Source of the DNA: Pycnococcus provasolii
Lineage: Eukaryota; Chlorophyta; Pseudoscourfieldiophyceae; Pseudoscourfieldiales; Pycnococcaceae
Reading direction: 5' to 3'
Length of the DNA stretch: 64,000 nt
Assembly: GCA_938743325.2 (NCBI GenBank)
Contig: OW568881.1
Location: 124,001 to 188,000 of the forward strand
Part shown: in pieces, positions 1 to 64,000 of the stretch
How the letters are laid out: the number at the start of each line of letters is the position of its first letter
How positions within the stretch are numbered: the stretch's first letter is position 1
The notes under the pieces: model-generated
What the model saw: the letters and a program-made list of their open reading frames with translations, nothing else
The model's database searches: none
Told to the model about the DNA's origin: nothing
Translations under genes and position numbers: made by a program

Positions 1-825
1 ATCATCTATGTAACTGATCAAAATCATGACATGAGTGTTGCAGGCTCCTAGGAGAAATATGGAAAAGCAAGAAGACGGATATCACGTCGGTAATTCCTGG
101 TCGGTGATCGTGGTCGGTGATCTCTTCTGGTCGGTGATCGTGGTCGGTGATTGGCGAGTGGTGATCGTGATCGTGGTCGGGACCGGGACACCTGACCGGG
201 ACGACGAGGGGGAAGGAAATCATCAAGGTCTGCAGACCTGGTACATATGCAGACTAAGGAGTGGTAATAAAGTTGACATAAGTTGATCGGTAAGTCTGTC
301 AACCTCGCGAGTCACCTGCGAGTCACTGGTCAATCCCGTTCGTTGTGCGCACTGGGAAGAATAAGCTCACTACGTTGGTACAGGTAGGGCCCAAGAGGGC
401 CCTCCCTTCCCACCTAGCCTTCCTAGGCAGCCCCAATCCTAGCCCTAACCCTAACGACCTTAGAACGGGACCTCCCGTTATTCCGTGTGACTAGGAGTGG
501 TTGTGACGCGGTGAGGTGGGGTGCGAGGCAACACCATTAGCTGTCATGCGAACCAGGCCTCTTGAGCAACCACTTACAGTACAGTATGTTGCTCGGCTGA
601 TCCACATGGTCTTTCAGGGTTATCAAACTGGGGATCAACAGGTACCCTAAGTACGAAGTGCTTAGGGGCGCGCCCTTCCCCCTTCCAGCCAAGCCTTTCC
701 CTCCACGCCTTGCAAGAAGAAGAAGAAGAGCATCGTCATCCAGCCCGTCATCACAACACACCACACCGCACCGCACCGCCGGCCTTAAGCTCAGTCGGTC
801 GGCCGCATATACCTATACGGATAAC
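1..825. other. 5' intergenic stretch with 25-bp tandem repeat
   Basis: I see no convincing gene here. Positions about 98-176 hold a short tandem repeat built on the unit TGGTCGGTGATCGTGGTCGG. A short CCCTAA run lies near 440-455. The CT/GA-rich stretch from 660 to 825 probably is the promoter and 5' UTR of the MORN gene that follows. Confidence 0.5.
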
Positions 826-2880
826 ATGGGGTGTGCGGCGTCCGTGCCTGCGCCTGGTGGTGGTGGTGCAGACACTCCGCTGGGGTCCTGTGGTTTCCTC
901 AACACGCCGCTTCTTCCTCAGCGGCAGGTTTCCTCCACCTCTGGTAGTGCTGCTAACGGACATAGTAACTCGCTTGCCGCCGCCGGGGGCCCGGGGTTGA
1001 ATGCACAAAACCTCGACGCTCACGGAGCGCCTAAGGACGGAATGCACTCACACTCGCACCAGCTGAAAGGGGACCACTCTTACGCACCTCCAAGCGACGA
1101 CAGGTTCAAGACCTCCACGACGACAGGTTCCTCGGCCGCACAAACTTCTAGCTCAGAAGAGGATGTCAACGCGCGGCGCGTGCAGACGCGAAGAGGGTCG
1201 AGAACGGCGTCGGACATGTTCGACGGCGCGTCAGCCGCCGCGCTCGGCGCGCGCGAAAGGCGAGGGTCCTGGTCGACCGCGCCACACGAAGCGGTGGACC
1301 TGAGAGAAGCGTGCGTGAGGGCTCTCGCAAGCTTTCCCACAAAACTCATAGGAAGAGGGGACGCGCACGCCGTCGCACTCACGCTCAGCGACGCGGTGAC
1401 GAGCGCGGCGATGCAGTGCCCGCCGCTGCTTGCCGAAGCTCTTCTCAACTGCTCGCCAAAGGTGGCGGCCACAATAGGCGCCGTGCAGCAGGTGCGTGCT
1501 TACGAAATGTCCGTCGTGCAGCTCGCGCGTGTCACCTTTTCCGTCGCAAGAGCACTCCTCAGCCTGATTGCCAAGGGTGCAGACAAGCTGTACACGGACG
1601 CTGTGCTGCTTGGCAGGGTGATTGATCAGGCGAACAATCTGCGCACCGCGCTCACCGGCGCCGTGCGCTGCGTGGACGACTTCACCGCCTCGGGAACGGA
1701 CCTGCTGAAGCGTGTTCTTGCGGAGAACGAGCGCAGCGCCTTTGCGAAGACCGACCGACTGCTACGCGACCCACTCAAGCAGATTGCATTCTTGGTGGGG
1801 AAGGAAGAGGAGTACGTCGAGCCGAGCAACTATGCTGAGAACGTGATCACGATGGACGAACTTCAGCAGATGGGTGGCGTCACTCTTGACACGCTCAAGG
1901 AGCGCATACAAAGTGTTCATCACAGCAACAGCGCGCCGTCGAGGATCCTAGAGCTTTCCCCGAATACGTCTACGAGCACTCGCAGCTTGAACAGCCAGGA
2001 GATTACCGCAAGGTCACTGCGCGCGAATCTCCTCGTCGATCTCAATTCCCCCAACTCGCACGCCATTTCCATCACGAACCTTAGTGTCGACGAAAAGCTT
2101 CCGCACATCCAGGCTGCGATTCAGGCGCGCGAGAGGGCAGACAAGGCGCGGTCTGCCGCCGGCTTTGCCAAGCAGGCGCTGGAGACGGCAACGGAGGAGG
2201 CGCGCATTGCACGTGCGCAGTCCTCGCCGCCGTCTGCGGGCGACGACGACGAGATGGGAGGCGACAGCCCCACGACATCTTCGGCGGCGACGGCGGCGAC
2301 GGCGGCGACGGGCGCCATGGAAGCTGGCATGAGCGGACGTGGCACCATCCAAACGGACACCAGCGACTACGTTGGTGGGATGATGATACAACGCATGCAC
2401 GGCCACGGCGTGCTGTTCATCAGCGAGGCTGAGGACTGGTACTACGGCCATTTTGAGCACGGGCGTATGCAAGGCTTCGGCGTGCTGTACGAGGGTGGCG
2501 GTGGCACCTACGAGGGCGAGATTATGGACGACGACTACCACGGCGTCGGCGTGTACCGCTTCGCAAACGGGGAGCGCTACGAGGGCGAATTCGCTTCAAG
2601 CCTCTTTTGTGGGTACGGTTGCTACTACTGGCCTTCGGGTGAGCGGTTCGACGGCACGTTTCGCAACGACAAGCGCAACGGCTGGGGCGTTCTCATTGAT
2701 CAAAAAGGTAGGATTCACCGCCGTGGCTTATGGAGTGACGACATCTTCACCACCGGCATTGATGACGACAGCGACGCTTCGAGCCTGCTCACGAAGGAGG
2801 ATGCACAGATGCAGCGCGATGCTCACCCTGTTGTGTCAGTCGCGGGCACCACCGCTGCTGCTGCCAAACCACCTCCTTGA
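826..2880 (+). CDS. MORN-repeat protein with N-terminal acylation motif
   Basis: A 684-aa protein. I start it at the ATG at 826 because the frame upstream (to 658) has only a GTG, and because this ATG gives MGCAAS, a classic N-myristoylation plus palmitoylation signature (Gly2, Cys3). Residues 5-160 are low-complexity Gly/Ser/Ala/His. A helical, Ala/Leu-rich region (about 160-360) follows, then a charged coiled coil (about 430-470). The C-terminal part (about 525-640) holds four to five MORN repeats with the usual G.G.....G..Y.G.F pattern, for example YEGEFASS and FDGTFRND. MORN repeats often bind membranes or scaffold kinases; a membrane-tethered scaffold is my inference. No catalytic domain is visible. 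The NLR-like gene at 52.5-56.9 kb begins with the same MGCAAS. Confidence 0.8.
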   Translation: MGCAASVPAPGGGGADTPLGSCGFLNTPLLPQRQVSSTSGSAANGHSNSLAAAGGPGLNAQNLDAHGAPKDGMHSHSHQLKGDHSYAPPSDDRFKTSTTTGSSAAQTSSSEEDVNARRVQTRRGSRTASDMFDGASAAALGARERRGSWSTAPHEAVDLREACVRALASFPTKLIGRGDAHAVALTLSDAVTSAAMQCPPLLAEALLNCSPKVAATIGAVQQVRAYEMSVVQLARVTFSVARALLSLIAKGADKLYTDAVLLGRVIDQANNLRTALTGAVRCVDDFTASGTDLLKRVLAENERSAFAKTDRLLRDPLKQIAFLVGKEEEYVEPSNYAENVITMDELQQMGGVTLDTLKERIQSVHHSNSAPSRILELSPNTSTSTRSLNSQEITARSLRANLLVDLNSPNSHAISITNLSVDEKLPHIQAAIQARERADKARSAAGFAKQALETATEEARIARAQSSPPSAGDDDEMGGDSPTTSSAATAATAATGAMEAGMSGRGTIQTDTSDYVGGMMIQRMHGHGVLFISEAEDWYYGHFEHGRMQGFGVLYEGGGGTYEGEIMDDDYHGVGVYRFANGERYEGEFASSLFCGYGCYYWPSGERFDGTFRNDKRNGWGVLIDQKGRIHRRGLWSDDIFTTGIDDDSDASSLLTKEDAQMQRDAHPVVSVAGTTAAAAKPPP

Positions 2881-3004
2881 CACACTTTGTTGCGAAATAC
2901 CAAAAACTAATTCTAAAAATGAGAACAAAAAACTTTTGCTTGTTTGTTTTACCCTCACAACTTGAACAGATCCCCCGCACATTTCGGCGCAAATGTGTCA
3001 GTAT

Positions 3005-4645
3005 TTAGTCCCAAGCAATGTGGCGGTACATCTCCTCGCCCGCGTACTTGGCATCGGCGCCGAGCTCCTCCTCAATGCGAAGCAGCTGGTTGTACTTAGC
3101 GAGGCGCTCGCTACGGCACGGCGCACCCGTCTTGATCTGGCCAGTCGCAAGGCCGACGGCGAGGTCGGCAATGAAGCTGTCCTCCGTCTCTCCCGAGCGG
3201 TGGCTCGTCATGACGCCCCATCCCGCTTCCTTCGACATGCGCACAGCCTCGATCGCCTCCGAGATGGATCCGATCTGGTTCACCTTCAGCAGGAGCGCAT
3301 TGCACGTCTTACCCTCGATCGCCGACGCGACGCGCGTCGGGTTCGTGACGAGCAGGTCATCGCCAACAACCTGGCACACACCCTCGGCGGTGAGCGCCGC
3401 GGTGTTCTCAAAGTCATCCTGATCGTAGGGGTCCTCGATGGAGATGACGGGGTACTCTGAGCAGAAGCTCTTGTACATCTCCAGCATCTCCTCTCCAGTC
3501 TTCTTCTGCGATCCGTCGTTGTCCTTCGTCTTGAAGTCCAGGTCGTACATCTTGTCCTCGGTGTAGAACTCCGACGAGGCGACGTCCATGCCGATCTTCA
3601 CCTTGCCAGTGAATCCAGCCTTCTCGATCGCCTGGTTGACGAGGTCGAGTCCCTCCTTGTTGGACTCGATGTTGGGCGCGAAGCCACCCTCGTCACCAAC
3701 GTTGCACGCATCCTGTCCGTACTTCTCCTTGATGACTGACTTGAGGTTGTGGTACACCTCCGTGCCCATCTTCATCGCCTCCGTGAACGAGGTGGCTCCC
3801 GTGGGCAGGATCATGAACTCCTGCATGGCAAGCTTGTTTCCTGCGTGGCTTCCTCCGTTGATGATGTTGAAAGCAGGCACGGGCAGGATGAGCTTCGTGT
3901 TTCCCGCGAGCTCGGCGATGTACTTATACAGCGGGATGTCCTTCTCCGCGGCACCAGCCTTGCACACCGCCATGGAGACGGCGAGGATGGCGTTGGCTCC
4001 AAGCTTGCCCTTGTTCTCCGTTCCGTCGAGCTCCTTGTTCATGAGGTCGTCGATCGCCTTCTGCTGCGTGGGGTCCTTTCCGACGAGAGCGGGGGCGATG
4101 ATGTCGTTCAGGTTGGCAACCGCCTTGGAGCATCCCTTGCCCATCCACATTGACTTGTCTCCGTCACGGAGCTCCACCGCCTCGTAGATGCCCGTGGAGG
4201 CGCCGGAGGGCACAATGGCGCGGAACATGCCCTTGTACGTGTGGACGTCGCACTCGACGGTGGGGTTGCCACGGGAGTCGATCACCTGGCGTCCCACCAC
4301 CTTGGTGATACGCGCGGGCGTCGTCTTCTTCAGGTACTCCGCCTGTAAAAGCAAAAATTAAAAGGGGAAGGTGTTGTTGTTAGCTAACACCGTTGATCAC
4401 ACAACTACTAAAACAAACAAAAACCAACAAAACAAATAACAAAAACAAACAAAACAACAACCAAAACAAAACAACCAAATCTCTCACAGGAAGACCAAAC
4501 CAACCAAAACACACGAGCAAAGAAAAGACGCACGCACCATGAAAGCGGCAGGTTCTTCAGGCTTCGCCTTGCAGGTGGCGTTGATGACCTCCTCCACCTT
4601 GCGGGAGAGGTTGTGCGCGTCGATGTACTCCTGGATCGTCGCCAT
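3005..4645 (-). CDS. ENO: Enolase (2-phospho-D-glycerate hydro-lyase), two exons
   Basis: Enolase converts 2-phosphoglycerate to phosphoenolpyruvate in glycolysis. Exon 1 is 4645-4538 (36 codons) and exon 2 is 4342-3005. The intron 4343-4537 has GTGCGT at its 5' end and TTTTACAG at its 3' end and falls in phase 0. The joined product is 481 aa. The first exon adds [16 protein letters not shown]..., an N-terminal extension of the type found in plant cytosolic ENO3-like enolases. Visible motifs are the mobile loop [18 protein letters not shown] with the catalytic Glu, and the signature [10 protein letters not shown] with the catalytic Lys. The C-terminal half is strongly plant-like. There is no plastid transit peptide, so it is probably cytosolic. 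Confidence 0.97.
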
Positions 4646-5754
4646 GGCTGAAGAGGGGGAAGGTCTGTTGTGATGGACGGACGAGAACGGGCTCCAGGGG
4701 AGAACAGGGAGAACAGGGAGAACAGGGAGGGGAGGGGGGCGGCCGACAGAGAAAATGGCTCACAACAGGGTTCCCCTTCCTCAACCGACTTGTAAGCTGG
4801 TTGGGGAGACCTGTGAGGATCGGACCGGATTCCTCTTCCGACCAGTTCCCCAGTCTTTCCCCTTTCCAGACGCATGAGATGAGACCCTCTCGTTTGCGAG
4901 ACCTTGTTGAACCGTCTTTGGCTTGGCTCGTTCGCTTGTGTGGTCTACTGTACGCTTGTGAACGGTGCACAGTATGTACTAAGGTAGACTACTGTATGTA
5001 CGGGTCTGCAAGCGAGGAGAGGAGACGACGACACGGAACGACTCTTCACGAAGGGCGAACGAAGGCAAGTCGCAAGAAAGAACACAAGAGTACAAGACGA
5101 GTTTGCAGACGCGACCAGACGCCACGTTATGTAAGAACTACTTGCAACGAAACACACCTCGTTTCCCCCCACAGCACGCAACGAAGCCGCTAACATCCTC
5201 CAACCGGCCGCCACGCCTCCTCGCCTCCTTGGAGACCTACATACCAGCATGACGTGGTGAAAATTATCCCGCTCTCACCAACGGGATTTCTTTATCGTTC
5301 CCCTCCGCCTTATTCTATGGGAGTGATGAGGCAGGGAGAGAGAGACCAACCAGAATGTCCATAATAATGTTCACGCGAAATGCCGAGACGAGGCTTGGCG
5401 TTCACCGTTATGTATTCCCACAGGCCTTCACGTTCGTCCCAAGGGGGAAACTCTGCAGACCTGATCAGTGATATCATGCCTTTCAGCCTTCCTTGTGTTG
5501 AGTGTTGAGGTTCTGCAATTTGCAGCGCGGCCCATTCATGCAGCTCGTTCAAATCGCATCGAGTTTTTCCCCCACCCCGATGTATGCCAAGGTTACAGTA
5601 AACCTTTTGCAGTCTGGGGGCTCCGCCCTCCGAGAGGCGTCGTCGGCCCGAGGGTGGTTGTGGACTTGTGGTTCGTCGCCGAGGGCCCGAAGGTGGTGTC
5701 CATTGTTTACCACCAACATCCTGCTCGGTCCTGCTCGGGCCATCCACACCAGCC
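4646..5754. other. Intergenic spacer
   Basis: About 1.1 kb between the divergent enolase and small two-exon genes, so it should contain both promoters. A 9-bp tandem (AACAGGGAG) repeats at about 4703-4729 in the presumed enolase 5' UTR. I see no other gene or repeat that I can support. Confidence 0.4.
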
Positions 5755-6219
5755 ATGTCCATGTTCACGACGCACAACTGGGACCAGTGGGTCAAAGGCG
5801 AGTTCAAGTCGACTATGCGGGCCAAGGGAAAAATGGACGAGACGAAGTCAATAGCGAAGCAGCGCAAGGTGCGTCAGTCTAAACGATAGCGCTTTATCGT
5901 AGCTCAACCATGGTATCCCTTACTCACGAAGCACAACACGTAATGACAGGAGGAGGCGTTGTTCGGCAACTCGAAAGACCGCATCTTTCACATCCCTATT
6001 GAGAACGAGCCTGTAAACACGGGTTCTGCCGCACCGTCGCCCGCTGGTCAGCAGGCTGGCGGAAGCCAGCGCAAGGGCAAGAGCACCGCCGCGCGTGCGG
6101 AGCTGAGAGCGCAGCTCGCGCGTCTGGAGGGCGAGGTGGCTGCTGAGCGCGCCGCGAGGGATTCCGTGTACAGCGAGTTGAGTGAGCTCGCGAGCAAGGC
6201 TGGCTTAAAACCACCTTAA
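5755..6219 (+). CDS. Small unknown two-exon protein
   Basis: A 127-aa protein of unknown function. Exon 1 is 5755-5868 (38 codons, MSMFTTHNWDQWVKG...). The intron 5869-5949 (81 bp) begins GTGCGT and ends GACAG in phase 0. Exon 2 is 5950-6219, with a TAA stop. The join gives KQRK-EEALFGNSKDRIF, so the reading frame runs on smoothly. Residues 1-60 are charged and Trp/Phe-containing, the middle is Gly/Gln-rich, and the last 45 residues (AARAELRAQLARLEGEV...) look like a short coiled coil. I recognise no family. The intron call rests on consensus borders and frame continuity only. Confidence 0.65.
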
Positions 6220-6809
6220 AAGAGCGAGTGAGTGAGTGAGTGAGCTTATCAACAACATCCTTCCTGTAAGAGTAAATAAATCAAACACCAACACCAACAA
6301 CATGAAAAAAAGGAAAAAAAATACAAACAAACAAAAAAAAATACAAACCAAACCAAACCCCTAACAAAAGGAACTCCTGAGAACCCCGAACTGAAAAGAA
6401 CTGAAAACGACGACCAACAAGGGTTGGGCCAGTTGGTTGGGCCCCAAAGCCCCCAAATCCAGAACTTCTTGTGAACTCCATCCATCCAGCAGTGAACTCC
6501 AGCAGGGAACTAACTCCTCGGAACAACCACCAAACAAGAGCCTGCCAATGAGAGGATGCGGAAATCCAATATCCAATAGGGGAGGGAGGATCTCAGATGC
6601 CCCCCCCCCAAGGCCAAGGGGGGGGGGAGGTGGGACAAAACAAAAGGGAACAGTTCGTCCAGGCGAGAACAGAACAGAACAAGGAGGCTCTGTGTGTGCC
6701 CCTCCCTCCCTCCCCTGGGACCCGCTGTTCTTTTCCGCCTGCTTTTATGTAGTTTAGCCACCTCACCTCACCCAGCTTTGAGCTTTCCGTCGGGACCCTG
6801 TCTGTCGCC
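6220..6809. other. Intergenic spacer
   Basis: A GAGT tetranucleotide run follows the preceding stop at 6225-6243. An AAAC/CAAACA-rich stretch runs to about 6360. A C-run/G-run pair (6601-6632) precedes the next gene. No gene is supported. Confidence 0.4.
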
Positions 6810-8795
6810 ATGGCTGGGCGCGGCAAGTCGCTCTCGAATCTGCTGCGCACGTATAAGAATTCGTCGTCGGGTCTTACTCGCACTCCTTCCGGTTCCGCGG
6901 AAGGAGGAGGAAGTTCAAGAGCTCAGGCGGCTCTTTCTTATCCTTCCCAACAACTGCTTGATGATGATGACGACAATGTTTCGGACTTGGATGAAGACGA
7001 CGACTCTTTGGATGAAGAACCGGTGGAAGTCGTACACCTCGCGCCGGACTTACCCTCTGACGACTCTGGCGGGGAAGATGAACCCGTTGTCATGGCGAAA
7101 CCTGCCGCTGGGTCGAAACTCGCTCGGAGGAACCTTTCCAAGACCATGCCTCAACAAGCCAACCAGAAAAAGTTAAACTACAACGCAGTGCCAGCACAAG
7201 CAGCAGCGAAAGCAGCCAAGCAAAAACATGGCAACTTGACGGCAGATGCACCTCCTCCTCCGCCCACGAAACAAACCAAAACCGCACAGCCAGCCAAACC
7301 AACCATTCCTCGAAAGAAACACGCCGCCAACACTGCTCCTCCACCTCCTCTCGACACCACAGCTAGCAACCAAAAGAAAAAGACCAACGCCAATGCCACA
7401 ACCAACAAGAGAAAAAGAACCGCCGCCGCCCCTGCCGCCGCCGCCGCCGCCGCCGCCGCCGTCACCAAAGACTTCTTCGACGACCTCTCAGACGACGGAG
7501 ACGACGTGTCCATATCCGATGACGACGGTATGGGGAACGATACCGTCGCCACACCAACACCATTCTCACCCACGCAGCTAGCTTCAAAAAGTCGCATGCC
7601 TCGCAAGAGTCTCAAAACAGATCAGCAGCATCACATTCCAAACACGCCGAGTCCATCGGAGCCGTCGCCGAATCGTGCAGGCCCTCCTGCGGCTGCTCTC
7701 GCAGCCGCCGGTGCTGCTGGAAATAATAGTGCTGCTGCTGCTGCCGCCGCCGCCGCCGCAGACGATGCCGCCTTGTACCCGTTCGAGCCTATGGTTGCAA
7801 GCAAGCCGCGGCAAACGCTTGACTCCGTGATGCGCGTTGCAAAGGATCGCAAGCACCACGCCGAGGCGCTCAGGTTAAAGGAACAGCACGCGGAGGCGCT
7901 CGCCACGCTGCTTGGATCGGGAATCGCATTTGTGCGAGCTGCACGAATCAAGGAGGAGGACATCTCGATCTGTCGACAGAAATGCGAAAAGGCTGTGGAT
8001 GAGCTTACTCGCGTGCTCGCGGAAAAATCGTCGTCAGCACAAAGACTGCACTCGTCGAGATCGTCGGATGTCAACGACGAGGCTGTAGCCCGCGCTCAGG
8101 TGGATCGACGCAGAACAGACTACATGCGTGGCGTGGACACGTGCGCATCCTTGCTGCTGCAGACGGCCGACCTCTTCGAGCAGGCTCAGGCGTGGTGGCA
8201 CAAGTCCGAAAAGGCGGGGGCACAGCTCCCGCTTGTCGTGTCGTGGACACAACAGTCCCTTGCGGCACTGGGAACGCGATGCGCCGCCCAAGCGCGCATG
8301 CACGCCTTCCGCATATCGCACAACGTGTCTCTGTTCGATGCGTCGGCTCCGCGCACGGCGACGACGGCTTCAACGTCCCTGCGCAACATCAAGGCGCGCA
8401 AGCATGCGGCTGACGGCTTGAAGCGAATGGAGCGGGACAGAAAGCCGATGGATGACAAGGATCGCGATCGAGCAGCCATGTGCCTGCGGCAGCTGGAGAG
8501 CGTGCAGCGCGCTTGCGTGGCATACAGCCTAAGCGACGATATACTGACAAAGCTTGCAAGGAAGGCTCGTGAACACTCGAGCCTTGGTGGTGGTGCTCCT
8601 GCTGCTGACGCAGCGACTGTTGCAAGCCTGCACGATGCGCTCGAGAGCATCGAGGCGATCGGGTCGCAGTGCATTGGCGGTCTGCGAGAGACATGCACCG
8701 TGGACGCTCTTGTGGACGACTCGACACGAGCACTCAAGGCAATTCAGCAGCTCGCAGGCAAGGCGGTGCAGAACGAGGCTGTGTGGGACGCGTGA
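6810..8795 (+). CDS. Acidic, Ala/Pro-rich nuclear-type protein with helical C-terminus
   Basis: A 661-aa protein starting at the ATG at 6810 (MAGRGKSLSNLLRTYKN). Residues about 50-75 are an Asp/Glu run. Residues about 120-230 are Lys/Pro/Ala-rich with basic NLS-like stretches (KKKTNANATTNKRKR), and poly-Ala tracts occur near 215 and 310, encoded by GCC/GCT runs. A second acidic patch lies near 225-245. From about 338 to 640 it is a compact helical region. The pattern EALRLKEQHAEALATLLGSG, a Tyr-containing helix and SLAALGTRCAAQARMHAF recalls the C-terminal homology domain of AF4/FMR2 proteins, which form the super elongation complex in animals. That resemblance is from memory and weak. A nuclear location is inferred from composition. 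Confidence 0.75.
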   Translation: MAGRGKSLSNLLRTYKNSSSGLTRTPSGSAEGGGSSRAQAALSYPSQQLLDDDDDNVSDLDEDDDSLDEEPVEVVHLAPDLPSDDSGGEDEPVVMAKPAAGSKLARRNLSKTMPQQANQKKLNYNAVPAQAAAKAAKQKHGNLTADAPPPPPTKQTKTAQPAKPTIPRKKHAANTAPPPPLDTTASNQKKKTNANATTNKRKRTAAAPAAAAAAAAAVTKDFFDDLSDDGDDVSISDDDGMGNDTVATPTPFSPTQLASKSRMPRKSLKTDQQHHIPNTPSPSEPSPNRAGPPAAALAAAGAAGNNSAAAAAAAAAADDAALYPFEPMVASKPRQTLDSVMRVAKDRKHHAEALRLKEQHAEALATLLGSGIAFVRAARIKEEDISICRQKCEKAVDELTRVLAEKSSSAQRLHSSRSSDVNDEAVARAQVDRRRTDYMRGVDTCASLLLQTADLFEQAQAWWHKSEKAGAQLPLVVSWTQQSLAALGTRCAAQARMHAFRISHNVSLFDASAPRTATTASTSLRNIKARKHAADGLKRMERDRKPMDDKDRDRAAMCLRQLESVQRACVAYSLSDDILTKLARKAREHSSLGGGAPAADAATVASLHDALESIEAIGSQCIGGLRETCTVDALVDDSTRALKAIQQLAGKAVQNEAVWDA

Positions 8796-8880
8796 TCGAT
8801 GTCTTGATTTCTTTTCTGTATAACATAACGTTTTCTATTAACAAAAGTTGTTTTGTTTTTGATTTTGTGTTGAACCCATC

Positions 8881-10428
8881 TCACCCCGACGCCTCCTGCG
8901 TCCACCTGACTCGAATGCCGCCGCCCGCCGATAGACGACGACGACGTGCCGCACTCATGGGCGGGGAGGAGTCGTCGTCGTCGTCATCGTCCTCCTCCTC
9001 CTTCTCCCCCGGACGTTGGCGCTTGGCATCAGGTGGCGGCGAGTGCGCTGAGGCGCACTCTCCCTCCTCAGCCGCCTTGGGCTCCTCCACATCCATCTCT
9101 TGCGCTGGCGTCTGCGTCTCTGGACACAATGGAAGACGCGCCTCCTCACCCTCGCCCTCCTCCTCAGCTGGTTCCTCCACCACCTTCTCCTGCTCCTCCA
9201 TCACCTGCGTCCCTCCCTCACCACCACCAAAACCACCTCCCGCTCCCTCCTCCACCACATCCACATCCTGCACCTGCGTCCCTCCCTCCTCCGCAGCTCC
9301 CTCCTCCTCCTCCTCCTCCGAACCACTTCCACCTTCTCCTCCTGCTGCTGCTGCACCCTCCGCCACCGCCCCCATCTCCTCAAGGGTCTCCTTCGCCGTT
9401 TCGAGCGCTGCAGCCACATCGTCGCGCATGCGGGCGGTTGCGGCGATGACAGTATCACTGATCACCACCTGCTCCTGTGCTTGCAGGCGCTTCGACTGCT
9501 CTCGCTCAAGCTGCCTCTTCATCTTGGTCATCTCCTGCTGCATTTTCGCGAGAGCCTCCTCCGACGCGTGCTGCCTTCCTAACTTTGCTTGCAGCAGGCT
9601 ATTTTGCTCTTGAGCTGTTTCAAGCTTATCCCTCAAGTCCACGACCAGCTCCTCAGCCGTTCCAAGCTTTTCCCTCAAGTCCATCACCTGCGTTCGCATC
9701 TTCTCGTTGAGCGCTGACATTTTTCGCATGTCGTCGATGTGCTTAGCTGGACTGGCAGCTTTTGGTGAAGTGGCTGCTGCTGCTGCTTGGTTGTTTCGTG
9801 GCGTTGCGTTCAGAGCCACGACGTCCGAAGGCGGCGGCTCCTCTCTGGCGAGAACGTAAGAAAAAACCTCGTCGTCTGGCCCGATCGTTGTGGCGCCGAA
9901 GCTGATGACGTCGCCCAGTGTGAGCAGCTTGGGCTCGTGTTTCGTGATGCGGTATCCGTTCACGAAAGTTCCGTTGCGTGATACGTCTACGAGCATGACG
10001 TCGTTGTTCTCGTTGAGTATGAACTCGCAGTGTGCGCTTGAGACGAGCTGGCTGTCCAAGGAGAGGTTAACATCCCTACGTTGCGCGTCAAGCCGTCCCA
10101 CCTTGCACGACTTTGTGCTGGAGGAAAAGATGGAGACTGTGCGAGTGTTGTTGTGCGTTCGTCTTGCTAATGAGGATCGAGGTTGCAGGGCCACAAAGGC
10201 TGTGCGTTGCGCGTGGTTTTCGTCATTCGGTGTTAGCGTGTGCGTTTGTGTGGAGGTATCGTCTTGAGCTGGTGCAGCGTTCGGTGCCCCTCCCAGTCGG
10301 TCGTCTGTGTTGTCGTCATGCGGACCCCCGGCTGGCGCCGGTGCGGCTGTAAGTTGTTGTGGCTGTGACGCTGACGTCGTGTTCCCCGCCCCCGCTGCCG
10401 CAGCGAGCGTGAGTAGCGTAGTGGTCAT
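8881..10428 (-). CDS. FHA-domain coiled-coil protein
   Basis: A 515-aa protein starting at the ATG at 10428. The frame stays open to an ATG at 10632, but the added 68 residues look non-coding. An FHA domain occupies residues about 96-195, with the expected Gly-Arg (111-112), Ser-x-His (131-133) and Asn-Gly (152-153) phosphothreonine-binding positions, plus NGYRI. A long coiled coil (about 235-360, leucine heptads, KLETAQEQNSLLQAKLG) follows, then a Glu-rich low-complexity tail and two basic clusters (KRQRPG, ARRRRLS) that could be NLSs. FHA domains bind phosphothreonine peptides in DNA-damage and cell-cycle signalling; no kinase or RING domain is attached here. The acidic tail is encoded by CTC-rich DNA and may vary in length. 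Confidence 0.82.
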   Translation of the reverse strand: MTTTLLTLAAAAGAGNTTSASQPQQLTAAPAPAGGPHDDNTDDRLGGAPNAAPAQDDTSTQTHTLTPNDENHAQRTAFVALQPRSSLARRTHNNTRTVSIFSSSTKSCKVGRLDAQRRDVNLSLDSQLVSSAHCEFILNENNDVMLVDVSRNGTFVNGYRITKHEPKLLTLGDVISFGATTIGPDDEVFSYVLAREEPPPSDVVALNATPRNNQAAAAATSPKAASPAKHIDDMRKMSALNEKMRTQVMDLREKLGTAEELVVDLRDKLETAQEQNSLLQAKLGRQHASEEALAKMQQEMTKMKRQLEREQSKRLQAQEQVVISDTVIAATARMRDDVAAALETAKETLEEMGAVAEGAAAAGGEGGSGSEEEEEEGAAEEGGTQVQDVDVVEEGAGGGFGGGEGGTQVMEEQEKVVEEPAEEEGEGEEARLPLCPETQTPAQEMDVEEPKAAEEGECASAHSPPPDAKRQRPGEKEEEDDDDDDDSSPPMSAARRRRLSAGGGIRVRWTQEASG

Positions 10429-10770
10429 AAAGGACGAAGAGGCGGAAACGCAAATGCACGCGCACAGAATGAGGAATGAAAAGGCGGAAACGTTTGCTTG
10501 AGCTGTCGGTCGCCAGGCGGGAATCCGGGGCAAAGCCTGCTTTGCATGCTTCTGGTCCGAGCAGGCACGGCAGGATTTACTGGCCGTTGGGGAACCGATT
10601 ACTCGTTGAAAACTCCCTTTTCGGGGATTCATCCTATGCTGGTGGAAGTGAGTGGGGTAGGCAGGCGGCCCTGCGGGATCCCGGTCTTGCAGAGTTGCAG
10701 TCTTTCACACTATGAGTAGTGCATTGTCGTTTCTACCATACGACGCAGCCTATGGGAGAGTGGGAGACCC
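10429..10770. other. Divergent promoter interval
   Basis: 342 bp between the divergent FHA and HNH-type genes. I see no separate gene. It probably holds both promoters. Confidence 0.35.
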
Positions 10771-11634
10771 ATGGCGTCCTCCCGCACTTTTGCCGAGAGT
10801 GATGCCAAGGAGGACGCCATGGCGGCCGCCAACAAGAAGCTCAGGCACACTACAATAGTCAATACTCAATACCGAACTTACCATTCATGCCAGCAACCGA
10901 AAGAATGGGCGTATTGCCAACCGCCGAGCCTTGCCGAGGTAAAGGATCTCGTGAAGATCATGGAGGCAAAAGGATACGAACCCGTCTCCGGGCCTCACTA
11001 CGATCACGCATACAACCAAGAACGCTCAAAGTGCACACACCAAGCGATCTCGTCGCATGGTGGAACGACGGTGCTAGTTAGCTTCGACGAGAACGGGTTT
11101 CAGGCATGGGAGATCCCGCCGGATCACGCGGCAATATTTTCCATCGAGTCGCTGGAGGACCGTTGGCACTTGGTCTTCGCTAGGCGAGACCAAGTGTCAA
11201 CGCGTTCGACGCTGGAGTTTTCTTACGAGGAGCAGCAAAGCACCACCATCTTGATGGAATGTGTGGGTGATAGGGGTTTGTTGATTGGTGAAACCCCCAC
11301 TGGGATTTTGATCCACAAAACTCACTGGGCGAACGGGGGACCGACGCATGAGGACAACGGCTTGGCCTTGTGCCCGAACTGCCATCGTCGCCTGCACCAC
11401 CACGAGCGGGAAGGCCGAGCGCCCCGCGCCTCGGTCGTGGCGAGAGCGCCCCGCGCATCGGTCGCGGCGATGCTTGTACAGCACGGACACCTGCGTAAGG
11501 TTGAGCGTCCACCAATTGAATTGGTCGTGATGCAGCAGTCTCACAAAGCGCGTGAACGCTTGCAAAATGCATGTGAGCCAATACCGCTGTATTATCCCGC
11601 GAACCGCTCGCTAGCAGATGCGCACAGCATTTGA
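10771..11634 (+). CDS. HNH-endonuclease-like protein
   Basis: A 287-aa protein from the ATG at 10771. Residues 180-210 carry an HNH-type core: IHKTHWANGG, then NGLALCPNCHRRLHH (Cys201, Cys204, His205, His209). This matches the common HNH ending (N..LCPNCH..LH) of the McrA-like group. The first CxxC zinc knuckle of many HNH proteins is not obvious, and the first His of the motif is represented by His182/His185. The N-terminal 170 residues match nothing I know. A 10-residue direct repeat (ARAPRASV) follows the HNH core. The upstream gene is divergent and unrelated. HNH proteins may be homing, restriction-like or repair nucleases, and I cannot say which. Confidence 0.62.
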   Translation: MASSRTFAESDAKEDAMAAANKKLRHTTIVNTQYRTYHSCQQPKEWAYCQPPSLAEVKDLVKIMEAKGYEPVSGPHYDHAYNQERSKCTHQAISSHGGTTVLVSFDENGFQAWEIPPDHAAIFSIESLEDRWHLVFARRDQVSTRSTLEFSYEEQQSTTILMECVGDRGLLIGETPTGILIHKTHWANGGPTHEDNGLALCPNCHRRLHHHEREGRAPRASVVARAPRASVAAMLVQHGHLRKVERPPIELVVMQQSHKARERLQNACEPIPLYYPANRSLADAHSI

Positions 11635-11774
11635 TCAAAAGAAGGGGAAAAAAAAAGGTTGTGTGTGTTCGTGACAAATCATCATCTCAATCTTCCTAAC
11701 CCAGACAAAGAAAGTCGCTAAGTCTCAGCGTATTCGCGCGTATTGTACTCTACTGCCATAGTATGTACTTGTAC

Positions 11775-13454
11775 CTAAGCGCGACGCGTCCTTCGTCGCG
11801 TGCTCTTCTTCTCCTCAGCCTCCTTCTCCTCAGCCTCCTCCTCTTCCTCCTCCTCGGCGGCGTCGTCCTTGCCCGTCGCATCCTCCTTCTTCGCCTGAGC
11901 CGCGGGAACTTCCTCCTCCTCCTCCTCGTCAGAAGAGGAACTCGACGGCATGCAGAACACCGTGTAAACGCAGCTCAGGATAAGCAGAGGAAGGGCGACA
12001 ATCAGGATGTAGAGCGCGGCGGGGAACTCCATGAAGAAGTCGACGACGGGCTTCAGGTGCGGCTTCACCTGCTCCAGGGCAGGGTTCTCGAGAAGCTCGT
12101 AAAGATGTCCCACGAGGAAGGGAACGGCGTCCGGCTTCTTTTTGTCAGTCTCGGCATCCGCCTCCGCCTTCTGCGCAACCTGCTTCGGCTCGAAGCCAAG
12201 CAGGCGCAACTCCTCCGCGATCGCCTCGTCGTCCGTGATGAGCAGGTTGTCGAAGTACAAGCCGCCGTCCATCGTCCAGATCTCCGCACCCACGGCGGCA
12301 ATCTTGCCCACCGACTTGAGCGGCGCGTCGTCCTCGAAGTACGCCGGGTTGGGAATCTTGCGCGGTGCCCACGGTCCCTTGTAGGCTGGGTTCGGAATGC
12401 GCGGCGGGTACCACTTTCCCTTGTAGTCCGGGTTCGGCTTCATCGGCGCCTCCCACTCGCCGCAGCCAACGTCGTCGCACGCGGGGTTCTTGATCATCGG
12501 CGCCTCCCACTCGCCATCCTCCTCCTCGTCCCAGTCCTCCGGCTGCTCCGCCTCCGGGTCAGGGATCTGCTCCGGCTCGTCGTCGAGCCATCCTTCGGGC
12601 TTTTCGGCCTTATCGTCCTCGATCTCCATGGGCGCATCCTCGTCCCAGTCGTCCGGCTTCGTGGCATCCGGGTCGTCCATCTTGTCGTCGTCAATCCAGT
12701 CCTCCGGCTTCTTGTCCTCCGGGTCGTCGATCTCCTTCGGCGGGTTGAACGGCGGGTCGAACGCTTCAAAGATAGATCCTGAAGCCTTCTCTTCGCCGTC
12801 GACGAGAACCTTGACGTGGTTCTTGACGGGGTCGATCACCGCTGTGTACACGTGGGTGTTGCTGTCCGACGGCACGAGCGGCGCATCCTTGAGGTGCTTT
12901 TCCTCGATCGACCCGTCGATGAGCGACTTGCGTCGGAAGATGAGGTGCACCTTGTTTGTCGTTCCGCACTTGTCTGGTCCGAACATCACGCTGTACGGCG
13001 TGTTGTTGTCGACGGCGGAGGCGTCGAAGTCCTCGTCTTCGCCCGTTTCGTTGTAGAACTTCAGGTATGCGCCGCCGCACGTCCATCCGCTTGACGGTCG
13101 CACTTCGTACTGCAGCACGGTAACTTTGGAGTAGTCGACGGGTGTTTTTAACGTGGTCGTCGCGGCGTACTTGCGTGCAGCGTCCGGCGCGTACATGGCA
13201 CCGTCGGTATCTGCGCCTACTTTCATGGTGGCAGCGACCATCTTTCCCGGCGTTTGCCAGGTGTTGTACGTGGCCCGCGTGTTCGTCCATGCCATGTGAT
13301 CGAACGAGTCAAACAGCTGTGAAGACATGAGCTGATTCGAGAAGGCGGCGGCGTGGACACCACCTGCATTAGAAAGCACAAGTGTACCAGTGGTAGTAGC
13401 CAGTAGGAAGGCACCACCAAGACCAAGACTATAAGTCATGGATGAGATCGTCAT
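11775..13454 (-). CDS. CNX: Calnexin (ER lectin chaperone)
   Basis: A 559-aa type I ER membrane protein. I start at the ATG at 13454 because the frame upstream to 13466 has only a TTG; an in-frame ATG at 13439 is also possible. An N-terminal hydrophobic signal is followed by the lectin domain (about residues 45-240, with GWTCGGAYLKF and the Cys pair region PDKCGTTNK). The P-domain (about 245-380) has four type 1 repeats (KPEDWIDDD, KPDDWDED, KPEGWLDD, QPEDWDEE) and four type 2 repeats (GEWEAPMIKNP, GEWEAPMKPNP, GKWYPPRIPNP, GPWAPRKIPNP). A membrane helix near 478-505 and an acidic cytosolic tail ending in RRRTRRA complete it. Calnexin retains monoglucosylated glycoproteins in the ER. Confidence 0.96.
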   Translation of the reverse strand: MTISSMTYSLGLGGAFLLATTTGTLVLSNAGGVHAAAFSNQLMSSQLFDSFDHMAWTNTRATYNTWQTPGKMVAATMKVGADTDGAMYAPDAARKYAATTTLKTPVDYSKVTVLQYEVRPSSGWTCGGAYLKFYNETGEDEDFDASAVDNNTPYSVMFGPDKCGTTNKVHLIFRRKSLIDGSIEEKHLKDAPLVPSDSNTHVYTAVIDPVKNHVKVLVDGEEKASGSIFEAFDPPFNPPKEIDDPEDKKPEDWIDDDKMDDPDATKPDDWDEDAPMEIEDDKAEKPEGWLDDEPEQIPDPEAEQPEDWDEEEDGEWEAPMIKNPACDDVGCGEWEAPMKPNPDYKGKWYPPRIPNPAYKGPWAPRKIPNPAYFEDDAPLKSVGKIAAVGAEIWTMDGGLYFDNLLITDDEAIAEELRLLGFEPKQVAQKAEADAETDKKKPDAVPFLVGHLYELLENPALEQVKPHLKPVVDFFMEFPAALYILIVALPLLILSCVYTVFCMPSSSSSDEEEEEEVPAAQAKKEDATGKDDAAEEEEEEEAEEKEAEEKKSTRRRTRRA

Positions 13455-13788
13455 CGATGCAGACAAAGTATGGACGGATCACGCCGAGCGAAAGGTTCCC
13501 AAGTTTCTCAAGGAAGGGAAGGGGCGAGAACAACGGGACAAAAAGTATAGGCCTGTTGTTGTTCCAGGAGCCTCGCCTCCCTCCCTCCCTCAGATAAATG
13601 CGCTGGAAGGACGGTCTTCTTTGAGGCTTCGAGAAGAACACCTGTGAAGAACCCCTTGGGCACCCTGGGCCTTGGGGTTTGGGCCTTGGGCCTTGGGCCT
13701 TGGGCCTTGGGGTTTGGTAACCTTAGGGGAGGGCCCGGGCCCCGGGGGACTGGGGGAGGAAACCCTAACCCGAATATGAAAGAAGAAG

Positions 13789-13842
13789 GTTGCCTAAACC
13801 CTAACATCCTAACCCCTAACATCCTAACATCCTAACCCCTTT
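13789..13842. repeat. Degenerate telomere-like CCTAAC repeats
   Basis: CCTAAACCCTAACATCC followed by repeated CTAACATCC and CTAACCCC units, ending in a T-run. The same unit mixture recurs at 16505-16560. Confidence 0.6.
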
Positions 13843-14194
13843 TTTTTTCCAGACTATTGGGGTTACAAGAAGAAGTTCCTGTACCTAAACGAAGACAGAA
13901 CAAGTATATGCAGTATGTACACCATCAGACACATCCACCCTACATACAAAAATAGGTTGGCGCCCTTGCGGTCGCGTGGGTTCGGTAGACCCTGGGATCC
14001 CTGTATAGATGGCAAAATACTACCTTTTAGTATGCTCTCTCCCGACTTGTAGCGCCGACCATGTTCTGGACTGTGTTTGGGGACCCCTTTTAGACTCAGG
14101 CGGGGCAACGCAGATGGAGCATGGACCATTTCTCACGACCATTTTCCACCTGGACTTGTAGCGCCGACCAAACTAGTAGGTACTCCATCACTGA

Positions 14195-14246
14195 TAGGGT
14201 TAGGGTTAGGGTTAGGATTAGGGTTAGGGTTAGGGTTAGGGTTAGG
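14195..14246. repeat. Interstitial telomere-like array (TAGGGT)n
   Basis: About eight and a half hexamers of TTAGGG with one variant unit (GGATTAG). The unit is the 6-bp TTAGGG type, not the 7-bp plant type. Confidence 0.85.
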
Positions 14247-14508
14247 CAGTTGGTTCTTATTATTTTAACTCCCCCACGCTTTGTGATAATTGTGGACGTT
14301 GTGGGTGGATAGGGCTTCGCCTGCTTCTAGGGGACACACGCACGGGTGTCTACTTCGCTGTACTAACACCCTCGATGCATACAAATGAAGGTTGTTACGA
14401 GCAATTTGAAAAAAATGGACCGGGAGTCTTGTGACGGCAAAGGGCGACGAGTGTGTGCGCGCCGTCGAGCGCAAGCAAGCTTGAGTGCTAAGAACGAGTG
14501 AAAGGTCG

Positions 14509-15032
14509 TTACATTGCACCGGATGCTGGCGTGCGTCGGCTCCGCCTGCCTGGAATCTCGCGGAGACGGTTCATTTCTGCTGTGACTGCGTCGAGTTGCG
14601 GTTTGAACTTTTGGAACTCCTGCATGCTGATGGGGTTCGCAAGCTTGAGTGTGCTGAAACTGGTGTTTCTTGAGAGTGCAACGTAGTGTAGGGATTGGGT
14701 GAAGTATGAGCGGGTGCCTCGGTCGTTGTGGTAGGTCAGGCTTGACGTTGTTTGTCCTGTGTCACCTGAACTACACTTCTATTCGTCGAGGGGGTGATAG
14801 CAGTACGAACGACGCTGCGACATAAATTGTCGGCTCGAACGGCAAATTTGCCAGCGCACACGACATCTACGGGCTCGAGAATCATAGCAGGAGGAGCTTT
14901 GGAGAAGATATGGCAATGACCACACGCGATTAGCTCGAATTCGCAGATTGCAATCCTTACATAGACGATATCGTCAACGTTTTGGATATCGATGATTCGA
15001 CTTGGACGCTCGACGATTTCAGTAGGGGGCAT
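14509..15032 (-). pseudogene. Relic of a PIF1/Helitron-type helicase (C-terminus)
   Basis: On the minus strand, 14757-14509 reads GQTTSSL..., then YFTQSLHYVALSR, then LKLANPISMQEFQKF and a stop. GQT and YVALSR are the superfamily 1B helicase motifs V and VI, in the right order and spacing for PIF1 and Helitron helicases. The frame closes upstream at a TAG near 14783. A second frame (15032-14736, 98 codons from an ATG) lies upstream and reads like continued protein (IIDIQNVDDIVYVRI...), so at least one frameshift separates them. No Walker A motif or Rep domain is visible in the next kilobase. I read it as a decayed mobile-element or helicase fragment. Confidence 0.5.
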
Positions 15033-16195
15033 GCAATTTGGCGTACAACGCGTGGATCAGCTTGTTTGTACAGTAGGGGGCATTCATTTGGCGGACAGCA
15101 CTCGTCAGCCTTGAGATTGCTTACGCACGGCACGTCTCAGCCTAGCACATGCGCAAACGGTACGCGGATGTGCACGGAGGATGCATGATAGCATGTGCCT
15201 AATCAGCCTATGGATAGTGTACGCACACGCAACTTGATCGTGCATTGCCACAGACGATGCAAGGCAGCTTGATGCTCCTACAGTCAATGCGCGACAGCAT
15301 GACATGTCTACGGACGATGTGTGGCATTGCACCGGTCGTACAGCCCCGATGCGCACAAGGAGTATTCGCGACGCTCGGCACAGCCGCGACGAGTACGCGA
15401 CAGCCCGTGATGCATACGGATGACGCACACGACGCTAGATGCGTCCACGGGCAGTGTGAAGGCGCTTCGGACGCCCGGAAACGACAATGCATCGGAGTGT
15501 TCGCGTCAGTGTGACATTGACGATTTGACGAGCTCGTAAGCGATGGAGCTCAGGGGGTGCATGCGCGCGTGGCGCAATCTGAGGCGGAGTGCATCGAGGA
15601 GCACGGAACAATGGGGCATGCGACGGATGCGCGGAGAAGGCGCAACCACAGCTCATCATCACCGCGAAGGCGGCACAGCAACACTTCTCATCGAGCGCGT
15701 TGGTGCCGAGGGGGTGTGATGGAGTGTGAGATGCCTGTGGGTGATTGGGGGATTGGGTGGAGCCCATGCCCCAATCTGTGTGTGAGGGGGGACCCCTGTC
15801 TTTGGGAATAAAGGATTTGATTGTGATTTGAATATGTGAAGGAGTAGGGTCAAGACGTTTTGTCTTCCCTATCCCAGGGTCAAGACGTGGGGCGCGACCG
15901 TGCACCACGGCTCGCACCCTGTCTTTCCCTACTTTGTGTAATCATTCTACTTCTCTTCTATGTCTTCCTAAGGTACACACACTCGTTACACTTAGGGTTG
16001 GAGACTGGGAGAGGGGTATAGAGGCTGGGCGCCATGGCGTCACACAAGGTGACGTTAAACCCACACAGGTACACCGTAGATTCCATCACAGCGATTAGGT
16101 TCACGGAACAGGTAAACCCGAAAGGGTCTACCGAATAGATGGCCAGGTGTCAACTTTGGGATCCATAATTAAACAAGTTCTTCATACCATCTGGC

Positions 16196-16290
16196 CCCCG
16201 ACCTGTGGCGCCTAGGGTCCCTCCGACTTATTTGGTCCGCCGACCTGTGGCGCCTAGGGTCCCTCCGACTTATTTGGTCGGCCGACCTGT
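16196..16290. repeat. Tandem duplication of about 43 bp
   Basis: The unit GACCTGTGGCGCCTAGGGTC with CCTCCGACTTATTTGG is present twice in tandem, followed by a partial third GACCTGTAGG. The motif GTAGCGCCGACC in the same interval (14047, 14156) resembles it. Confidence 0.6.
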
Positions 16291-16504
16291 AGGCCCGACC
16301 AGCGATTTTCGTCCCGGTAACCATAGACCCTAGAGGGTCTACCGAATACTCAAAACATCCCAATTCAAGCCCATAAAAGTTCCCCTGCTAATTGAGCAAG
16401 CCTCCCACATCCCTGATTTATTATTTTTTTTTGCTCCCAAACTCTTCTCCATCCACTGGCCGTCGGCTTGAAGGATATCGGCGACGTAGGTTGCGCGCTG
16501 GTGC

Positions 16505-16560
16505 AGCCCCTAACATCCTAACCCCTAACATCCGCTAACATCCTAACATCCTAACCCCTA
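16505..16560. repeat. Degenerate CCTAACATC array
   Basis: Alternating CCCCTAAC and ATCCTAAC units, the same mixture as at 13789-13842. It ends about 180 bp before the next start codon. Confidence 0.6.
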
Positions 16561-16740
16561 CTTCCTCCCAAGTCCCAAGGCTTTGCTTTCGTAAATAGAA
16601 CCCCTCATCTCTGACCCCGTTTTGTTTTTTGCTTTCGTTCTTTTCAGTCTTGTCGTTTTCTGTGGCCAAAATCCCACCCGTGGCGGCTGTGGCGGCTGTG
16701 GCGTGTTGTCTGCGTGTGGTCTGTCTCGTCTCGTCTCGTC

Positions 16741-18357
16741 ATGTTCCCTTCGTCTACTTCTTCTTCTGGTGGTCATTTCAGAACACCTCGGCGGTCACCT
16801 TGCTTGGGAAACCGGTCTCGTGCTTGTGGGGGTGCATCTGCATCTGCATCTGCATCAGGATCAGCTCGGAATGATAATGACGGTCGGAAATCTCAAGGCC
16901 AACCCTCCAAGGGGGGAGGAGGAGGCAAAAACAAAAACTTCAGGAAATCTTCTCCCAGGGAAAAGGGTGTGCCAAAAGTACTCAAGTCGAAGTCGTCATC
17001 ACCCTCAAAGAAGTCGTCATACATTTCGCCGCCGTTCGCCATTTTGAAGACGTCTCTGTTTCGCATCGAGGATCCGGAACACCAACAAGGACAATCAACC
17101 TTGGAAGCCATGCCCGCGTTCGGATCCTTCGCAGGAACGGCGTCTGGTGTGTGGACGGGACAACTCGTCGCGGTTCGGCCTGATACAGGACAACTCGAAC
17201 AGGTGGCTCTCACGCAAAAAGCTTCAAGCAGAAGCAAACTCGTTCGGAGCTGCGTGACCGTCGAGAGACGCGGACACGCGCAGGAGACAAACGAACCAAA
17301 CTCTGACGAAGATGACGAGCAGCAGCTCTTGACAACAGCCGCGGAAGCAGCGAGGTCAGGACGATCTTCAAGTCAGCCACGCTATGCTCTTGACAGGCAA
17401 GTCTTTCTCACCGACGCGGAGGGAAGATTAGAGTCCGCGTACGAGGCGTCCAATGCCGTGAACATCGCCGAATCTGCGCCAGGCCTTGCTTTCTTCGAAG
17501 ATGGCAGCTACTGCGCAGGTCCTGCACGCCTCGTCTTCGACGACAAGGAGGTGCAAGACGACGACGACGGCGGCGGCGGCGAAGCAAGCAGTGCAGAGGA
17601 GAGCAAAATCAGCCTCGTCGAAACGTGCTTGGTGGCACCTGGTGGACACATGCGCGCACGCATTCAAGTCACGCTGTGCTCGTCACTTGGATACGTGACG
17701 GACGAGCAAACGGACGAGGACGAGTTGGAACTCGACGTCGTGCCCTTGCGCGTCGCGGCGTACTACGAGACGTGGCATGCGCCAAGCTCGAAGTGGGACG
17801 AGTCCGGAACGTCGCTTGCGGACATTCAAGACGTGATTGACAGCCAGGAGCAAGGGGATCGTGGTGCCGTCGCGTATCATACGTCTGAAGACAACAACAC
17901 TGCGGAGACGACGGAGGCGACGACGTGGGGACGTGACGGGTTCATCGAATCGAGTGCACGGTGGAATGCCAAGGCTCTCGATGGGCCATGGCAAGGTCTC
18001 ACGAGAAGCATGTTTGCCCTTCCCGCCACGGGGAACTTTGCCGCGGCGACGAGTGAGGAGTTCATGGTGCGGTACATGCACGATGCGAAACAGACGTCGG
18101 GAATGGGCGTCGACCCGCTGGACAATCGCGAGGGTGCGGTGCTCTGGCTGCCCCACGGCATTTGTGTTGCCATCACGATGGATCGCAAGACGCGCGGCGT
18201 CGTGCTTCTGACGGGCGTGTACACGCGTGGTGTCGGCGTCGGCGGATGTGACACCTTCACGTACATGGAGCGTTCGTACGAAGCTGACGGAACGCTCGAC
18301 GCTGTCGAGCACACGTGCGCGGCACATCAAGCCGCCGCCGCTGCTGTATCATCATGA
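16741..18357 (+). CDS. Probable plastid lipocalin-like protein (DUF3598-type), tentative
   Basis: A 538-aa protein. The ATG at 16741 is chosen because the frame upstream has only GTG. The N-terminal 120 residues are Ser/Gly/Lys-rich and poor in acidic residues, like a plastid transit peptide. The mature part begins near residue 124 (AFGSFAGTASGVWTG), a pattern like the start of DUF3598/lipocalin-type proteins of cyanobacteria and plastids. A second similar block begins near 405 (DGPWQGLTRSMFALP) and the end reads GVVLLTGVYTRGV...YMERSYEADG, consistent with strand-rich repeats. An acidic insert occurs near 270-285. The family is recalled from pattern only. The gene ends in a GCC/GCT poly-Ala tail. 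Confidence 0.6.
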   Translation: MFPSSTSSSGGHFRTPRRSPCLGNRSRACGGASASASASGSARNDNDGRKSQGQPSKGGGGGKNKNFRKSSPREKGVPKVLKSKSSSPSKKSSYISPPFAILKTSLFRIEDPEHQQGQSTLEAMPAFGSFAGTASGVWTGQLVAVRPDTGQLEQVALTQKASSRSKLVRSCVTVERRGHAQETNEPNSDEDDEQQLLTTAAEAARSGRSSSQPRYALDRQVFLTDAEGRLESAYEASNAVNIAESAPGLAFFEDGSYCAGPARLVFDDKEVQDDDDGGGGEASSAEESKISLVETCLVAPGGHMRARIQVTLCSSLGYVTDEQTDEDELELDVVPLRVAAYYETWHAPSSKWDESGTSLADIQDVIDSQEQGDRGAVAYHTSEDNNTAETTEATTWGRDGFIESSARWNAKALDGPWQGLTRSMFALPATGNFAAATSEEFMVRYMHDAKQTSGMGVDPLDNREGAVLWLPHGICVAITMDRKTRGVVLLTGVYTRGVGVGGCDTFTYMERSYEADGTLDAVEHTCAAHQAAAAAVSS

Positions 18358-18444
18358 TTATCGTACAAAGAGAAAACTAAGAAGAAAAAAATGCAACGTG
18401 TTACTTTATGACTTTTAAACCTGGTTTTCTTTTTCTTTTTTTTC

Positions 18445-20412
18445 TTATGGGTAATGTTTAGCTTCAGACACGGTGCTGACACCATTGACTTCTTGGTTGT
18501 ACAAATCTCGTCCAACAGCGATCGCATCGCCACAGTCATCGAGCACCTCGAGGTGACTATCCTCGAAGAACCGGCCGATGAAAACTCTTGCAGGAACAAG
18601 AAGTGCGATGATGATGGGAAATGCCATGCCTAACCACGGAGATGCGCTCTTGACGGTCCACAGCACGCCGAAGCATGCCAGCTGCATGAGCGTGTATTTG
18701 TTAGATATCTTAGGAGGCACACGCGCCCAGAATCGCTTGATGCCCTGCCCCTTGAACTGTGCGTAGCGCGTGGGGTCGCAGAAGAGCAGTCGAATGCGCT
18801 GCACAAACTTGTTGTTGCGTGCGGCGGAGAGGCCGAGGTACAGGAACAGTCCCATGAAAACGCTGAGCGGAACTTGCATCAGCCAAGGTCGCAGTAGCAG
18901 CAGGCTGGCACCCATGCCAAAGTGGATGAGAAAGTTGCTCACCCGGTTCTCTCTGATGGAAACGAGCTCGCCCGTCTCGGTATCCTCCTCACTCAGCGCA
19001 CGTACGTGGCTGAGGCTTGGCAGCGTGGCGGCGGTGACCCACGGCCATCCCACCAGGCTGCAGATGGCGCACAGAACGCTGACGACGAGCAGGTCGAGGT
19101 GGTATCCATGTCCCTTGCGCATGGGATTGTCGGGGCTGTTAACAAGCCTCGTCGTGATCACCTGGTCCATGAAAAGAAGAAGGCTCGCGAAGAGTGCGGG
19201 GACGAACGACGCCCAGCGAAGCCAGACGGGGCACTCGAAGATGTCAATGAGCCACGTCTCACGTCCGGGGAGCGTTGGAGACAGGCCGGTGGCTGGGAGT
19301 GCGAGGGAGGGCAGCTGCGTTCCGAACAGGTTCAAGCACGCAATGCTGGCGGCTGTTCCGGCGACGATGCCCATCAGAGGTGCAAAGTCCGCGGCGATGC
19401 TGCGAAATCGCTCGTTGATGAGAACGCCTTGGCGAAATCCAGCCAACGTGGTGACAACCCAGTACGTCGCGAGCGCGCACAGGCACGCGAGATAGGCGAC
19501 GTCCGCAGACCCGTGTGCGATAAATAGCTTTCCCACGGACCGGATAGCCTCGAACACGAAAATAGACGCCGAAAGTGCGCTGAACGTCTCGTCGGTGAAC
19601 CGCGTGAAGTACATGACGAGGTTGGAGACGGACGTGAGCGTCATGGCGAGCAGGAGACCCGCTGTCCACAGGCCGATCCAGGAGTACATGGGAAGGAACG
19701 CGACGTTGAGCCACTCGCTGAGAGCGTACAGGATGGACGTGAACGCGAGGTGAGCACCTCCAAACCCGTAGATGGCGACGGGTTGTCCGACGGTGAGTGC
19801 ACTGACCATGCCGCAGAAGGCGGTGCCCAAGATGAGCTCCGTGACTCCGATGGCACCGCCCGTTCGAACGCCGAGAGATGCGCCGAACGCCGCGGCGACG
19901 CACAGGCACGCGCAGAAGAGGAACCCGGCGGCGCTGATTGTTTTCAGCGAAAAGCCGTCGACATAGTCAGACTTGAGGTGAGGGATGAAGCGACGTCGAA
20001 TGTCACGTGCAAGCCCTTGTCCCAGTGGCTCGAGAACGGGCAAGTCGCGAAGGCTGGTGGTTTGCGAGGTTGTTTCTGTGGTAGGAGGTGGCGGTGGGCT
20101 GCTTGGCTCCTGCAGGGCACGAGGAGGTGAGAGTCTCTTTCTGCGTCCCTTTTTCTTGTCTGCCGTCGTCACGTACGTGGTGGTGGTGGAGGAGGTGGCG
20201 GTGGTGGTGGTGGCATGGGCGCATACGGCGGCAGCATTAATGGTGGTGGTGGATGTGGAGGATCGGCTACACAAAAGGACCCAAGGACGCGTTGCTGCTG
20301 CTGTTGTTGTTGTTGATCTCGAGCCTCCTGACAGAAGAGGCCTCTGAGAGGAGGGAGCGCCACCACCCTTGGAGGAGACACGCATCATCGAGACACGCAA
20401 AGGAGTCGTCAT
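18445..20412 (-). CDS. SLC4/BOR-type bicarbonate or borate transporter
   Basis: A 655-aa membrane protein from the ATG at 20412 (the open frame reaches 20442 but only with GTG). A cytosolic Ser/Thr-rich N-terminus of about 145 residues precedes 10-14 membrane segments. Family signatures are MDQVITTRLVN and GYHLDLLVV near residues 413-440, followed by WPWVTAATLPSLSHVRAL, which correspond to the SLC4 core motifs MDQ.I...LVN and LPW.TAT..S..H. AIYGFGGAHLAF lies early in the core. The family moves bicarbonate or borate across membranes. Plant BOR proteins export borate, and an algal carbon-concentrating role is equally possible. The 3' end is convergent with the DUF3598-like gene, 87 bp apart. 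Confidence 0.92.
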   Translation of the reverse strand: MTTPLRVSMMRVSSKGGGAPSSQRPLLSGGSRSTTTTAAATRPWVLLCSRSSTSTTTINAAAVCAHATTTTATSSTTTTYVTTADKKKGRRKRLSPPRALQEPSSPPPPPTTETTSQTTSLRDLPVLEPLGQGLARDIRRRFIPHLKSDYVDGFSLKTISAAGFLFCACLCVAAAFGASLGVRTGGAIGVTELILGTAFCGMVSALTVGQPVAIYGFGGAHLAFTSILYALSEWLNVAFLPMYSWIGLWTAGLLLAMTLTSVSNLVMYFTRFTDETFSALSASIFVFEAIRSVGKLFIAHGSADVAYLACLCALATYWVVTTLAGFRQGVLINERFRSIAADFAPLMGIVAGTAASIACLNLFGTQLPSLALPATGLSPTLPGRETWLIDIFECPVWLRWASFVPALFASLLLFMDQVITTRLVNSPDNPMRKGHGYHLDLLVVSVLCAICSLVGWPWVTAATLPSLSHVRALSEEDTETGELVSIRENRVSNFLIHFGMGASLLLLRPWLMQVPLSVFMGLFLYLGLSAARNNKFVQRIRLLFCDPTRYAQFKGQGIKRFWARVPPKISNKYTLMQLACFGVLWTVKSASPWLGMAFPIIIALLVPARVFIGRFFEDSHLEVLDDCGDAIAVGRDLYNQEVNGVSTVSEAKHYP

Positions 20413-21901
20413 CGGAGAAGGAGGAGTCACCCAACCACTCACCGGCTAAAACGACCACTCACAGCGAGTGAGGAGCACAAAGGGTGAGAGACCTGAAGGG
20501 AGGATCAATAGCGACCGACCGGTGAGACGAGATGGTATGTACGTAAGATAAGATGGCGGAACCCTGGAGCCCCTCCCCTATTCTCACCGCAACAAGAGGC
20601 GACGTGTGGGGCCGGCCGGACGAGTTGGGGAGGGGAGCTCTCAACGGTGAGCGGACGGTCCCAATTCACGTGGGTGGTAAGGTTAGGTAGTCTATCCTGG
20701 AATCTCGTCCGGATGTGATTTATCCCCCCCCCCCGCTCGCGGTGAAATGAGTGGGCCCCTCCCTCCCGGCTGCCCGACCGGGTCTTGATTTCCCCAAAAA
20801 CGCTCGCACCTGAAACCGCTCTTGAGTTCCCCAATCGCCACCCCCTATCGTAGGAAGTACCGGGTAGGTGGGAAAAGATAAAACCCGACAGTAGTACGAT
20901 AAGCACTACGATAGACTAGACTATCGTAGTAGGTAGTCTATGAGGAGGAGGAACGCGGGAAAGCCTTCAGGACGACAACGGCGACAACGACAACAGGTTC
21001 TCTCTCTGAATGAACTCCTATTGGAGGACTTTGAATGTCTGGTCTGGGGGATCCACATCTTGGTCGGCGGCGGTATACTTTTGTGGGTAAAGATAGGTAT
21101 CTTGAAAGAACACCTGCCGTTGGCCCGTTGCCTTCTTGGGCAATTCGTTCGGGGTTTATTACAACAACTCGAGTCCTGACGTGACAAGTATGTCCTGGTA
21201 TAAACTTGTGGACAAGTCACGTGCGTCCGGAGGATTGTATTACTATTGTAACACGAGCGAGTTTCGCGGTCTTCGCGGATTGAGGACGGAGTCACGGAGG
21301 GCGGACCGGTGGAGGGAGTCCTCCCGCTCCTCCGTGTCGTGTCTCCGTGAGAGACAAACAGATGAGCAAGCAAAGGCTAAACCCACCACCTTGCCGAGTA
21401 GTTGCCGCCTTGCCGGCATGCGTCGCGCCGTCGCCTCACTGAATGACGCCTCCCTACTAGCCCTAACCCTAACCCTCCCAATACTCCAAGCAAGCTGGCG
21501 GGCGCGGGTTTTCAATCAAAGAGAAAAGTCGAAAGTGATCTGATCGTGAAAAAAACGGATATTTATTAAAAAACTGGTTGAATTTTTCCCAATATTAATC
21601 CTACGCGTTTTGGTCATCGGTAGGCAGCGTTTCGGAGGTGGATTCAACTTCCTTTTCCTTCCGTCGTTTTGGTCGGTAAAGTTTTCGGCGGGATTGCGTT
21701 CCCGATTCCCGACCTATTCGTCCTTTGTGTGTGTTTGGTTCAAGACGGTTTTTCCGTTCCTGCCCCGCAAGCAAGACCAAGCCCCCGGCGGCTTGTCACA
21801 CAATCACTCACAAAGTGACGTCATTCTTCACTCGCTGCTAACTCCAGTCAGTCAATCACCGACCAATCACTACTACTACTACTTGTCCACTCACAACAAC
21901 A
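20413..21901. other. Intergenic spacer with inverted repeat and short telomeric run
   Basis: About 1.5 kb between divergent SLC4-like and AMT1 genes. It contains a C-run (20727-20736), a perfect 10-bp inverted repeat (20905-20914 and 20921-20930) and a short CCCTAA run near 21461-21477. No gene is supported. The last 100 bp before AMT1 are CA/ACT-rich, as is common in 5' UTRs here. Confidence 0.4.
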
Positions 21902-23383
21902 ATGGCTGACGTTGAGTCGCGCGTCGCGGCGTTGGAAGCTCTCTTGGCGGGAGGATCGTCGTTAGATTCGTTTCAGAAAAACTACAGCGTCATCACAGAT
22001 GCGCTCGAAGGGGAAGGCCTCGCCAGTCCCAGCAGCATACGTGCTGGTGTTGACATGCTCTTCATCGTGCTGTGCGGTGTTCTCGTCTTCTTCATGCAGT
22101 GCGGATTCATCATGCTCAGCGTGGGTGCCGTGCGACGCAAGAACGCCAAGAACATCATCCTGTACATCCTGCTCGATGCCACGTTTGGCGCTGTCGCGTG
22201 GTTCTTCTTCGGATGGGCATTCGCGTACGGGCCGAATCCCAACGCCTCTTCGAAGTTCATCGGCGCCGGATGGTTCGTGACGTACAACCTGCCAAAAGAG
22301 GAGTACGTGAACTGGTTCTTCCAGTACACGTTCGCCGCCACAGCCACCACCATCATCAGCGGGTCTATCATAGAACGCACGAAGGTGATTGCGTACATAA
22401 TCTATGCCATGCTTGTGACGGGATTCGTGTACCCCGTCGTCGCGCACTGGGTGTGGAGCTGCGACGGATGGCTGTCCGCCTGCCTTGATTCGCCTCTGCT
22501 TGAAATTGGACTCGTCGACCTCGCGGGATGTGGTGTCGTGCACATGGTTGGTGGCATCGGAGGTGCCGTGGGAGCTGCCATCGTGGGACCACGAATTGGA
22601 CGATACGACGCCTCAGGACGCGCGCTTGCCATGCCGGGTCACAGCGCGCCGTTCATGGCTCTCGGCGTGATGATTCTCTGGTTCGGATGGTACGGATTCA
22701 ACACCGGAAGCCTTCTTGGCATCGTCGGGCAGGAGACGATGGTCCCGCACGTTGCAATCGTCACGACGCTGGGCGCCGCAGGTGGAACGCTCGGATGCCT
22801 CAGCTACAGCCTGCTCGTGGAAAAGCACTGGAACGTCGTCAACGCGCTGAACGGCGCGCTCGCGGGACTTGTGTCCATCACTGCCGCGTGCGCATCCGTC
22901 GAGCTGTGGGCAGGACTTGTCATCGGTTACATCGGAGGCTGGATCTTCAGCGGATGCTCGTGGCTGCTGACGTACATGAAGATTGACGACCCGCTGGAAG
23001 CTGCTGCTATGCACGGCGGATGCGGCATGTGGGGACTGTGGGCGGTTGGATGGTTTGCCAGTCCGTCGCTCATGGGCAACGATCGTGCGTGTGGCGTCTT
23101 CTACGGAGGATGCGGTGGATGGCTACTTGGCGTGCAGACGATTGGTATCGTCGTCATTGCCGCTTGGGTGATTGTCCTTATGGCAGTCATCTTCGGTGCT
23201 CTGCATCTCATGGGCATCCTTCGTGTCGCGCCTGATGAGGAGAAGGCTGGAATGGATCACTCGTACCACGGTGGAGACGCGTACCCGAAAGATCAGCAGG
23301 TGGCTGATGGTGAGCCCTTCACGACGACGACGCTCGAATCGCCCGCTGGCAAGACCAAGGAGGCTGAGGGCACTGAGGCATAA
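21902..23383 (+). CDS. AMT1: AMT1-type ammonium transporter
   Basis: A 493-aa transporter for ammonium uptake across the plasma membrane, with 11 predicted membrane segments. The twin pore histidines are His214 (VVHMVGG) and His371 (AMHGGCGMWG). NNT-like and GFNTGS motifs mark it as AMT1 and not AMT2/MEP. The cytosolic tail has GMDHSYHGGDAY, which aligns with the plant regulatory motif GMD.TRHGG.AY. The plant Thr whose phosphorylation closes the trimer is Ser454 here. The start at 21902 follows an ACAACAACA leader that suits a eukaryotic start. There are no introns. Nothing beside it suggests a nitrogen gene cluster. Confidence 0.97.
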   Translation: MADVESRVAALEALLAGGSSLDSFQKNYSVITDALEGEGLASPSSIRAGVDMLFIVLCGVLVFFMQCGFIMLSVGAVRRKNAKNIILYILLDATFGAVAWFFFGWAFAYGPNPNASSKFIGAGWFVTYNLPKEEYVNWFFQYTFAATATTIISGSIIERTKVIAYIIYAMLVTGFVYPVVAHWVWSCDGWLSACLDSPLLEIGLVDLAGCGVVHMVGGIGGAVGAAIVGPRIGRYDASGRALAMPGHSAPFMALGVMILWFGWYGFNTGSLLGIVGQETMVPHVAIVTTLGAAGGTLGCLSYSLLVEKHWNVVNALNGALAGLVSITAACASVELWAGLVIGYIGGWIFSGCSWLLTYMKIDDPLEAAAMHGGCGMWGLWAVGWFASPSLMGNDRACGVFYGGCGGWLLGVQTIGIVVIAAWVIVLMAVIFGALHLMGILRVAPDEEKAGMDHSYHGGDAYPKDQQVADGEPFTTTTLESPAGKTKEAEGTEA

Positions 23384-23437
23384 AAAAAAAACACTACAAA
23401 AAGAAAATAAAGAAAAAAACGTGTTGTTGGCATATAC

Positions 23438-23470
<33 letters not shown>

Positions 23471-23724
23471 GTCAGCAGCACGTTTGCAGAAGTTGCTTAC
23501 TACGCGAGAACGAGGTGTGGCGGCGGTGTGGTACGTGGGCCTGGTAGGCAAAGATGGAATGGATAATAGATGGAGGAGGATGACGATCTGATGACGATCG
23601 ATACTTTTGTTGCACTGACGAGGGAGAGCTCTTATAAAAGAAAACAGTAGCCTTACCACGATACGATATCTTAAACCACCGCCATATTTAGACATGATGC
23701 TGTTGTTCACACTACTACACGTGA
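23384..23724. repeat. AMT1 3' region with (CAA)n microsatellite
   Basis: An A-rich stretch follows the stop. A (CAA)n run of about ten units occupies 23438-23469. The rest is the convergent 3' space between AMT1 and the next gene. Confidence 0.7.
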
Positions 23725-25563
23725 TCACGTTTCCCCCTTTAATGCCGCCTCGTCTTCGTCGCGTGCACGCTTCTTGCCCACCATCTGAGTTCCATCTGGC
23801 AGAACCGCCACGGCATCCAAATAAGGCTGTGCATCGGCTGGCAATTGAGACTTGTCCGCAGGCTTGCCTGCAGACGGCTCGGGCAGAGGTGTCACACGAC
23901 CAACCGCGTGGTAGTGCTTCACCGAAGCTCGGTCGAAGCCTTCCACAACACTGTGCCCAACGCTTGCCACACCCGCAGCCACTAAGCCGCGGTACCTTGC
24001 AGAGAAAGCAAGACGGCGCAGAATTTCCAGCTGCATGCTCGACGTTGTCAGCACGCATTCCAGCAAGGGGCAGCCACCCGCCACGGCGCGCGAACGACGC
24101 GCGAGCTGCATCATCGCAGGCACGCTAGCCTTCGCATCCGTCATCAGCGTCGAGCCGCTCGGAGGTGGGGACGGGCCAAAGTGACCTGGAGGAGCGCTTG
24201 CCACCTCCAGCCCCACGGCGTCGTCGCAAAGTGCTAGGCGGATGGCATGCTGAGCCACCTCCAGCCCAGCGCCGTGCTTCATTGCGGTCTTCGGGCCCGT
24301 TAGCACGACGGAGAAGCGCCTGCTTGCCGTGGCTGCAGCGACGAGAGGTGCTAGTGGGGCGGCGGAGGAGGTGGAGGCTGCTGCCGCTGCCGTCGCTGCC
24401 CCCGCAGCCGCAGCCGCAGCCGCAGCCTCCTCCTCCGTCCCAGGTGCGGCAGACGCGGGCGATGGCGACGTGGCTGCAGCCGCGGTGTCGAGCGGTGCCA
24501 CGGATGGCCCAAGTGCCACCTCGCACAGCAGAGCGACATGCCCTTTCGGAGGTGGCGAAGTCACGCCCTCCACAGCCGTGATCTCGCGCACGGGAAGATC
24601 CTCGCAGCTGAGAACGCGCACGCTGCGGCACTCCAGCACGAGGAGGGAACGAAGAGCCTGAGCAAGCCGGTGCATCTTCGGTGCGGCGAATGTGAGATTT
24701 TCCGCCGACCCTTCCTTGTTTGCGCTCGGCAGCTTCACCTGCGTCGTTCCGCAGATGAGCGTGTGTACCTCCCTCCCACCCACCAAGTTTGCCACCTTCA
24801 TCGACTCCGCCGCCTTCACCTCCGCGGGCGTGAAGTGCGGCGGCACCGCGACGCTCGACGCGCCACGCAGCAGTTCGCCAAGCCTCGCGGGTGCGTCGTG
24901 CGTGCCCGCGAGGAGGACGGGATACGGCGGCGCGGTTCCGTGCGCGAGCGTCGCGGCGTGCGCGAACACGTACGCCTCCTGCGCCGCCATCGACGGCGCC
25001 GTCTCCGCCTCAGTGAGCGCGGCGAAGAACGCCTTGGCGAAGTGCGCCGCCGCGCGCGTCGGCGGCGCGCCGAGTTGTTGCTGCCAGCACACGACGTTCG
25101 GCACACCCTGCAGGCGCAGCAGGGCACCCTGCATGTCGCTCGCCGCCACGTCGAGATACACGACGTCCGTGTTCTTCGAGAAGTGCGACGCAAACGCCTC
25201 CGGCGCGACGCGCCCGAGCTGCGGCGTGCTCACCTTCTGCTGCACGGCTGCGATGGCTGCGCTCGGGTCTGACGCAGACTTCAGGTTCATCTGCGGCAGC
25301 CCGCTCGTGAGAGGCATGCACTTCGTGCCGATGTACACGACGTTGGGCTTGACGGTGGTCATTGCCGTCGCCACGTCGTCCGCGGAGGCGTGCTGGATGA
25401 ACGAGAGCGATATGGACCCCGCGGCGTGCGCGGCGGCGAGCTCCGCGAACGCGCCGCCCAGCGAGGTGGGCGTGTGGACGGTGGACGGATCGTCGTTCGA
25501 CGCCGCCGCGGGGGACGTGCAGTGCACCGCGAGCACGCGCAGGGCACGCGAGGGAACGCGCAT
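23725..25563 (-). CDS. Unknown 612-aa protein, Ala-rich
   Basis: I do not recognise the family. The start is the ATG at 25563, since the open frame reaches only a GTG at 25572. Three parts can be seen. Residues 1-235 look like an alpha/beta domain, with regularly spaced hydrophobic strands (NVVYIGT, DVVYLDVA, NVVCWQQQLG, then a helix AAHFAKAFFAAL); the last pattern recalls caspase/CHAT-like folds, but no His-Cys dyad is evident. Residues about 370-425 are a poly-Ala/Ser linker. Residues about 425-560 form a second folded part (RRFSVVLTGPKTAMKHG, LECVLTTSSMQLEILRRLAFS). The C-terminus ends with GKKRARDEDE, a possible NLS. The GC-rich codon use is like its neighbours. Confidence 0.72.
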   Translation of the reverse strand: MRVPSRALRVLAVHCTSPAAASNDDPSTVHTPTSLGGAFAELAAAHAAGSISLSFIQHASADDVATAMTTVKPNVVYIGTKCMPLTSGLPQMNLKSASDPSAAIAAVQQKVSTPQLGRVAPEAFASHFSKNTDVVYLDVAASDMQGALLRLQGVPNVVCWQQQLGAPPTRAAAHFAKAFFAALTEAETAPSMAAQEAYVFAHAATLAHGTAPPYPVLLAGTHDAPARLGELLRGASSVAVPPHFTPAEVKAAESMKVANLVGGREVHTLICGTTQVKLPSANKEGSAENLTFAAPKMHRLAQALRSLLVLECRSVRVLSCEDLPVREITAVEGVTSPPPKGHVALLCEVALGPSVAPLDTAAAATSPSPASAAPGTEEEAAAAAAAAGAATAAAAASTSSAAPLAPLVAAATASRRFSVVLTGPKTAMKHGAGLEVAQHAIRLALCDDAVGLEVASAPPGHFGPSPPPSGSTLMTDAKASVPAMMQLARRSRAVAGGCPLLECVLTTSSMQLEILRRLAFSARYRGLVAAGVASVGHSVVEGFDRASVKHYHAVGRVTPLPEPSAGKPADKSQLPADAQPYLDAVAVLPDGTQMVGKKRARDEDEAALKGET

Positions 25564-26166
25564 GAGACCCACTGTATGAGCTGAGAGCTATGGCGGCGAC
25601 GCGAATGGCGGACGCCACCCTTAGGGCGGGAGAGAACCACGACACCACGTCCACGGGCGAACCCTATCACCCTAACCCTAGCCCGCCGAGCTGTTCGGGG
25701 TTTGGAGTTGGGGGTCAACAAAATCCTTGCAATTCTTTTTTTTTTATTACCTCATTTTTTTGCACTGAAAACACGTTCTATATTGAGCTAAAAGTCAAAT
25801 AAGGTTAGCTTGATGATGTTGCTGCATGGCACTGTATGCATAGTATGTCTGCAGCCTTTTTGGTGGCCAAGTATGGAACCCACTGTGGAAGATGGACACG
25901 GAAGGATGGAGGAGAGAGAGGTTGATGTGAATAGAGATGAAGGAGGAGCGAGCGGCGTATGGAAACAAGATGGCGATGTAAGATTACCCCCGTTGCCAGC
26001 GCAGAAAATGGCGCCATTAGCGTGGAGCGGGTGAAAGTGGGGAAGCGAGAAAAACAAAAAAATGCGCCCAGCGGCTGTTGGATCCACTGGATCACATTTC
26101 CTGCCGGAAGTATTGGTGTTCCCATTCCTTTGCTTTCGCCGTGTAGTAATCTGACATTGTCTCGAT
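25564..26166. other. Intergenic spacer
   Basis: About 600 bp with a short CCCTAACCCTA run near 25670-25680 and a T-run at 25736-25745. No gene is supported. Confidence 0.4.
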
Positions 26167-29100
26167 TCAAGCGGAAGGTGCACCATCAGGTGCCGGAGGC
26201 TCTGTGCTGGCCGCATCGTCATCCGCAGCCGGCGGCTTGATTTCCCCATCGAGCTCTGCAAGCTTCTCCCGCATCTGGTAGCGTGCAAGGAAACCTCGCA
26301 CCGCTGCCTGCACGTACAACGCGGCGTGGAAGTGCGCCGCCGTATACTTGGGAAGAACATTCGCCTTAAAGCTCGGTAGCCTGTCCGCAATTCTGCCCCG
26401 AATCTTTTCCTCCTCGTCCTGCGGGAGCACCGTGCCCGCGATGCGACCCGCCAGCGCGTGGAGCGTCTCCAGGAAATGAATCTTGCCGTCGTGCTCCGGT
26501 ATGTCCACAGACATGATGATGTGCTGGATCTCCGCCTTGCCCTTACCCGCCAATCCCTTAACCCCCATCGGCTCCTCCAGATCCCTGATCAAATACTGCA
26601 GCTTAGATGCCGGCATGTAGTACGTCGCGTACGGGTCGAACTTCGCCCATAACGTGACGAACTCCGACAGCCTGTCCTTCGACACCGGGCTCTCGTCGTC
26701 GCTCGACGAGTTCTGGAAGTTGTCCAAAATAACGGCGATGACGAGGTTAAGCATCACGAACGCACAGAAGATCACGAAGATGCAGAAGTAGATGATCGGC
26801 AAAATCGTGTGGTACGGCACGCATCCGTCGTACAACTGATCCTCCGACAGCCCTCCAAGCTCCTTGTCACCCTTCGAGTACCACTTATCGTTGTCGCCGT
26901 CAGCCGTGAACATCGTGTTGTGGTTCGTAACGTTAAGGTCGATGATCGCCATGCAGTGACGCGTGATCATCGTGTCGTGCATGATACCGTTCCACGACTC
27001 GCCGGTGCTCATGCGGAACAGTACAATAATCGCGCTCTCGAACGTCCTGAAGTTTGCGTGACGAGAAAGGTTCTCGCCCAACTTCACCTTGCCGAACAGG
27101 TTCATGCCCATGATGCCGAAGATGAAAAAGAACAGCCCAAGAACGAGCGTGATGTTCACGAGCGCGGGCAGAGAGAAGAGCAGCGTCTGGAAAAGCGTGC
27201 GCAGACCCTTCGCCTTCGGGATGAGACGGAAGATGCGAGCGACACGAAGCACGCGGAGAAGCGAGATGATTGGCAGGCCCTTCTTGGCAAGCACGTCCAT
27301 CAAAATGCCAATGATACTGAAGATCACCACGACGAAATCAAAGTCGTTCCAGCTGTCCTTGAAGTACTCGTTCACGCCAAAGGCGTACAGCTTCAGTGCT
27401 GCCTCGCACGCGAACAAGCTCGTGAAGAGGCAGTTGGCAACGAAAAGGATGAGAATCCAGGTTTTGGACATGTCCACGTGATTCATGCTCATGAAGAGGA
27501 TATTCACCATGATCGCGCTCATGATGAACACGTCGAAGCCGTCGCTGACCACCAACTTGAACACCGCCGCACGGCCCTTGTCTTCGGGAGGCTGCGGGTA
27601 GCGGCTCGGCTTGGCACCTGAAATTAGTTTCTGTATAGCTACCCAGGTCTTCTGCTCCTCGGTCATGAACATGCTGTTGCCCTCCTGCTTCTCCTTCATC
27701 TCGTTGAACTTGTCGATCGTCACACCAACGAACAGGTTGATCACAAAGAAGCCTCCGACGACGATGAAGAGCACGAAGAACACGCACATCCACATGTTGT
27801 AGTCGCGCACCGGCTGGAGGTCGATCGCACGGGCGTCCACGCCATCGTACATGACATCGAGCCACATCTCGAGCGTGGCCATCTCGAACAGCGTCAGAAT
27901 GCTATTTCCGATGTTGTCGAAGTTCGATGCTTTGTTCATCCAGCCGTGGCTCATCGTGTAGTTAAATCCGCCCATAGTCGAGTAGTCGATGGTGCCTGGG
28001 AGGTAGCTGCCGCCGTTTCCACTGGCCATCCAGTCGCATGGGTACTTTCCGCACCACGTGATGACGTGCTCCTTCTTGTCGCACCAGTCCTTGGTGATTT
28101 CGAAGAGGTTGGCGCACTTATCATCCTGATGGCAGGTTGTGGGGTTCTTCGTGCAGTCGCACCAGTCCGAGGTGTCGCACGGACCTCCCCAGCCAGCACC
28201 GTACCAGTTATTGTCCTTGCACCACGCGAGGGTGGGCAAAACGCGATGCTGCGCGATCAGCTCGCCGGCGTCGTGGTTCTCGCAGTAGAAAAATTGGCCC
28301 TTGAGCAGGTTCACTCCCAATATGCCAAAGATCACGTAGAAGAGCACGCAGACGAGCATGACGTTGCCGATGCCGGGAATGGACTGGAACAGCGCATTCA
28401 CGACAATCTTCATGCCCTCGTTACGGCTCGCCATGCGGATAGGACGAAGCGCGCGGAACGTACGAAGCGGCCGCAGGAAGGTGAGATTCTTCGTCAGGCC
28501 TGACCAGTCGATGAAGCCAATAACCACGACGAGGAAGTCGAGGACGTTCCAGTTGTTGCGGATGTACGCCCCCTTGTGGAATGCGGCGCCGAGTGCAATC
28601 ACCTTCAAGGACATCTCGATGGTGAAGCAGACGACAAACACCTTGTCAATCAGCGACAGAGCGTCACGAAGGTCGCACTTGTCCTTCTTGTGCTGATAGA
28701 TGCACTCAATCTCAAACTGGGGCATGTCGATGGCAAGGTTAACGGAGCTCAGCACGATGAGCACGATGATGCTGTACTCGAAGTAGCGATGGGAAACAAT
28801 CTCGGCGCACTTCACACGGAACGGGTTCGTGGGGCTGAACAAGAACAGCGAGTTGCCATTCAGAACGGGCATCTTGCCCGGTGCCGGCCCAGCACCCATC
28901 GAATCGTCGTCGTCGCCGCCAGGCATGACCGACACCTTCGTGTTTGGCTTCTCTTCCTCGCCCGCCTCCTCGTCCCAAGTAGACTTGTCCTTGAGGTCTT
29001 TCTCTTCACCGTCACCCTGCGACAGCTCCACGACAGGGTCAACCACCTCATCTTCGTCGTCGTCGTCTCCGCCGCCGCCAAAGTTGTCCAGCAGAATGGC

Positions 29101-31275
29101 AAGGAAAAGATTCAAGATGATGTAGTTGCCCACGACAACGAGGAGCACGAAGTAAATCGCGTACCCTCCGTTGATGCGCATTCCATCGTACATCACCGTG
29201 TTCCAGTTCTCGCCGGTGAGGATCTGGAAGATGGTGATGAACGCCCAGAAAAAGGTGTCGAAGTTGTGCCGCGACACCTCGGACTCGCCGACAAACGCGA
29301 GGTACTCCTTGATATCGCTTCCCGTCGCACCGTACGGGTAGCTCAGGCAAAGCGCCTTGTCTTGAAATAGCGTGCCCGGCACTTCCACGAATGTTCCGTT
29401 CGTTTTCGCCGTGCAGTACGGATTGCCGATGTAGCAATCGTAGTGCTGCGGGCAGTTGAGGTACGGGTATCCTTTATTGCCCGCCTCGTCGTCTGGACAT
29501 CTTTGACTCGCGTCGGATACGTAGCTGCAGAAGGCGAACTCGTAGCCGAACAGCTGCATGCCGAGCAGGCTGAAGATGAAAATGAACAGCACTAGGATCA
29601 GCATTAAGTACGAGATCGACGCGATGGACTTGAATATCGTATTGATGATATTATTCAGCTGCTTCCACGATCGCGCGAGCTTGAAAACGCGCAGAAGACG
29701 GAATGAACGGAGCACGGACAGTCCGCCACCGCCACCACCAGAGCAAACGCCGCCGGCGACGTCCGTGCCAACCTCGACGAGAGACGAAATGACGACGAGG
29801 CCATCGAAGACGTTCATGTTGTCCTTGCAGTACTCGCGTAGACCCAGTCCGAGGATCTTGACCACCATCTCGAAGAAGAAGTAGATGGTCAGGATGTAGT
29901 TGATGATGCAGAACGCGTACTCGAGCTTCTCCGGCATGAGATGGTATTCGCACATCATGACGACCGTGTTGAGGATGATCAGCGCCATGGTGAGGTGCTC
30001 GAACCACGGCGCGAGGGCAACCTTGTAGAACATGAGCAGGAACTGGTTCTCCGGCGGGGGCACGAGCGCCGTGTCCGGGATGCCGTCCCCGTCCGTGTCC
30101 ACGAGGTCGCCCGGCCCGGGCGGCGGCTCGTTCGACTCCTCCTCCTCGTCGTCGTCCTTGCCCGTCACGAAGTACATGTAGAGAACCGCGAGCGCGAGGT
30201 TCACGGCGAAGAACGACCCGAAGATGATCATGACGACGAAGTACCACGACACGTACGGCGAAACGGCGTCCTGCACCTGGTACATGACGTCTGTCCAGCC
30301 CTCGAGGGAGATGGCCTGGAAAATGGTCAGGAACGCGTACAGGATGTTGTCGAACGACGTGATGTCAAAGTTGGGGTTCTCGAAGCGCGTGCAGTAGCTC
30401 TGAATCGACGTGCCGTCGACGTCGATCTCGCCGCACGGCCGGCCGCCGCCCATCGGCGGGAGCTGCGGCGGAACCTTGGTGATGAACTCGCGGTAGTCCT
30501 TCGACAGCGGGCCGCTGCACAGGTCGCCCGTCTCGTCATCCGGAACCTCGAACAGCACGCGGTCCAGCATAGACGAATTCGTCGGGTCGATGTTGTAGTT
30601 CTTCTGGATGCAGATGTTGCTGTCTGGGTATGTCTCGTCGCAGACGAACGGCACTCCGCAGCGGTTTCGCATCGTGCCGGCGAACACCTGCACGCCTATG
30701 ATTCCGAATATGAAAAGGATGAAGCAGCACAGGTTGAGCACATCGAAGAGCATGGGCAGCGCGCTGAGCAGCGTCTCGACGATGATTCGCATGCCCTCGA
30801 CACCTGTGATTGTTCGCAGCGGACGCAGCACGCGCACCGTTCGGATGGCGGAGTAGTTGCCTAGTCCTGTCTGCGCGAGCCAACTGAGGATGACGACGAG
30901 GAAGTCCATGACGTTCCACCCGTCTCGCAGATACGAGCCTTCCGACACCCACATGCCCATGCCAATAACCTTGAGCACGAGCTCTATTGTAAAGAGGACG
31001 GTGAAGACGATCTCGCTCACCTCGATAACCTGTCCCGTCTTCGACTTTTCGAAGTTGGGCGCGTTCGAGCTCATGGCCAGGAAGATACAGTTGAGGCCGA
31101 TGAGGGTGAGGATGGTGCGGTCGAAGATGGTGCTCTTGATGATTTTGATAACCATTTTGCGGAAGGGATTCTTCTTCGTGAAGAGGTACAAACTCCGGTC
31201 CGGCAGAGTTGCGGCCAGCTCCTCGTACGTCAAGTCTCCCTTGGAGCCGCGCTTCATGGACTTGGTGCGATCCAT
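26167..31275 (-). CDS. Four-domain voltage-gated cation channel, Ca-type filter
   Basis: A 1702-aa pore-forming subunit with four six-helix domains (about 40-370, 410-735, 820-1195, 1240-1525). All have S4 helices with regularly spaced Arg (for example RTVRVLRPLRT, RPLRTFRALRPIR). The selectivity-filter residues are Glu325 (SLEGW), Glu689 (TGENW), Glu1136 (TLEMW) and Glu1426 (TGESW), so the ring is EEEE, as in Cav channels. The III-IV linker contains SMFMTEEQKTW (about 1201-1211), like the sodium-channel inactivation gate. After domain IV come an EF-hand-like segment (1537-1570) and one IQ motif (YVQAAVRGFLARYQ, 1654-1667). A single exon encodes it all. Algal homologues act in flagellar and excitable responses; the role here is inference. 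Confidence 0.95.
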   Translation of the reverse strand: MDRTKSMKRGSKGDLTYEELAATLPDRSLYLFTKKNPFRKMVIKIIKSTIFDRTILTLIGLNCIFLAMSSNAPNFEKSKTGQVIEVSEIVFTVLFTIELVLKVIGMGMWVSEGSYLRDGWNVMDFLVVILSWLAQTGLGNYSAIRTVRVLRPLRTITGVEGMRIIVETLLSALPMLFDVLNLCCFILFIFGIIGVQVFAGTMRNRCGVPFVCDETYPDSNICIQKNYNIDPTNSSMLDRVLFEVPDDETGDLCSGPLSKDYREFITKVPPQLPPMGGGRPCGEIDVDGTSIQSYCTRFENPNFDITSFDNILYAFLTIFQAISLEGWTDVMYQVQDAVSPYVSWYFVVMIIFGSFFAVNLALAVLYMYFVTGKDDDEEEESNEPPPGPGDLVDTDGDGIPDTALVPPPENQFLLMFYKVALAPWFEHLTMALIILNTVVMMCEYHLMPEKLEYAFCIINYILTIYFFFEMVVKILGLGLREYCKDNMNVFDGLVVISSLVEVGTDVAGGVCSGGGGGGLSVLRSFRLLRVFKLARSWKQLNNIINTIFKSIASISYLMLILVLFIFIFSLLGMQLFGYEFAFCSYVSDASQRCPDDEAGNKGYPYLNCPQHYDCYIGNPYCTAKTNGTFVEVPGTLFQDKALCLSYPYGATGSDIKEYLAFVGESEVSRHNFDTFFWAFITIFQILTGENWNTVMYDGMRINGGYAIYFVLLVVVGNYIILNLFLAILLDNFGGGGDDDDEDEVVDPVVELSQGDGEEKDLKDKSTWDEEAGEEEKPNTKVSVMPGGDDDDSMGAGPAPGKMPVLNGNSLFLFSPTNPFRVKCAEIVSHRYFEYSIIVLIVLSSVNLAIDMPQFEIECIYQHKKDKCDLRDALSLIDKVFVVCFTIEMSLKVIALGAAFHKGAYIRNNWNVLDFLVVVIGFIDWSGLTKNLTFLRPLRTFRALRPIRMASRNEGMKIVVNALFQSIPGIGNVMLVCVLFYVIFGILGVNLLKGQFFYCENHDAGELIAQHRVLPTLAWCKDNNWYGAGWGGPCDTSDWCDCTKNPTTCHQDDKCANLFEITKDWCDKKEHVITWCGKYPCDWMASGNGGSYLPGTIDYSTMGGFNYTMSHGWMNKASNFDNIGNSILTLFEMATLEMWLDVMYDGVDARAIDLQPVRDYNMWMCVFFVLFIVVGGFFVINLFVGVTIDKFNEMKEKQEGNSMFMTEEQKTWVAIQKLISGAKPSRYPQPPEDKGRAAVFKLVVSDGFDVFIMSAIMVNILFMSMNHVDMSKTWILILFVANCLFTSLFACEAALKLYAFGVNEYFKDSWNDFDFVVVIFSIIGILMDVLAKKGLPIISLLRVLRVARIFRLIPKAKGLRTLFQTLLFSLPALVNITLVLGLFFFIFGIMGMNLFGKVKLGENLSRHANFRTFESAIIVLFRMSTGESWNGIMHDTMITRHCMAIIDLNVTNHNTMFTADGDNDKWYSKGDKELGGLSEDQLYDGCVPYHTILPIIYFCIFVIFCAFVMLNLVIAVILDNFQNSSSDDESPVSKDRLSEFVTLWAKFDPYATYYMPASKLQYLIRDLEEPMGVKGLAGKGKAEIQHIIMSVDIPEHDGKIHFLETLHALAGRIAGTVLPQDEEEKIRGRIADRLPSFKANVLPKYTAAHFHAALYVQAAVRGFLARYQMREKLAELDGEIKPPAADDDAASTEPPAPDGAPSA

Positions 31276-33216
31276 GGTTGCTGCTCAACTTCTTCGTCCG
31301 AAAGGCAAGAGGCTCTTCCTCTGCGTTGGAGGTTTGTTGTTGATATGTATATATAGAGAGAGTTGTGCGGCTGAGCGACGCGGCTTTGCCAACCTCAACG
31401 ACGACGACGCCCAGCCTGCTGTGCGCTTAGCCGTCGAAAAACGTTCCACGACGTGAGACAAAAAAAGCCCTTTGTTTTTTGTCTTGCTGATTGTTTGCAG
31501 CACCAAGAGGCTAGGAAACGAAACGCGGCGTTTCTTTTTGATTTACGCGAGCCGCGTGCCCTTGTCGCCTCTCGCAAACAGCAGTCAGTCAGTCTAACAG
31601 CGAGCAGGGCTTACGCGCTGTGCCGAGCCTCGAGTGGCGTGGTCGCTTCCTCCTGAGCTCACTCGCGCTTCGGAAGCTCTCCCTGTCGACACTGCCTTTC
31701 AAGTGCACAAGCTTTTCAGAAATATGTGCTCTTCAGAAGTGGCCACAGAGGTAAGTTAACCACACTCACTTCTCGGGCGACACTGCAGACCAAGCACCAC
31801 AGGCAAAGTGGCCTTTCTGGTACCAGCCACCCAGCAGGCCAACCAATGACGCTGAGGTTCCCTTTGAAGGAGAGGGAGGGGCACTAGACGAAGACGACGA
31901 GTGCGTCGACGAGAAGAAGGGGAGGAGAAGAGCCTCGAGGAGGTTGACGACGAGGCCGAGGGGGGTGTCGTTGGCGAGGCTACTGAGGGGCGCTTCTGAG
32001 GGGTCGCTGTGGTCGCCGTGCTCAGCCGAGGCAGTGACAACGAAGGGAGCCTCCCTCTGCTAATGCTAAGCTAAGGCTAAGGCTGCCAACCTCGTGTGCG
32101 CTTTGGGTTGGGTTGCTTTCATGGGTAAGGCCTGCAAGTGCAGCGACCAGTTGCGTACCTTTACAGGGCACTGTCGTCGGTCCACTCGGTCGTGCTGCGG
32201 CCTGTGAAGGGTTGGTTGGGAAGGGTGTTTTGGCATGATGTGCACGGTGGTGCATGGTGTGTGTGTGCATTCATCACAGGTGCGGTGCGTTGGGCGTTGG
32301 GGTGCTGTGGTTGCTGTGGTTAGCTGGGTTTTACAGGACTCGATGCCATGGGTGCTGCCTTGCATCTGTGCTCTGTAGTACTACGCTCCGGTTGCCAGTT
32401 GCCCGTCGCCGATCGACCGGCCGAGGCCTTTCCTTTCCACGACGCTTTCCTGGGACGGACGGACACTCGAGAGATGCGGTATCCCATGGGACTATGGGAG
32501 GTGAGTGAGATACGGCGTGCAAACACCGGTAACTTTACCCCTGTGGACCTATGGACACAACCTAAACCCGTCGCATCCGCAACCTAACGCCTCGTCGCAT
32601 AAAGGTACCGGTCCTTGCCTGCAAAAAATCCCACCGTTGAAATCTCAACGCACTAAAAAGTAGGTGGCTCTCTCAGTGGACGGACGGGACTACGAACTAC
32701 GGAGGGCCGCGGCATGCAGGCACAGCACAAGGGTACCCTAGTATTCCAATGGTTTCCAACTTGCATCGGCAAAATACCAACCTCTTTCGTCTCGAGATTC
32801 ATCTCAGGAACCACTCACTGGCCGGTCCAGTGGCCTGACAACATCGCAAACCGTTCCGCTCATTGCCCGTAGTTCTACCATGGCCCCCCGGACTGAAAGA
32901 GAAAAAGTTGGGGCAAAGCTCCCCGTGGATGAGGGGCAGAGCACGCACAGCATCCCAAGTTTCCAACAACGTCCCTGTCTGTGCGTGGTGGTGGTGCATA
33001 GAGCAACTCTGTACGCGGCGAGTCCCAATGACTCAGGGATGTGTTGACGATTGGTGTCGTAGTGCATATGCACAAAAACAGGGGGAGGGAAAAAAAAACA
33101 GACAAAGAACACAAGAATTACACACGATACGCGCGCACGCACGCATCGGCAAAGCAACACTCCTCATATTTTCCTTTTTGTGGCGTGTAATGGTTGCTCC
33201 TTGCAAGTTTGAGAGC
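31276..33216. other. 1.9-kb intergenic interval
   Basis: This is the space upstream of the channel gene and downstream of the SPP gene. It has a TATATATA stretch at 31347-31354 that may serve the channel promoter. Reading frames here are short and look non-coding. I see nothing else that I can support. Confidence 0.4.
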
Positions 33217-34494
33217 TTACTTCTTTTTTGTATCCTCGTCGGCATCCGTGGACGCCTCGGCGGATGCGTCGCCACCGCCATCCTCGAAGTGATACAACTC
33301 CTTCAGGTTGCCGTCGATAAGCGCCTTCAAGCCTGCGGCCCCCACGACGCCAGGAACGATGTACAGAAGAGCTGGCTGAGCGGCGTTGAAGACGTTCATC
33401 ACCACGATCGTTGCGACGAGCCCAAGAACGTATCCAGCGAACGTCCACTTGAAGTACGGGCAGGGTGCCGCAACAAGCTCGCGCGTCTCCGCCGCTTCCC
33501 GAGCAGCCTCCTCCTCCTCAGATATTTCATCGTCGTTGTCCTCCTTCTTGGCAGAATTCCTCATCCTCTTGTATCGCATGATGTCGTACCGCAGCATGAG
33601 AGCGACGAAGATGCCGGGTATGACAATGTCGCCAAGACCGAGAAGGGAGAATTTCTTCAAGTCGTCGCCAGGTCTGGGAAACAGCAGCTTGATGGGTGCG
33701 TCGAACGACTTGGCGACGGACACCATGACAGGCGTGAAGAAGACCCAGAAGATGTCGTAGAAGAAGAGACCCCACAGCAGGATGAGTCCCACCTGGAACG
33801 ACCCGATGGAGATGAACTCGATTCCTTGTATGCTGAAGCACAGTCCAAGCACGTTGTTTGCGAGCCAGTGTTTTTTTGCGACGTACCATGCGCAGAAACC
33901 GAGCGAGACGACGCCGCCCACGAGCTCGGGCACGGACGCGACGATGTCGGTTGGTTCGGCCATCAGGTAAGGTATGCTGACCCCGTAGAATCCGAGTTCT
34001 TTGCGCCGGTAGGATGCTGGCACGTACGGCGCGATGAACGGCAGGATGGTCCCTGTGATTGCCAAGGTTCCGAGTAGGAGGAAGTAGATCGAGAGTGCAG
34101 CGTTGAGGTACTCTTTGGGCATAACTTTGAAGAGCACGAACAGGGAGAGGAGCACGCACGATCCGACGACAGGGAACCTCATGGCGTCGTTTTTGGTCAT
34201 GGTCTCCGTCGGCGGCGTTGGTTTGACGGATCGGAAGCACCCGAGAAAGACGCACGTCGACGCGGTTAAGATGACGTTGAGGTTGGGGTCGATGGGTACC
34301 CAGAGGGGCAGGACTGCGACGAGGCACATGAGGATATGTGCAAGCGGCGCGACGGTGCACGGCGGGAATGGCGCGATGCCGGAAGGGGCAGCCTCATTGT
34401 CGTCAGCAGGTGCGTTATGTTTCCTCAAAGGATCCTTCAAAGCCGTTGAACCAGGATCTGCACCGGAACCAGCCTGAGAACGAGTTGACACCAT
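33217..34494 (-). CDS. SPP: Signal peptide peptidase (intramembrane aspartyl protease)
   Basis: A 425-aa multi-pass ER protease of the presenilin/SPP family that cuts leftover signal peptides and other type II membrane segments. The two catalytic aspartates are Asp247 (LFFYDIFWVF) and Asp289 (GLGDIVIPG), and the PAL motif is at 373-376 (QPAL). About nine membrane helices can be drawn. A charged loop (about 305-340, EDNDDEISEEEEAA) between the GLGD helix and the PAL helices is longer than I expect for plant SPP. The C-terminus ends TKKK, a possible dilysine-like ER retrieval signal. The start at 34494 gives an unremarkable Ser/Asp-rich cytosolic or lumenal head. Confidence 0.96.
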   Translation of the reverse strand: MVSTRSQAGSGADPGSTALKDPLRKHNAPADDNEAAPSGIAPFPPCTVAPLAHILMCLVAVLPLWVPIDPNLNVILTASTCVFLGCFRSVKPTPPTETMTKNDAMRFPVVGSCVLLSLFVLFKVMPKEYLNAALSIYFLLLGTLAITGTILPFIAPYVPASYRRKELGFYGVSIPYLMAEPTDIVASVPELVGGVVSLGFCAWYVAKKHWLANNVLGLCFSIQGIEFISIGSFQVGLILLWGLFFYDIFWVFFTPVMVSVAKSFDAPIKLLFPRPGDDLKKFSLLGLGDIVIPGIFVALMLRYDIMRYKRMRNSAKKEDNDDEISEEEEAAREAAETRELVAAPCPYFKWTFAGYVLGLVATIVVMNVFNAAQPALLYIVPGVVGAAGLKALIDGNLKELYHFEDGGGDASAEASTDADEDTKKK

Positions 34495-35484
34495 ACCTAC
34501 TTTGATCTCTACTTCAAAGCCAGGTTATATGATCGATCTAAATACAGGATGTAAGAGCAACACGCACACGCAAATATATGCACTGATGATCAAGCACAGA
34601 ACGAGAACGAGAAAAAGTCTCGAGAAAACGAAGAATGAAAAGCGAAGAGTGCGATCTGCTCGCTGGAAAGGAAAGGGCACGGAGAGGGAAGGCTGAGAGT
34701 AGGAGGGAAGGAGGGAGGACGAAGCGAAGGGGAAATCAAAACCCTACCCGTACCGGTAGCCGACGAGTTGCCTCCCCTACCCCAGAGGAACTAACATCCC
34801 CTAACCCTAACCCTAACCCTAACCCTAACCCTAACCCTAACCCTAACCCAAACTCCCTCCTCCCTTTACCTCTACGCTGTTTCTTCCGCCTTTCGCCTTT
34901 CGCTGTTTCTTCCGCCTTTCCTTTCTGCTTTCTCTCGATTGATTCCCTCGAGGGAGGAGCCTCGAGGGGAACTGGGAGGAGGCGGACGGAGCTCGGGAAG
35001 GGATGGGATCCCCGATTGGATTCGACCCCTCCCGGCCTCCCCCGCCTCTGGACCTGGGGTGGTTTCCTCCAGTGGTGGGGATCCGTCCTTGTATCTTATG
35101 CCTACCTTTACGTACTAGAATTTCCACCTCCTCCCTCCCTGGTTTTTGGTTGTGTTTTTGGTATTGGTTTTTTTCCTGGATTTTGGTATTCGGTAATCAT
35201 TCTCGTCGTCCATTTCGTCCCTCCATCCAGTTCGTCGCTCCAGTCATTTCGGCTGGTACGGTACGGTAGGAAGTAAGTAAGCTGGTGTCGGAATTCATCT
35301 CGGATTCTCGTCAGCAGTAGTACCTTAGTGTGTAGCAGCAGCTTGGTGGCGTACCCGTACGTACGTATCTGGTCACTTCTTGGCATTACCTTACCAGTAC
35401 TGGTGTGTGTGCAGCATATTCGTATCCCTTACCCGTAGTTTGTTTCTGGTTCTTTAGGTGATACCGTACCTTAGCTTTTTTCCG
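34495..35484. other. Intergenic spacer with telomere-like array
   Basis: About 1 kb between the divergent SPP and small membrane-protein genes. Apart from the CCCTAA array at 34798-34849 and pyrimidine-rich DNA, I see nothing supported. Confidence 0.4.
34798..34849. repeat. Interstitial telomere-like array (CCCTAA)n
   Basis: About eight and a half perfect CCCTAA units. It lies mid-window between two intact genes, so it is interstitial and not a chromosome end. Confidence 0.9.
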
Positions 35485-35733
35485 ATGCCGTTCGACGAAC
35501 GTCCACCGGGTCCGGGGGGAAACGGAGGACCGCCGGAGGGAAAGGGTGACGCGGGCTCATCATCATCCCAGGGCGCGTCGTCGTCGCAGGGAGCGGCAGG
35601 CGCATCCTCGTCAAACGCGAACAACAGCCAGGCTATGCAGGTGTTCGGAGGGGACGTGTACACTGTCGGATTCATGCTCGTCATGCTCATGATGGGACTC
35701 CTCAAAGCCGCACAAAACAGGTGCACGTGCTAA
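35485..35733 (+). CDS. Small tail-anchored membrane protein, unknown
   Basis: An 82-aa protein from the ATG at 35485. Residues 1-50 are Pro/Gly/Ser-rich and hydrophilic. Residues about 55-75 (VYTVGFMLVMLMMGLLKAA) form one hydrophobic helix, and it ends QNRCTC. The layout is that of a tail-anchored ER or mitochondrial protein, and I cannot place it in a family. The coding call rests on composition and a clear terminal helix. Confidence 0.5.
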   Translation: MPFDERPPGPGGNGGPPEGKGDAGSSSSQGASSSQGAAGASSSNANNSQAMQVFGGDVYTVGFMLVMLMMGLLKAAQNRCTC

Positions 35734-36007
35734 GACTTACAAAAGTCCCTGCTTCCAACAACCCAACACAAAACACAAAAACATTTTTTGGTGTTGCCAG
35801 CCAGAAAAATACCTTGGGGTGAATATTCGAATCTCAAGAAAGAAAAACTGGAGGAGTAAACTTTTAGAAGAGGTTGTTGGAAACCTGTAACTGAACGACG
35901 ACAACTCCTTCACCCAACGTGTCTAAACTCTCTCTGTGAGATGTCCCGGTGCAGAAGTTGAGAGAGGAAGAAATTTTACAAGCTCTTTTTACAAGGGAAA
36001 GGGACCG

Positions 36008-36529
36008 TTAGTTGAACTCGATTTCATCAGGCCGAACGGGACGAGTCAGAGGGATGACGCTCTTCTTCCCCACGTCTCTAGACATAGCCTTTCTCATGTC
36101 AAAGGCATCCTCCTCGCCCGCGTAGTACTGCAACACCCGTCTGTACACAGAGTAACCAAACTTTTCGTACATAGAAATGGCGACGGCGTTGCTCACGCGC
36201 ACGAAGAGGTCGACGAAGTAGCCTTCCTTGATCTCCGTAACCTCCTCCAGGAAGTTCATGAGCCGTTCGGCGAGTCTCTGCCTCCGAAACGTCGGAGACA
36301 CCGTTAACGCCGTCACGTGGCCATGCCACAGCTCGCCGGAGCCTTCTGCCTTGCCCAGCACGTAGCCAGCCACGTCGCCTGACGCCGCCTCCGCCACCAG
36401 GCACATTTCAGGCCAGCGAGCTATGTAGCCCATGTAGAAACCCATGTTGTATGTTTCCGTTAAGGCGTCTAGGTTCACTCCGTTGAACATGAACAGGTCG
36501 TCTGTCGTGAACGCGCGCAGTGTTGTCAT
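36008..36529 (-). CDS. NAA20: NatB catalytic subunit NAA20 (N-alpha-acetyltransferase)
   Basis: A 173-aa GNAT-fold enzyme that acetylates nascent proteins starting Met-Asp, Met-Glu, Met-Asn or Met-Gln, on ribosomes together with NAA25. The start at 36529 gives MTTLRAFTTDDLFMFNGVNLD, the conserved NAA20 beginning. The substrate-side motif LTETYNMGFYMGYIARWPE and the acetyl-CoA loop VSPTFRRQRLAERLM (about 77-91) are clear. NAVAISMYEKFGYSVYRRVLQYY is the usual C-terminal half. The length matches the family. The NAA25 partner is not in this window. Confidence 0.96.
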   Translation of the reverse strand: MTTLRAFTTDDLFMFNGVNLDALTETYNMGFYMGYIARWPEMCLVAEAASGDVAGYVLGKAEGSGELWHGHVTALTVSPTFRRQRLAERLMNFLEEVTEIKEGYFVDLFVRVSNAVAISMYEKFGYSVYRRVLQYYAGEEDAFDMRKAMSRDVGKKSVIPLTRPVRPDEIEFN

Positions 36530-36862
36530 GGTGGTGGCGGAGAGTGAAGAATGGCGGGCGGATGGTTGGGGAGGTTCGGTGGATTTTGCCCTGCAGGGGA
36601 TCCGTCGCTGGTGCCTCCCCCTGGTCGAGGATTGGGGAGGGCCCTCTGGGATCCCGGTTGTGCCAAAGTGCAACAATGGCGCGCACATTCCCCACGCTTG
36701 CTTCGCGTAGGGAGGTTCTGGAAGGCCCTTCAACGTGTATAATTGCTCAGAGGCGGCGGCGGCCCTCTCGCGCCGCCATCACCGCCTCGGCGGCGCCTCC
36801 AATACGCCCGGCTTCCCCCGACGAGACAGTGAGGAAGCGACTACGTAGTGACGCATGAGTGC
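36530..36862. other. Divergent promoter interval
   Basis: 333 bp between NAA20 and the small Cys-rich gene. No separate gene is seen. Confidence 0.35.
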
Positions 36863-37285
36863 ATGACGCGTTGCGCGCGATTGCTGCGACAGTTCTCAGC
36901 AGCGACGATGGAGTGCAGATCAAGGACATCTCGCCTCCCGAGAACAACGTGCTATGATAGAGACGGGCGCGTCCCGGCGTACAAGGAAGGATGCCACATC
37001 GACTTGCTTTGTGGTCCTTGCGGCGAGGATTATTTGTTGCAGGAGGAGGCGGTGATGTGCCTCCATGGCACATCGACGTTCTCGTTCTTTGTGCCTGGGG
37101 AGGGGTGGAAGCACGTGAAGCTTGAGGCTGGCGACTCGCCACCTCCGCGACCTGTTGCGCCTGCTTTCTGCGAAGAGTGCGCCGAGCGGCCTGCCGCGGC
37201 GAGGTCGAAGCGCGACAGGGTGCGTGTCGCAACCAATCAGCGTGAGGATGCGTTTGAGCGTGCACCCTCTCCACTTCACAATTAA
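36863..37285 (+). CDS. Small Cys-rich protein of a two-member family
   Basis: A 140-aa protein of unknown function from the ATG at 36863. A start at 36908 (MECRSRTSRL) is also possible. The core, CHIDLLCGPCGEDYLLQEE then AVMCLHGTSTFSFF then GWKHVKLEAG (about 50-92), recurs in a fragment on the minus strand at 49.7-49.9 kb. CGPC and a later CEEC (about 106-109) could bind metal. Many of the differences between the two copies are at third codon positions, which argues that the core was once under protein-level selection. It lies head-to-head with NAA20. Confidence 0.55.
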   Translation: MTRCARLLRQFSAATMECRSRTSRLPRTTCYDRDGRVPAYKEGCHIDLLCGPCGEDYLLQEEAVMCLHGTSTFSFFVPGEGWKHVKLEAGDSPPPRPVAPAFCEECAERPAAARSKRDRVRVATNQREDAFERAPSPLHN

Positions 37286-37450
37286 CCACTGATGTCCCGC
37301 ACGGAACGTATAACTACGATGGTACTCCAGCGGAATACGGCGCGATCGGCGGGGACCTATCGTTACTACCGTTCACTGTACGAAGAAGATGACAACAAGT
37401 ATATAATTACATAAACACAAGACACACACAGTCGAAACGTCGTGAATTCT

Positions 37451-39034
37451 TCACGTGAATAGCACGAATGTTTGCAAATGCACCACAACAGATTGCGAGC
37501 GGCCAGGACTTAGGGTGTGCACCTCGCCCGGCGTACCGTCTGGATTAAGCACCTGTAGCACGAACGTCTCGACGAAAGCGTCATTCTTGCGCGATCCTCC
37601 GACAGGGCTCGTCAAGCTCATTGCACCTGTCACTGAAACGAGTATACATCCACGAGCATCCACGGGTGCACCAGGTGCCGCCTGAGGGTCGAACACGAGC
37701 GGCTGTGCATCCACCTTCGCCACCTCGTGCTTGACATGCCCAAACGTCGCGTGCATGCGCGAAACGTCCTCGAGCTTTCTTGCGATGCCCTCGCGTCCCA
37801 CGAACCTCTCGCTCATGTGCACGAGGCAGCTCGTGTCGCCGTAAAGGTTCGCTAGTTGCGCGATTCCCTCGTCACCACGGCCTAGCAGGAGGTAGTACCG
37901 CGCGGCAAACGCACGCGCCATCTCCATCACGCGCTCTTCGACCGGGAAAGCGCCGGCCAGGTAGTCGCGCAGCACGGGATGTCCGCCGGGCACGCTGTCG
38001 GCCGCGGCTGCGGCCACGAACGGGTGTGCAAGCAGGCTACTTGCATTCGATCTCTGGCTGGGCTCCTTGTGCAAACACGCTCCTAGAAAATCGACGAGGG
38101 CACCGCTGCTTCCCGGCGGGGGTGATGGCGGCGCATCCTCCACAACCTGCAGCATGAGCTGGAACGGCCCACCCGACGCGTTGTACGGATATCTCCCAAT
38201 CACGCACTCCAGCGCCGTGAGTCCCAGGCTCCACACGTCCGCCGCGAACGAGTAAGGCTGGTTGTTCACGCGCTCGGGGCTCATGTAAGTGACCGTGCCA
38301 ACGAAGCTCGCGCACTCCGCGACCGTGCTATCAAGCAGCTGGCTAATTCCAAAGTCTGACAGCTTTGCGGTGCCGTCCAGCCCGAGAAGGATGTTGCCAG
38401 GTTTCAGGTCGCGGTGTAGAGCCTTTCTCTGCGTGTGCAGGTACGCGAGTCCGACGAGAACGTCGTGGCAGAGGCACGCTGTGACCGCCTCAGGCAGCGG
38501 CGCGGCGACTCTCTTGAGCACGTCCGCAAGACTTCCTGCGTCCATGTACTCGAGTGCGACGGATATCACGGACGTGTTTGGGTTGAAGAATGCGCCGTAG
38601 AAGGACACGAGGCCAGGCACAGCCTTTGCGGTGATATCGCACAGCGTTCTGAGTTCCTGCAGCATTTGTGCACGTTTATCTTTGTCGAGCACGTTAATAT
38701 TTTTCACGGCAAGCACGTTCCCCGTCGCGACGTGGATCGCCTGGTGAACGACGGCGGACGCGCCTGAGCCTACGGTTCGGTACACGCCAACGTCTCGTCC
38801 CGCGATTCTGTAGTTATCTGACGACGACGTTGGCAGACCTCCCGACGGCGTTTTCAGGAGACCTTGCGAGTTGATGTTGTATTCTCCGTGCGATTCTGAT
38901 AGGAGTTTGACGGTCCCTTCTTCCGTTTGTTCGTACGAGAGTCTTAGTTCCGTGGATGCAGAGTTCCAGTCCATGGATCCGCCTAAGGCGATACCCTGGC
39001 CTACGGACACACGCAGAGACAGAGGAGGCGGCAT
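37451..39034 (-). CDS. MKK3: MAP kinase kinase with C-terminal NTF2-like domain (MKK3-type)
   Basis: A 527-aa dual-specificity kinase starting at the ATG at 39034. The frame stays open to 39151, but only a TTG lies upstream. The kinase domain covers about residues 83-350, with the G-loop GSGASAVV, Lys111 (LAVKNI), HRDLKPGN (207-214) and DFG (227-229). The activation loop contains Thr237-x5-Ser243, the plant MAP2K S/T-x5-S/T spacing, followed by GTVTYMSPER. The C-terminal part (about 370-527, ARYYLLLGRGDEGIAQLANLY...) fits the NTF2-like domain that distinguishes plant MKK3 from other MAP2Ks. The usual N-terminal MAPK-docking basic motif is weak. It would phosphorylate a MAPK in stress signalling. 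Confidence 0.92.
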   Translation of the reverse strand: MPPPLSLRVSVGQGIALGGSMDWNSASTELRLSYEQTEEGTVKLLSESHGEYNINSQGLLKTPSGGLPTSSSDNYRIAGRDVGVYRTVGSGASAVVHQAIHVATGNVLAVKNINVLDKDKRAQMLQELRTLCDITAKAVPGLVSFYGAFFNPNTSVISVALEYMDAGSLADVLKRVAAPLPEAVTACLCHDVLVGLAYLHTQRKALHRDLKPGNILLGLDGTAKLSDFGISQLLDSTVAECASFVGTVTYMSPERVNNQPYSFAADVWSLGLTALECVIGRYPYNASGGPFQLMLQVVEDAPPSPPPGSSGALVDFLGACLHKEPSQRSNASSLLAHPFVAAAAADSVPGGHPVLRDYLAGAFPVEERVMEMARAFAARYYLLLGRGDEGIAQLANLYGDTSCLVHMSERFVGREGIARKLEDVSRMHATFGHVKHEVAKVDAQPLVFDPQAAPGAPVDARGCILVSVTGAMSLTSPVGGSRKNDAFVETFVLQVLNPDGTPGEVHTLSPGRSQSVVVHLQTFVLFT

Positions 39035-39600
39035 GACTGACTCAAGGTTGCCTGATGATGGGGAAGCAAGTCTGCTTTTAGTGTCTAAATGGAGGAAACC
39101 ACATGATTTGCTGCGTGGGCCCCGGGACCTGGGGGAGGGGAGGGGTTGCAAGGCCTTAAGGGCGAGCCTTGCACACTACCAACCTACCAACATACACAGC
39201 CTGCTTGATGCCTTGATGGAGCCCTGATGGAGCACGATAAAAGGTCCTTCGAGACACACTGATGCATCGATGCGATCAAGGGAACTCTACGACCACCTCG
39301 GGTAGGTGGACCTGTTCAACCCAGTAGTAATTGGTTACAGGAAATGAGCAGAGCACAGGCAGAGGAGAAAAGAAGAAGAAATCGCGACAAGTTAACCTTA
39401 AATAAAGAGAAAGAAACATCCATTAACCCCTAACCCCTAACCCCTTTAGCGCTAACCCTAATGCCCTAATACCCTAATACCCTAATGCCCTACTGCCCCT
39501 CGAGGCTCTGTTCTCCTCCTCCTCCCCATCTTCATTCCGAGCCCTTTCTTTTCCCTCAGTCATCTTGATTATTGTGCGTGGCGGCAGTACGAGCACGGCC
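39035..39600. other. Divergent promoter interval with degenerate telomere-like repeats
   Basis: 566 bp between MKK3 and uL15m. From 39424 to 39494 the DNA is a degenerate array of CTAACCCC and CCCTAATA/CCCTAATG units. The ATG of uL15m lies about 107 bp further on. Confidence 0.5.
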
Positions 39601-40758
39601 ATGGCGCGTCACGTGGTGTCGGTGTCGTCGTCATTATCGGCGGCGTTTTTAAAATGTGCAGCTTCAAGTGTGGAAGGTGTATCCGTTTTTCGTAATTATG
39701 GTGGTTTGGGTAGTCACGTGGTCGGTAGTCGTCGTCTTTCTTTTTTTAATGGTGGTGGTTTCTTTCCCCAATCTACGCCGCGTAGGGTGTTTTCTTGTGG
39801 TGGTGGTGGTGGTGGTTTGGGAAATGTTGGTGTTAGCCCATCTTATGTTGGTTGGCAGATGAGTCGTGGTGGTGCTCATGGTGTGGGTACGTGTGCGTCC
39901 TCAGGTAGGTGTGTTCGCTCGTTTGCAGCGTCGGCTTCTTCAACGGCGGCGGCTCCAGCAAAAGTGGCGCGGGAGCACTTCATGGCGCTCAACACGCTCA
40001 GCCCGCCCAAAGGAGACCTCAAGCGAAGTAAGCGTCTCGGAAGAGGAATCGGATCGGGAAAGGGAAAGACGTCAGGACGAGGACACAAAGGACAAAAGGC
40101 GCGTGGCACGGGTGCCGTCAAGTTCGGCTTCGACGGACAGGCGACGCCGCAGCGCATGAAGTTCCCCAAACGCGGGTTCAGAAACACGTACTTCAGACGC
40201 GAGATGATCCAGCTCAACCTCGAGGTGCTCCAAAAAGCAATCATGTGCGGGCGAATCGACGCGACGAAAACCATCACCATGAAAGAACTGCGCGACGCGC
40301 GCGTCATCCCAACCTTCAAGGCGTACAAGAAACACGGCGTGAAGCTGCTTGCGAACGGAAAGGACGTGTTCCAGCTGAAGAACCTCGACATCGAGTTGAC
40401 CGGCGCCTCCAAGGCGGCACGCAAGGCGCTACAAGCGAACGACTGCAAGCTGACGACGGTTTACTACAGCAAGCTCGGCCTGCGCGCGCTCCTCAGACCA
40501 GAGTGGTTCCCGAAGAAAGGACGGCTCATTCCCAAGCCGGCGAGACCGCCGCCGAAACTTGCGCTGCGTTTCGACTGCATCGGCGGGAACGTCATGTGGC
40601 CCAAGGAGCCGATCGACGCCAACACGCCGAGCCACGGTGGATTCTTGCCAAAGCCTATTCCGCTCAAGCGCAGACAGGTGCGCGCACGCTTCCTTCGATT
40701 CATCCGTGGTCGTTCGAACAAAATTGGATCCACCTTGTTCGAGAACGAGTCTTCTTGA
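39601..40758 (+). CDS. MRPL15: Mitochondrial large-subunit ribosomal protein uL15m
   Basis: A 385-aa protein from the ATG at 39601 (only TTG upstream). The first about 120 residues are rich in Ser, Gly and Arg without acidic residues, ending [16 protein letters not shown], as in a mitochondrial targeting peptide. The L15 core follows: LNTLSPPKG then [20 protein letters not shown] (about 136-165), [20 protein letters not shown] and the basic C-terminal half. The extra C-terminal 100 residues ([19 protein letters not shown]...) are typical of mitochondrial L15 of plants and animals. I prefer mitochondria to plastids for that reason. A GGTGGT run encodes a Gly stretch near residue 66. Confidence 0.94.
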
Positions 40759-40763
40759 GCTTA

Positions 40764-40890
40764 GGTTGCTCATTCACTAATGTAATAGAGTTTACTTCGT
40801 CCAACTACGGTCGGCCACTCACAACACTCACATTCATCACCCAGTCCATTCAATGGCGCCATTCATCGCGCATGTGTACGTGGCGCTGAC
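40764..40890 (+). repeat. Dispersed 3'-UTR repeat, copy A
   Basis: Begins 6 bp after the uL15m stop with TGCTCATTCACTAATG, then GTTTACTT, GGTCGGCCA and a series of CATTCA/CACTCA words. It resembles the DNA just after the FAD monooxygenase stop (63243 on) and, inverted, the DNA just after the MAPEG stop (59310 down). Confidence 0.5.
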
Positions 40891-40983
40891 GATTTTCGTT
40901 GACGTCGTCGAAAATATGGGGGGCGTGGTGATGTCATAAAATCATTCCGACGGAACATTTTTTACGTGTTCAATCATTTTATA

Positions 40984-43137
40984 TCACGGTGAGATATTTC
41001 TAGCTTTCGACTGAAGTGATCGATACCGCTTGCGATCCTTCTCGGCACGCGCCATCTTCTCCTCGGCGAGCTTCTTCACGTGCGATCGGCTCAGCAAAAA
41101 GTCGTCATCTTCGTTTGTCGGTGATGGCGGCCCTGAGCTCTCGTGAGGTGTTCGTAGTCCACCCGCACGACTCACTGGGATGGAATCAATGCCGGCAATC
41201 AGCCTGTACGGCGTGTTTTCGAAGTCCTGAAGTCCGTCTTCGGAATCTCGAATCGACCCGTCGTTGTACCCCATCAGCTCCGCGACGCGATCCCGGCTTA
41301 CCACAGCGTATCCATCGGAGATATCCTGAGAGGCTCGGCGTCCGCCACCCCGACTTGCTTTCTTGTCAGACACTTTCTGCGCAAGCATGTGCACTCGCGT
41401 CACGCACGAGTTCAGCGCGTTCGCCGCCTTCGCCACGAGCTCGGAATCGCTGAGGTTTCCCTTCCTCGCGAGCTCGCGCGCCGCCTCGACATCCGCCGCC
41501 AGCGCCGCGTAATTATCTGACGCCGAACCCTCCTCACTGGTGCGCTTCAGCATGCCCGTGATGCGATCGACGAATCCTGCGATGCCGCTCACGGCGGATG
41601 CAACCATCGTTTTTCTCTCGCTTAAGCTCTCGTGGTTCAATGCGACTTGTGCCTCCACCTCGCCGCATTCCTTCTCCTTCTCCTCGAGTGCGCGACGTGA
41701 GCTCTCGCCACCCACAAATCCTCTTGCCTCGATGCTCTGCAGGTCGTCGCGCCACGTGCGCTCTGCAGCCTCGCGTTCCGACACGGAAGCCTGCGCTTCC
41801 AACACACGCGCACGTGCATCGGCGATGCGCTCGTGTCGCGTCTGGAACCGGTGCACGAGCTCGGCGCTCGTCTGTGCGCCAGTTAGCACCATCAGCTTCG
41901 TCACCTCATCCTCCAATTTTCCCGTCGCCGTGTTCTGCGCGTCGCGCTGCATTCGCGCTGCCACTTTGCTACGAAGGCGCTCCTGTTCGCGCTTGTGCCT
42001 GGCCTCGACTTCGCCAGTCTCATCAACCGGGTTGAGCTTTCGCTCACGCTCGTCGCGTGCCAACTTGATTGCATCGCGAATGTCCGCGAGCTGTTCGCGG
42101 CGCCGGTTGAGCTCCTTGTTGTGCAGCTCACGCTCGCTTCGCACCTCCATGAAAAAGTTCTCGGCGCGCTTGCGCTCCGACTTGGTGGCTAAGTTGAGGT
42201 GCATCTCCATCGCCTCCGTGTCTCGCGTCAAGCTCACAGAATGGTCGCGCTGCTTCCTTCGCATTTCCAGCGCCGAGAGCAGGATGTCAATCTCGCCGCG
42301 AACTCGCACCGCCATGTGCTCGTAGATTTGCGTGCGTGCATCCTCGGAATCTGCTTGGTGAGTCGCCTCGTCGAGGCGTGCCTTGAGGTCCTTAATGTGC
42401 TTGCTCTGCTTTTCGATGATGTCCGGGTTTATGTTGCGCGCATGCGCGACGACGAGCGCCGCGTCGAACTGCTCGGTACGCAGCTGCTCGTGTTTGGCTT
42501 GACTGAGAACTGTCGAGAGCTGCTTCTGCAGCACCTCGAGCCGTTTTTCCAGCGCCGCGACGGTGTTCTTCTCGCCGACTCCGAGCGGTGCGAAAGTGGT
42601 TGGTGTTAGGTTTATCTGCTGCTGCTTGCTCGCGTTCGTTGGCGACGTGCTAGCGCTGCTACTTGCGCCGCCGAGCGGCGGGAAGAATCCCGACGACGGC
42701 GACGGCGAGCTTTTTTCGTTGAGGTGCTTGAGCGCCTTGTTTGTGACGGCTCCTTCCGCAATCGCCTTGATGTTGTTGAAGTTCGGAGGCGGTGTGGTGC
42801 CTCTCGGTAGCGCCGTTCGCGACGGCGAGCGTCCGTGCGGTGCCGCGTTATTACGCGGTGACGGCGCGGACGACGCCGACGGCGAGACACCCCCATTCCC
42901 AGTAGTGTGCGTATGGTTTCTAGGCGTGACTTCTTCGGAGCCTAAAGGAGGAGGAGGAGGAGGATGGTCCGCGGCCGCATCAACGGGTGGTGGTGGTGGT
43001 GGTGGTTCATTAGTGACATCGAGCGGAGGAGGCGCGGACAAGGAGGAGGCCGCCAAGGCCGCATTATTGGACCCATCATCAGGCTGCTCATCATCATGAG
43101 GTTCCTCCACGGACACGGGAGCTCCATGGTCCGCCAT
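40984..43137 (-). CDS. Long coiled-coil protein, possibly dynein-docking-like
   Basis: A 717-aa protein from the ATG at 43137. Residues 1-170 are Pro/Ser/Asn-rich and disordered, with an acidic start and PPPPPP runs. Residues about 190-450 are almost continuous coiled coil (LEKRLEVLQKQLSTVL, KQSKHIKDLKARLDEATHQ, RREQLADIRDAIKLARDERER). A further helical part runs to about 590, and the C-terminus is basic with SRSHVKKLAEEKMARAEKDRKR. The arrangement of helices with a conserved YEHMAVRVRGEID segment is reminiscent of outer-dynein-arm docking proteins of the CCDC63/114/151 group. I recall this from pattern only, and many coiled coils look alike. If right, it implies a flagellate stage. Confidence 0.75.
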   Translation of the reverse strand: MADHGAPVSVEEPHDDEQPDDGSNNAALAASSLSAPPPLDVTNEPPPPPPPVDAAADHPPPPPPLGSEEVTPRNHTHTTGNGGVSPSASSAPSPRNNAAPHGRSPSRTALPRGTTPPPNFNNIKAIAEGAVTNKALKHLNEKSSPSPSSGFFPPLGGASSSASTSPTNASKQQQINLTPTTFAPLGVGEKNTVAALEKRLEVLQKQLSTVLSQAKHEQLRTEQFDAALVVAHARNINPDIIEKQSKHIKDLKARLDEATHQADSEDARTQIYEHMAVRVRGEIDILLSALEMRRKQRDHSVSLTRDTEAMEMHLNLATKSERKRAENFFMEVRSERELHNKELNRRREQLADIRDAIKLARDERERKLNPVDETGEVEARHKREQERLRSKVAARMQRDAQNTATGKLEDEVTKLMVLTGAQTSAELVHRFQTRHERIADARARVLEAQASVSEREAAERTWRDDLQSIEARGFVGGESSRRALEEKEKECGEVEAQVALNHESLSERKTMVASAVSGIAGFVDRITGMLKRTSEEGSASDNYAALAADVEAARELARKGNLSDSELVAKAANALNSCVTRVHMLAQKVSDKKASRGGGRRASQDISDGYAVVSRDRVAELMGYNDGSIRDSEDGLQDFENTPYRLIAGIDSIPVSRAGGLRTPHESSGPPSPTNEDDDFLLSRSHVKKLAEEKMARAEKDRKRYRSLQSKARNISP

Positions 43138-43550
43138 GGTTCCAATTAACGAGACAAAGAAATAAATGCCTCGAAGAACTGATGAAGATGAAGCCCCTTA
43201 AAGACCTGTTGGAAAAAGAGCCCGTGAGCTCGAACGCAACGCAACGCGCACCTACCCTACCATCCCATCACTGAGCTGAGGCCTCGGAAGGACAACCAAC
43301 AGGGTGCATTCCCCTCCTCAAGATGAACTCAAGCCCATCACTGCACTCATCACTGCACTCATCACTGCACTGCTCCTCCCATCCCATTATGCACGTCGCA
43401 CTCCTCATCAGCTCATCATTCGCCCTGCTTGCCTTGCCTGTCCTACCATTGATCCCTGCTTGCCTGACCATCCCTGCTTGACTGACCATCCCAATATCCC
43501 ATTCACATATTCACATCACGGGTCTCACGGAACCTCACGGAACCTCATTA
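43138..43550. repeat. Intergenic spacer with 12-bp tandem repeat
   Basis: CATCACTGCACT is repeated three times at 43336-43371. A looser CCCTGCTTGCCTGACCATC repeat lies at 43440-43492. The TA target site of the mariner element closes the interval at 43549-43550. Confidence 0.6.
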
Positions 43551-43723
43551 CAGGGTCCGGCGAAAGTTAAGTATGGTACTCAACGGGGTGTAACTTTGTG
43601 ATAACTTGTCGGATTTCAGTGATCTTTGGTTCTATGGAACTGGAAAAACTTAGCCCTTTCGATAGAAACAGGCCGCGTGCCCGTGCGACATCGGCATAGT
43701 GGTCAGGCAGAATTCGGGGTTAG
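43551..43723 (+). repeat. Left terminal inverted repeat of mariner element
   Basis: 173 bp beginning CAGGGTCCGGCGAAAGTTAA and ending AATTCGGGGTTAG. It is the inverted copy of 46419-46595. Confidence 0.95.
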
Positions 43724-43836
43724 GGATTTTCAGCGAAAGGGAATTTTTTGGCTGACCGAAGAAATCTTAGTTACCGGGGGTGGTAATTGTTTTTGTCCCC
43801 CTCCCCCCCTCTCCCCCAGGCACCCCCCTTTCCCTT

Positions 43837-44070
43837 TCAGTACTTCGTCCATCCCCCCTTGGCGACGACGATGGCGGCGAGCCGGCGCGGCACGCTCTCT
43901 ATGAGTTTCTGAAATGTCGCAACTGGAAACTTCTTCCACTCGTCATCGACGGCAGCCTCAAGCTCAGCGACGCTACGCACGTTTCGGAGATCGACGCGGG
44001 CTTTCACGAGGTGCCACACGTTTTCGATCAAGTTGAGGTCGTTCGCGTTCGGCGGGAAGCGATGCAGCAG
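43837..44070 (-). pseudogene. Tc1/mariner transposase, C-terminal fragment
   Basis: Read from about 44070 to the stop at 43837: RFPPNANDLNLIENVWHLVK, then DDEWKKFPVATFQKLIESVP, then RRLAAIVVAKGGWTKY. This matches the end of Tc1 transposases, where P-P-N-S-P-D-L-N-x-I-E-N-x-W carries the last acidic residue of the DDE/DDD triad. The upstream frame meets a TAG near 44103, and the rest of the catalytic core is missing. Confidence 0.88.
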
Positions 44071-44549
44071 ACAAGCGTCTTGCAGCCGAGAGAAACATAT
44101 CTAAGAGCATACGTGAAGCACTGGGCACGGAGGACGCTAAGTATAACGGACAACGGAAAGACTTCAGGAAGTTCTACGAAGCATGCATTGAGAATCTTGA
44201 AGACCTCGGAATAGAGAACTTGCAGCAATGTGTGGAATCGGAAGAGCTCTCGAACGCTAACGAAGGAATCTGGGACCAGCACATTGCTAAAGTAGATAGA
44301 AACTTTATTTACCAAGCAATCCGTGGAGCTCTCACTGACAACGCCAAACACCTGACGAAATCAAAGGTGAAAAACGGCGCTGTACTTCTGCAGTATTTCT
44401 GGAAGCTGTGGGCAAAATCAACTCTCACGAACACAGTGGCAGCACTCGGTGGGGTTTCATACATTGTCTTTGGAATAATATATGGTGATAACGTTATGGA
44501 GACGGGATCACGTGATATCCTGGCTGGACATCACGTGAACGGTTCTTAG
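44070..44549 (+). pseudogene. Cargo ORF fragment with one membrane helix, unknown
   Basis: From about 44070 the plus-strand frame reads ADKRLAAERNISKSIREALG and continues about 155 codons to a TAG at 44547-44549. No in-frame ATG exists before residue 135, so the 5' end is missing. The protein is helical and charged (KDFRKFYEACIENLEDLG, GIWDQHIAKVDRNFIYQ) and has one hydrophobic helix near its end (NTVAALGGVSYIVFGIIYG). The DNA looks richer in A+T than the flanking genes, suggesting a different origin. I recognise no family. The left junction with transposase sequence lies somewhere in 44055-44095. Confidence 0.45.
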
Positions 44550-44616
44550 GCTTCCCAGCCTTCGACGCCTTGGTCTCGGTCGACCTTCCCCGGTCGTCCC
44601 GACTTCCTCGGGTCCC

Positions 44617-44991
44617 CTAGCAGTCGAACCACGGACTGCACACCACGGCCTCCAGCCCTTGTTTCGCCATGTGTTGCCAGAACGCGGGCTGACACGCGTT
44701 CATCGCCAGCTCAGCTCCATGCGCCGGATTCAAGTCGTTGCTGATCACGCGCACACCGCGCCCCTTGAAGTGCTCTGCAACTGCCTTCGTTCCAGCAAAC
44801 GGGTCAAGAATCCATTCCACCTCATCCATGTCAACATGCTCAGTCAACTGTTCCAACGCTCCCGGCGCGGTGACTGCGCACGGTAACGAACGTGGCTGCT
44901 GCATCATTAGCATGGCTTTGTGCAAATTGGTCACACTCCGCTGTGAACACCCTGGCAGCAATTCATTCACCAGTTCGCCCAGCACCCTCAT
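44617..44991 (-). pseudogene. Truncated SAM-dependent (DNA-type) methyltransferase
   Basis: A 124-codon frame from the ATG at 44991, open upstream to about 45048. It contains EWILDPFAGTKAVAEHF (motif I, SAM binding, DPFAG), GVRVISNDLNPAHGAE (acidic loop, ND.NP) and AVVCSPWFDC, where SPWF stands at the place of motif IV (DPPY/SPPF). It stops two residues after motif IV, so the catalytic half is lost. Related DPFAG..SPWF domains occur in mobile elements and phage-type adenine methyltransferases; that link is from memory. It sits inside the mariner element on the same strand as the transposase pieces. Confidence 0.55.
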
Positions 44992-45137
44992 ATCTGATAA
45001 CGGCAACTCAGCTTCAGCGTTTCTCACGACGCCAGCCGTGCTATCTGATCATCCACCCGATGCATTGCTCGCCTGTCGCGTACCGTGATGCTGTTCACAG
45101 CACGTGCGATCCACGCCTTTGGAATCCCACGTTCGCT

Positions 45138-45205
45138 GCTGATGTTTGGAATCCCACGCTCACTGATGTTTGGAATCTCACCCTGATGTTTGGAATCTCA
45201 CGCTG
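45138..45205. repeat. Short tandem repeat in mariner cargo
   Basis: GATGTTTGGAATCYCAC occurs three times with short spacers. A further GGAATCCCAC lies just before them at 45121. Confidence 0.6.
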
Positions 45206-45963
45206 CTGTTGGACTCCCTCACTCACCTGTTTTCACCTTCACCTCACGTCACCACTCCAAACTCCTCACCGTCTCGTTTTTGTGTAACTTACTTCTAAAA
45301 CCTCGCCACGGCACCACGCCACCTCCACCACCACACCTCAACTCGCCTTAGATCTCCTTTGTTTTCTCCGTTAGCCACACCACAACTTAAGGCACCACCT
45401 GTACCACGTGTGTGTTCACCAAGCCAAGTAGAGTCAAGAAGTTCTGTAACAAGTAAACACCAACACCACACCACACCTTGTCGTCAGCGTACGCCACAGA
45501 CGTACACAAAAACGCGTCGACAACTAAAGTCGGTCGTCCCACTCCAAGGGGAGGGCAACACCCAACCCCCCACCTAACGGTCCCTTTGTTAACAAACTCC
45601 CGACACCTTGGGGGAGGGTCCCAAACCTCAACCAACCTTCGCCAGGCCAAAAGCCCTTGGGGTTGGGGGAAACCAAAACACCATCTCCTATCGCCTCCTC
45701 TCCTCTCCTTAAACCCCAAACACATCTCTTCTCCTCACCTCAACACCGCCACGCCACCCACCATCATGCGCCACGACAATTGCCCCAGATTGCATTTGGA
45801 TTAGGTTCCCAGATTCTGTTGGCATCTCCCCCGTGTCGTGCTTTGCCCCTTAAGGCCACCTATGCCTTTTATGTAACGCCATTATTCGGAATCAATTGTG
45901 TGTGTGTGTGTGTAGTGTGTGTGTGTGGGTGACGACCCCATAGGGCCCAACCTTCTTACGTCG

Positions 45964-46281
45964 TCACACTATTTTCTTCAATAGCTTAGGTATGAGCTCC
46001 TTTTGTGCGGGCGTCAGACTACACGGGCGGCCACTTCGCGGCAAGTCGTGGACATTTTGTCTCGACAACTTCTCCTCCGTACTCCATCGATTGACGAAGT
46101 TGCGCGTGGCAACTCGGTCCTTTTGCTTGGGCGAGAAGACATCATCAACGATGTCATCAACGCAAATGCCGGCCTTGGTCAAACACCTCACAACACTGCG
46201 AAGTTCGTGCCTCTCCTCGCCCTTAAGCCTCTTCTTCTTGGGTCCGCGCGTGCCAGAGAGGCGCCGCTTGGGCGCCATCAT
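45964..46281 (-). pseudogene. Tc1/mariner transposase, N-terminal fragment
   Basis: From the ATG at 46281: MMAPKRRLSG, a basic patch KKKRLKGEER, a helix-turn-helix region (LRSVVRCLTKAGICVDDIVDD) and NVHDLPRSGRPCSLTPAQKEL. The GRP motif (RSGRP) is the hallmark between the two HTH parts of Tc1 DNA-binding domains. The frame ends after LLKKIV at 45964, where the element's cargo begins. The DDE catalytic core is absent. Confidence 0.85.
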
Positions 46282-46418
46282 CGCGCAGACGGAGGAGCTG
46301 TTAAGCGTGACCTGCCGGCCGGGGGGGAGGAGGAAATTCGAATTTTCTTGGGAAACTCCCCCAGACAAAAAGATCAGTCTTTTTCCCTGTTATGAATTCA
46401 TACCACCCTCGGCTCCCA

Positions 46419-46595
46419 CTAACCCCGAATTCTGCCTGACCACTATGCCGATGTCGCACGGGCACGCGGCCTGTTTCTATCGAAAGGGCTAAGTTTTTCC
46501 AGTTCCATAGAACCAAAGATCACTGAAATCCGACAAGTTATCACAAAGTTACACCCCGTTGAGTACCATACTTACTTAACTTTCGCCGGACCCTG
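46419..46595 (-). repeat. Right terminal inverted repeat of mariner element
   Basis: 177 bp, the inverted copy of 43551-43723 with four extra bases (GTAA) near the outer end. The TA target duplication follows at 46596-46597. Confidence 0.95.
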
Positions 46596-46827
46596 TACAG
46601 TAGACGAAACAGTAACTTTAACGTTAGACTTCGAAACAAAACAAGCCAACAAGGGCACTGTGTAGTGTGTGTTGCAACGGACTAAACGGAGGAGGTTGCA
46701 ACGGTGAGGCTCCCTCTCTCCTCAATCACATCACATCACTCCGATCAGCACTACAGGGATGTGAAAGCCTTTCCCCGACCTAATCGCCCGTTGGAACCAA
46801 ATCATTTTCCCGGGAGTATATTTGCTC

Positions 46828-48468
46828 ATGCCGCCGCCTTCCGCTGGTGATGCTGATGCTGAGGGTGGTGAAAGTGGTGGTGAAAGTGACTTGTCAGCAG
46901 CTGCCTTTGCACACGATGATGGGTCCTCCTCTCTTGAAGCAAACAAAAGAGGAGGAGCAGGTTCTGCCTTATTGGTCGTTATTGTCCTCCTGAATGCGTT
47001 TCTCGGAAACGTACTCGTGTCCCTACTTGCGCCGTTCCTTCCAGAACAACTCGCAAAGATGAACATCTCTCAAATCTATTCAGGAATACTGTTCACAATC
47101 TTCCCCGTCGCCGTCGTCATCTCCGCACCACTCATGACGTCCGTATCCAACCGAATCGGACGACCTACGCTCGCTGTCATTGGCATTGCCACGCAGGGAC
47201 TCGCGTCTGTTCTGTTCGGATACTCCGTCGCCATCACGGCGTCGTCGACACAGGCACTCGTCGTCATGATTCTAAGCAGGTTCACGTGCGGAGTGGGGGC
47301 GGGGGCGGCGAACCTCGCCGTGTTCAGCGCCGCGGCGGACACGTTCGAACACTCGCTCGCTAGCGTCATGGCGGCGGTGGAAGTGCTCATTGGTGTGGGA
47401 TTCGCAGCAGGACCCGTCGTCGGCCAAATGCTCTATCTCGCGGGTGGATTCTCTCTTCCGTTCCTCGTGCTCGGCTTGATCACAGCCGTCGCTGCGCCAG
47501 CAGCCGCGTGGCTTCCCAGTCAACAGCAAAACACGGAGCAGACGCACGGTCAGGATGAGCAAGAAAACGGAAGCAGCGCGCCGAAACGTTCGGCTCTCAC
47601 GACGCCACTCGTGCTGTCCGGCGGCGTTCTTCTGCTCGGCACGGCGATATTCGGCTTCGTCGAGCCGATTCTCGCCTTGCACTTAACGGAAGACGACGGC
47701 GTTTCTCAGAAACACGTTGCGTACTACTTTCTAGCCATTAACATTCCGTACCTGCTGGCTGCTCCGTTGGTTGGGCATGTTGCCGACCGCGTCGGACACG
47801 CGCGTGTGCTCTTCTTCGGTTCCGCCGCGTGCGGTGCAACGCTGATTATGATGGGACCGATCGGCATGCGCGCATTGTTCGTCTCTTCGCCAAGTGCGAA
47901 GGCGCGCGCCGACGCCATCCTGCTCTCCGTGATGGGACTCTGGCAGGCGCTTTCGCTGATCCCCGCTCTGCCCGCGATGAAGTCGGGCGCCGCAGCCAGT
48001 GGTAGCGAGGCGATCGTTGCGCTGTTCAACGGCTTTCAGCAGACGGGTCTTGCGTTAGGGCCAATCGCAGGGTCGCTCATGACGCACATGTTTGGTGGAT
48101 ATCGATCCGCCGTGGAACTTCTCGGCATCATCGTGGTAGGATACACTGTGATATGCCTGGTAATTTCCACGCTGTGCTTGCAGCGTTCGGAGGAGATGAA
48201 ACTTGGTGACGAGGAATCGACGACGACACCTTTGCTGACACGCGATGATGATTACGATGTTGACGATGGCAACGTGGCTGGTCGTGGACTTTCCGAACCG
48301 ATGGAGGCGCCGACAACCACCACACCTATTACGGCGACGGCGGCGTCACCATCATCGTTCGCTGCCACTCGCGTTGGCAGCTTTCGAGGGGCGGCATCCC
48401 CACTCACGTCGGGTGCGCTAGTTTCTCGTCTGTATTCCAACAACAACAATACCGACGAAAGAAATTAA
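46828..48468 (+). CDS. Major facilitator superfamily transporter
   Basis: A 546-aa protein from the ATG at 46828, with 12 predicted membrane helices in two halves. The MFS motif A appears after helix 2 as SNRIGRPTLAVIG and after helix 8 as ADRVGHARVLFFG. Helix 5 carries the antiporter-like motif C region (VLIGVGFAAGPVVGQ). This pattern is closest to the SLC18/vesicular amine transporter-like or multidrug-antiporter branch of the MFS. The N-terminal 45 residues are acidic and Gly/Ser-rich, and the C-terminal 80 residues are disordered with Thr and Asn runs. The substrate is unknown. Confidence 0.88.
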   Translation: MPPPSAGDADAEGGESGGESDLSAAAFAHDDGSSSLEANKRGGAGSALLVVIVLLNAFLGNVLVSLLAPFLPEQLAKMNISQIYSGILFTIFPVAVVISAPLMTSVSNRIGRPTLAVIGIATQGLASVLFGYSVAITASSTQALVVMILSRFTCGVGAGAANLAVFSAAADTFEHSLASVMAAVEVLIGVGFAAGPVVGQMLYLAGGFSLPFLVLGLITAVAAPAAAWLPSQQQNTEQTHGQDEQENGSSAPKRSALTTPLVLSGGVLLLGTAIFGFVEPILALHLTEDDGVSQKHVAYYFLAINIPYLLAAPLVGHVADRVGHARVLFFGSAACGATLIMMGPIGMRALFVSSPSAKARADAILLSVMGLWQALSLIPALPAMKSGAAASGSEAIVALFNGFQQTGLALGPIAGSLMTHMFGGYRSAVELLGIIVVGYTVICLVISTLCLQRSEEMKLGDEESTTTPLLTRDDDYDVDDGNVAGRGLSEPMEAPTTTTPITATAASPSSFAATRVGSFRGAASPLTSGALVSRLYSNNNNTDERN

Positions 48469-48499
48469 GTAAGATTTATTTGTTCATGTAAAGGTTACA

Positions 48500-49282
48500 T
48501 CAGAAGAAACGACATAGTCCACCACCTTGCTGACGACAGTCACCCTCCGCGGGTGCTTGGTGCACGGACGTCATGCCTGTCCACGCAAAAATCGCGACGC
48601 ACAAAGCCGCGGGAAGCATGGATGTTGTGATAAGTCTTCTCATGCGTTTTTCCTCCTGCTGCCGTCTTTTTTTCCGAGAGGCTTCTTCGCGCCGCCGTCT
48701 CGCGTGTGCCTTTGCAGCTGCCGACGCCGCCTTGGCGAAAGCCGAGTAGTCGGGCGGTTTGGACGGCGTTTGCTGCGTGTAGATGGTCCACGCGTCTTCT
48801 CCAGGCGTGAATTTGACGCGTGGTCCCCACTGTCCTTTCTTTCTTTGCTGTTTCTGCTGTTGTGGTGAGTGTGGAGAAGAAGAAGATAAGAGAGCAATTT
48901 TTGCGTCGTTGATGCGAAGCGCGTGTTTGTAGTATCGTTGTGTGTTTGTAGTACCGAATTTCGCCGCGACGACGTCCGGGTGATAAATACGCATGAGTTG
49001 CTTGTACGCGTGCTTGACTTCTTCTTGAGTTGCGTCGCGAGGAACACCTAGGATTATGTGCGGTTCAGAAGGTGGTGGTGCATCATCATCACCACCATTG
49101 GTGTTGTATGAGGAGGAGGAGGAGGAGGGCGACGCGACGCACACACGCAAAGATCTCTCCAGACGACGAGATTGACGACCAGCAGACTGAAGACCAGCAG
49201 AATGACGACGACCAAGACCACCACGAGCACCAGCACCAGGAGCACTATGCGTAATGACGACACGAGAAGAGAAAAGTAACAT
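48500..49282 (-). CDS. J-domain (DnaJ/Hsp40) protein with C-terminal membrane helix
   Basis: A 260-aa protein from the ATG at 49282. The first about 60 residues are Ser/Arg/Gly-rich, with the profile of an organelle transit peptide. The J domain runs from about 74 to 135 (HIILGVPRDATQEEVKHAYK) with an intact HPD at 101-103, so it can stimulate an Hsp70. A basic Ala/Arg-rich coil (about 185-225) and one hydrophobic helix (about 228-245) precede a short Cys-containing tail. No Gly/Phe or zinc-finger region is present, so it is a type III J protein. Plastid or mitochondrial membrane location is inference. It converges with the MFS gene. Confidence 0.85.
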   Translation of the reverse strand: MLLFSSRVVITHSAPGAGARGGLGRRHSAGLQSAGRQSRRLERSLRVCVASPSSSSSSYNTNGGDDDAPPPSEPHIILGVPRDATQEEVKHAYKQLMRIYHPDVVAAKFGTTNTQRYYKHALRINDAKIALLSSSSPHSPQQQKQQRKKGQWGPRVKFTPGEDAWTIYTQQTPSKPPDYSAFAKAASAAAKAHARRRREEASRKKRRQQEEKRMRRLITTSMLPAALCVAIFAWTGMTSVHQAPAEGDCRQQGGGLCRFF

Positions 49283-50398
49283 ACTCACTCGCAAAAGCAA
49301 GTTACTGTAGAACTACCTTCGAGAATGTTATCCACGTTGGATAAAATGGGCACGTGGGATGACAAGTCTACACAGGACCGGGGGGGGGGGCACGCGGCGA
49401 AACGAGGGCGCGCCAACGACGTTCTACCTTTAACCGTCGACGGACGACGCGTCATTTTCAATGCGGAGAGAGCGCACTGGGGGTCCAGCGTTGGTCGAGT
49501 TTTTATCTATTGGCTAGGTGTTCACAGTTCAAGTGTACTGGACTTGAATGCACGTTATGTGTGGTGGTCAAGATTGCGTGCATGTGAAGGAAGAGGTGGT
49601 CAAGCAGAGTGGAGAAGAGGTGGAGGAAAAGGTCCGCAACTTGTTTGATTGCTTTTGATTACTGTAAAGGTTTAAAGGTTTACAACCACTCAACTGAACA
49701 ACTAACCGCTCCCATTCCTAACGATCATCCTGATCGTTTCCTCCGACGAGGACGCAAAGTGGAAGAACTTCGCAAACCAAAGACGGCTCGCAACGAACGC
49801 TTCGCCAGCCTCCAGCTTGACGTGCTGCCACCCCTCTGCATAAAAAGAAAACCACGACGTGCCATGAAGGCACATGACGGCCTCCTCCTGGCGGAGGTAG
49901 TCCTCGCCAGAAGGCCCGCACAACAAATCCACGTGAACGCCGGTCTTCGTCCATCGTTGTTGTGTTGTGTTAGTGTTAGTGTTGTGTTAGGAATGAACAA
50001 CATTTGGAGTCATAAAAGGCGCTTAAAGAGCACCGGTCGTAATGGAAAAAGAAGAAGGAATGAAGAATGTTAGAGAGATTACAAGGTAAAGGGGTGGTTG
50101 TCTGCGTGTACTTTGTTTGTTTGGGGTGGCGCGGTGCGGTGTACGACGCGGCGTGACAATGGCGCCATTGCTTTCGTTGCTCAAACTTTGAAAACTACAC
50201 AAACACAAAACCTTCCGTTATGATGATTGATGAATGTGGTAGGGTAGATGGTCCGGGATGGTAATCGTTGGTTGTAAGTTTCAGTACTTCGACTAAACAA
50301 GACTACCACGCACGGGCTTGGTAAAATTCCTCCATCTAAGGGTGCTAAACTTTAATGCGCGCAAAGGGCATAAGTGGGTCTAGGTCGACCCACCCAAA
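49283..50398. other. 1.1-kb interval containing a gene fragment
   Basis: A G-run (49381-49390) and the fragment annotated at 49702-49932 are the only notable items. Short TAGTGT/TGTTGTG repeats occur at 49957-49990. Confidence 0.4.
49702..49932 (-). pseudogene. Second copy (fragment) of the GEDY/CLHGTS protein family
   Basis: The frame reads VDLLCGPSGEDYLRQEEAVM, then CLHGTSWFSFY and GWQHVKLEAGEAF. It matches the core of the protein at 36863-37285, with CGPC changed to CGPS and a two-residue gap. No in-frame ATG exists upstream before a TAA near 49985, and the second CxxC is missing. It is a decayed copy, or an exon of something not visible. Confidence 0.6.
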
Positions 50399-50839
50399 TT
50401 GCAGCTCCTCCAACCGGCATCACCCGAAGACGATTTCTTCACGGCGGCTGGAGACAGCAACGCAACCGCAGGCGAATTAAAATACGCGAAGAAGGTGGCA
50501 AAGCTCACGCTGAACTCGTGGCATCCCGAAGAACTCAGGCACTGGTTCGAACACGACGTCAAGCTCAGCCTCACGCTCGAGGAAAGCACGCAAAAGCTGT
50601 TTCCCACATCCAACAGCGCGCGCGAAGTTCGCAATAAGCTCGTTGAAGCCGTCGAAGATCAAGGGGGCGCCGTGATGCACGGACATGGCGTGAGCTCGAT
50701 GAAAAGGCTGCCAAGCGAAGAGCACGACGGCGAGCTGCTCTGGCACCTGTACGCGGATCCAACTGTCGACTCAATGTCCAAAGAAGCAGACTCCAATTCG
50801 GAATTGGTAGTGCTGGGCTGTCGATCGGTAAGTCAATGA
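50399..50839 (+). pseudogene. Unknown coding-like fragment
   Basis: An open frame of about 146 codons with protein-like composition (KKVAKLTLNSWHPEELRHWF, then LWHLYADPTVDSMSKEAD) but no ATG at its start, directly downstream of an in-frame TAG. It may be a truncated gene carried into this island. The 303-aa frame on the opposite strand overlaps it, and at most one is likely to be real in the overlap. Confidence 0.35.
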
Positions 50840-51482
50840 TTCCAGTCGGCCTCCAAGGCATCGTCCAATAGAATGCCATATAGTCAATGAAATTCCAGTC
50901 GACACTCATCCAATCGACTAATAGGACTTCTGGGATTCCCTTCGCGACCTCGAGGAGCTCGTGCGTCCCATACACAGACTGTTTGCTGATGGACGTGAAA
51001 TGATATAATTCTCGTACCATCTTCTGAAAAGACGGCTGACGACCTGCTGAGCATAAAGTTATTTCGATCGCTAAAGTTTCTTTAGGAAGTGCAGCCGGAG
51101 CGGCGGCGGCGGCGGATAAGGGGGAGAAGAAGGAGGGGGAGATGGCGTCTTCTTCTTCTTCGTGACAGATTGATACATGTGTATGTAGTAAGTAGTGTAT
51201 TGTATCACAAGTGTTTTCAGCCCCTCGGCCCCTTAGCCGAGCGAAGGTCACGGGGTGCAGTCCTAGCTCAATCAACATGCCATCTTCGATGTCGAGGTCA
51301 ACATGGCTGCTGTTGTCGTGCACCGTATTCACCACTTCAGGTACGTCTTGGTAGGCCGCGTGGGCGCTACCAAACTCTTGCATAAGCTCTTCGTCAATTT
51401 GCTGGTCGTTTGCGTTGATGGAGTTGAAGATGGTTACGAGGTTTGCGCTGTACAAGTCGCGCGTATATTCGTTATGTGACAT
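50571..51482 (-). pseudogene. Chimeric copy of the MSHN-type gene
   Basis: The first 78 codons (from the ATG at 51482, MSHNEYTRDLYSANLVTIFN) are nearly identical to the start of the gene at 57048-57815. The match ends exactly at the boundary of the 611-bp direct repeat (51248). Downstream codons, down to 50571, share nothing with the parent and run antisense to the coding-like fragment at 50399-50839. It is most simply a 5' gene copy, promoter included, that now reads into unrelated DNA. Confidence 0.55.
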
Positions 51483-51858
51483 GGATAAGAATGGCGAGAA
51501 AAAGAAATGTGAGAGACAGGATTGGGGTTGGGGGGAGGAAAAGCTCGAAAGAGCAAAGAGAAATCTTCTTAGTGCGTTTAAGTGAGTTCACTGCGTTGCA
51601 CAAAATAATGCAGTGACTCTTGTTATTGAACAGTAAAAGGCGCTGAGGGTTTCGTGTGTTAGGTTGTTAGTGATTGTTGCCAGTAAAAGGTGAATACATA
51701 CATCTAGAAAAACACTCACGTTCAATACTTGAAAAGAAAAGAAAAGATGGGAAAATAAGGGAAGGAAGAAGGGTGCGGGTGCCCAGTCGCAACCTACAAG
51801 GCAATGTGTGGGGCCGTATCACAAAACTCCCGACTATTGGAGCCTGAACATCTCTTCC
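51248..51858 (+). repeat. 611-bp direct repeat, copy 1
   Basis: About 95% or more identical by eye to 57581-58191, with constant offset 6333 bp. It carries the first 78 codons of the MSHN gene and about 375 bp upstream of its ATG. Confidence 0.9.
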
Positions 51859-52475
51859 AATGCTTCCGCTACGATTAGGCCACTTGCAGTCTTGCAAGTG
51901 TCACGACGCACCCCAGTCGGCGCTGCGCCTTACTTACTTATTTGTCACCAAACACAGCGCCGGCGCCACTTGCACACACCTTAAGACACCTGTAAAGCAA
52001 AACATGCCTGATTCCTTTCACCAGTCACCACACCACACCTTAAATAAGGCACCACCTGCACCGAGTGTGTGTCTTCACCAGAGGTTGAAAGTCAAAGAAA
52101 GAAGTAGTAACATGCCAAAACCAACGCCAAGAGCACTTGTGACGTTATTATGTAGTGTTGAACATTCACCGCGTCGCCCAACGTCCCTAACCCTAACCCT
52201 AACTGATGCAGGACATGCGGAACATGATGCAAGACGGTGGGGTTGCTGCGATATCTGGGTGTGCACGGAGCATTTGTGCCGGCGACCTTTCTGATGGGTG
52301 AACCGTGAACCGGCAGGTGGGACGTCGTGGAGAGGACCGAGGCGGTGTGGGCGAGCGTCACGTCGCCGTAAGAAATAACTTACCTGTGTTGCTAATTAAA
52401 TTAAATTTGATAGTCTACACGTCACATCCAATATTACAGACTTACCTAATCAATGCATCCCAAATAGTGTTTTGT
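51859..52475. other. 3' flank of the NLR-like gene
   Basis: This contains the left 74-bp inverted-repeat arm (52142-52215). It also holds a motif GGCACCACCTGCACC...GTGTGTGT (52048-52072) that recurs in the cargo of the mariner element at 45391-45415. No gene is supported. Confidence 0.5.
52142..52215 (+). repeat. 74-bp inverted repeat, left arm
   Basis: Pairs with 56941-57014 in inverted orientation with two mismatches by eye. The inner part holds three CCCTAA units. The two arms enclose the whole NLR-like gene. Confidence 0.9.
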
Positions 52476-55400
52476 CTATGCACCATTTGCGCCTATTGTC
52501 GTCGCGTCCCAGACGCGAACGGTCTTGTCCAAGCTCGCGGAGACGATGCGCGTCCCATCCGCGGAATACGATGCGGATCTCACCGCAGAAGAATGGCCTT
52601 CCAGCACAGATATGCACGCGCCGGTCGTCGCGTCCCAGATGCGAACGGTATTGTCGAAGCTCGCGGAGACGATGCGCGTACCATCCGCGGAATACGATGC
52701 GGATGACACCGGACCAGAATGGCCTTCCAGCACAGATACACACGCGCCGGTCGTCGCGTCCCAGATGCGAACGCTCGTGTCCCTGCTCGCGGAGACGATG
52801 CGCGTCCCATCCGCGGAATACAATGCGGATGACACCGGACCAGAATGGCCTTCCAGCACAGATACACACGCGCCAGTCGTCGCGTCCCACACGCGTACGG
52901 TCTTGTCCTCGCTCGCGGAGACGATGCGCGTCCCATCCGCGGAATACGATGCGGATGTCACCATACTGGAATGGCCTTTCAGCACAGATACACACGCGCC
53001 GGTCGTCGCGTCCCAGATGCGAACGCTCGTGTCCTCGCTCGCGGAGACGATGCGCGTCCCATCCGCGGAATACGATGCGGATGTCACCCAAATCGAATGG
53101 CCTTCCAGCACAGATACACACGCGCCGGTCGTCGCGTCCCACATGCGAACGGTCTTGTCAAAGCTCGCGGAGACGATGCGCGTCCCATCCGCGGAATACG
53201 ATGCGGATGACACATCATAAGAATGGCCCCTCAGCACTGATATACACGCGCCGGTCGTCGCGTCCCAAACGCGAACGGTACTGTCATCGCTCGCGGAGAC
53301 AATGCGCGTCCCATCCGCGGAATACGAGGCGGAAGTCACATCACGAGAATGGCCTTCCAGCACAGATATGCACGCGCCGGTCGTCGCGTCCCAGATGCGA
53401 ACGGTCTTGTCCCAGCTCGCTGAGACGATGCGCGTACCATCCGCGGAATACGAGGCGGAAGTCACATAAAAAGAATGGCCTTCCAGCACAGATATGCACG
53501 CGCCGGTCGTCGCGTCCCACACGCGAACGGTGTTGTCATCGCTCGCGGAGACGATGCACGTCCCATCCGCGGAATACGATGCGGATCTCACCGCAGAAGA
53601 ATGGCCTTCCAGCACAGATAAACACGCGCCGGTCGTCGCGTCCCAGACGCGAACGGTCTTGTCATCGCTCGCGGAGACGATGCGCGTACCATCCGCGGAA
53701 TACGATGCGGATCTCACATAATCAGAATGGCCTTCCAACACGGATATGCACGCGCCGGTCGTCGCGTCCCACATGCGAACGGTCTTGTCCCTGCTCGCGG
53801 AGACGATGCGCGTACCATCTGCGGAATACGATGCGGAAAGCACCGCAGAAGAATGGCCTTCCAGCACAGATAAACACGCGCCGGTCGTCGCGTCCCAGAT
53901 GCGAATGGTATCGTCACCGCTCGCGGAGACGATGCGCGTCCCATCCGCGGAATACGATGCGGATCTCACCGCAGAAGAATGGCCTTCCAGCACAGATATG
54001 CACGCGCCAGTCGTCGCGTCCCACACGCGAACGGTACTGTCATCGCTCGCGGAGACAATGCGCGTCCCATCCGCGGAATACGAGGCGGAAGTCACATCAC
54101 GAGAATGGCCTTCCAGCACAGATATGCACGCGCCGGTCGTCGCGTCCCAGACGCGAACGGTCTTGTCATCGCTCGCGGAGACGATGCGCGTACCATCCGC
54201 GGAATACGATGCGGAAGTCACATAATCAGTATGGCCTCTCATGTTGTTGAGAATCGTCGCATCAATATCCACACGAGCAGGCATGCAAAGGCTCGGCGTA
54301 CAATATGTCAATACCGACTGTCCTGGACTCTGATACCATACACTCGTACACGGCACATTCGCTGCAATCAATCCAGCCTGCGAATACGTCCCAACTCCCC
54401 ACCGAAGTACGCGAACAAAAGCATGCAACGATTCCACGGTCGCCACCAACCCAGTAGCATCATTCGCCAACTTTTTCTTCGCTTCCAAAAGCGCCTTTTC
54501 GAGGCGCAGCAATTCCACCACGAGCACGCCTCTTCGACCTGCATCCATCTGACGTTTCAACCACATACCCGCAAACTCTGTCGCACACCAACGTGACGCC
54601 TTATATCCCTCAGGAATCATCGACGCCTCCTTTGCACGCTCAACCATGAACGCAGCAGACCACTCCTTCATGACATCTATCGCCAACGTCTCATCACCAC
54701 CTTCGTGCAACATCTTCTCAACCGCATCAGTCAAGTGCACGTGTGCATGTCGCAAGGAATACGCCACAGCCGGCCCCTTCTCGTCGTCGCAACGTTTCAA
54801 AACGTCCAGGCACGATCGCGCAAGCTCACGATGTCCACGAAATACGTCTGCTGCGTGCTCACCTGATCGCTTCGTGTCTCCCAAAAACTCACGCAACGAC
54901 AAGTGCAACGTCTGCAGCAGGTGATCACGCTCCTCGAACAGCAGTCCCCAACCAGGTAGGCGCTCGCACGCCTCTCGCAAATGCAATCTATCAACATGCG
55001 CCGACGAGAGAGGTTCACGCGAAGCGAGCACAATGTCAATCAGCCGACGAACTTCCTCGTCATCCTTCGCTGCGCGATCAAACCAAAGCTTATACGTGGC
55101 ATCAATATCCACAGGTGGCTCCAAGCTTGTGCCGTATCGCTTGACAAACTCGCGAGCAACAATCTGGTACACCTTTATGCTCTGCATGTTGCGCATCGCC
55201 TCTTCCCAGGGTCCTGGAAGGCGACTCTCCTCCTTTTCCACTTCCACCGGGGCCTGCCCAAGAACATGTGCAGGCTCCATCACGCACATGCCACCCTCCC
55301 AATCGTGCTCCAGCACGCGTCGACGAGGATAGTCACCATCCGCATCTGGGCGCGTCGTCACAAGCACAGAAACGCTCGAGCGCGCATCACGAGCTAAGGT

Positions 55401-56870
55401 CTGCAGCAAACGCACCGCGGCATTTGACGTGTGCCGGTCATCGTCCGCCTCGTCGAGCGCATCCAGCAAAATCACCGCATGCTTTTGAATTTTAGCAAGC
55501 TTTTTCAGCGGTTCCACCAAAAGCGCGTTCACCGCGACATCCGGGTCGACGAGCGCCTTTGCCGCGATGTCTTCCTCCAGATCAATCAGGCATTCTCGAA
55601 CAACGTCAAATCGTTGACCAAGTTGGAAGCCAAGCGACCTCACCATCTCAAGCACGTCCTGGCGCCTGACGTCCGCACGTTTGAAGAAGTGTGACGCGTG
55701 GACCAAGTCGAGGGCTGCCGAAGCCACGCTCGACTTACCCTCTCCTGGTCCGCCAACAATGCATGCAAGACGTCCACCGGTCAACGTCACATGTGCACGC
55801 AGCTCGTCCAGCTGGTACTCGTTGCTCTGTCCACGTTCTCGCAACGCCTGCAAATCCGACTCGTAGCTCATCGGACGGAGCATGAATCGCAGCTTGAGCT
55901 CCTCCGTGAAGTGCTTCATGCTCGCAAACCCAAACTTGCCCGTGATTTCGCCGTGAATCATCTCCTTGTCTGCGGGCGAAAAGCACAGCGCCGTCTCCGC
56001 GTCGATGTTGCGAATGTGCTGCGACACGTCCTTTTCCGAGAAGCCGTGCGTGACGAGCTGCAGCTTCTGCGGCGGTGTCGACCCGATCTCGTACAGGCAC
56101 CACAACCTCGTCAACGGAATGACGCGATCTTTATCCAGCACGACGAGTGTTGCGCGAGACGTCGCTATCGTACTAGCAAGCGTGCGGCCGTCGTCGAGCT
56201 CTCTCATGGCTGAGAATACTCCGCCCGTGTCGTCCTGGTTGATGGCGAAAATGTCAAGCCACACGTACGTATCGTTTTGAGCAGCGCCTGCGAGTGCCCC
56301 TTTCACGCTCTCCACGAGGTCGACAAAAGTGCTGTTCCACGCGTGCGAAATGAAGTACGTCGGCGCGCCAACAGGAAGATTCTCGGCTTGCGCGTAGCTC
56401 ATGTGCTTTTTGCGTGCCAGCGAACGCACGAAGCACTCAACGATATCCGTCGTGTACATCTGCTCGAACGGGATGTCGCGATACTGCACCGGAATAGGCT
56501 TGCCACTTTTTGTTTTTTCAGCCGCGCGTCGCTTATCGCGGTGCATCTCTATGTTATCAGACGTCACGATCAAGTTTGTATCTTTCCCACCACCATCCTC
56601 CTCAGCCATGAACTCCTTGACGACGTCCCAGCTTTGCGTCGTTCCGGCGTGCGCCTTAACAAACTGTGCAAGCCATGCGAGCGACACCGCGCGGCCGACG
56701 GGCGACTCGGACGCATGTTCGGCCTGAGTCTTCCCATCATCGACGTCTTGCCTAGGTGGCTTGACTGGCAGCACCGTCGTCGGCAAGAGTTTTTCCTTGC
56801 GCGCCGTTGATGTTGACGTCGACGCCGCGCCGTGTACTTGCTGCACCGCCGACGACGCCGCACACCCCAT
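52476..56870 (-). CDS. NLR-like protein: TIR-like, NACHT/STAND ATPase, 14 WD40 repeats
   Basis: A 1464-aa single-exon protein. The ATG at 56870 gives MGCAASS, an N-myristoyl/palmitoyl signature. A TIR-like domain spans about 165-300: YFISHAW (172-178), VWLDIFAINQDD (203-214) and RLWCLYEIG (255-263). WCLxE resembles the plant TIR motif whose Glu is catalytic in NADase activity (Glu261 here). The ATPase part (about 350-640) has a P-loop GGPGEGKSS (373-381; Lys379) and Walker B ILLDALDEAD (467-476), with VLVTTRPDAD as a sensor-like strand. A helical region leads to 14 WD40 repeats of 42 residues (about 876-1464), enough for two propellers. The architecture is that of STAND immune receptors; the function is inference. 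The last repeat is cut short (TTIGANGA). Confidence 0.92.
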   Translation of the reverse strand: MGCAASSAVQQVHGAASTSTSTARKEKLLPTTVLPVKPPRQDVDDGKTQAEHASESPVGRAVSLAWLAQFVKAHAGTTQSWDVVKEFMAEEDGGGKDTNLIVTSDNIEMHRDKRRAAEKTKSGKPIPVQYRDIPFEQMYTTDIVECFVRSLARKKHMSYAQAENLPVGAPTYFISHAWNSTFVDLVESVKGALAGAAQNDTYVWLDIFAINQDDTGGVFSAMRELDDGRTLASTIATSRATLVVLDKDRVIPLTRLWCLYEIGSTPPQKLQLVTHGFSEKDVSQHIRNIDAETALCFSPADKEMIHGEITGKFGFASMKHFTEELKLRFMLRPMSYESDLQALRERGQSNEYQLDELRAHVTLTGGRLACIVGGPGEGKSSVASAALDLVHASHFFKRADVRRQDVLEMVRSLGFQLGQRFDVVRECLIDLEEDIAAKALVDPDVAVNALLVEPLKKLAKIQKHAVILLDALDEADDDRHTSNAAVRLLQTLARDARSSVSVLVTTRPDADGDYPRRRVLEHDWEGGMCVMEPAHVLGQAPVEVEKEESRLPGPWEEAMRNMQSIKVYQIVAREFVKRYGTSLEPPVDIDATYKLWFDRAAKDDEEVRRLIDIVLASREPLSSAHVDRLHLREACERLPGWGLLFEERDHLLQTLHLSLREFLGDTKRSGEHAADVFRGHRELARSCLDVLKRCDDEKGPAVAYSLRHAHVHLTDAVEKMLHEGGDETLAIDVMKEWSAAFMVERAKEASMIPEGYKASRWCATEFAGMWLKRQMDAGRRGVLVVELLRLEKALLEAKKKLANDATGLVATVESLHAFVRVLRWGVGTYSQAGLIAANVPCTSVWYQSPGQSVLTYCTPSLCMPARVDIDATILNNMRGHTDYVTSASYSADGTRIVSASDDKTVRVWDATTGACISVLEGHSRDVTSASYSADGTRIVSASDDSTVRVWDATTGACISVLEGHSSAVRSASYSADGTRIVSASGDDTIRIWDATTGACLSVLEGHSSAVLSASYSADGTRIVSASRDKTVRMWDATTGACISVLEGHSDYVRSASYSADGTRIVSASDDKTVRVWDATTGACLSVLEGHSSAVRSASYSADGTCIVSASDDNTVRVWDATTGACISVLEGHSFYVTSASYSADGTRIVSASWDKTVRIWDATTGACISVLEGHSRDVTSASYSADGTRIVSASDDSTVRVWDATTGACISVLRGHSYDVSSASYSADGTRIVSASFDKTVRMWDATTGACVSVLEGHSIWVTSASYSADGTRIVSASEDTSVRIWDATTGACVSVLKGHSSMVTSASYSADGTRIVSASEDKTVRVWDATTGACVSVLEGHSGPVSSALYSADGTRIVSASRDTSVRIWDATTGACVSVLEGHSGPVSSASYSADGTRIVSASFDNTVRIWDATTGACISVLEGHSSAVRSASYSADGTRIVSASLDKTVRVWDATTIGANGA
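52479..54245 (-). repeat. 14 near-identical 126-bp WD40-encoding repeats
   Basis: Each unit reads RIVSAS-x-D-x-(T/S)-VR-x-WDATTGAC-x-SVL-x-GHS-xx-V-x-SASYSADGT. The differences between units cluster at the residue after SAS (D, G, R, W, F, E, L), the residue between R and W (V, I, M), the residue after GAC (I, L, V), and the two residues after GHS (RD, SA, DY, FY, YD, IW, SM, GP). At the DNA level long stretches are identical between units. Confidence 0.95.
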
Positions 56871-56940
56871 GGCCGGTCCCGTATTTCACAGGGCGCTGGC
56901 AGGGAGGTTCTGGCAGGGGTGGTCGTTCGGGACGAGTACC

Positions 56941-57014
56941 TGTCTTGCATCAGTTAGGGTTAGGGTTAGGGACGTTGGGCGACGCGGTGAATGTTCAACA
57001 CTGCATAATAACGT
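56941..57014 (-). repeat. 74-bp inverted repeat, right arm
   Basis: Inverted partner of 52142-52215, lying 71 bp upstream of the NLR start codon and 34 bp past the stop of the MSHN gene. It holds three TTAGGG units. Confidence 0.9.
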
Positions 57015-57047
57015 TGACCACACTCTGGTAAGCGCCGTAAGCCTCTC

Positions 57048-57815
57048 TTAAACGGGAAGGCTTAGCGAAGTGACGCAGCGACCGCCGAGCGTAATCTCGA
57101 GGAGGGCAAAGTCAATCTCATACGTGGAACGCGAGAGGCTGAAGTCGTACGTGAAGCACGCCTCGACTGAGGCTAGGCTACACGTGAAGCCTATCGCGGG
57201 GCACGTGAGCACGTGGTGCAGATACTCGTGTGGCAGACACTTGCCGCGAGTGCTTGGTAGGGGCACGTCGCCGATGTGCGTGCGCACGCAATTGTCGAGC
57301 GCCTCTTGGCCCATGTGGCTAATCTGTACGCCCCGTGGGAGTTGCGTTGCGTGCTTGAATACGTGTCCAAGCATGCGCATCGCGCGGCGGGGCTTGAGCC
57401 ACGCCTGCATCTTGTCGAAGCGTTCGCTCGCCTCCGCATGCGGCGGTGGCGGTGGCAGTAGCGGTAGGCTGACAAGAGCCGCCGCCGGCGACTGCATAGT
57501 TGCAGGTGCTGTTTCCACCAACGTTCGCGGGGTGCGAGGAGGTGCAGGTGTAAATGGCGGCTCAACTATCACGTACGTCGTCACGGGATGCAGTCCTAGC
57601 TCAATCAACATGCCGTCTTCGATGTCGAGGTCAACCGGGCTGCTGTTGTCGTGCACCGTATTCACCACTTCAGGTACGTCTTGGTAGGCCGCGTGGGCGC
57701 TACCAAACTCTTGCATAAGCTCTTCGTCAATTTGCTGGTCGTTTGCGTTGATGGAGTTGAAGATGGTTACGAGGTTTGCGCTGTACAAGTCGTATGTATA
57801 GTCGTTATGTGACAT
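57048..57815 (-). CDS. Unknown 255-aa protein (MSHN type), intact copy
   Basis: From the ATG at 57815 (MSHNDYTYDLYSANLVTIFN) to TAA at 57048. I recognise no family. Residues 1-78 are acidic and polar (NDQQIDEELMQEFGSAHAAY, EDGMLIELGLHPV). Residues about 85-125 are Pro-rich. The last 120 residues look folded and contain several Cys and His (GKCLPHEYLHHVLTCPAIGF, TCSLASVEACF). It lies directly upstream of the NLR-like gene on the same strand with a 177-bp gap. Its 5' third plus promoter is duplicated on the far side of that gene, so it was part of the event that built the island. Confidence 0.6.
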   Translation of the reverse strand: MSHNDYTYDLYSANLVTIFNSINANDQQIDEELMQEFGSAHAAYQDVPEVVNTVHDNSSPVDLDIEDGMLIELGLHPVTTYVIVEPPFTPAPPRTPRTLVETAPATMQSPAAALVSLPLLPPPPPHAEASERFDKMQAWLKPRRAMRMLGHVFKHATQLPRGVQISHMGQEALDNCVRTHIGDVPLPSTRGKCLPHEYLHHVLTCPAIGFTCSLASVEACFTYDFSLSRSTYEIDFALLEITLGGRCVTSLSLPV

Positions 57816-58191
57816 GGATAAGAATGGCGAGAAAAAGAAATGTGAGAGACAGGATTGGGGTTGGGGCGGAGAAAAGCTCGAAAGAGCAAAGAGAAATCTT
57901 CTTAGTGCGTTTAAGTGAGTTCACTGCGTTGCACAAAATAATGCAGTGACTCTTGTTATTGAACAGTAAAAGGCGCTGAGGGTTTTCGTGTGTTAAGTTG
58001 TTAGTGATTGTTGCCAGTAAAAGGTGAATACATACATCTAGAAAAACACTCACGTTCAATAGTTGAAAAGAAAAGAAAATGTGTGAAAAGCATGGACGGA
58101 AGAAGGGTGCGGGTGCCCAGTCGCAACCTACAAGGCAATGTGTGGGGCCGTATCACAAAACTCCCGACTCTATGAGCCTGAACTTCTCTTC
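57581..58191 (+). repeat. 611-bp direct repeat, copy 2
   Basis: Matches 51248-51858 with the same orientation. This copy lies within the intact MSHN gene and its upstream region, so it is the likely source copy. Confidence 0.9.
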
Positions 58192-58295
58192 CTAGTCCTT
58201 ATGCATCCTCTACGATTCGGTCTCCTTTCCCCGGCGGCTGTCGGCTTGTCGGCGCGATCATAACAGCCATCAACATCCCGATCATCACCAAAATC

Positions 58296-58889
58296 ATGGC
58301 TGCTCTCAAGACGTCGTTCAGCGGCGCGATATTAAACGATGCGCTCACCATGGGTCTGAACCAAGGTGTCCAAGAGCTCCTCTCGCAACTCCTCAGCAAA
58401 AAGTTCAAAGGCGCTGACTTCACGCGATCACTGAAGTACATGTTTTATGGTGCCTGTGTCATGACACCTGCAAATTTCTACCTCGCGAAACTCATTGACG
58501 CCATGACGAATAACCTCGCAAAACAGTACAAGCTATCCGCACGTGCGAAGGGGGATGTCAAGCTCGCTCTCTCCACCGCGCTTGGCCTGCCCGTTAACGC
58601 CGCTCTCTTCACGGCAGCCATTCTGATTCTTTTGGGCATGCCCACGTCGTCGATTCCCAAGGCTATCAAAGACAACACGTGGCCAGTTACGAAACGTTTC
58701 GCGTCGCTCATGCTGCCTGCACAAATAGCCGTGAGCCGTGGCGTGATTCCGCCTTGGTTGGCACCCATCGCGCTGCAGGGCCTTGCCGTGACAGCGGGCC
58801 TGAGCATTAAGGTGCAGCTGAAGGAGGGAACGCTCGTCAGCCGGAGACAGAGTCGAAGGCAAGGCGACGACGCCGAGAAGACGGACTAA
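58296..58889 (+). CDS. Divergent Mpv17/PMP22-like membrane protein, tentative
   Basis: A 197-aa protein from the ATG at 58296, with about four hydrophobic segments. SLKYMFYGACVMTPANFYLAK (about 45-65) resembles the Mpv17 segment in which a Gly-Pro is followed by an aromatic helix. KDNTWPVTKRFASLMLPAQ (about 127-146) resembles the second signature (D.WP.....W..WP.AQ). Mpv17-family proteins sit in mitochondrial inner, peroxisomal or plastid membranes. The signatures are degenerate, so the family is uncertain. The C-terminus is basic and polar (RRQSRRQGDD). Confidence 0.55.
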   Translation: MAALKTSFSGAILNDALTMGLNQGVQELLSQLLSKKFKGADFTRSLKYMFYGACVMTPANFYLAKLIDAMTNNLAKQYKLSARAKGDVKLALSTALGLPVNAALFTAAILILLGMPTSSIPKAIKDNTWPVTKRFASLMLPAQIAVSRGVIPPWLAPIALQGLAVTAGLSIKVQLKEGTLVSRRQSRRQGDDAEKTD

Positions 58890-59363
58890 TAAGGTATGGT
58901 GTGGTATGGTGCGTGCATACTGTATCATCACGTATCGACGGTCGTATACATATCGACTTATAAGTAACTAAATAATAGTATCATACAATACAACGACGAC
59001 ACACTTTGTGTTTTTTTGGTCTTTGGTTGGGGTCTAGCGGGAGGTAGAGTAGTAAGTGTGACCCTTGAGTCATCGTGTTGATGCACGGTTGGTGGCGCTG
59101 GCGACAACATCAACAACAACAAGTCGCAACCGGAGCCCTCACTACGCCAACGAAAGCGCCCTGATAGAGTGATACATCCTTCGAAATCACCTGCGCCATG
59201 AACAAAAACGCGCAGTGAATAGCACCGGTGAATGGGCTGAATGGTGAAAGTGAATGGACAACCGCTGGATAGAGTAAAGTAAACTTCTTTACTGAATGAG
59301 GGATCTCAGTCTATTTTTTCCCGCCGCCGCACCGGCTGCCACGTCTCCTCCACAGCTACATTC
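58890..59363 (-). repeat. 3' interval with dispersed 3'-UTR repeat, copy C
   Basis: On the minus strand from about 59310 to 59035, the DNA following the MAPEG stop resembles the DNA after the FAD monooxygenase stop. The shared parts are CTCATTCAGTAA, GTTTACTTTACT, GTCCATTCAC, CACCATTCAGC and a 41-bp block identical to 63382-63422 (59057-59097 inverted). Confidence 0.65.
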
Positions 59364-60155
59364 TTAGAGGTCGTACACGGACTTGCACTCGAGCAGTCCC
59401 TTGACGAAAATGAACGTGCACGCACCCCAGCCCATGCACCAGAATGCAGTCTTGAGCATGAAAATAGCCGGTGCCACCGTGAAGATGTAGTAGTACGTAC
59501 TGTTCGTGTGAGTTGTTTGTTATTGATTGATGGAGTGAGTGGATTTGTCCTTTTGAGGAGCAAGTATGTTCGTTATGATTCAAACTCACCGGCAGACGAA
59601 GTAGAAGGCTGCGGCCGCTCGAACCTCCTTCTCCGGCACCTTCATCATAAGGCACGCGAAGATGACGGACGTTGCGAACAGCATGAAGTTCTCGAGGCTG
59701 TTGTTGTGCGCAACCATACCGCGCTTCACCCACGGCGGAATTTCGGCGGGCAGCGGCGCGTACGCGAGCTTCTTGTAGAGGCCCGTGAACATCGTTCCCT
59801 TGTCCGTGTTGAAGTAGATGAGCGCCATGAGGTACGGCATCCACATGGCCGCACTGTCCAAGGTAGGTTTAAGAGAGTGGGTCGGTTGAGGAGTGAAAGT
59901 GAGCGTTGGTTTTGTTCATCATCACGTGTCCAGAATAAAATAAGTAAGAAGAAAAGCAAAGCCATAGCCATACCTCGACACACCCACGAGCCCGACGTAT
60001 CCGAACGCGCTGATTCGCCAGACGAGAATGACCGCGGCACATCCCGCCGTTCCCATGATGAGCGAAAGGACGAGGAACGGCGTCATCGCCTCCTCGTAGA
60101 ACATGCGCGTGAGCGAGTGCTCAGACGAAGCCACCTTGCCCTTAGCTTCGGCCAT
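59364..60155 (-). CDS. MAPEG-family membrane protein, three exons
   Basis: A 193-aa membrane protein. Exons are 60155-59974, 59853-59590 and 59499-59364. Intron 1 (59854-59973) runs GTATGG to GGACAG and intron 2 (59500-59589) runs GTGAGT to GAACAG; both joins keep the frame. The signature GMVAHNNSLENFMLFATSVI followed by AAAFYFVCRTYYYIFTV matches MAPEG proteins (membrane-associated proteins in eicosanoid and glutathione metabolism), where Asn-x-x-Glu-Asn helps bind glutathione. Four membrane helices fit the family, although the N-terminal 60 residues form a longer head than usual. Whether it has glutathione transferase activity is unknown. Upstream lies an apparently gene-free 0.6 kb. Confidence 0.85.
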
Positions 60156-60761
60156 TACTACAGTCTAAGTTATAAATAAGGTGAAGGAGGATAAGAGGTG
60201 CTTCTGTGAGCGTTAGGAGTGGAATGGAGTGGAGCGGCGGCGGCCGGCTTACCTTATAGGAGGAACTGTAAGAGGAGGCCGCGGCCTTAATAGCTAACGA
60301 GGGAGTGGCCTTTAAAAAAAAAACAGTTCACAGTCTGACTGACAGTCAGTTGGAACAAGGCTCCGGAGTTCACAAAAGCGTGAAAAAAGCCACGTGGTCG
60401 TGGTGTTGTTAAGGCGACTGTGGGAGGGAGGCGCGAAGAAAAGGCGAAGAAGGCGAAAAGCTGGCCAGTAGGTACAGTGTACAGTGTGCAAAAGGCTCAT
60501 GCGAGATCAACGTTGTGTGTCACGTTATGTCACCCAAATTCGCCAGGTTTGAGGTCACGCGATCACGTGATTCCCGGATCCAGCCTGTGTTAATGTGTTG
60601 TGTGCGACCTTGTTCAACTTGTGGGTCCCCAGTTGCCACTTGCCAGTAGTCCTATGGAACCAATGCCCCTTCTACATACGTTTTACAACCAACCAACCAA
60701 AAACTTACATTTACATATGTATGTCTTATGAACACTCGTGTTCCGGAACACCTCATCCTAG
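60156..60761. other. Intergenic spacer
   Basis: About 600 bp between the 5' side of MAPEG and the 3' end of the SOUL gene. No gene or repeat is supported. Confidence 0.35.
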
Positions 60762-61421
60762 CTAGTGGGTGTCATCATCCTCCTGCTGGTTTTGTACCTG
60801 CGTCCACACCTCGTTCGTACGCAAAAACCAAGGCGTGAACGGGTCGTTGTAGCGCGCGAGCTCCACTTGGCCGCCATCGCACACTGTGACATCATCACGT
60901 GCGAGGGCGTCGAGGAGGATCTTCGTCTGCTTGGCGACGTCGTCCTTGCGCGCGTAGCCGCCAAAACGTCGTACCGCAAGCACACGACTCGGGAGACGTT
61001 CCAAGCTGACGCGCTCGTCGGTCGGCTTTGGCAATTCTTCGATTGATTTGTATTTAGAGGGAAGTATGAACGCCATTTTGTAAGACAGGCCTTCTTGCGA
61101 AGTCGTCACGGGCGCGGTCATGGCAATCTTCTCAGCACCGCCGCCACCTTGCTGCGCGGTCACGACAGGCGCCGTCATTGCGATTTTCTCCCCTTCTGTT
61201 GTTTGCGCAGCAGCTTCTTTTCGGTTAGCTGGCGTCCCAAATGCACCTATGTACCTCGCGAGTTGTCGGAATCCTTCGCTTCCTTGCATCATGTCCCCCG
61301 AGCATACAGTTGTTGCGGCAAGCGCGGGTGCGTACGTGCGCATTTCGTAGTCTTTGCACACCTTGGTCGCAGTAACCAGCGGCGTCTCGATCATCACGGG
61401 CTTGCCGAGGAACACGCCCAT
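60762..61421 (-). CDS. SOUL heme-binding protein
   Basis: A 219-aa protein from the ATG at 61421 (only a TTG upstream in frame). The SOUL/HBP fold covers nearly the whole length: YEMRTYAPALAATTV near the N-terminus, FRQLARYIGAFGTPANRK, twice EKIAMTAPV (the family's K..MT.PV motif, here duplicated around a Gly-rich insert) and YKMAFILPSKY. The tail reads VELARYNDPFTPWFLRTNEVW, the usual SOUL ending. Members bind heme or tetrapyrroles in cytosol, plastids or the algal eyespot. No transit peptide is evident. The duplicated MTAPV motif near residues 79 and 99 is a small oddity. Confidence 0.94.
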   Translation of the reverse strand: MGVFLGKPVMIETPLVTATKVCKDYEMRTYAPALAATTVCSGDMMQGSEGFRQLARYIGAFGTPANRKEAAAQTTEGEKIAMTAPVVTAQQGGGGAEKIAMTAPVTTSQEGLSYKMAFILPSKYKSIEELPKPTDERVSLERLPSRVLAVRRFGGYARKDDVAKQTKILLDALARDDVTVCDGGQVELARYNDPFTPWFLRTNEVWTQVQNQQEDDDTH

Positions 61422-61694
61422 GGAACTGTTCTTGTGACGAGAAATGAGGGAGAGAAGCAGCTGCCGGAAAAACAACTCCAAAGACTACCATGTAAGGACG
61501 GATCCCCTGAAAGCCGATCACGTCCACGAATTACGTCCAGGGAGGGAAAATCTGAAATCTGAAATCTGAAATATTTTCTTCCTGTGTGGTTGAAAATCCT
61601 CCTTCTGTTAAAGTTATTTTCCCGGGACCCTTTTTAGGATCAATCATTCTCCGATCACGGAGCAGTGCCGTCAGTGCCGTCAGTGCCGTCAGTC

Positions 61695-63242
61695 ATGCCG
61701 CCGCTTCTTCTTCACCTTCCTGTTTCTTTCAACTCCTCTGTGAACTACTCTGCTTCATCGTCATCTTCATCGTCATCATCTTCATCATCTTCATCTTCGC
61801 AGCGATTCGGGCAGCGATTCATCCGTGGTGGTCGTCACGTTCACGGTGTTCAGCGTCATGCGAATCGTCGTCACTTGAGACGTCTCATCCAATCCTCCTC
61901 CTCACAATCCTCCTCACAATCATCCTCATCATCATCATCATCCAAAGCTGCTGCTGCTCTCGTAGTAGGCGCGGGACCTGCGGGTCTCCTCTTAGCACAC
62001 AGACTTCTCTCAAAGGGATGGCAAAGCGTCACCATCCAAGAAGCACGACCAAACCCCGCTTTACAAGACACGACGAAGTCCGCGAGGCAGTGGTCCCTAG
62101 GACTCAACGTACGCGGACGTACCGCCATCAAAAGCACAAACCAAAAAGTCTGGGAAGAGGTCAAAAACGCCGGGCTGCTCTCCGACCAGTTCTTCGTCGT
62201 CGCAACAAAAAAACTCAAGCTGCAAATCAGAGAGTCAACACCAGGCTCGGAACCGAGCCTCCTGCTCAATCGACAGGTGCTGTGCAACGCACTTCTCGCC
62301 ACACTCGAAGACAAGTACGGCTCCACTGGCAGGATCAAACTCGTCTGGGATGCGCCGCTCACCGCGGAAAGCGCATTAGACATCAGCACAGGCTCAATAG
62401 ACGGCGAAACGTACGACGTCATCGTCGGTGCGGATGGCGCGAACAGTGCCGTGCGACGCCTTGTTCAAGCGAACGACGCCACATTTGACTGCGAGACGGA
62501 AATTCTACCCGGTGCAGTTCGTGTCCTCCACCAGAATATGCCACCGGCGCTCAACAGGAATGCCATAAACCTCCTCCTGCCAACTGGTGGCTCGAAAGGC
62601 GACGCAGAGGCTGCGAAGGACATTGGCGGACTCTTCATCATTCCCGCCAAGGGGGGTAAAATGTGCGCGCTCGTGAACTGGAAGGAGGCTACACCGCCTG
62701 CATCGGTGCTGGAGGCTTCTCCAGAGGCGATGCTCCATGGCCTTCACGCTCGCTTTCCTCAGCTCGAAAATGGCCTTGAGCTGGAGGCCATTCGCGCGTT
62801 TTTGGACGGACGTGACACGCGCCCGTCCGTAGTGCGGTGCTCAAAATACGCATCCGGACGCGTTGCTCTCCTCGGAGATGCCGCGCACTCCACCGGAGGT
62901 ACACTTGGCCAGGGCGCCAACTCCGCGCTCGAGGATGCCGCTGCCCTTGCCGACGCACTCATCGACGAGGTGGAGAAAGGAAGCGACGCCGACTACACCG
63001 ATGCTCTCCACAGATATTCATCCGTGCGTGAGCCAGAAGGCTCGGCACTTGCTGAGCTCGTCGGCGTGCGCAAGGCGAGCGATGTTCGGCGCGGCGGTGT
63101 GGGTCGTATTGCGAAGAGCGTCGGTCGATTCTTTCTTTCTCGCATACGACCCAATGATCCGAAGTACTTCAGCATGCAGACGCGCATGTCGCAGACGACG
63201 GATAGCTTTGTGTCTATTTTGGAAAAGGAGAGGTTAGATTGA
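61695..63242 (+). CDS. FAD-dependent monooxygenase (kynurenine 3-monooxygenase-like)
   Basis: A 515-aa protein from the ATG at 61695; only GTG lies upstream in frame. Two Ser runs (about 20-36 and 65-84), encoded by TCA/TCC repeats, flank an Arg/His-rich segment and may be an organelle targeting region. The Rossmann fold starts near residue 88 with VVGAGPAGLLLAHRL (GxGxxG). GADGANSAVRR supplies the DG motif, and GRVALLGDAAHSTGGTLGQG (about 387-406) the GD motif contacting FAD. The middle part (SLLLNRQVLCNALL) has the R-L pattern of aromatic hydroxylases. The order and spacing resemble KMO-like members, but the substrate is not known. It lacks the C-terminal membrane anchor of true KMO. Confidence 0.88.
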   Translation: MPPLLLHLPVSFNSSVNYSASSSSSSSSSSSSSSSQRFGQRFIRGGRHVHGVQRHANRRHLRRLIQSSSSQSSSQSSSSSSSSKAAAALVVGAGPAGLLLAHRLLSKGWQSVTIQEARPNPALQDTTKSARQWSLGLNVRGRTAIKSTNQKVWEEVKNAGLLSDQFFVVATKKLKLQIRESTPGSEPSLLLNRQVLCNALLATLEDKYGSTGRIKLVWDAPLTAESALDISTGSIDGETYDVIVGADGANSAVRRLVQANDATFDCETEILPGAVRVLHQNMPPALNRNAINLLLPTGGSKGDAEAAKDIGGLFIIPAKGGKMCALVNWKEATPPASVLEASPEAMLHGLHARFPQLENGLELEAIRAFLDGRDTRPSVVRCSKYASGRVALLGDAAHSTGGTLGQGANSALEDAAALADALIDEVEKGSDADYTDALHRYSSVREPEGSALAELVGVRKASDVRRGGVGRIAKSVGRFFLSRIRPNDPKYFSMQTRMSQTTDSFVSILEKERLD

Positions 63243-63445
63243 GGCTGAGACCGCTCATTCAGTAATGGAGTGTACTTTACTTGGTCTATCGTAGCGGTCG
63301 TCCATTCACACCATTCACGTTCACCATTCAGCAGCGCGTTCTCGCTCCACTCGCACTTGTTGTCACTGTTGTCGTCACCATCGCCACCAACCGTGCATCA
63401 ACACGATGACTCAAGGGTCACATTTTACCACCTACCGCTAGAGCA
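63243..63445 (+). repeat. Dispersed 3'-UTR repeat, copy B
   Basis: Starts right after the FAD monooxygenase stop with GCTCATTCAGTAATGGAGTG, then TACTTTACTT, GGTCGTCCATTCAC and TTCACCATTCAGC, and ends with a 41-bp block (63382-63422) that is an exact inverted copy of 59057-59097. Confidence 0.7.
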
Positions 63446-63556
63446 CTTGGCTAAAGGAGTTCAACTTGTGGGAAAAGGAGCTGTCTTGGAGTTGAGGCTT
63501 GCAATTTAAAAAAACAAAAAAACAAAGTGTTGTTCCATTCTGGTCAAAATTTTACT

Positions 63557-64000
63557 CTATGTCACGTTGCTGGTCATTAGCCATCGAAGGAAACGAGGGT
63601 GCTTCTTTTTCGAGGAATGTCCCTTCTTCCTTCGTCGAAATAATCCACAAAACACACCCTTCGGCTCTTCAGCCTCTTCGCGCGAGACGTTAGACAACGT
63701 TGCGGGCGGCGGGCGATGCTTCGATTTAGGTTGGGAGGTGGTGCCGCCGCCGCTTCCTCCTCCAAGCGTTGGAGGCGAATTCAAAAACTTCTGGGTACCA
63801 GTGGGTTCCTCCAACTTGCTGTTGTTGAGTTTCGGCGCAGCGGATTCCCAGGGCAGCGGGTTCACGGCGGGAGATTCGGCCGGTGTTTCTATGCGTTCCC
63901 AAATTTTCGTCTTGCTGGGCGTCCTGGACAGACCTTGCTCGTTCTCAGAAATCGGCTTCGGCTTGTGAACCGCAGCCTCTCCTGCCGCTGTTGTTCTCTC
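63557..64000 (-). CDS. C-terminal part of an unknown gene running off the window
   Basis: The minus-strand frame is open from the window edge to a TAG at 63557 (about 147 codons). It reads like coding sequence: KPKPISENEQGLSRTPSK, then WERIETPAESPAVNPLPW, a Gly run, and GVFCGLFRRRKKGHSSKKKH at the end. It is disordered, Pro/Ser-rich and basic at the C-terminus. No domain is visible. The start lies outside the window. Confidence 0.45.
   Translation of the reverse strand, partial: ERTTAAGEAAVHKPKPISENEQGLSRTPSKTKIWERIETPAESPAVNPLPWESAAPKLNNSKLEEPTGTQKFLNSPPTLGGGSGGGTTSQPKSKHRPPPATLSNVSREEAEEPKGVFCGLFRRRKKGHSSKKKHPRFLRWLMTSNVT

Follow-up and report, generated by a model that had tools for sequence, protein, structure and literature searches.

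What does the long minus-strand frame of this locus encode, and what would a unicellular green alga gain from it? The prasinophyte green algae split off close to the base of the green lineage; to our knowledge, the recognition of viruses, bacteria and foreign strains by single-celled phytoplankton is poorly known. The window, the whole analysed stretch of 64,000 nucleotides, comes from the genome of Pycnococcus provasolii CCAP190/2, in agreement with the first-pass annotation, which had suspected a green-lineage alga. Positions 52476-56870 hold one intact open frame, from ATG to stop, of 1464 amino acids. The MGCAASS start, the SHAW...WCLYE domain, the P-loop with Walker B and the 14 WD40 repeats that had been noted in this 1464-codon frame can all be read in the sequence. 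The frame is not a chance one, because the whole head is covered at 14 places in the genome, the window's included (89-100% identity), with a mean head dN/dS of 0.15. Of the 16 heads, 14 entered this value; L023 was omitted as partial and L024 as divergent. The features of the gene are as follows.

52476..56870, minus strand: complete single-frame gene with an acyl-anchor-like N-terminus, TIR-like head, NACHT/NPHP3-type STAND NTPase, winged-helix-like region and 14 WD40 repeats
56850..56870, minus strand: MGCAASS start, N-myristoylation/palmitoylation-like (sequence)
55836..56573, minus strand: head, residues 100-345 (AlphaFold2 model, mean pLDDT 87.1, pTM 0.83)
56046..56369, minus strand: TIR-like core, residues 168-275, with strand A YFIS (SHAW), strand B VWLD, strand C TLVVL and helix C with RLWCLYE
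56088..56090, minus strand: codon of Glu261, candidate catalytic Glu (alignments A1, A2 and A3 and genome copies)
55350..55775, minus strand: STAND NTPase (NPHP3_N/NACHT), residues 366-507 (Pfam)
55731..55754, minus strand: Walker A GGPGEGKS, residues 373-380 (sequence)
55446..55478, minus strand: Walker B AVILLDALDEA, residues 465-475 (sequence)
54729..55058, minus strand: winged-helix-like region, residues 605-714 (HTH_TANC1, below cut-off)
52497..54554, minus strand: segment near-exactly common to the window gene and its contig-32 paralogue L040, coding nucleotides 2317-4374
52497..54236, minus strand: WD40 sensor, 14 blades of 42 amino acids, residues 879-1458, with blade positions 16, 18, 39, 40 and 42 hypervariable

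The head had been proposed to be TIR-like. Pfam detected no family at E<=1 in residues 100-345, and a single-sequence PDB search with the window head returned no relevant relative. Because both searches were empty, naming the head required profile and structure tests. In hhalign, a profile of 67 heads matched 13 canonical TIRs encoded in this genome with a probability of 92.5% (P 4.8e-7), aligning the WCLYE of the heads with the CLKEL of the TIRs; the six controls, which comprised reversed profiles, NACHT and winged helix, gave 0.1-0.8%. The sole match below E 0.1 in a PDB profile search with the heads was the TIR protein 3h16 (E 0.0034). The head model has the strand A, helix A, strand B, helix B, strand C, helix C and strand D order of the TIR superfamily, and 47 of the 50 structural matches listed are TIR-containing proteins, the best being AbTir. 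Thirty-five of these have TIR in their title; the other 12 are SARM1, RPP1, ThsB, SfSTING and SPARTA entries, which we take to contain a TIR. The remaining three are two nucleoside 2'-deoxyribosyltransferases and one unnamed conserved protein. Neither the model nor the structure search pointed to a non-TIR fold for residues 160-310, the outcome that the first-pass annotation had named as fatal to its proposal. By profile and model, the head is predicted to fold as a TIR-like domain. It is called TIR-like, not a Pfam TIR, because the Pfam TIR/TIR_2 cut-off was not reached: among 13 heads, one matched TIR at E 0.2 and the window head matched no family, and the window gene is not among the 18 places in the genome with a TIR_2 match. 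Nor did any of the 13 heads reach the Pfam HET (PF06985) cut-off, the one match having E 0.088; a relative from Tetrabaena (P0145) came to E 0.01 and 16.6 bits against a cut-off of 22.5. A Pfam HET search of the Pycnococcus genome gave 0 matches, with an equally silent control.

SHAW occupies residues 175-178 and RLWCLYE residues 255-261, so that the earlier numbering of Glu261 is correct. This residue lies within WxxxE and, in sequence and profile alignments, lines up with the catalytic Glu of TIRs, as had been claimed for the WCLxE motif. Neither Glu261 nor W257 varies in the 55 rows of alignment A1 or the 13 of A2. Alignment A3, whose 40 rows are in many cases fragments, has Glu261 at 90% or more, though not throughout, and all 16 genome copies read carry it. 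These alignments make Glu261 a candidate catalytic residue. Would the head then be an enzyme? The invariance of W257 and Glu261 in A1 and the top structural match, AbTir, which we take to be an NADase, argue for this and against a non-enzymatic TIR/HET-like assembly domain that oligomerises with TIR or HET-like proteins. On the other hand, according to the part of the literature available to us, a conserved TIR Glu alone does not predict activity (PMC7075850), and a table of HET/TIR proteins, as far as that source was available, carries neither biochemical data nor structures for them (PMC12881547). We give the assembly domain slightly less than an even chance; it concerns the output only and is compatible with the receptor function preferred below.

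The rest of the protein bears out the NLR architecture that had been suggested. A Walker A/B NTPase of the NACHT or related type exceeds the Pfam cut-off as NPHP3_N (8.7e-16) and as NACHT (4.3e-6, 27.1 bits, cut-off 26.7), and it stands between an N-terminal signalling-type domain and a C-terminal repeat sensor, as in STAND/NLR proteins. HTH_TANC1 matched at 4.2e-5 and 23.8 bits, under its cut-off of 27. PADLOC returned one match in the WD40 region and one weak match. MGC, at the start of a motif that we take to be N-myristoylation/palmitoylation-like, begins nine of the ten family frames read from the Pycnococcus genome; the tenth (L045) starts with an EF-hand-like sequence instead, and its orthologue P0005 carries PF13405.

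There are 11 close paralogues of full length, the window gene included, and four shortened ones; dN/dS in the NACHT region is 0.30. The sequence establishes the architecture, a TIR-like head carrying a conserved WxxxE, and the existence of a multigene family. The first-pass annotation had missed this family, its hypervariable blade positions and the turnover of these positions from strain to strain, which now seem the most important features. A local mobile cassette derived from the duplicated flanking genes was considered and rejected: apart from one partial copy, the N-terminus of those genes does not recur in the genome, and no link was shown.

The sensor of the window protein comprises 14 WD40 units, with all 13 spacings exactly 42 residues and a framework identity of 0.94 among its blades (each numbered from SASYSADG). 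The family statistics use 87 of 108 motifs, namely those with the next motif exactly 42 residues on or, if last, with 42 residues left; L039 lost six of eight blades in this way, and the truncated plus-strand gene of L041 contributes none. Framework identity is 91.6% within genes and 91.2% between genes. Ranked by pN, the top five of the 42 blade codons are 40, 39, 16, 42 and 18; their pN is 0.59 (bootstrap 0.56-0.61), and pS is 0.33 in these five and 0.14 in the framework. The 14 blades probably form two seven-bladed rings. The window gene (C21) and L040 (C32) carry a near-identical sensor array on diverged heads on different contigs, the last upstream mismatch lying at coding nucleotide 2316, which we read as a recent sensor exchange. 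The homogeneous framework with its five hypervariable codons per blade and the whole array common to two genes can be seen directly in the aligned copies.

Four strain-to-strain orthologue pairs have tree supports of 95-100 and heads that are 98.9-99.6% identical. Their identity at the hypervariable positions is 0.11-0.34, against 0.14-0.28 expected for random blades, and only three five-residue combinations are common to 110 own and 133 other-strain blades. P0008 was rejected as the orthologue of L043, and the pairs are counted as four rather than five, because the tree places P0008 nearer L014; its figures against L043 agree with the four (head 99.3%, hypervariable identity 0.28 versus 0.20 for random blades). 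In these alignments, blade positional identity at the hypervariable codons is lost between strain orthologues. The sensor looks rewritten between strains while the TIR-like head stays almost unchanged.

We consider it fairly probable that these genes form an HNWD-like NLR family which diversifies rapidly and serves non-self recognition. The HNWD proteins of Podospora anserina (HET-E, HET-D, HET-R) likewise combine a TIR-related head, a NACHT and internally conserved WD40 repeats. As described in the portions of the HNWD papers available to us, four WD40 codons are under strong positive selection, flanking a conserved residue in pairs and 18 apart (PMC1805685), repeats are exchanged between loci, and a double seven-bladed model applies to reactive alleles (PMC1805685, PMC12222747). 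The five algal codons include these four, with the same flanking and the same spacing of 18; codons 7, 9, 25 and 27 of that description correspond to 40, 42, 16 and 18 in the alga. Unlike in HNWD, Pfam does not call the algal head HET, the NTPase scores best as NPHP3_N, the N-terminus is MGC acyl-like or EF-hand, all 14 blades of the window protein are canonical, and the host is a unicellular green alga, known here from sequence alone. As the two were likened by published description, convergence is as possible as common descent.

Plant TIR-NB-LRR proteins (RPP1, ROQ1, RUN1) have NB-ARC and LRR where the algal protein has a NACHT/NPHP3-type NTPase and WD40, and the algal head has a conserved SHxW / WLD..xNQ signature. 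Other algae with a STAND-WD40 architecture are represented by Chlamydomonas NACHT-WD40, Chondrus NB-WD40 (some with TIR) and an Ulva APAF1_C/WD40 gene, whose published accounts, in the portions available, report neither hypervariable blades nor sensor turnover (PMC4773052, PMC7145615, PMC8891106). The same kind of protein was found in Chlamydomonas relatives, as the first-pass annotation had proposed to look for. Brown-algal candidate immune receptors diversified by exon shuffling are, from what was available of their description, ROCO GTPases, unlike the algal NACHT-WD40 (PMC11378527). Keyword literature searches returned no green-algal example of a rapidly diversifying HNWD-like NLR family.

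Could the same machinery recognise self, at cell contact or gamete fusion, as HET-E and HET-D do with HET-C, instead of sensing pathogens? In both design and evolution the family most resembles fungal allorecognition, and between strains the sensors of orthologues are as different as blades taken at random. However, the vast majority of such fungal genes are not in allorecognition, according to the part of the survey available (PMC12881547), and we regard this target as unlikely. Still less likely is a reading without any recognition role, in which relaxed constraint or local hypermutation makes these blade positions variable and gene conversion keeps the remainder uniform. Array sharing and the equal framework identities within and between genes show that conversion operates, and selection tests can be inflated by recombination. 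But relaxed constraint predicts pN <= pS, whereas pN/pS inside the five codons is 1.77 (1.58-2.04) by a counting method that ignores recombination. Diversifying selection at predicted top-face codons, so estimated, and high internal conservation of the WD40 repeats are features that the algal family shares with HNWD-type receptors. Regional hypermutation is disfavoured because codon 39, with all four bases at its first and second positions, has T (76/87) or A (11/87) but never C at its third, and because 85 of 87 blades have GTG for V41, whose codon sits between the hottest ones. DGR-like adenine-specific mutagenesis was also rejected, since positions 1 and 2 of the hypervariable codons lack an adenine-only pattern. 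A scaffold or ciliary/cytoskeletal role, suggested by Pfam NPHP3_N and by NCBI product names such as EF-hand and 'dynein assembly factor', is very improbable, as such names were apparently given on the strength of shared domains and not of tests, and a head kept at 99% beside a sensor at random expectation between strains is not expected of a scaffold.

In a family for non-self recognition, the five hypervariable residues would line the top face of the propellers, where they would touch a ligand differing from strain to strain or changing with time. Binding may let the NTPase oligomerise and gather the heads, which would signal via Glu261-dependent NAD+ consumption or via assembly. This would lead to a defence response or to death of the cell, at the membrane for proteins with the MGC anchor or in a Ca2+-dependent form for the EF-hand paralogues. 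Paralogues may exchange blades and arrays by recombination, which together with selection on contact residues would renew the repertoire. A bolder version, to which we lean a little less than halfway, is a recombining library: single blades, and entire arrays of 14, would pass between conserved TIR-NACHT heads located on different chromosomes. Codon-precise selection on contacts would yield a strain-specific, rapidly renewed repertoire, parallel to fungal HNWD, in membrane-anchored and Ca2+-gated versions. The family gives testable predictions on the binding residues, the role of Glu261 and the movement of arrays. If true, the use of the same repeat codons as in fungal allorecognition receptors, together with a TIR-like head such as plant resistance proteins carry, would connect NLR biology across fungi, plants and bacteria.

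The window carries an intact frame of 1464 residues at 52476-56870 (minus strand); the first-pass annotation had claimed a single 1464-codon frame with an MGCAASS start and 14 WD40 repeats, and all of this is present in that one frame. The parts of the protein are as follows.

N-terminus: MGCAASS start
Residues 100-345: head
Following part: STAND NTPase with Walker A and B motifs (NPHP3_N, 8.7e-16; NACHT, 4.3e-6)
Winged-helix-like region, scoring below Pfam's cut-off
Sensor: 14 WD40 repeats, each of exactly 42 residues

The head almost certainly has a TIR-like fold. The genome carrying the window comprises 32.33 Mb in 46 contigs. The Pycnococcus provasolii CCAP190/2 assembly is described as having 44 chromosomes, a longest scaffold of 1,490,684 bases and organelle genomes of 24.3 and 80.2 kb (PMC11130579). 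Since the underlying PacBio HiFi reads cover it 444-fold and its consensus quality is 58.2 (PMC11130579), scrambling of the WD40 repeats during assembly is unlikely here. The genes flanking the receptor (50571-51482 and 57048-57815) have a common 79-residue N-terminus, 96% identical, which matched no Pfam family over the cut-off; beyond these two, a genome search gave one partial copy on contig 16 and one weak match. Elsewhere in the window (26167-31275), a single 1702-aa open frame contains a GPHH domain along with four ion-transport stretches and is predicted to encode a four-domain CaV-like calcium channel.

We searched the genome with the head and found 54 places. Fourteen, including that of the window gene, span the head at 89-100% identity, a further one matches head residues 2-214 at 87%, and another is 58% identical. 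Of the 15 close copies, 11 fall within open frames of 1431-1593 aa, each with WD40 matches in the same frame, and the frames of the other four are shorter (524, 551, 677 and 913). Thirteen more places show 36-40% identity (E 5e-16 or better); the remainder consists of weak matches or fragments, and eight of these contain an internal stop. Of ten family frames translated from the genome, nine start with MGC and the remaining one with an EF-hand-like sequence. Most of the close relatives among public sequences are proteins of P. provasolii and Pseudoscourfieldia marina, named 'EF-hand domain-containing' and once 'dynein assembly factor'; Chlamydomonas incerta and metagenomes contain the head as well. 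One relative, the EF-hand protein P0044, has ankyrin repeats in place of WD40. By eye, its head is nearly the same as that of a divergent genomic relative, L024 (contig 7: 314380-315096; 58% head identity, 2206-aa frame).

We then investigated variation among the blades, using 87 of the 108. Codons 16, 18, 39, 40 and 42 have the highest non-synonymous difference (pN) of the 42 blade codons (0.44-0.66), followed by 0.31 and 0.29. Jointly, their pN reaches 0.59, against pS values of 0.33 for these codons and 0.14 for the framework, where pN/pS is 0.34, and 71 distinct five-residue combinations occur among the 87 blades. Other strains show these hot spots too: in 11 Pycnococcus/Pseudoscourfieldia proteins, including the window's, each with at least six clean units, exactly these five codons rank top in six proteins, four of them in four and three in one. 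Two unrelated WD40 proteins also show three and four of the same hot spots; their internal conservation is 0.66-0.72, as compared with 0.80-0.96. The sensor is very probably under diversifying selection.

Codons 7, 9, 25 and 27 of Podospora HNWD repeats are reported to be under strong positive selection, each pair bracketing a conserved residue (8 or 26), and a homology model places them on the interaction surface of the propeller (PMC1805685). Likewise, algal codons 40/42 and 16/18 bracket V41 and D17; because the pairs flank one residue at the same 18-codon spacing, the blade register is the same. PMC12222747 lists seven positions; by this offset, in a mapping made here, algal position 39 would correspond to its position 11. 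A naive estimate puts the chance of finding the four Podospora codons among the top five at 4.5e-5. This overlap supports function rather than descent, because any binding propeller should vary at its top-face positions.

A tree of head and NACHT supports four orthologue pairs between strains: L044/P0003 (100), L046/P0002 (100), L045/P0005 (100) and L042/P0004 (95). Within these pairs the heads share 98.9-99.6% identity and the WD40 parts 81-85%. Identity at the hypervariable positions is 0.11, 0.23, 0.20 and 0.34, against random-blade expectations of 0.14, 0.22, 0.20 and 0.28, and blade framework identity is 0.90-0.92. In 60-residue bins the fall is gradual (head 0.95-1.00, NTPase 0.85-1.00, array mostly 0.72-0.92); paralogues average 0.79-0.85 in array bins. 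Only three five-residue combinations are common to this strain (n=90) and the others (n=129). A caveat to this comparison is that such repeats are stated to be beyond reconstruction from Illumina-based assemblies (PMC12222747); the other strains' contigs of 0.3-1.3 Mb suggest long-read assemblies.

The window gene and its contig-32 paralogue, L040, differ throughout coding nucleotides 1-2316 (the first 1035 are 93.5% identical). Past this point, 468 bases without mismatch are followed by only 25 mismatches in 1741 array bases, and the last codons, after the array, differ again. Blade signatures are identical in 12 of 14 blades, and changes cluster as a block in blade 12, giving an SSAR signature known from other blades. 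The other 27 pairs of the eight full genes have head identities of 0.858-0.945 and approximate, aligner-dependent WD40 identities of 0.861-0.893. We read the array shared by the window gene and L040 as a recent swap of the complete sensor from one chromosome to another, the breakpoint lying about 100 codons upstream of the first blade. Framework identity is 91.6% within genes and 91.2% between genes, the equality expected with exchange across loci.

Seven dispersed elements (L025-L031; contigs 4, 31, 15, 2, 5, 3 and 13) each hold an 854-base 5' piece of the receptor gene, about 92% identical and with the frame disrupted. L025 matches the other six at 98.7-99.3% over 2.3-2.5 kb, and they seem to represent a repeat that captured a receptor head. 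At L041 (contig 23: 430800-438700), a tail-to-tail gene pair has inverted arms of 2.04 kb, 99.66% identical, one partner (677 aa) being without a WD40 array; coordinates and scores suggest two similar opposed pairs on contigs 23 and 3. Canonical TIR_2 matches in the genome number 18, 16 of them over the cut-off, in varied architectures (L047-L052 and contigs 44, 42, 15 and 30). From their positions and matching frame lengths, four apparently share frames with WD40. By eye, L047 is a single frame in which TIR is joined to ankyrin-like repeats and an MGCAAS stretch, and L048 combines a head-like domain with a canonical TIR; a 2099-aa frame on contig 44 has both kinds.

NACHT-WD40 proteins have been described from Chlamydomonas (PMC4773052), TIR-NB-WD40 from Chondrus (PMC7145615), an APAF1_C/WD40 gene from Ulva (PMC8891106) and exon-shuffled ROCO receptors from brown algae (PMC11378527). 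Keyword searches covering the titles and abstract openings in a library of published papers gave no report of green-algal NLRs with hypervariable WD40 repeats. The steps downstream of ligand binding would follow those of plant and fungal NLRs, from which they are taken over. Cell death is a somewhat favoured output, and NAD+ consumption by the head is possible, at slightly less than even chances. The receptors probably act in non-self recognition, with pathogen sensing more likely than allorecognition.
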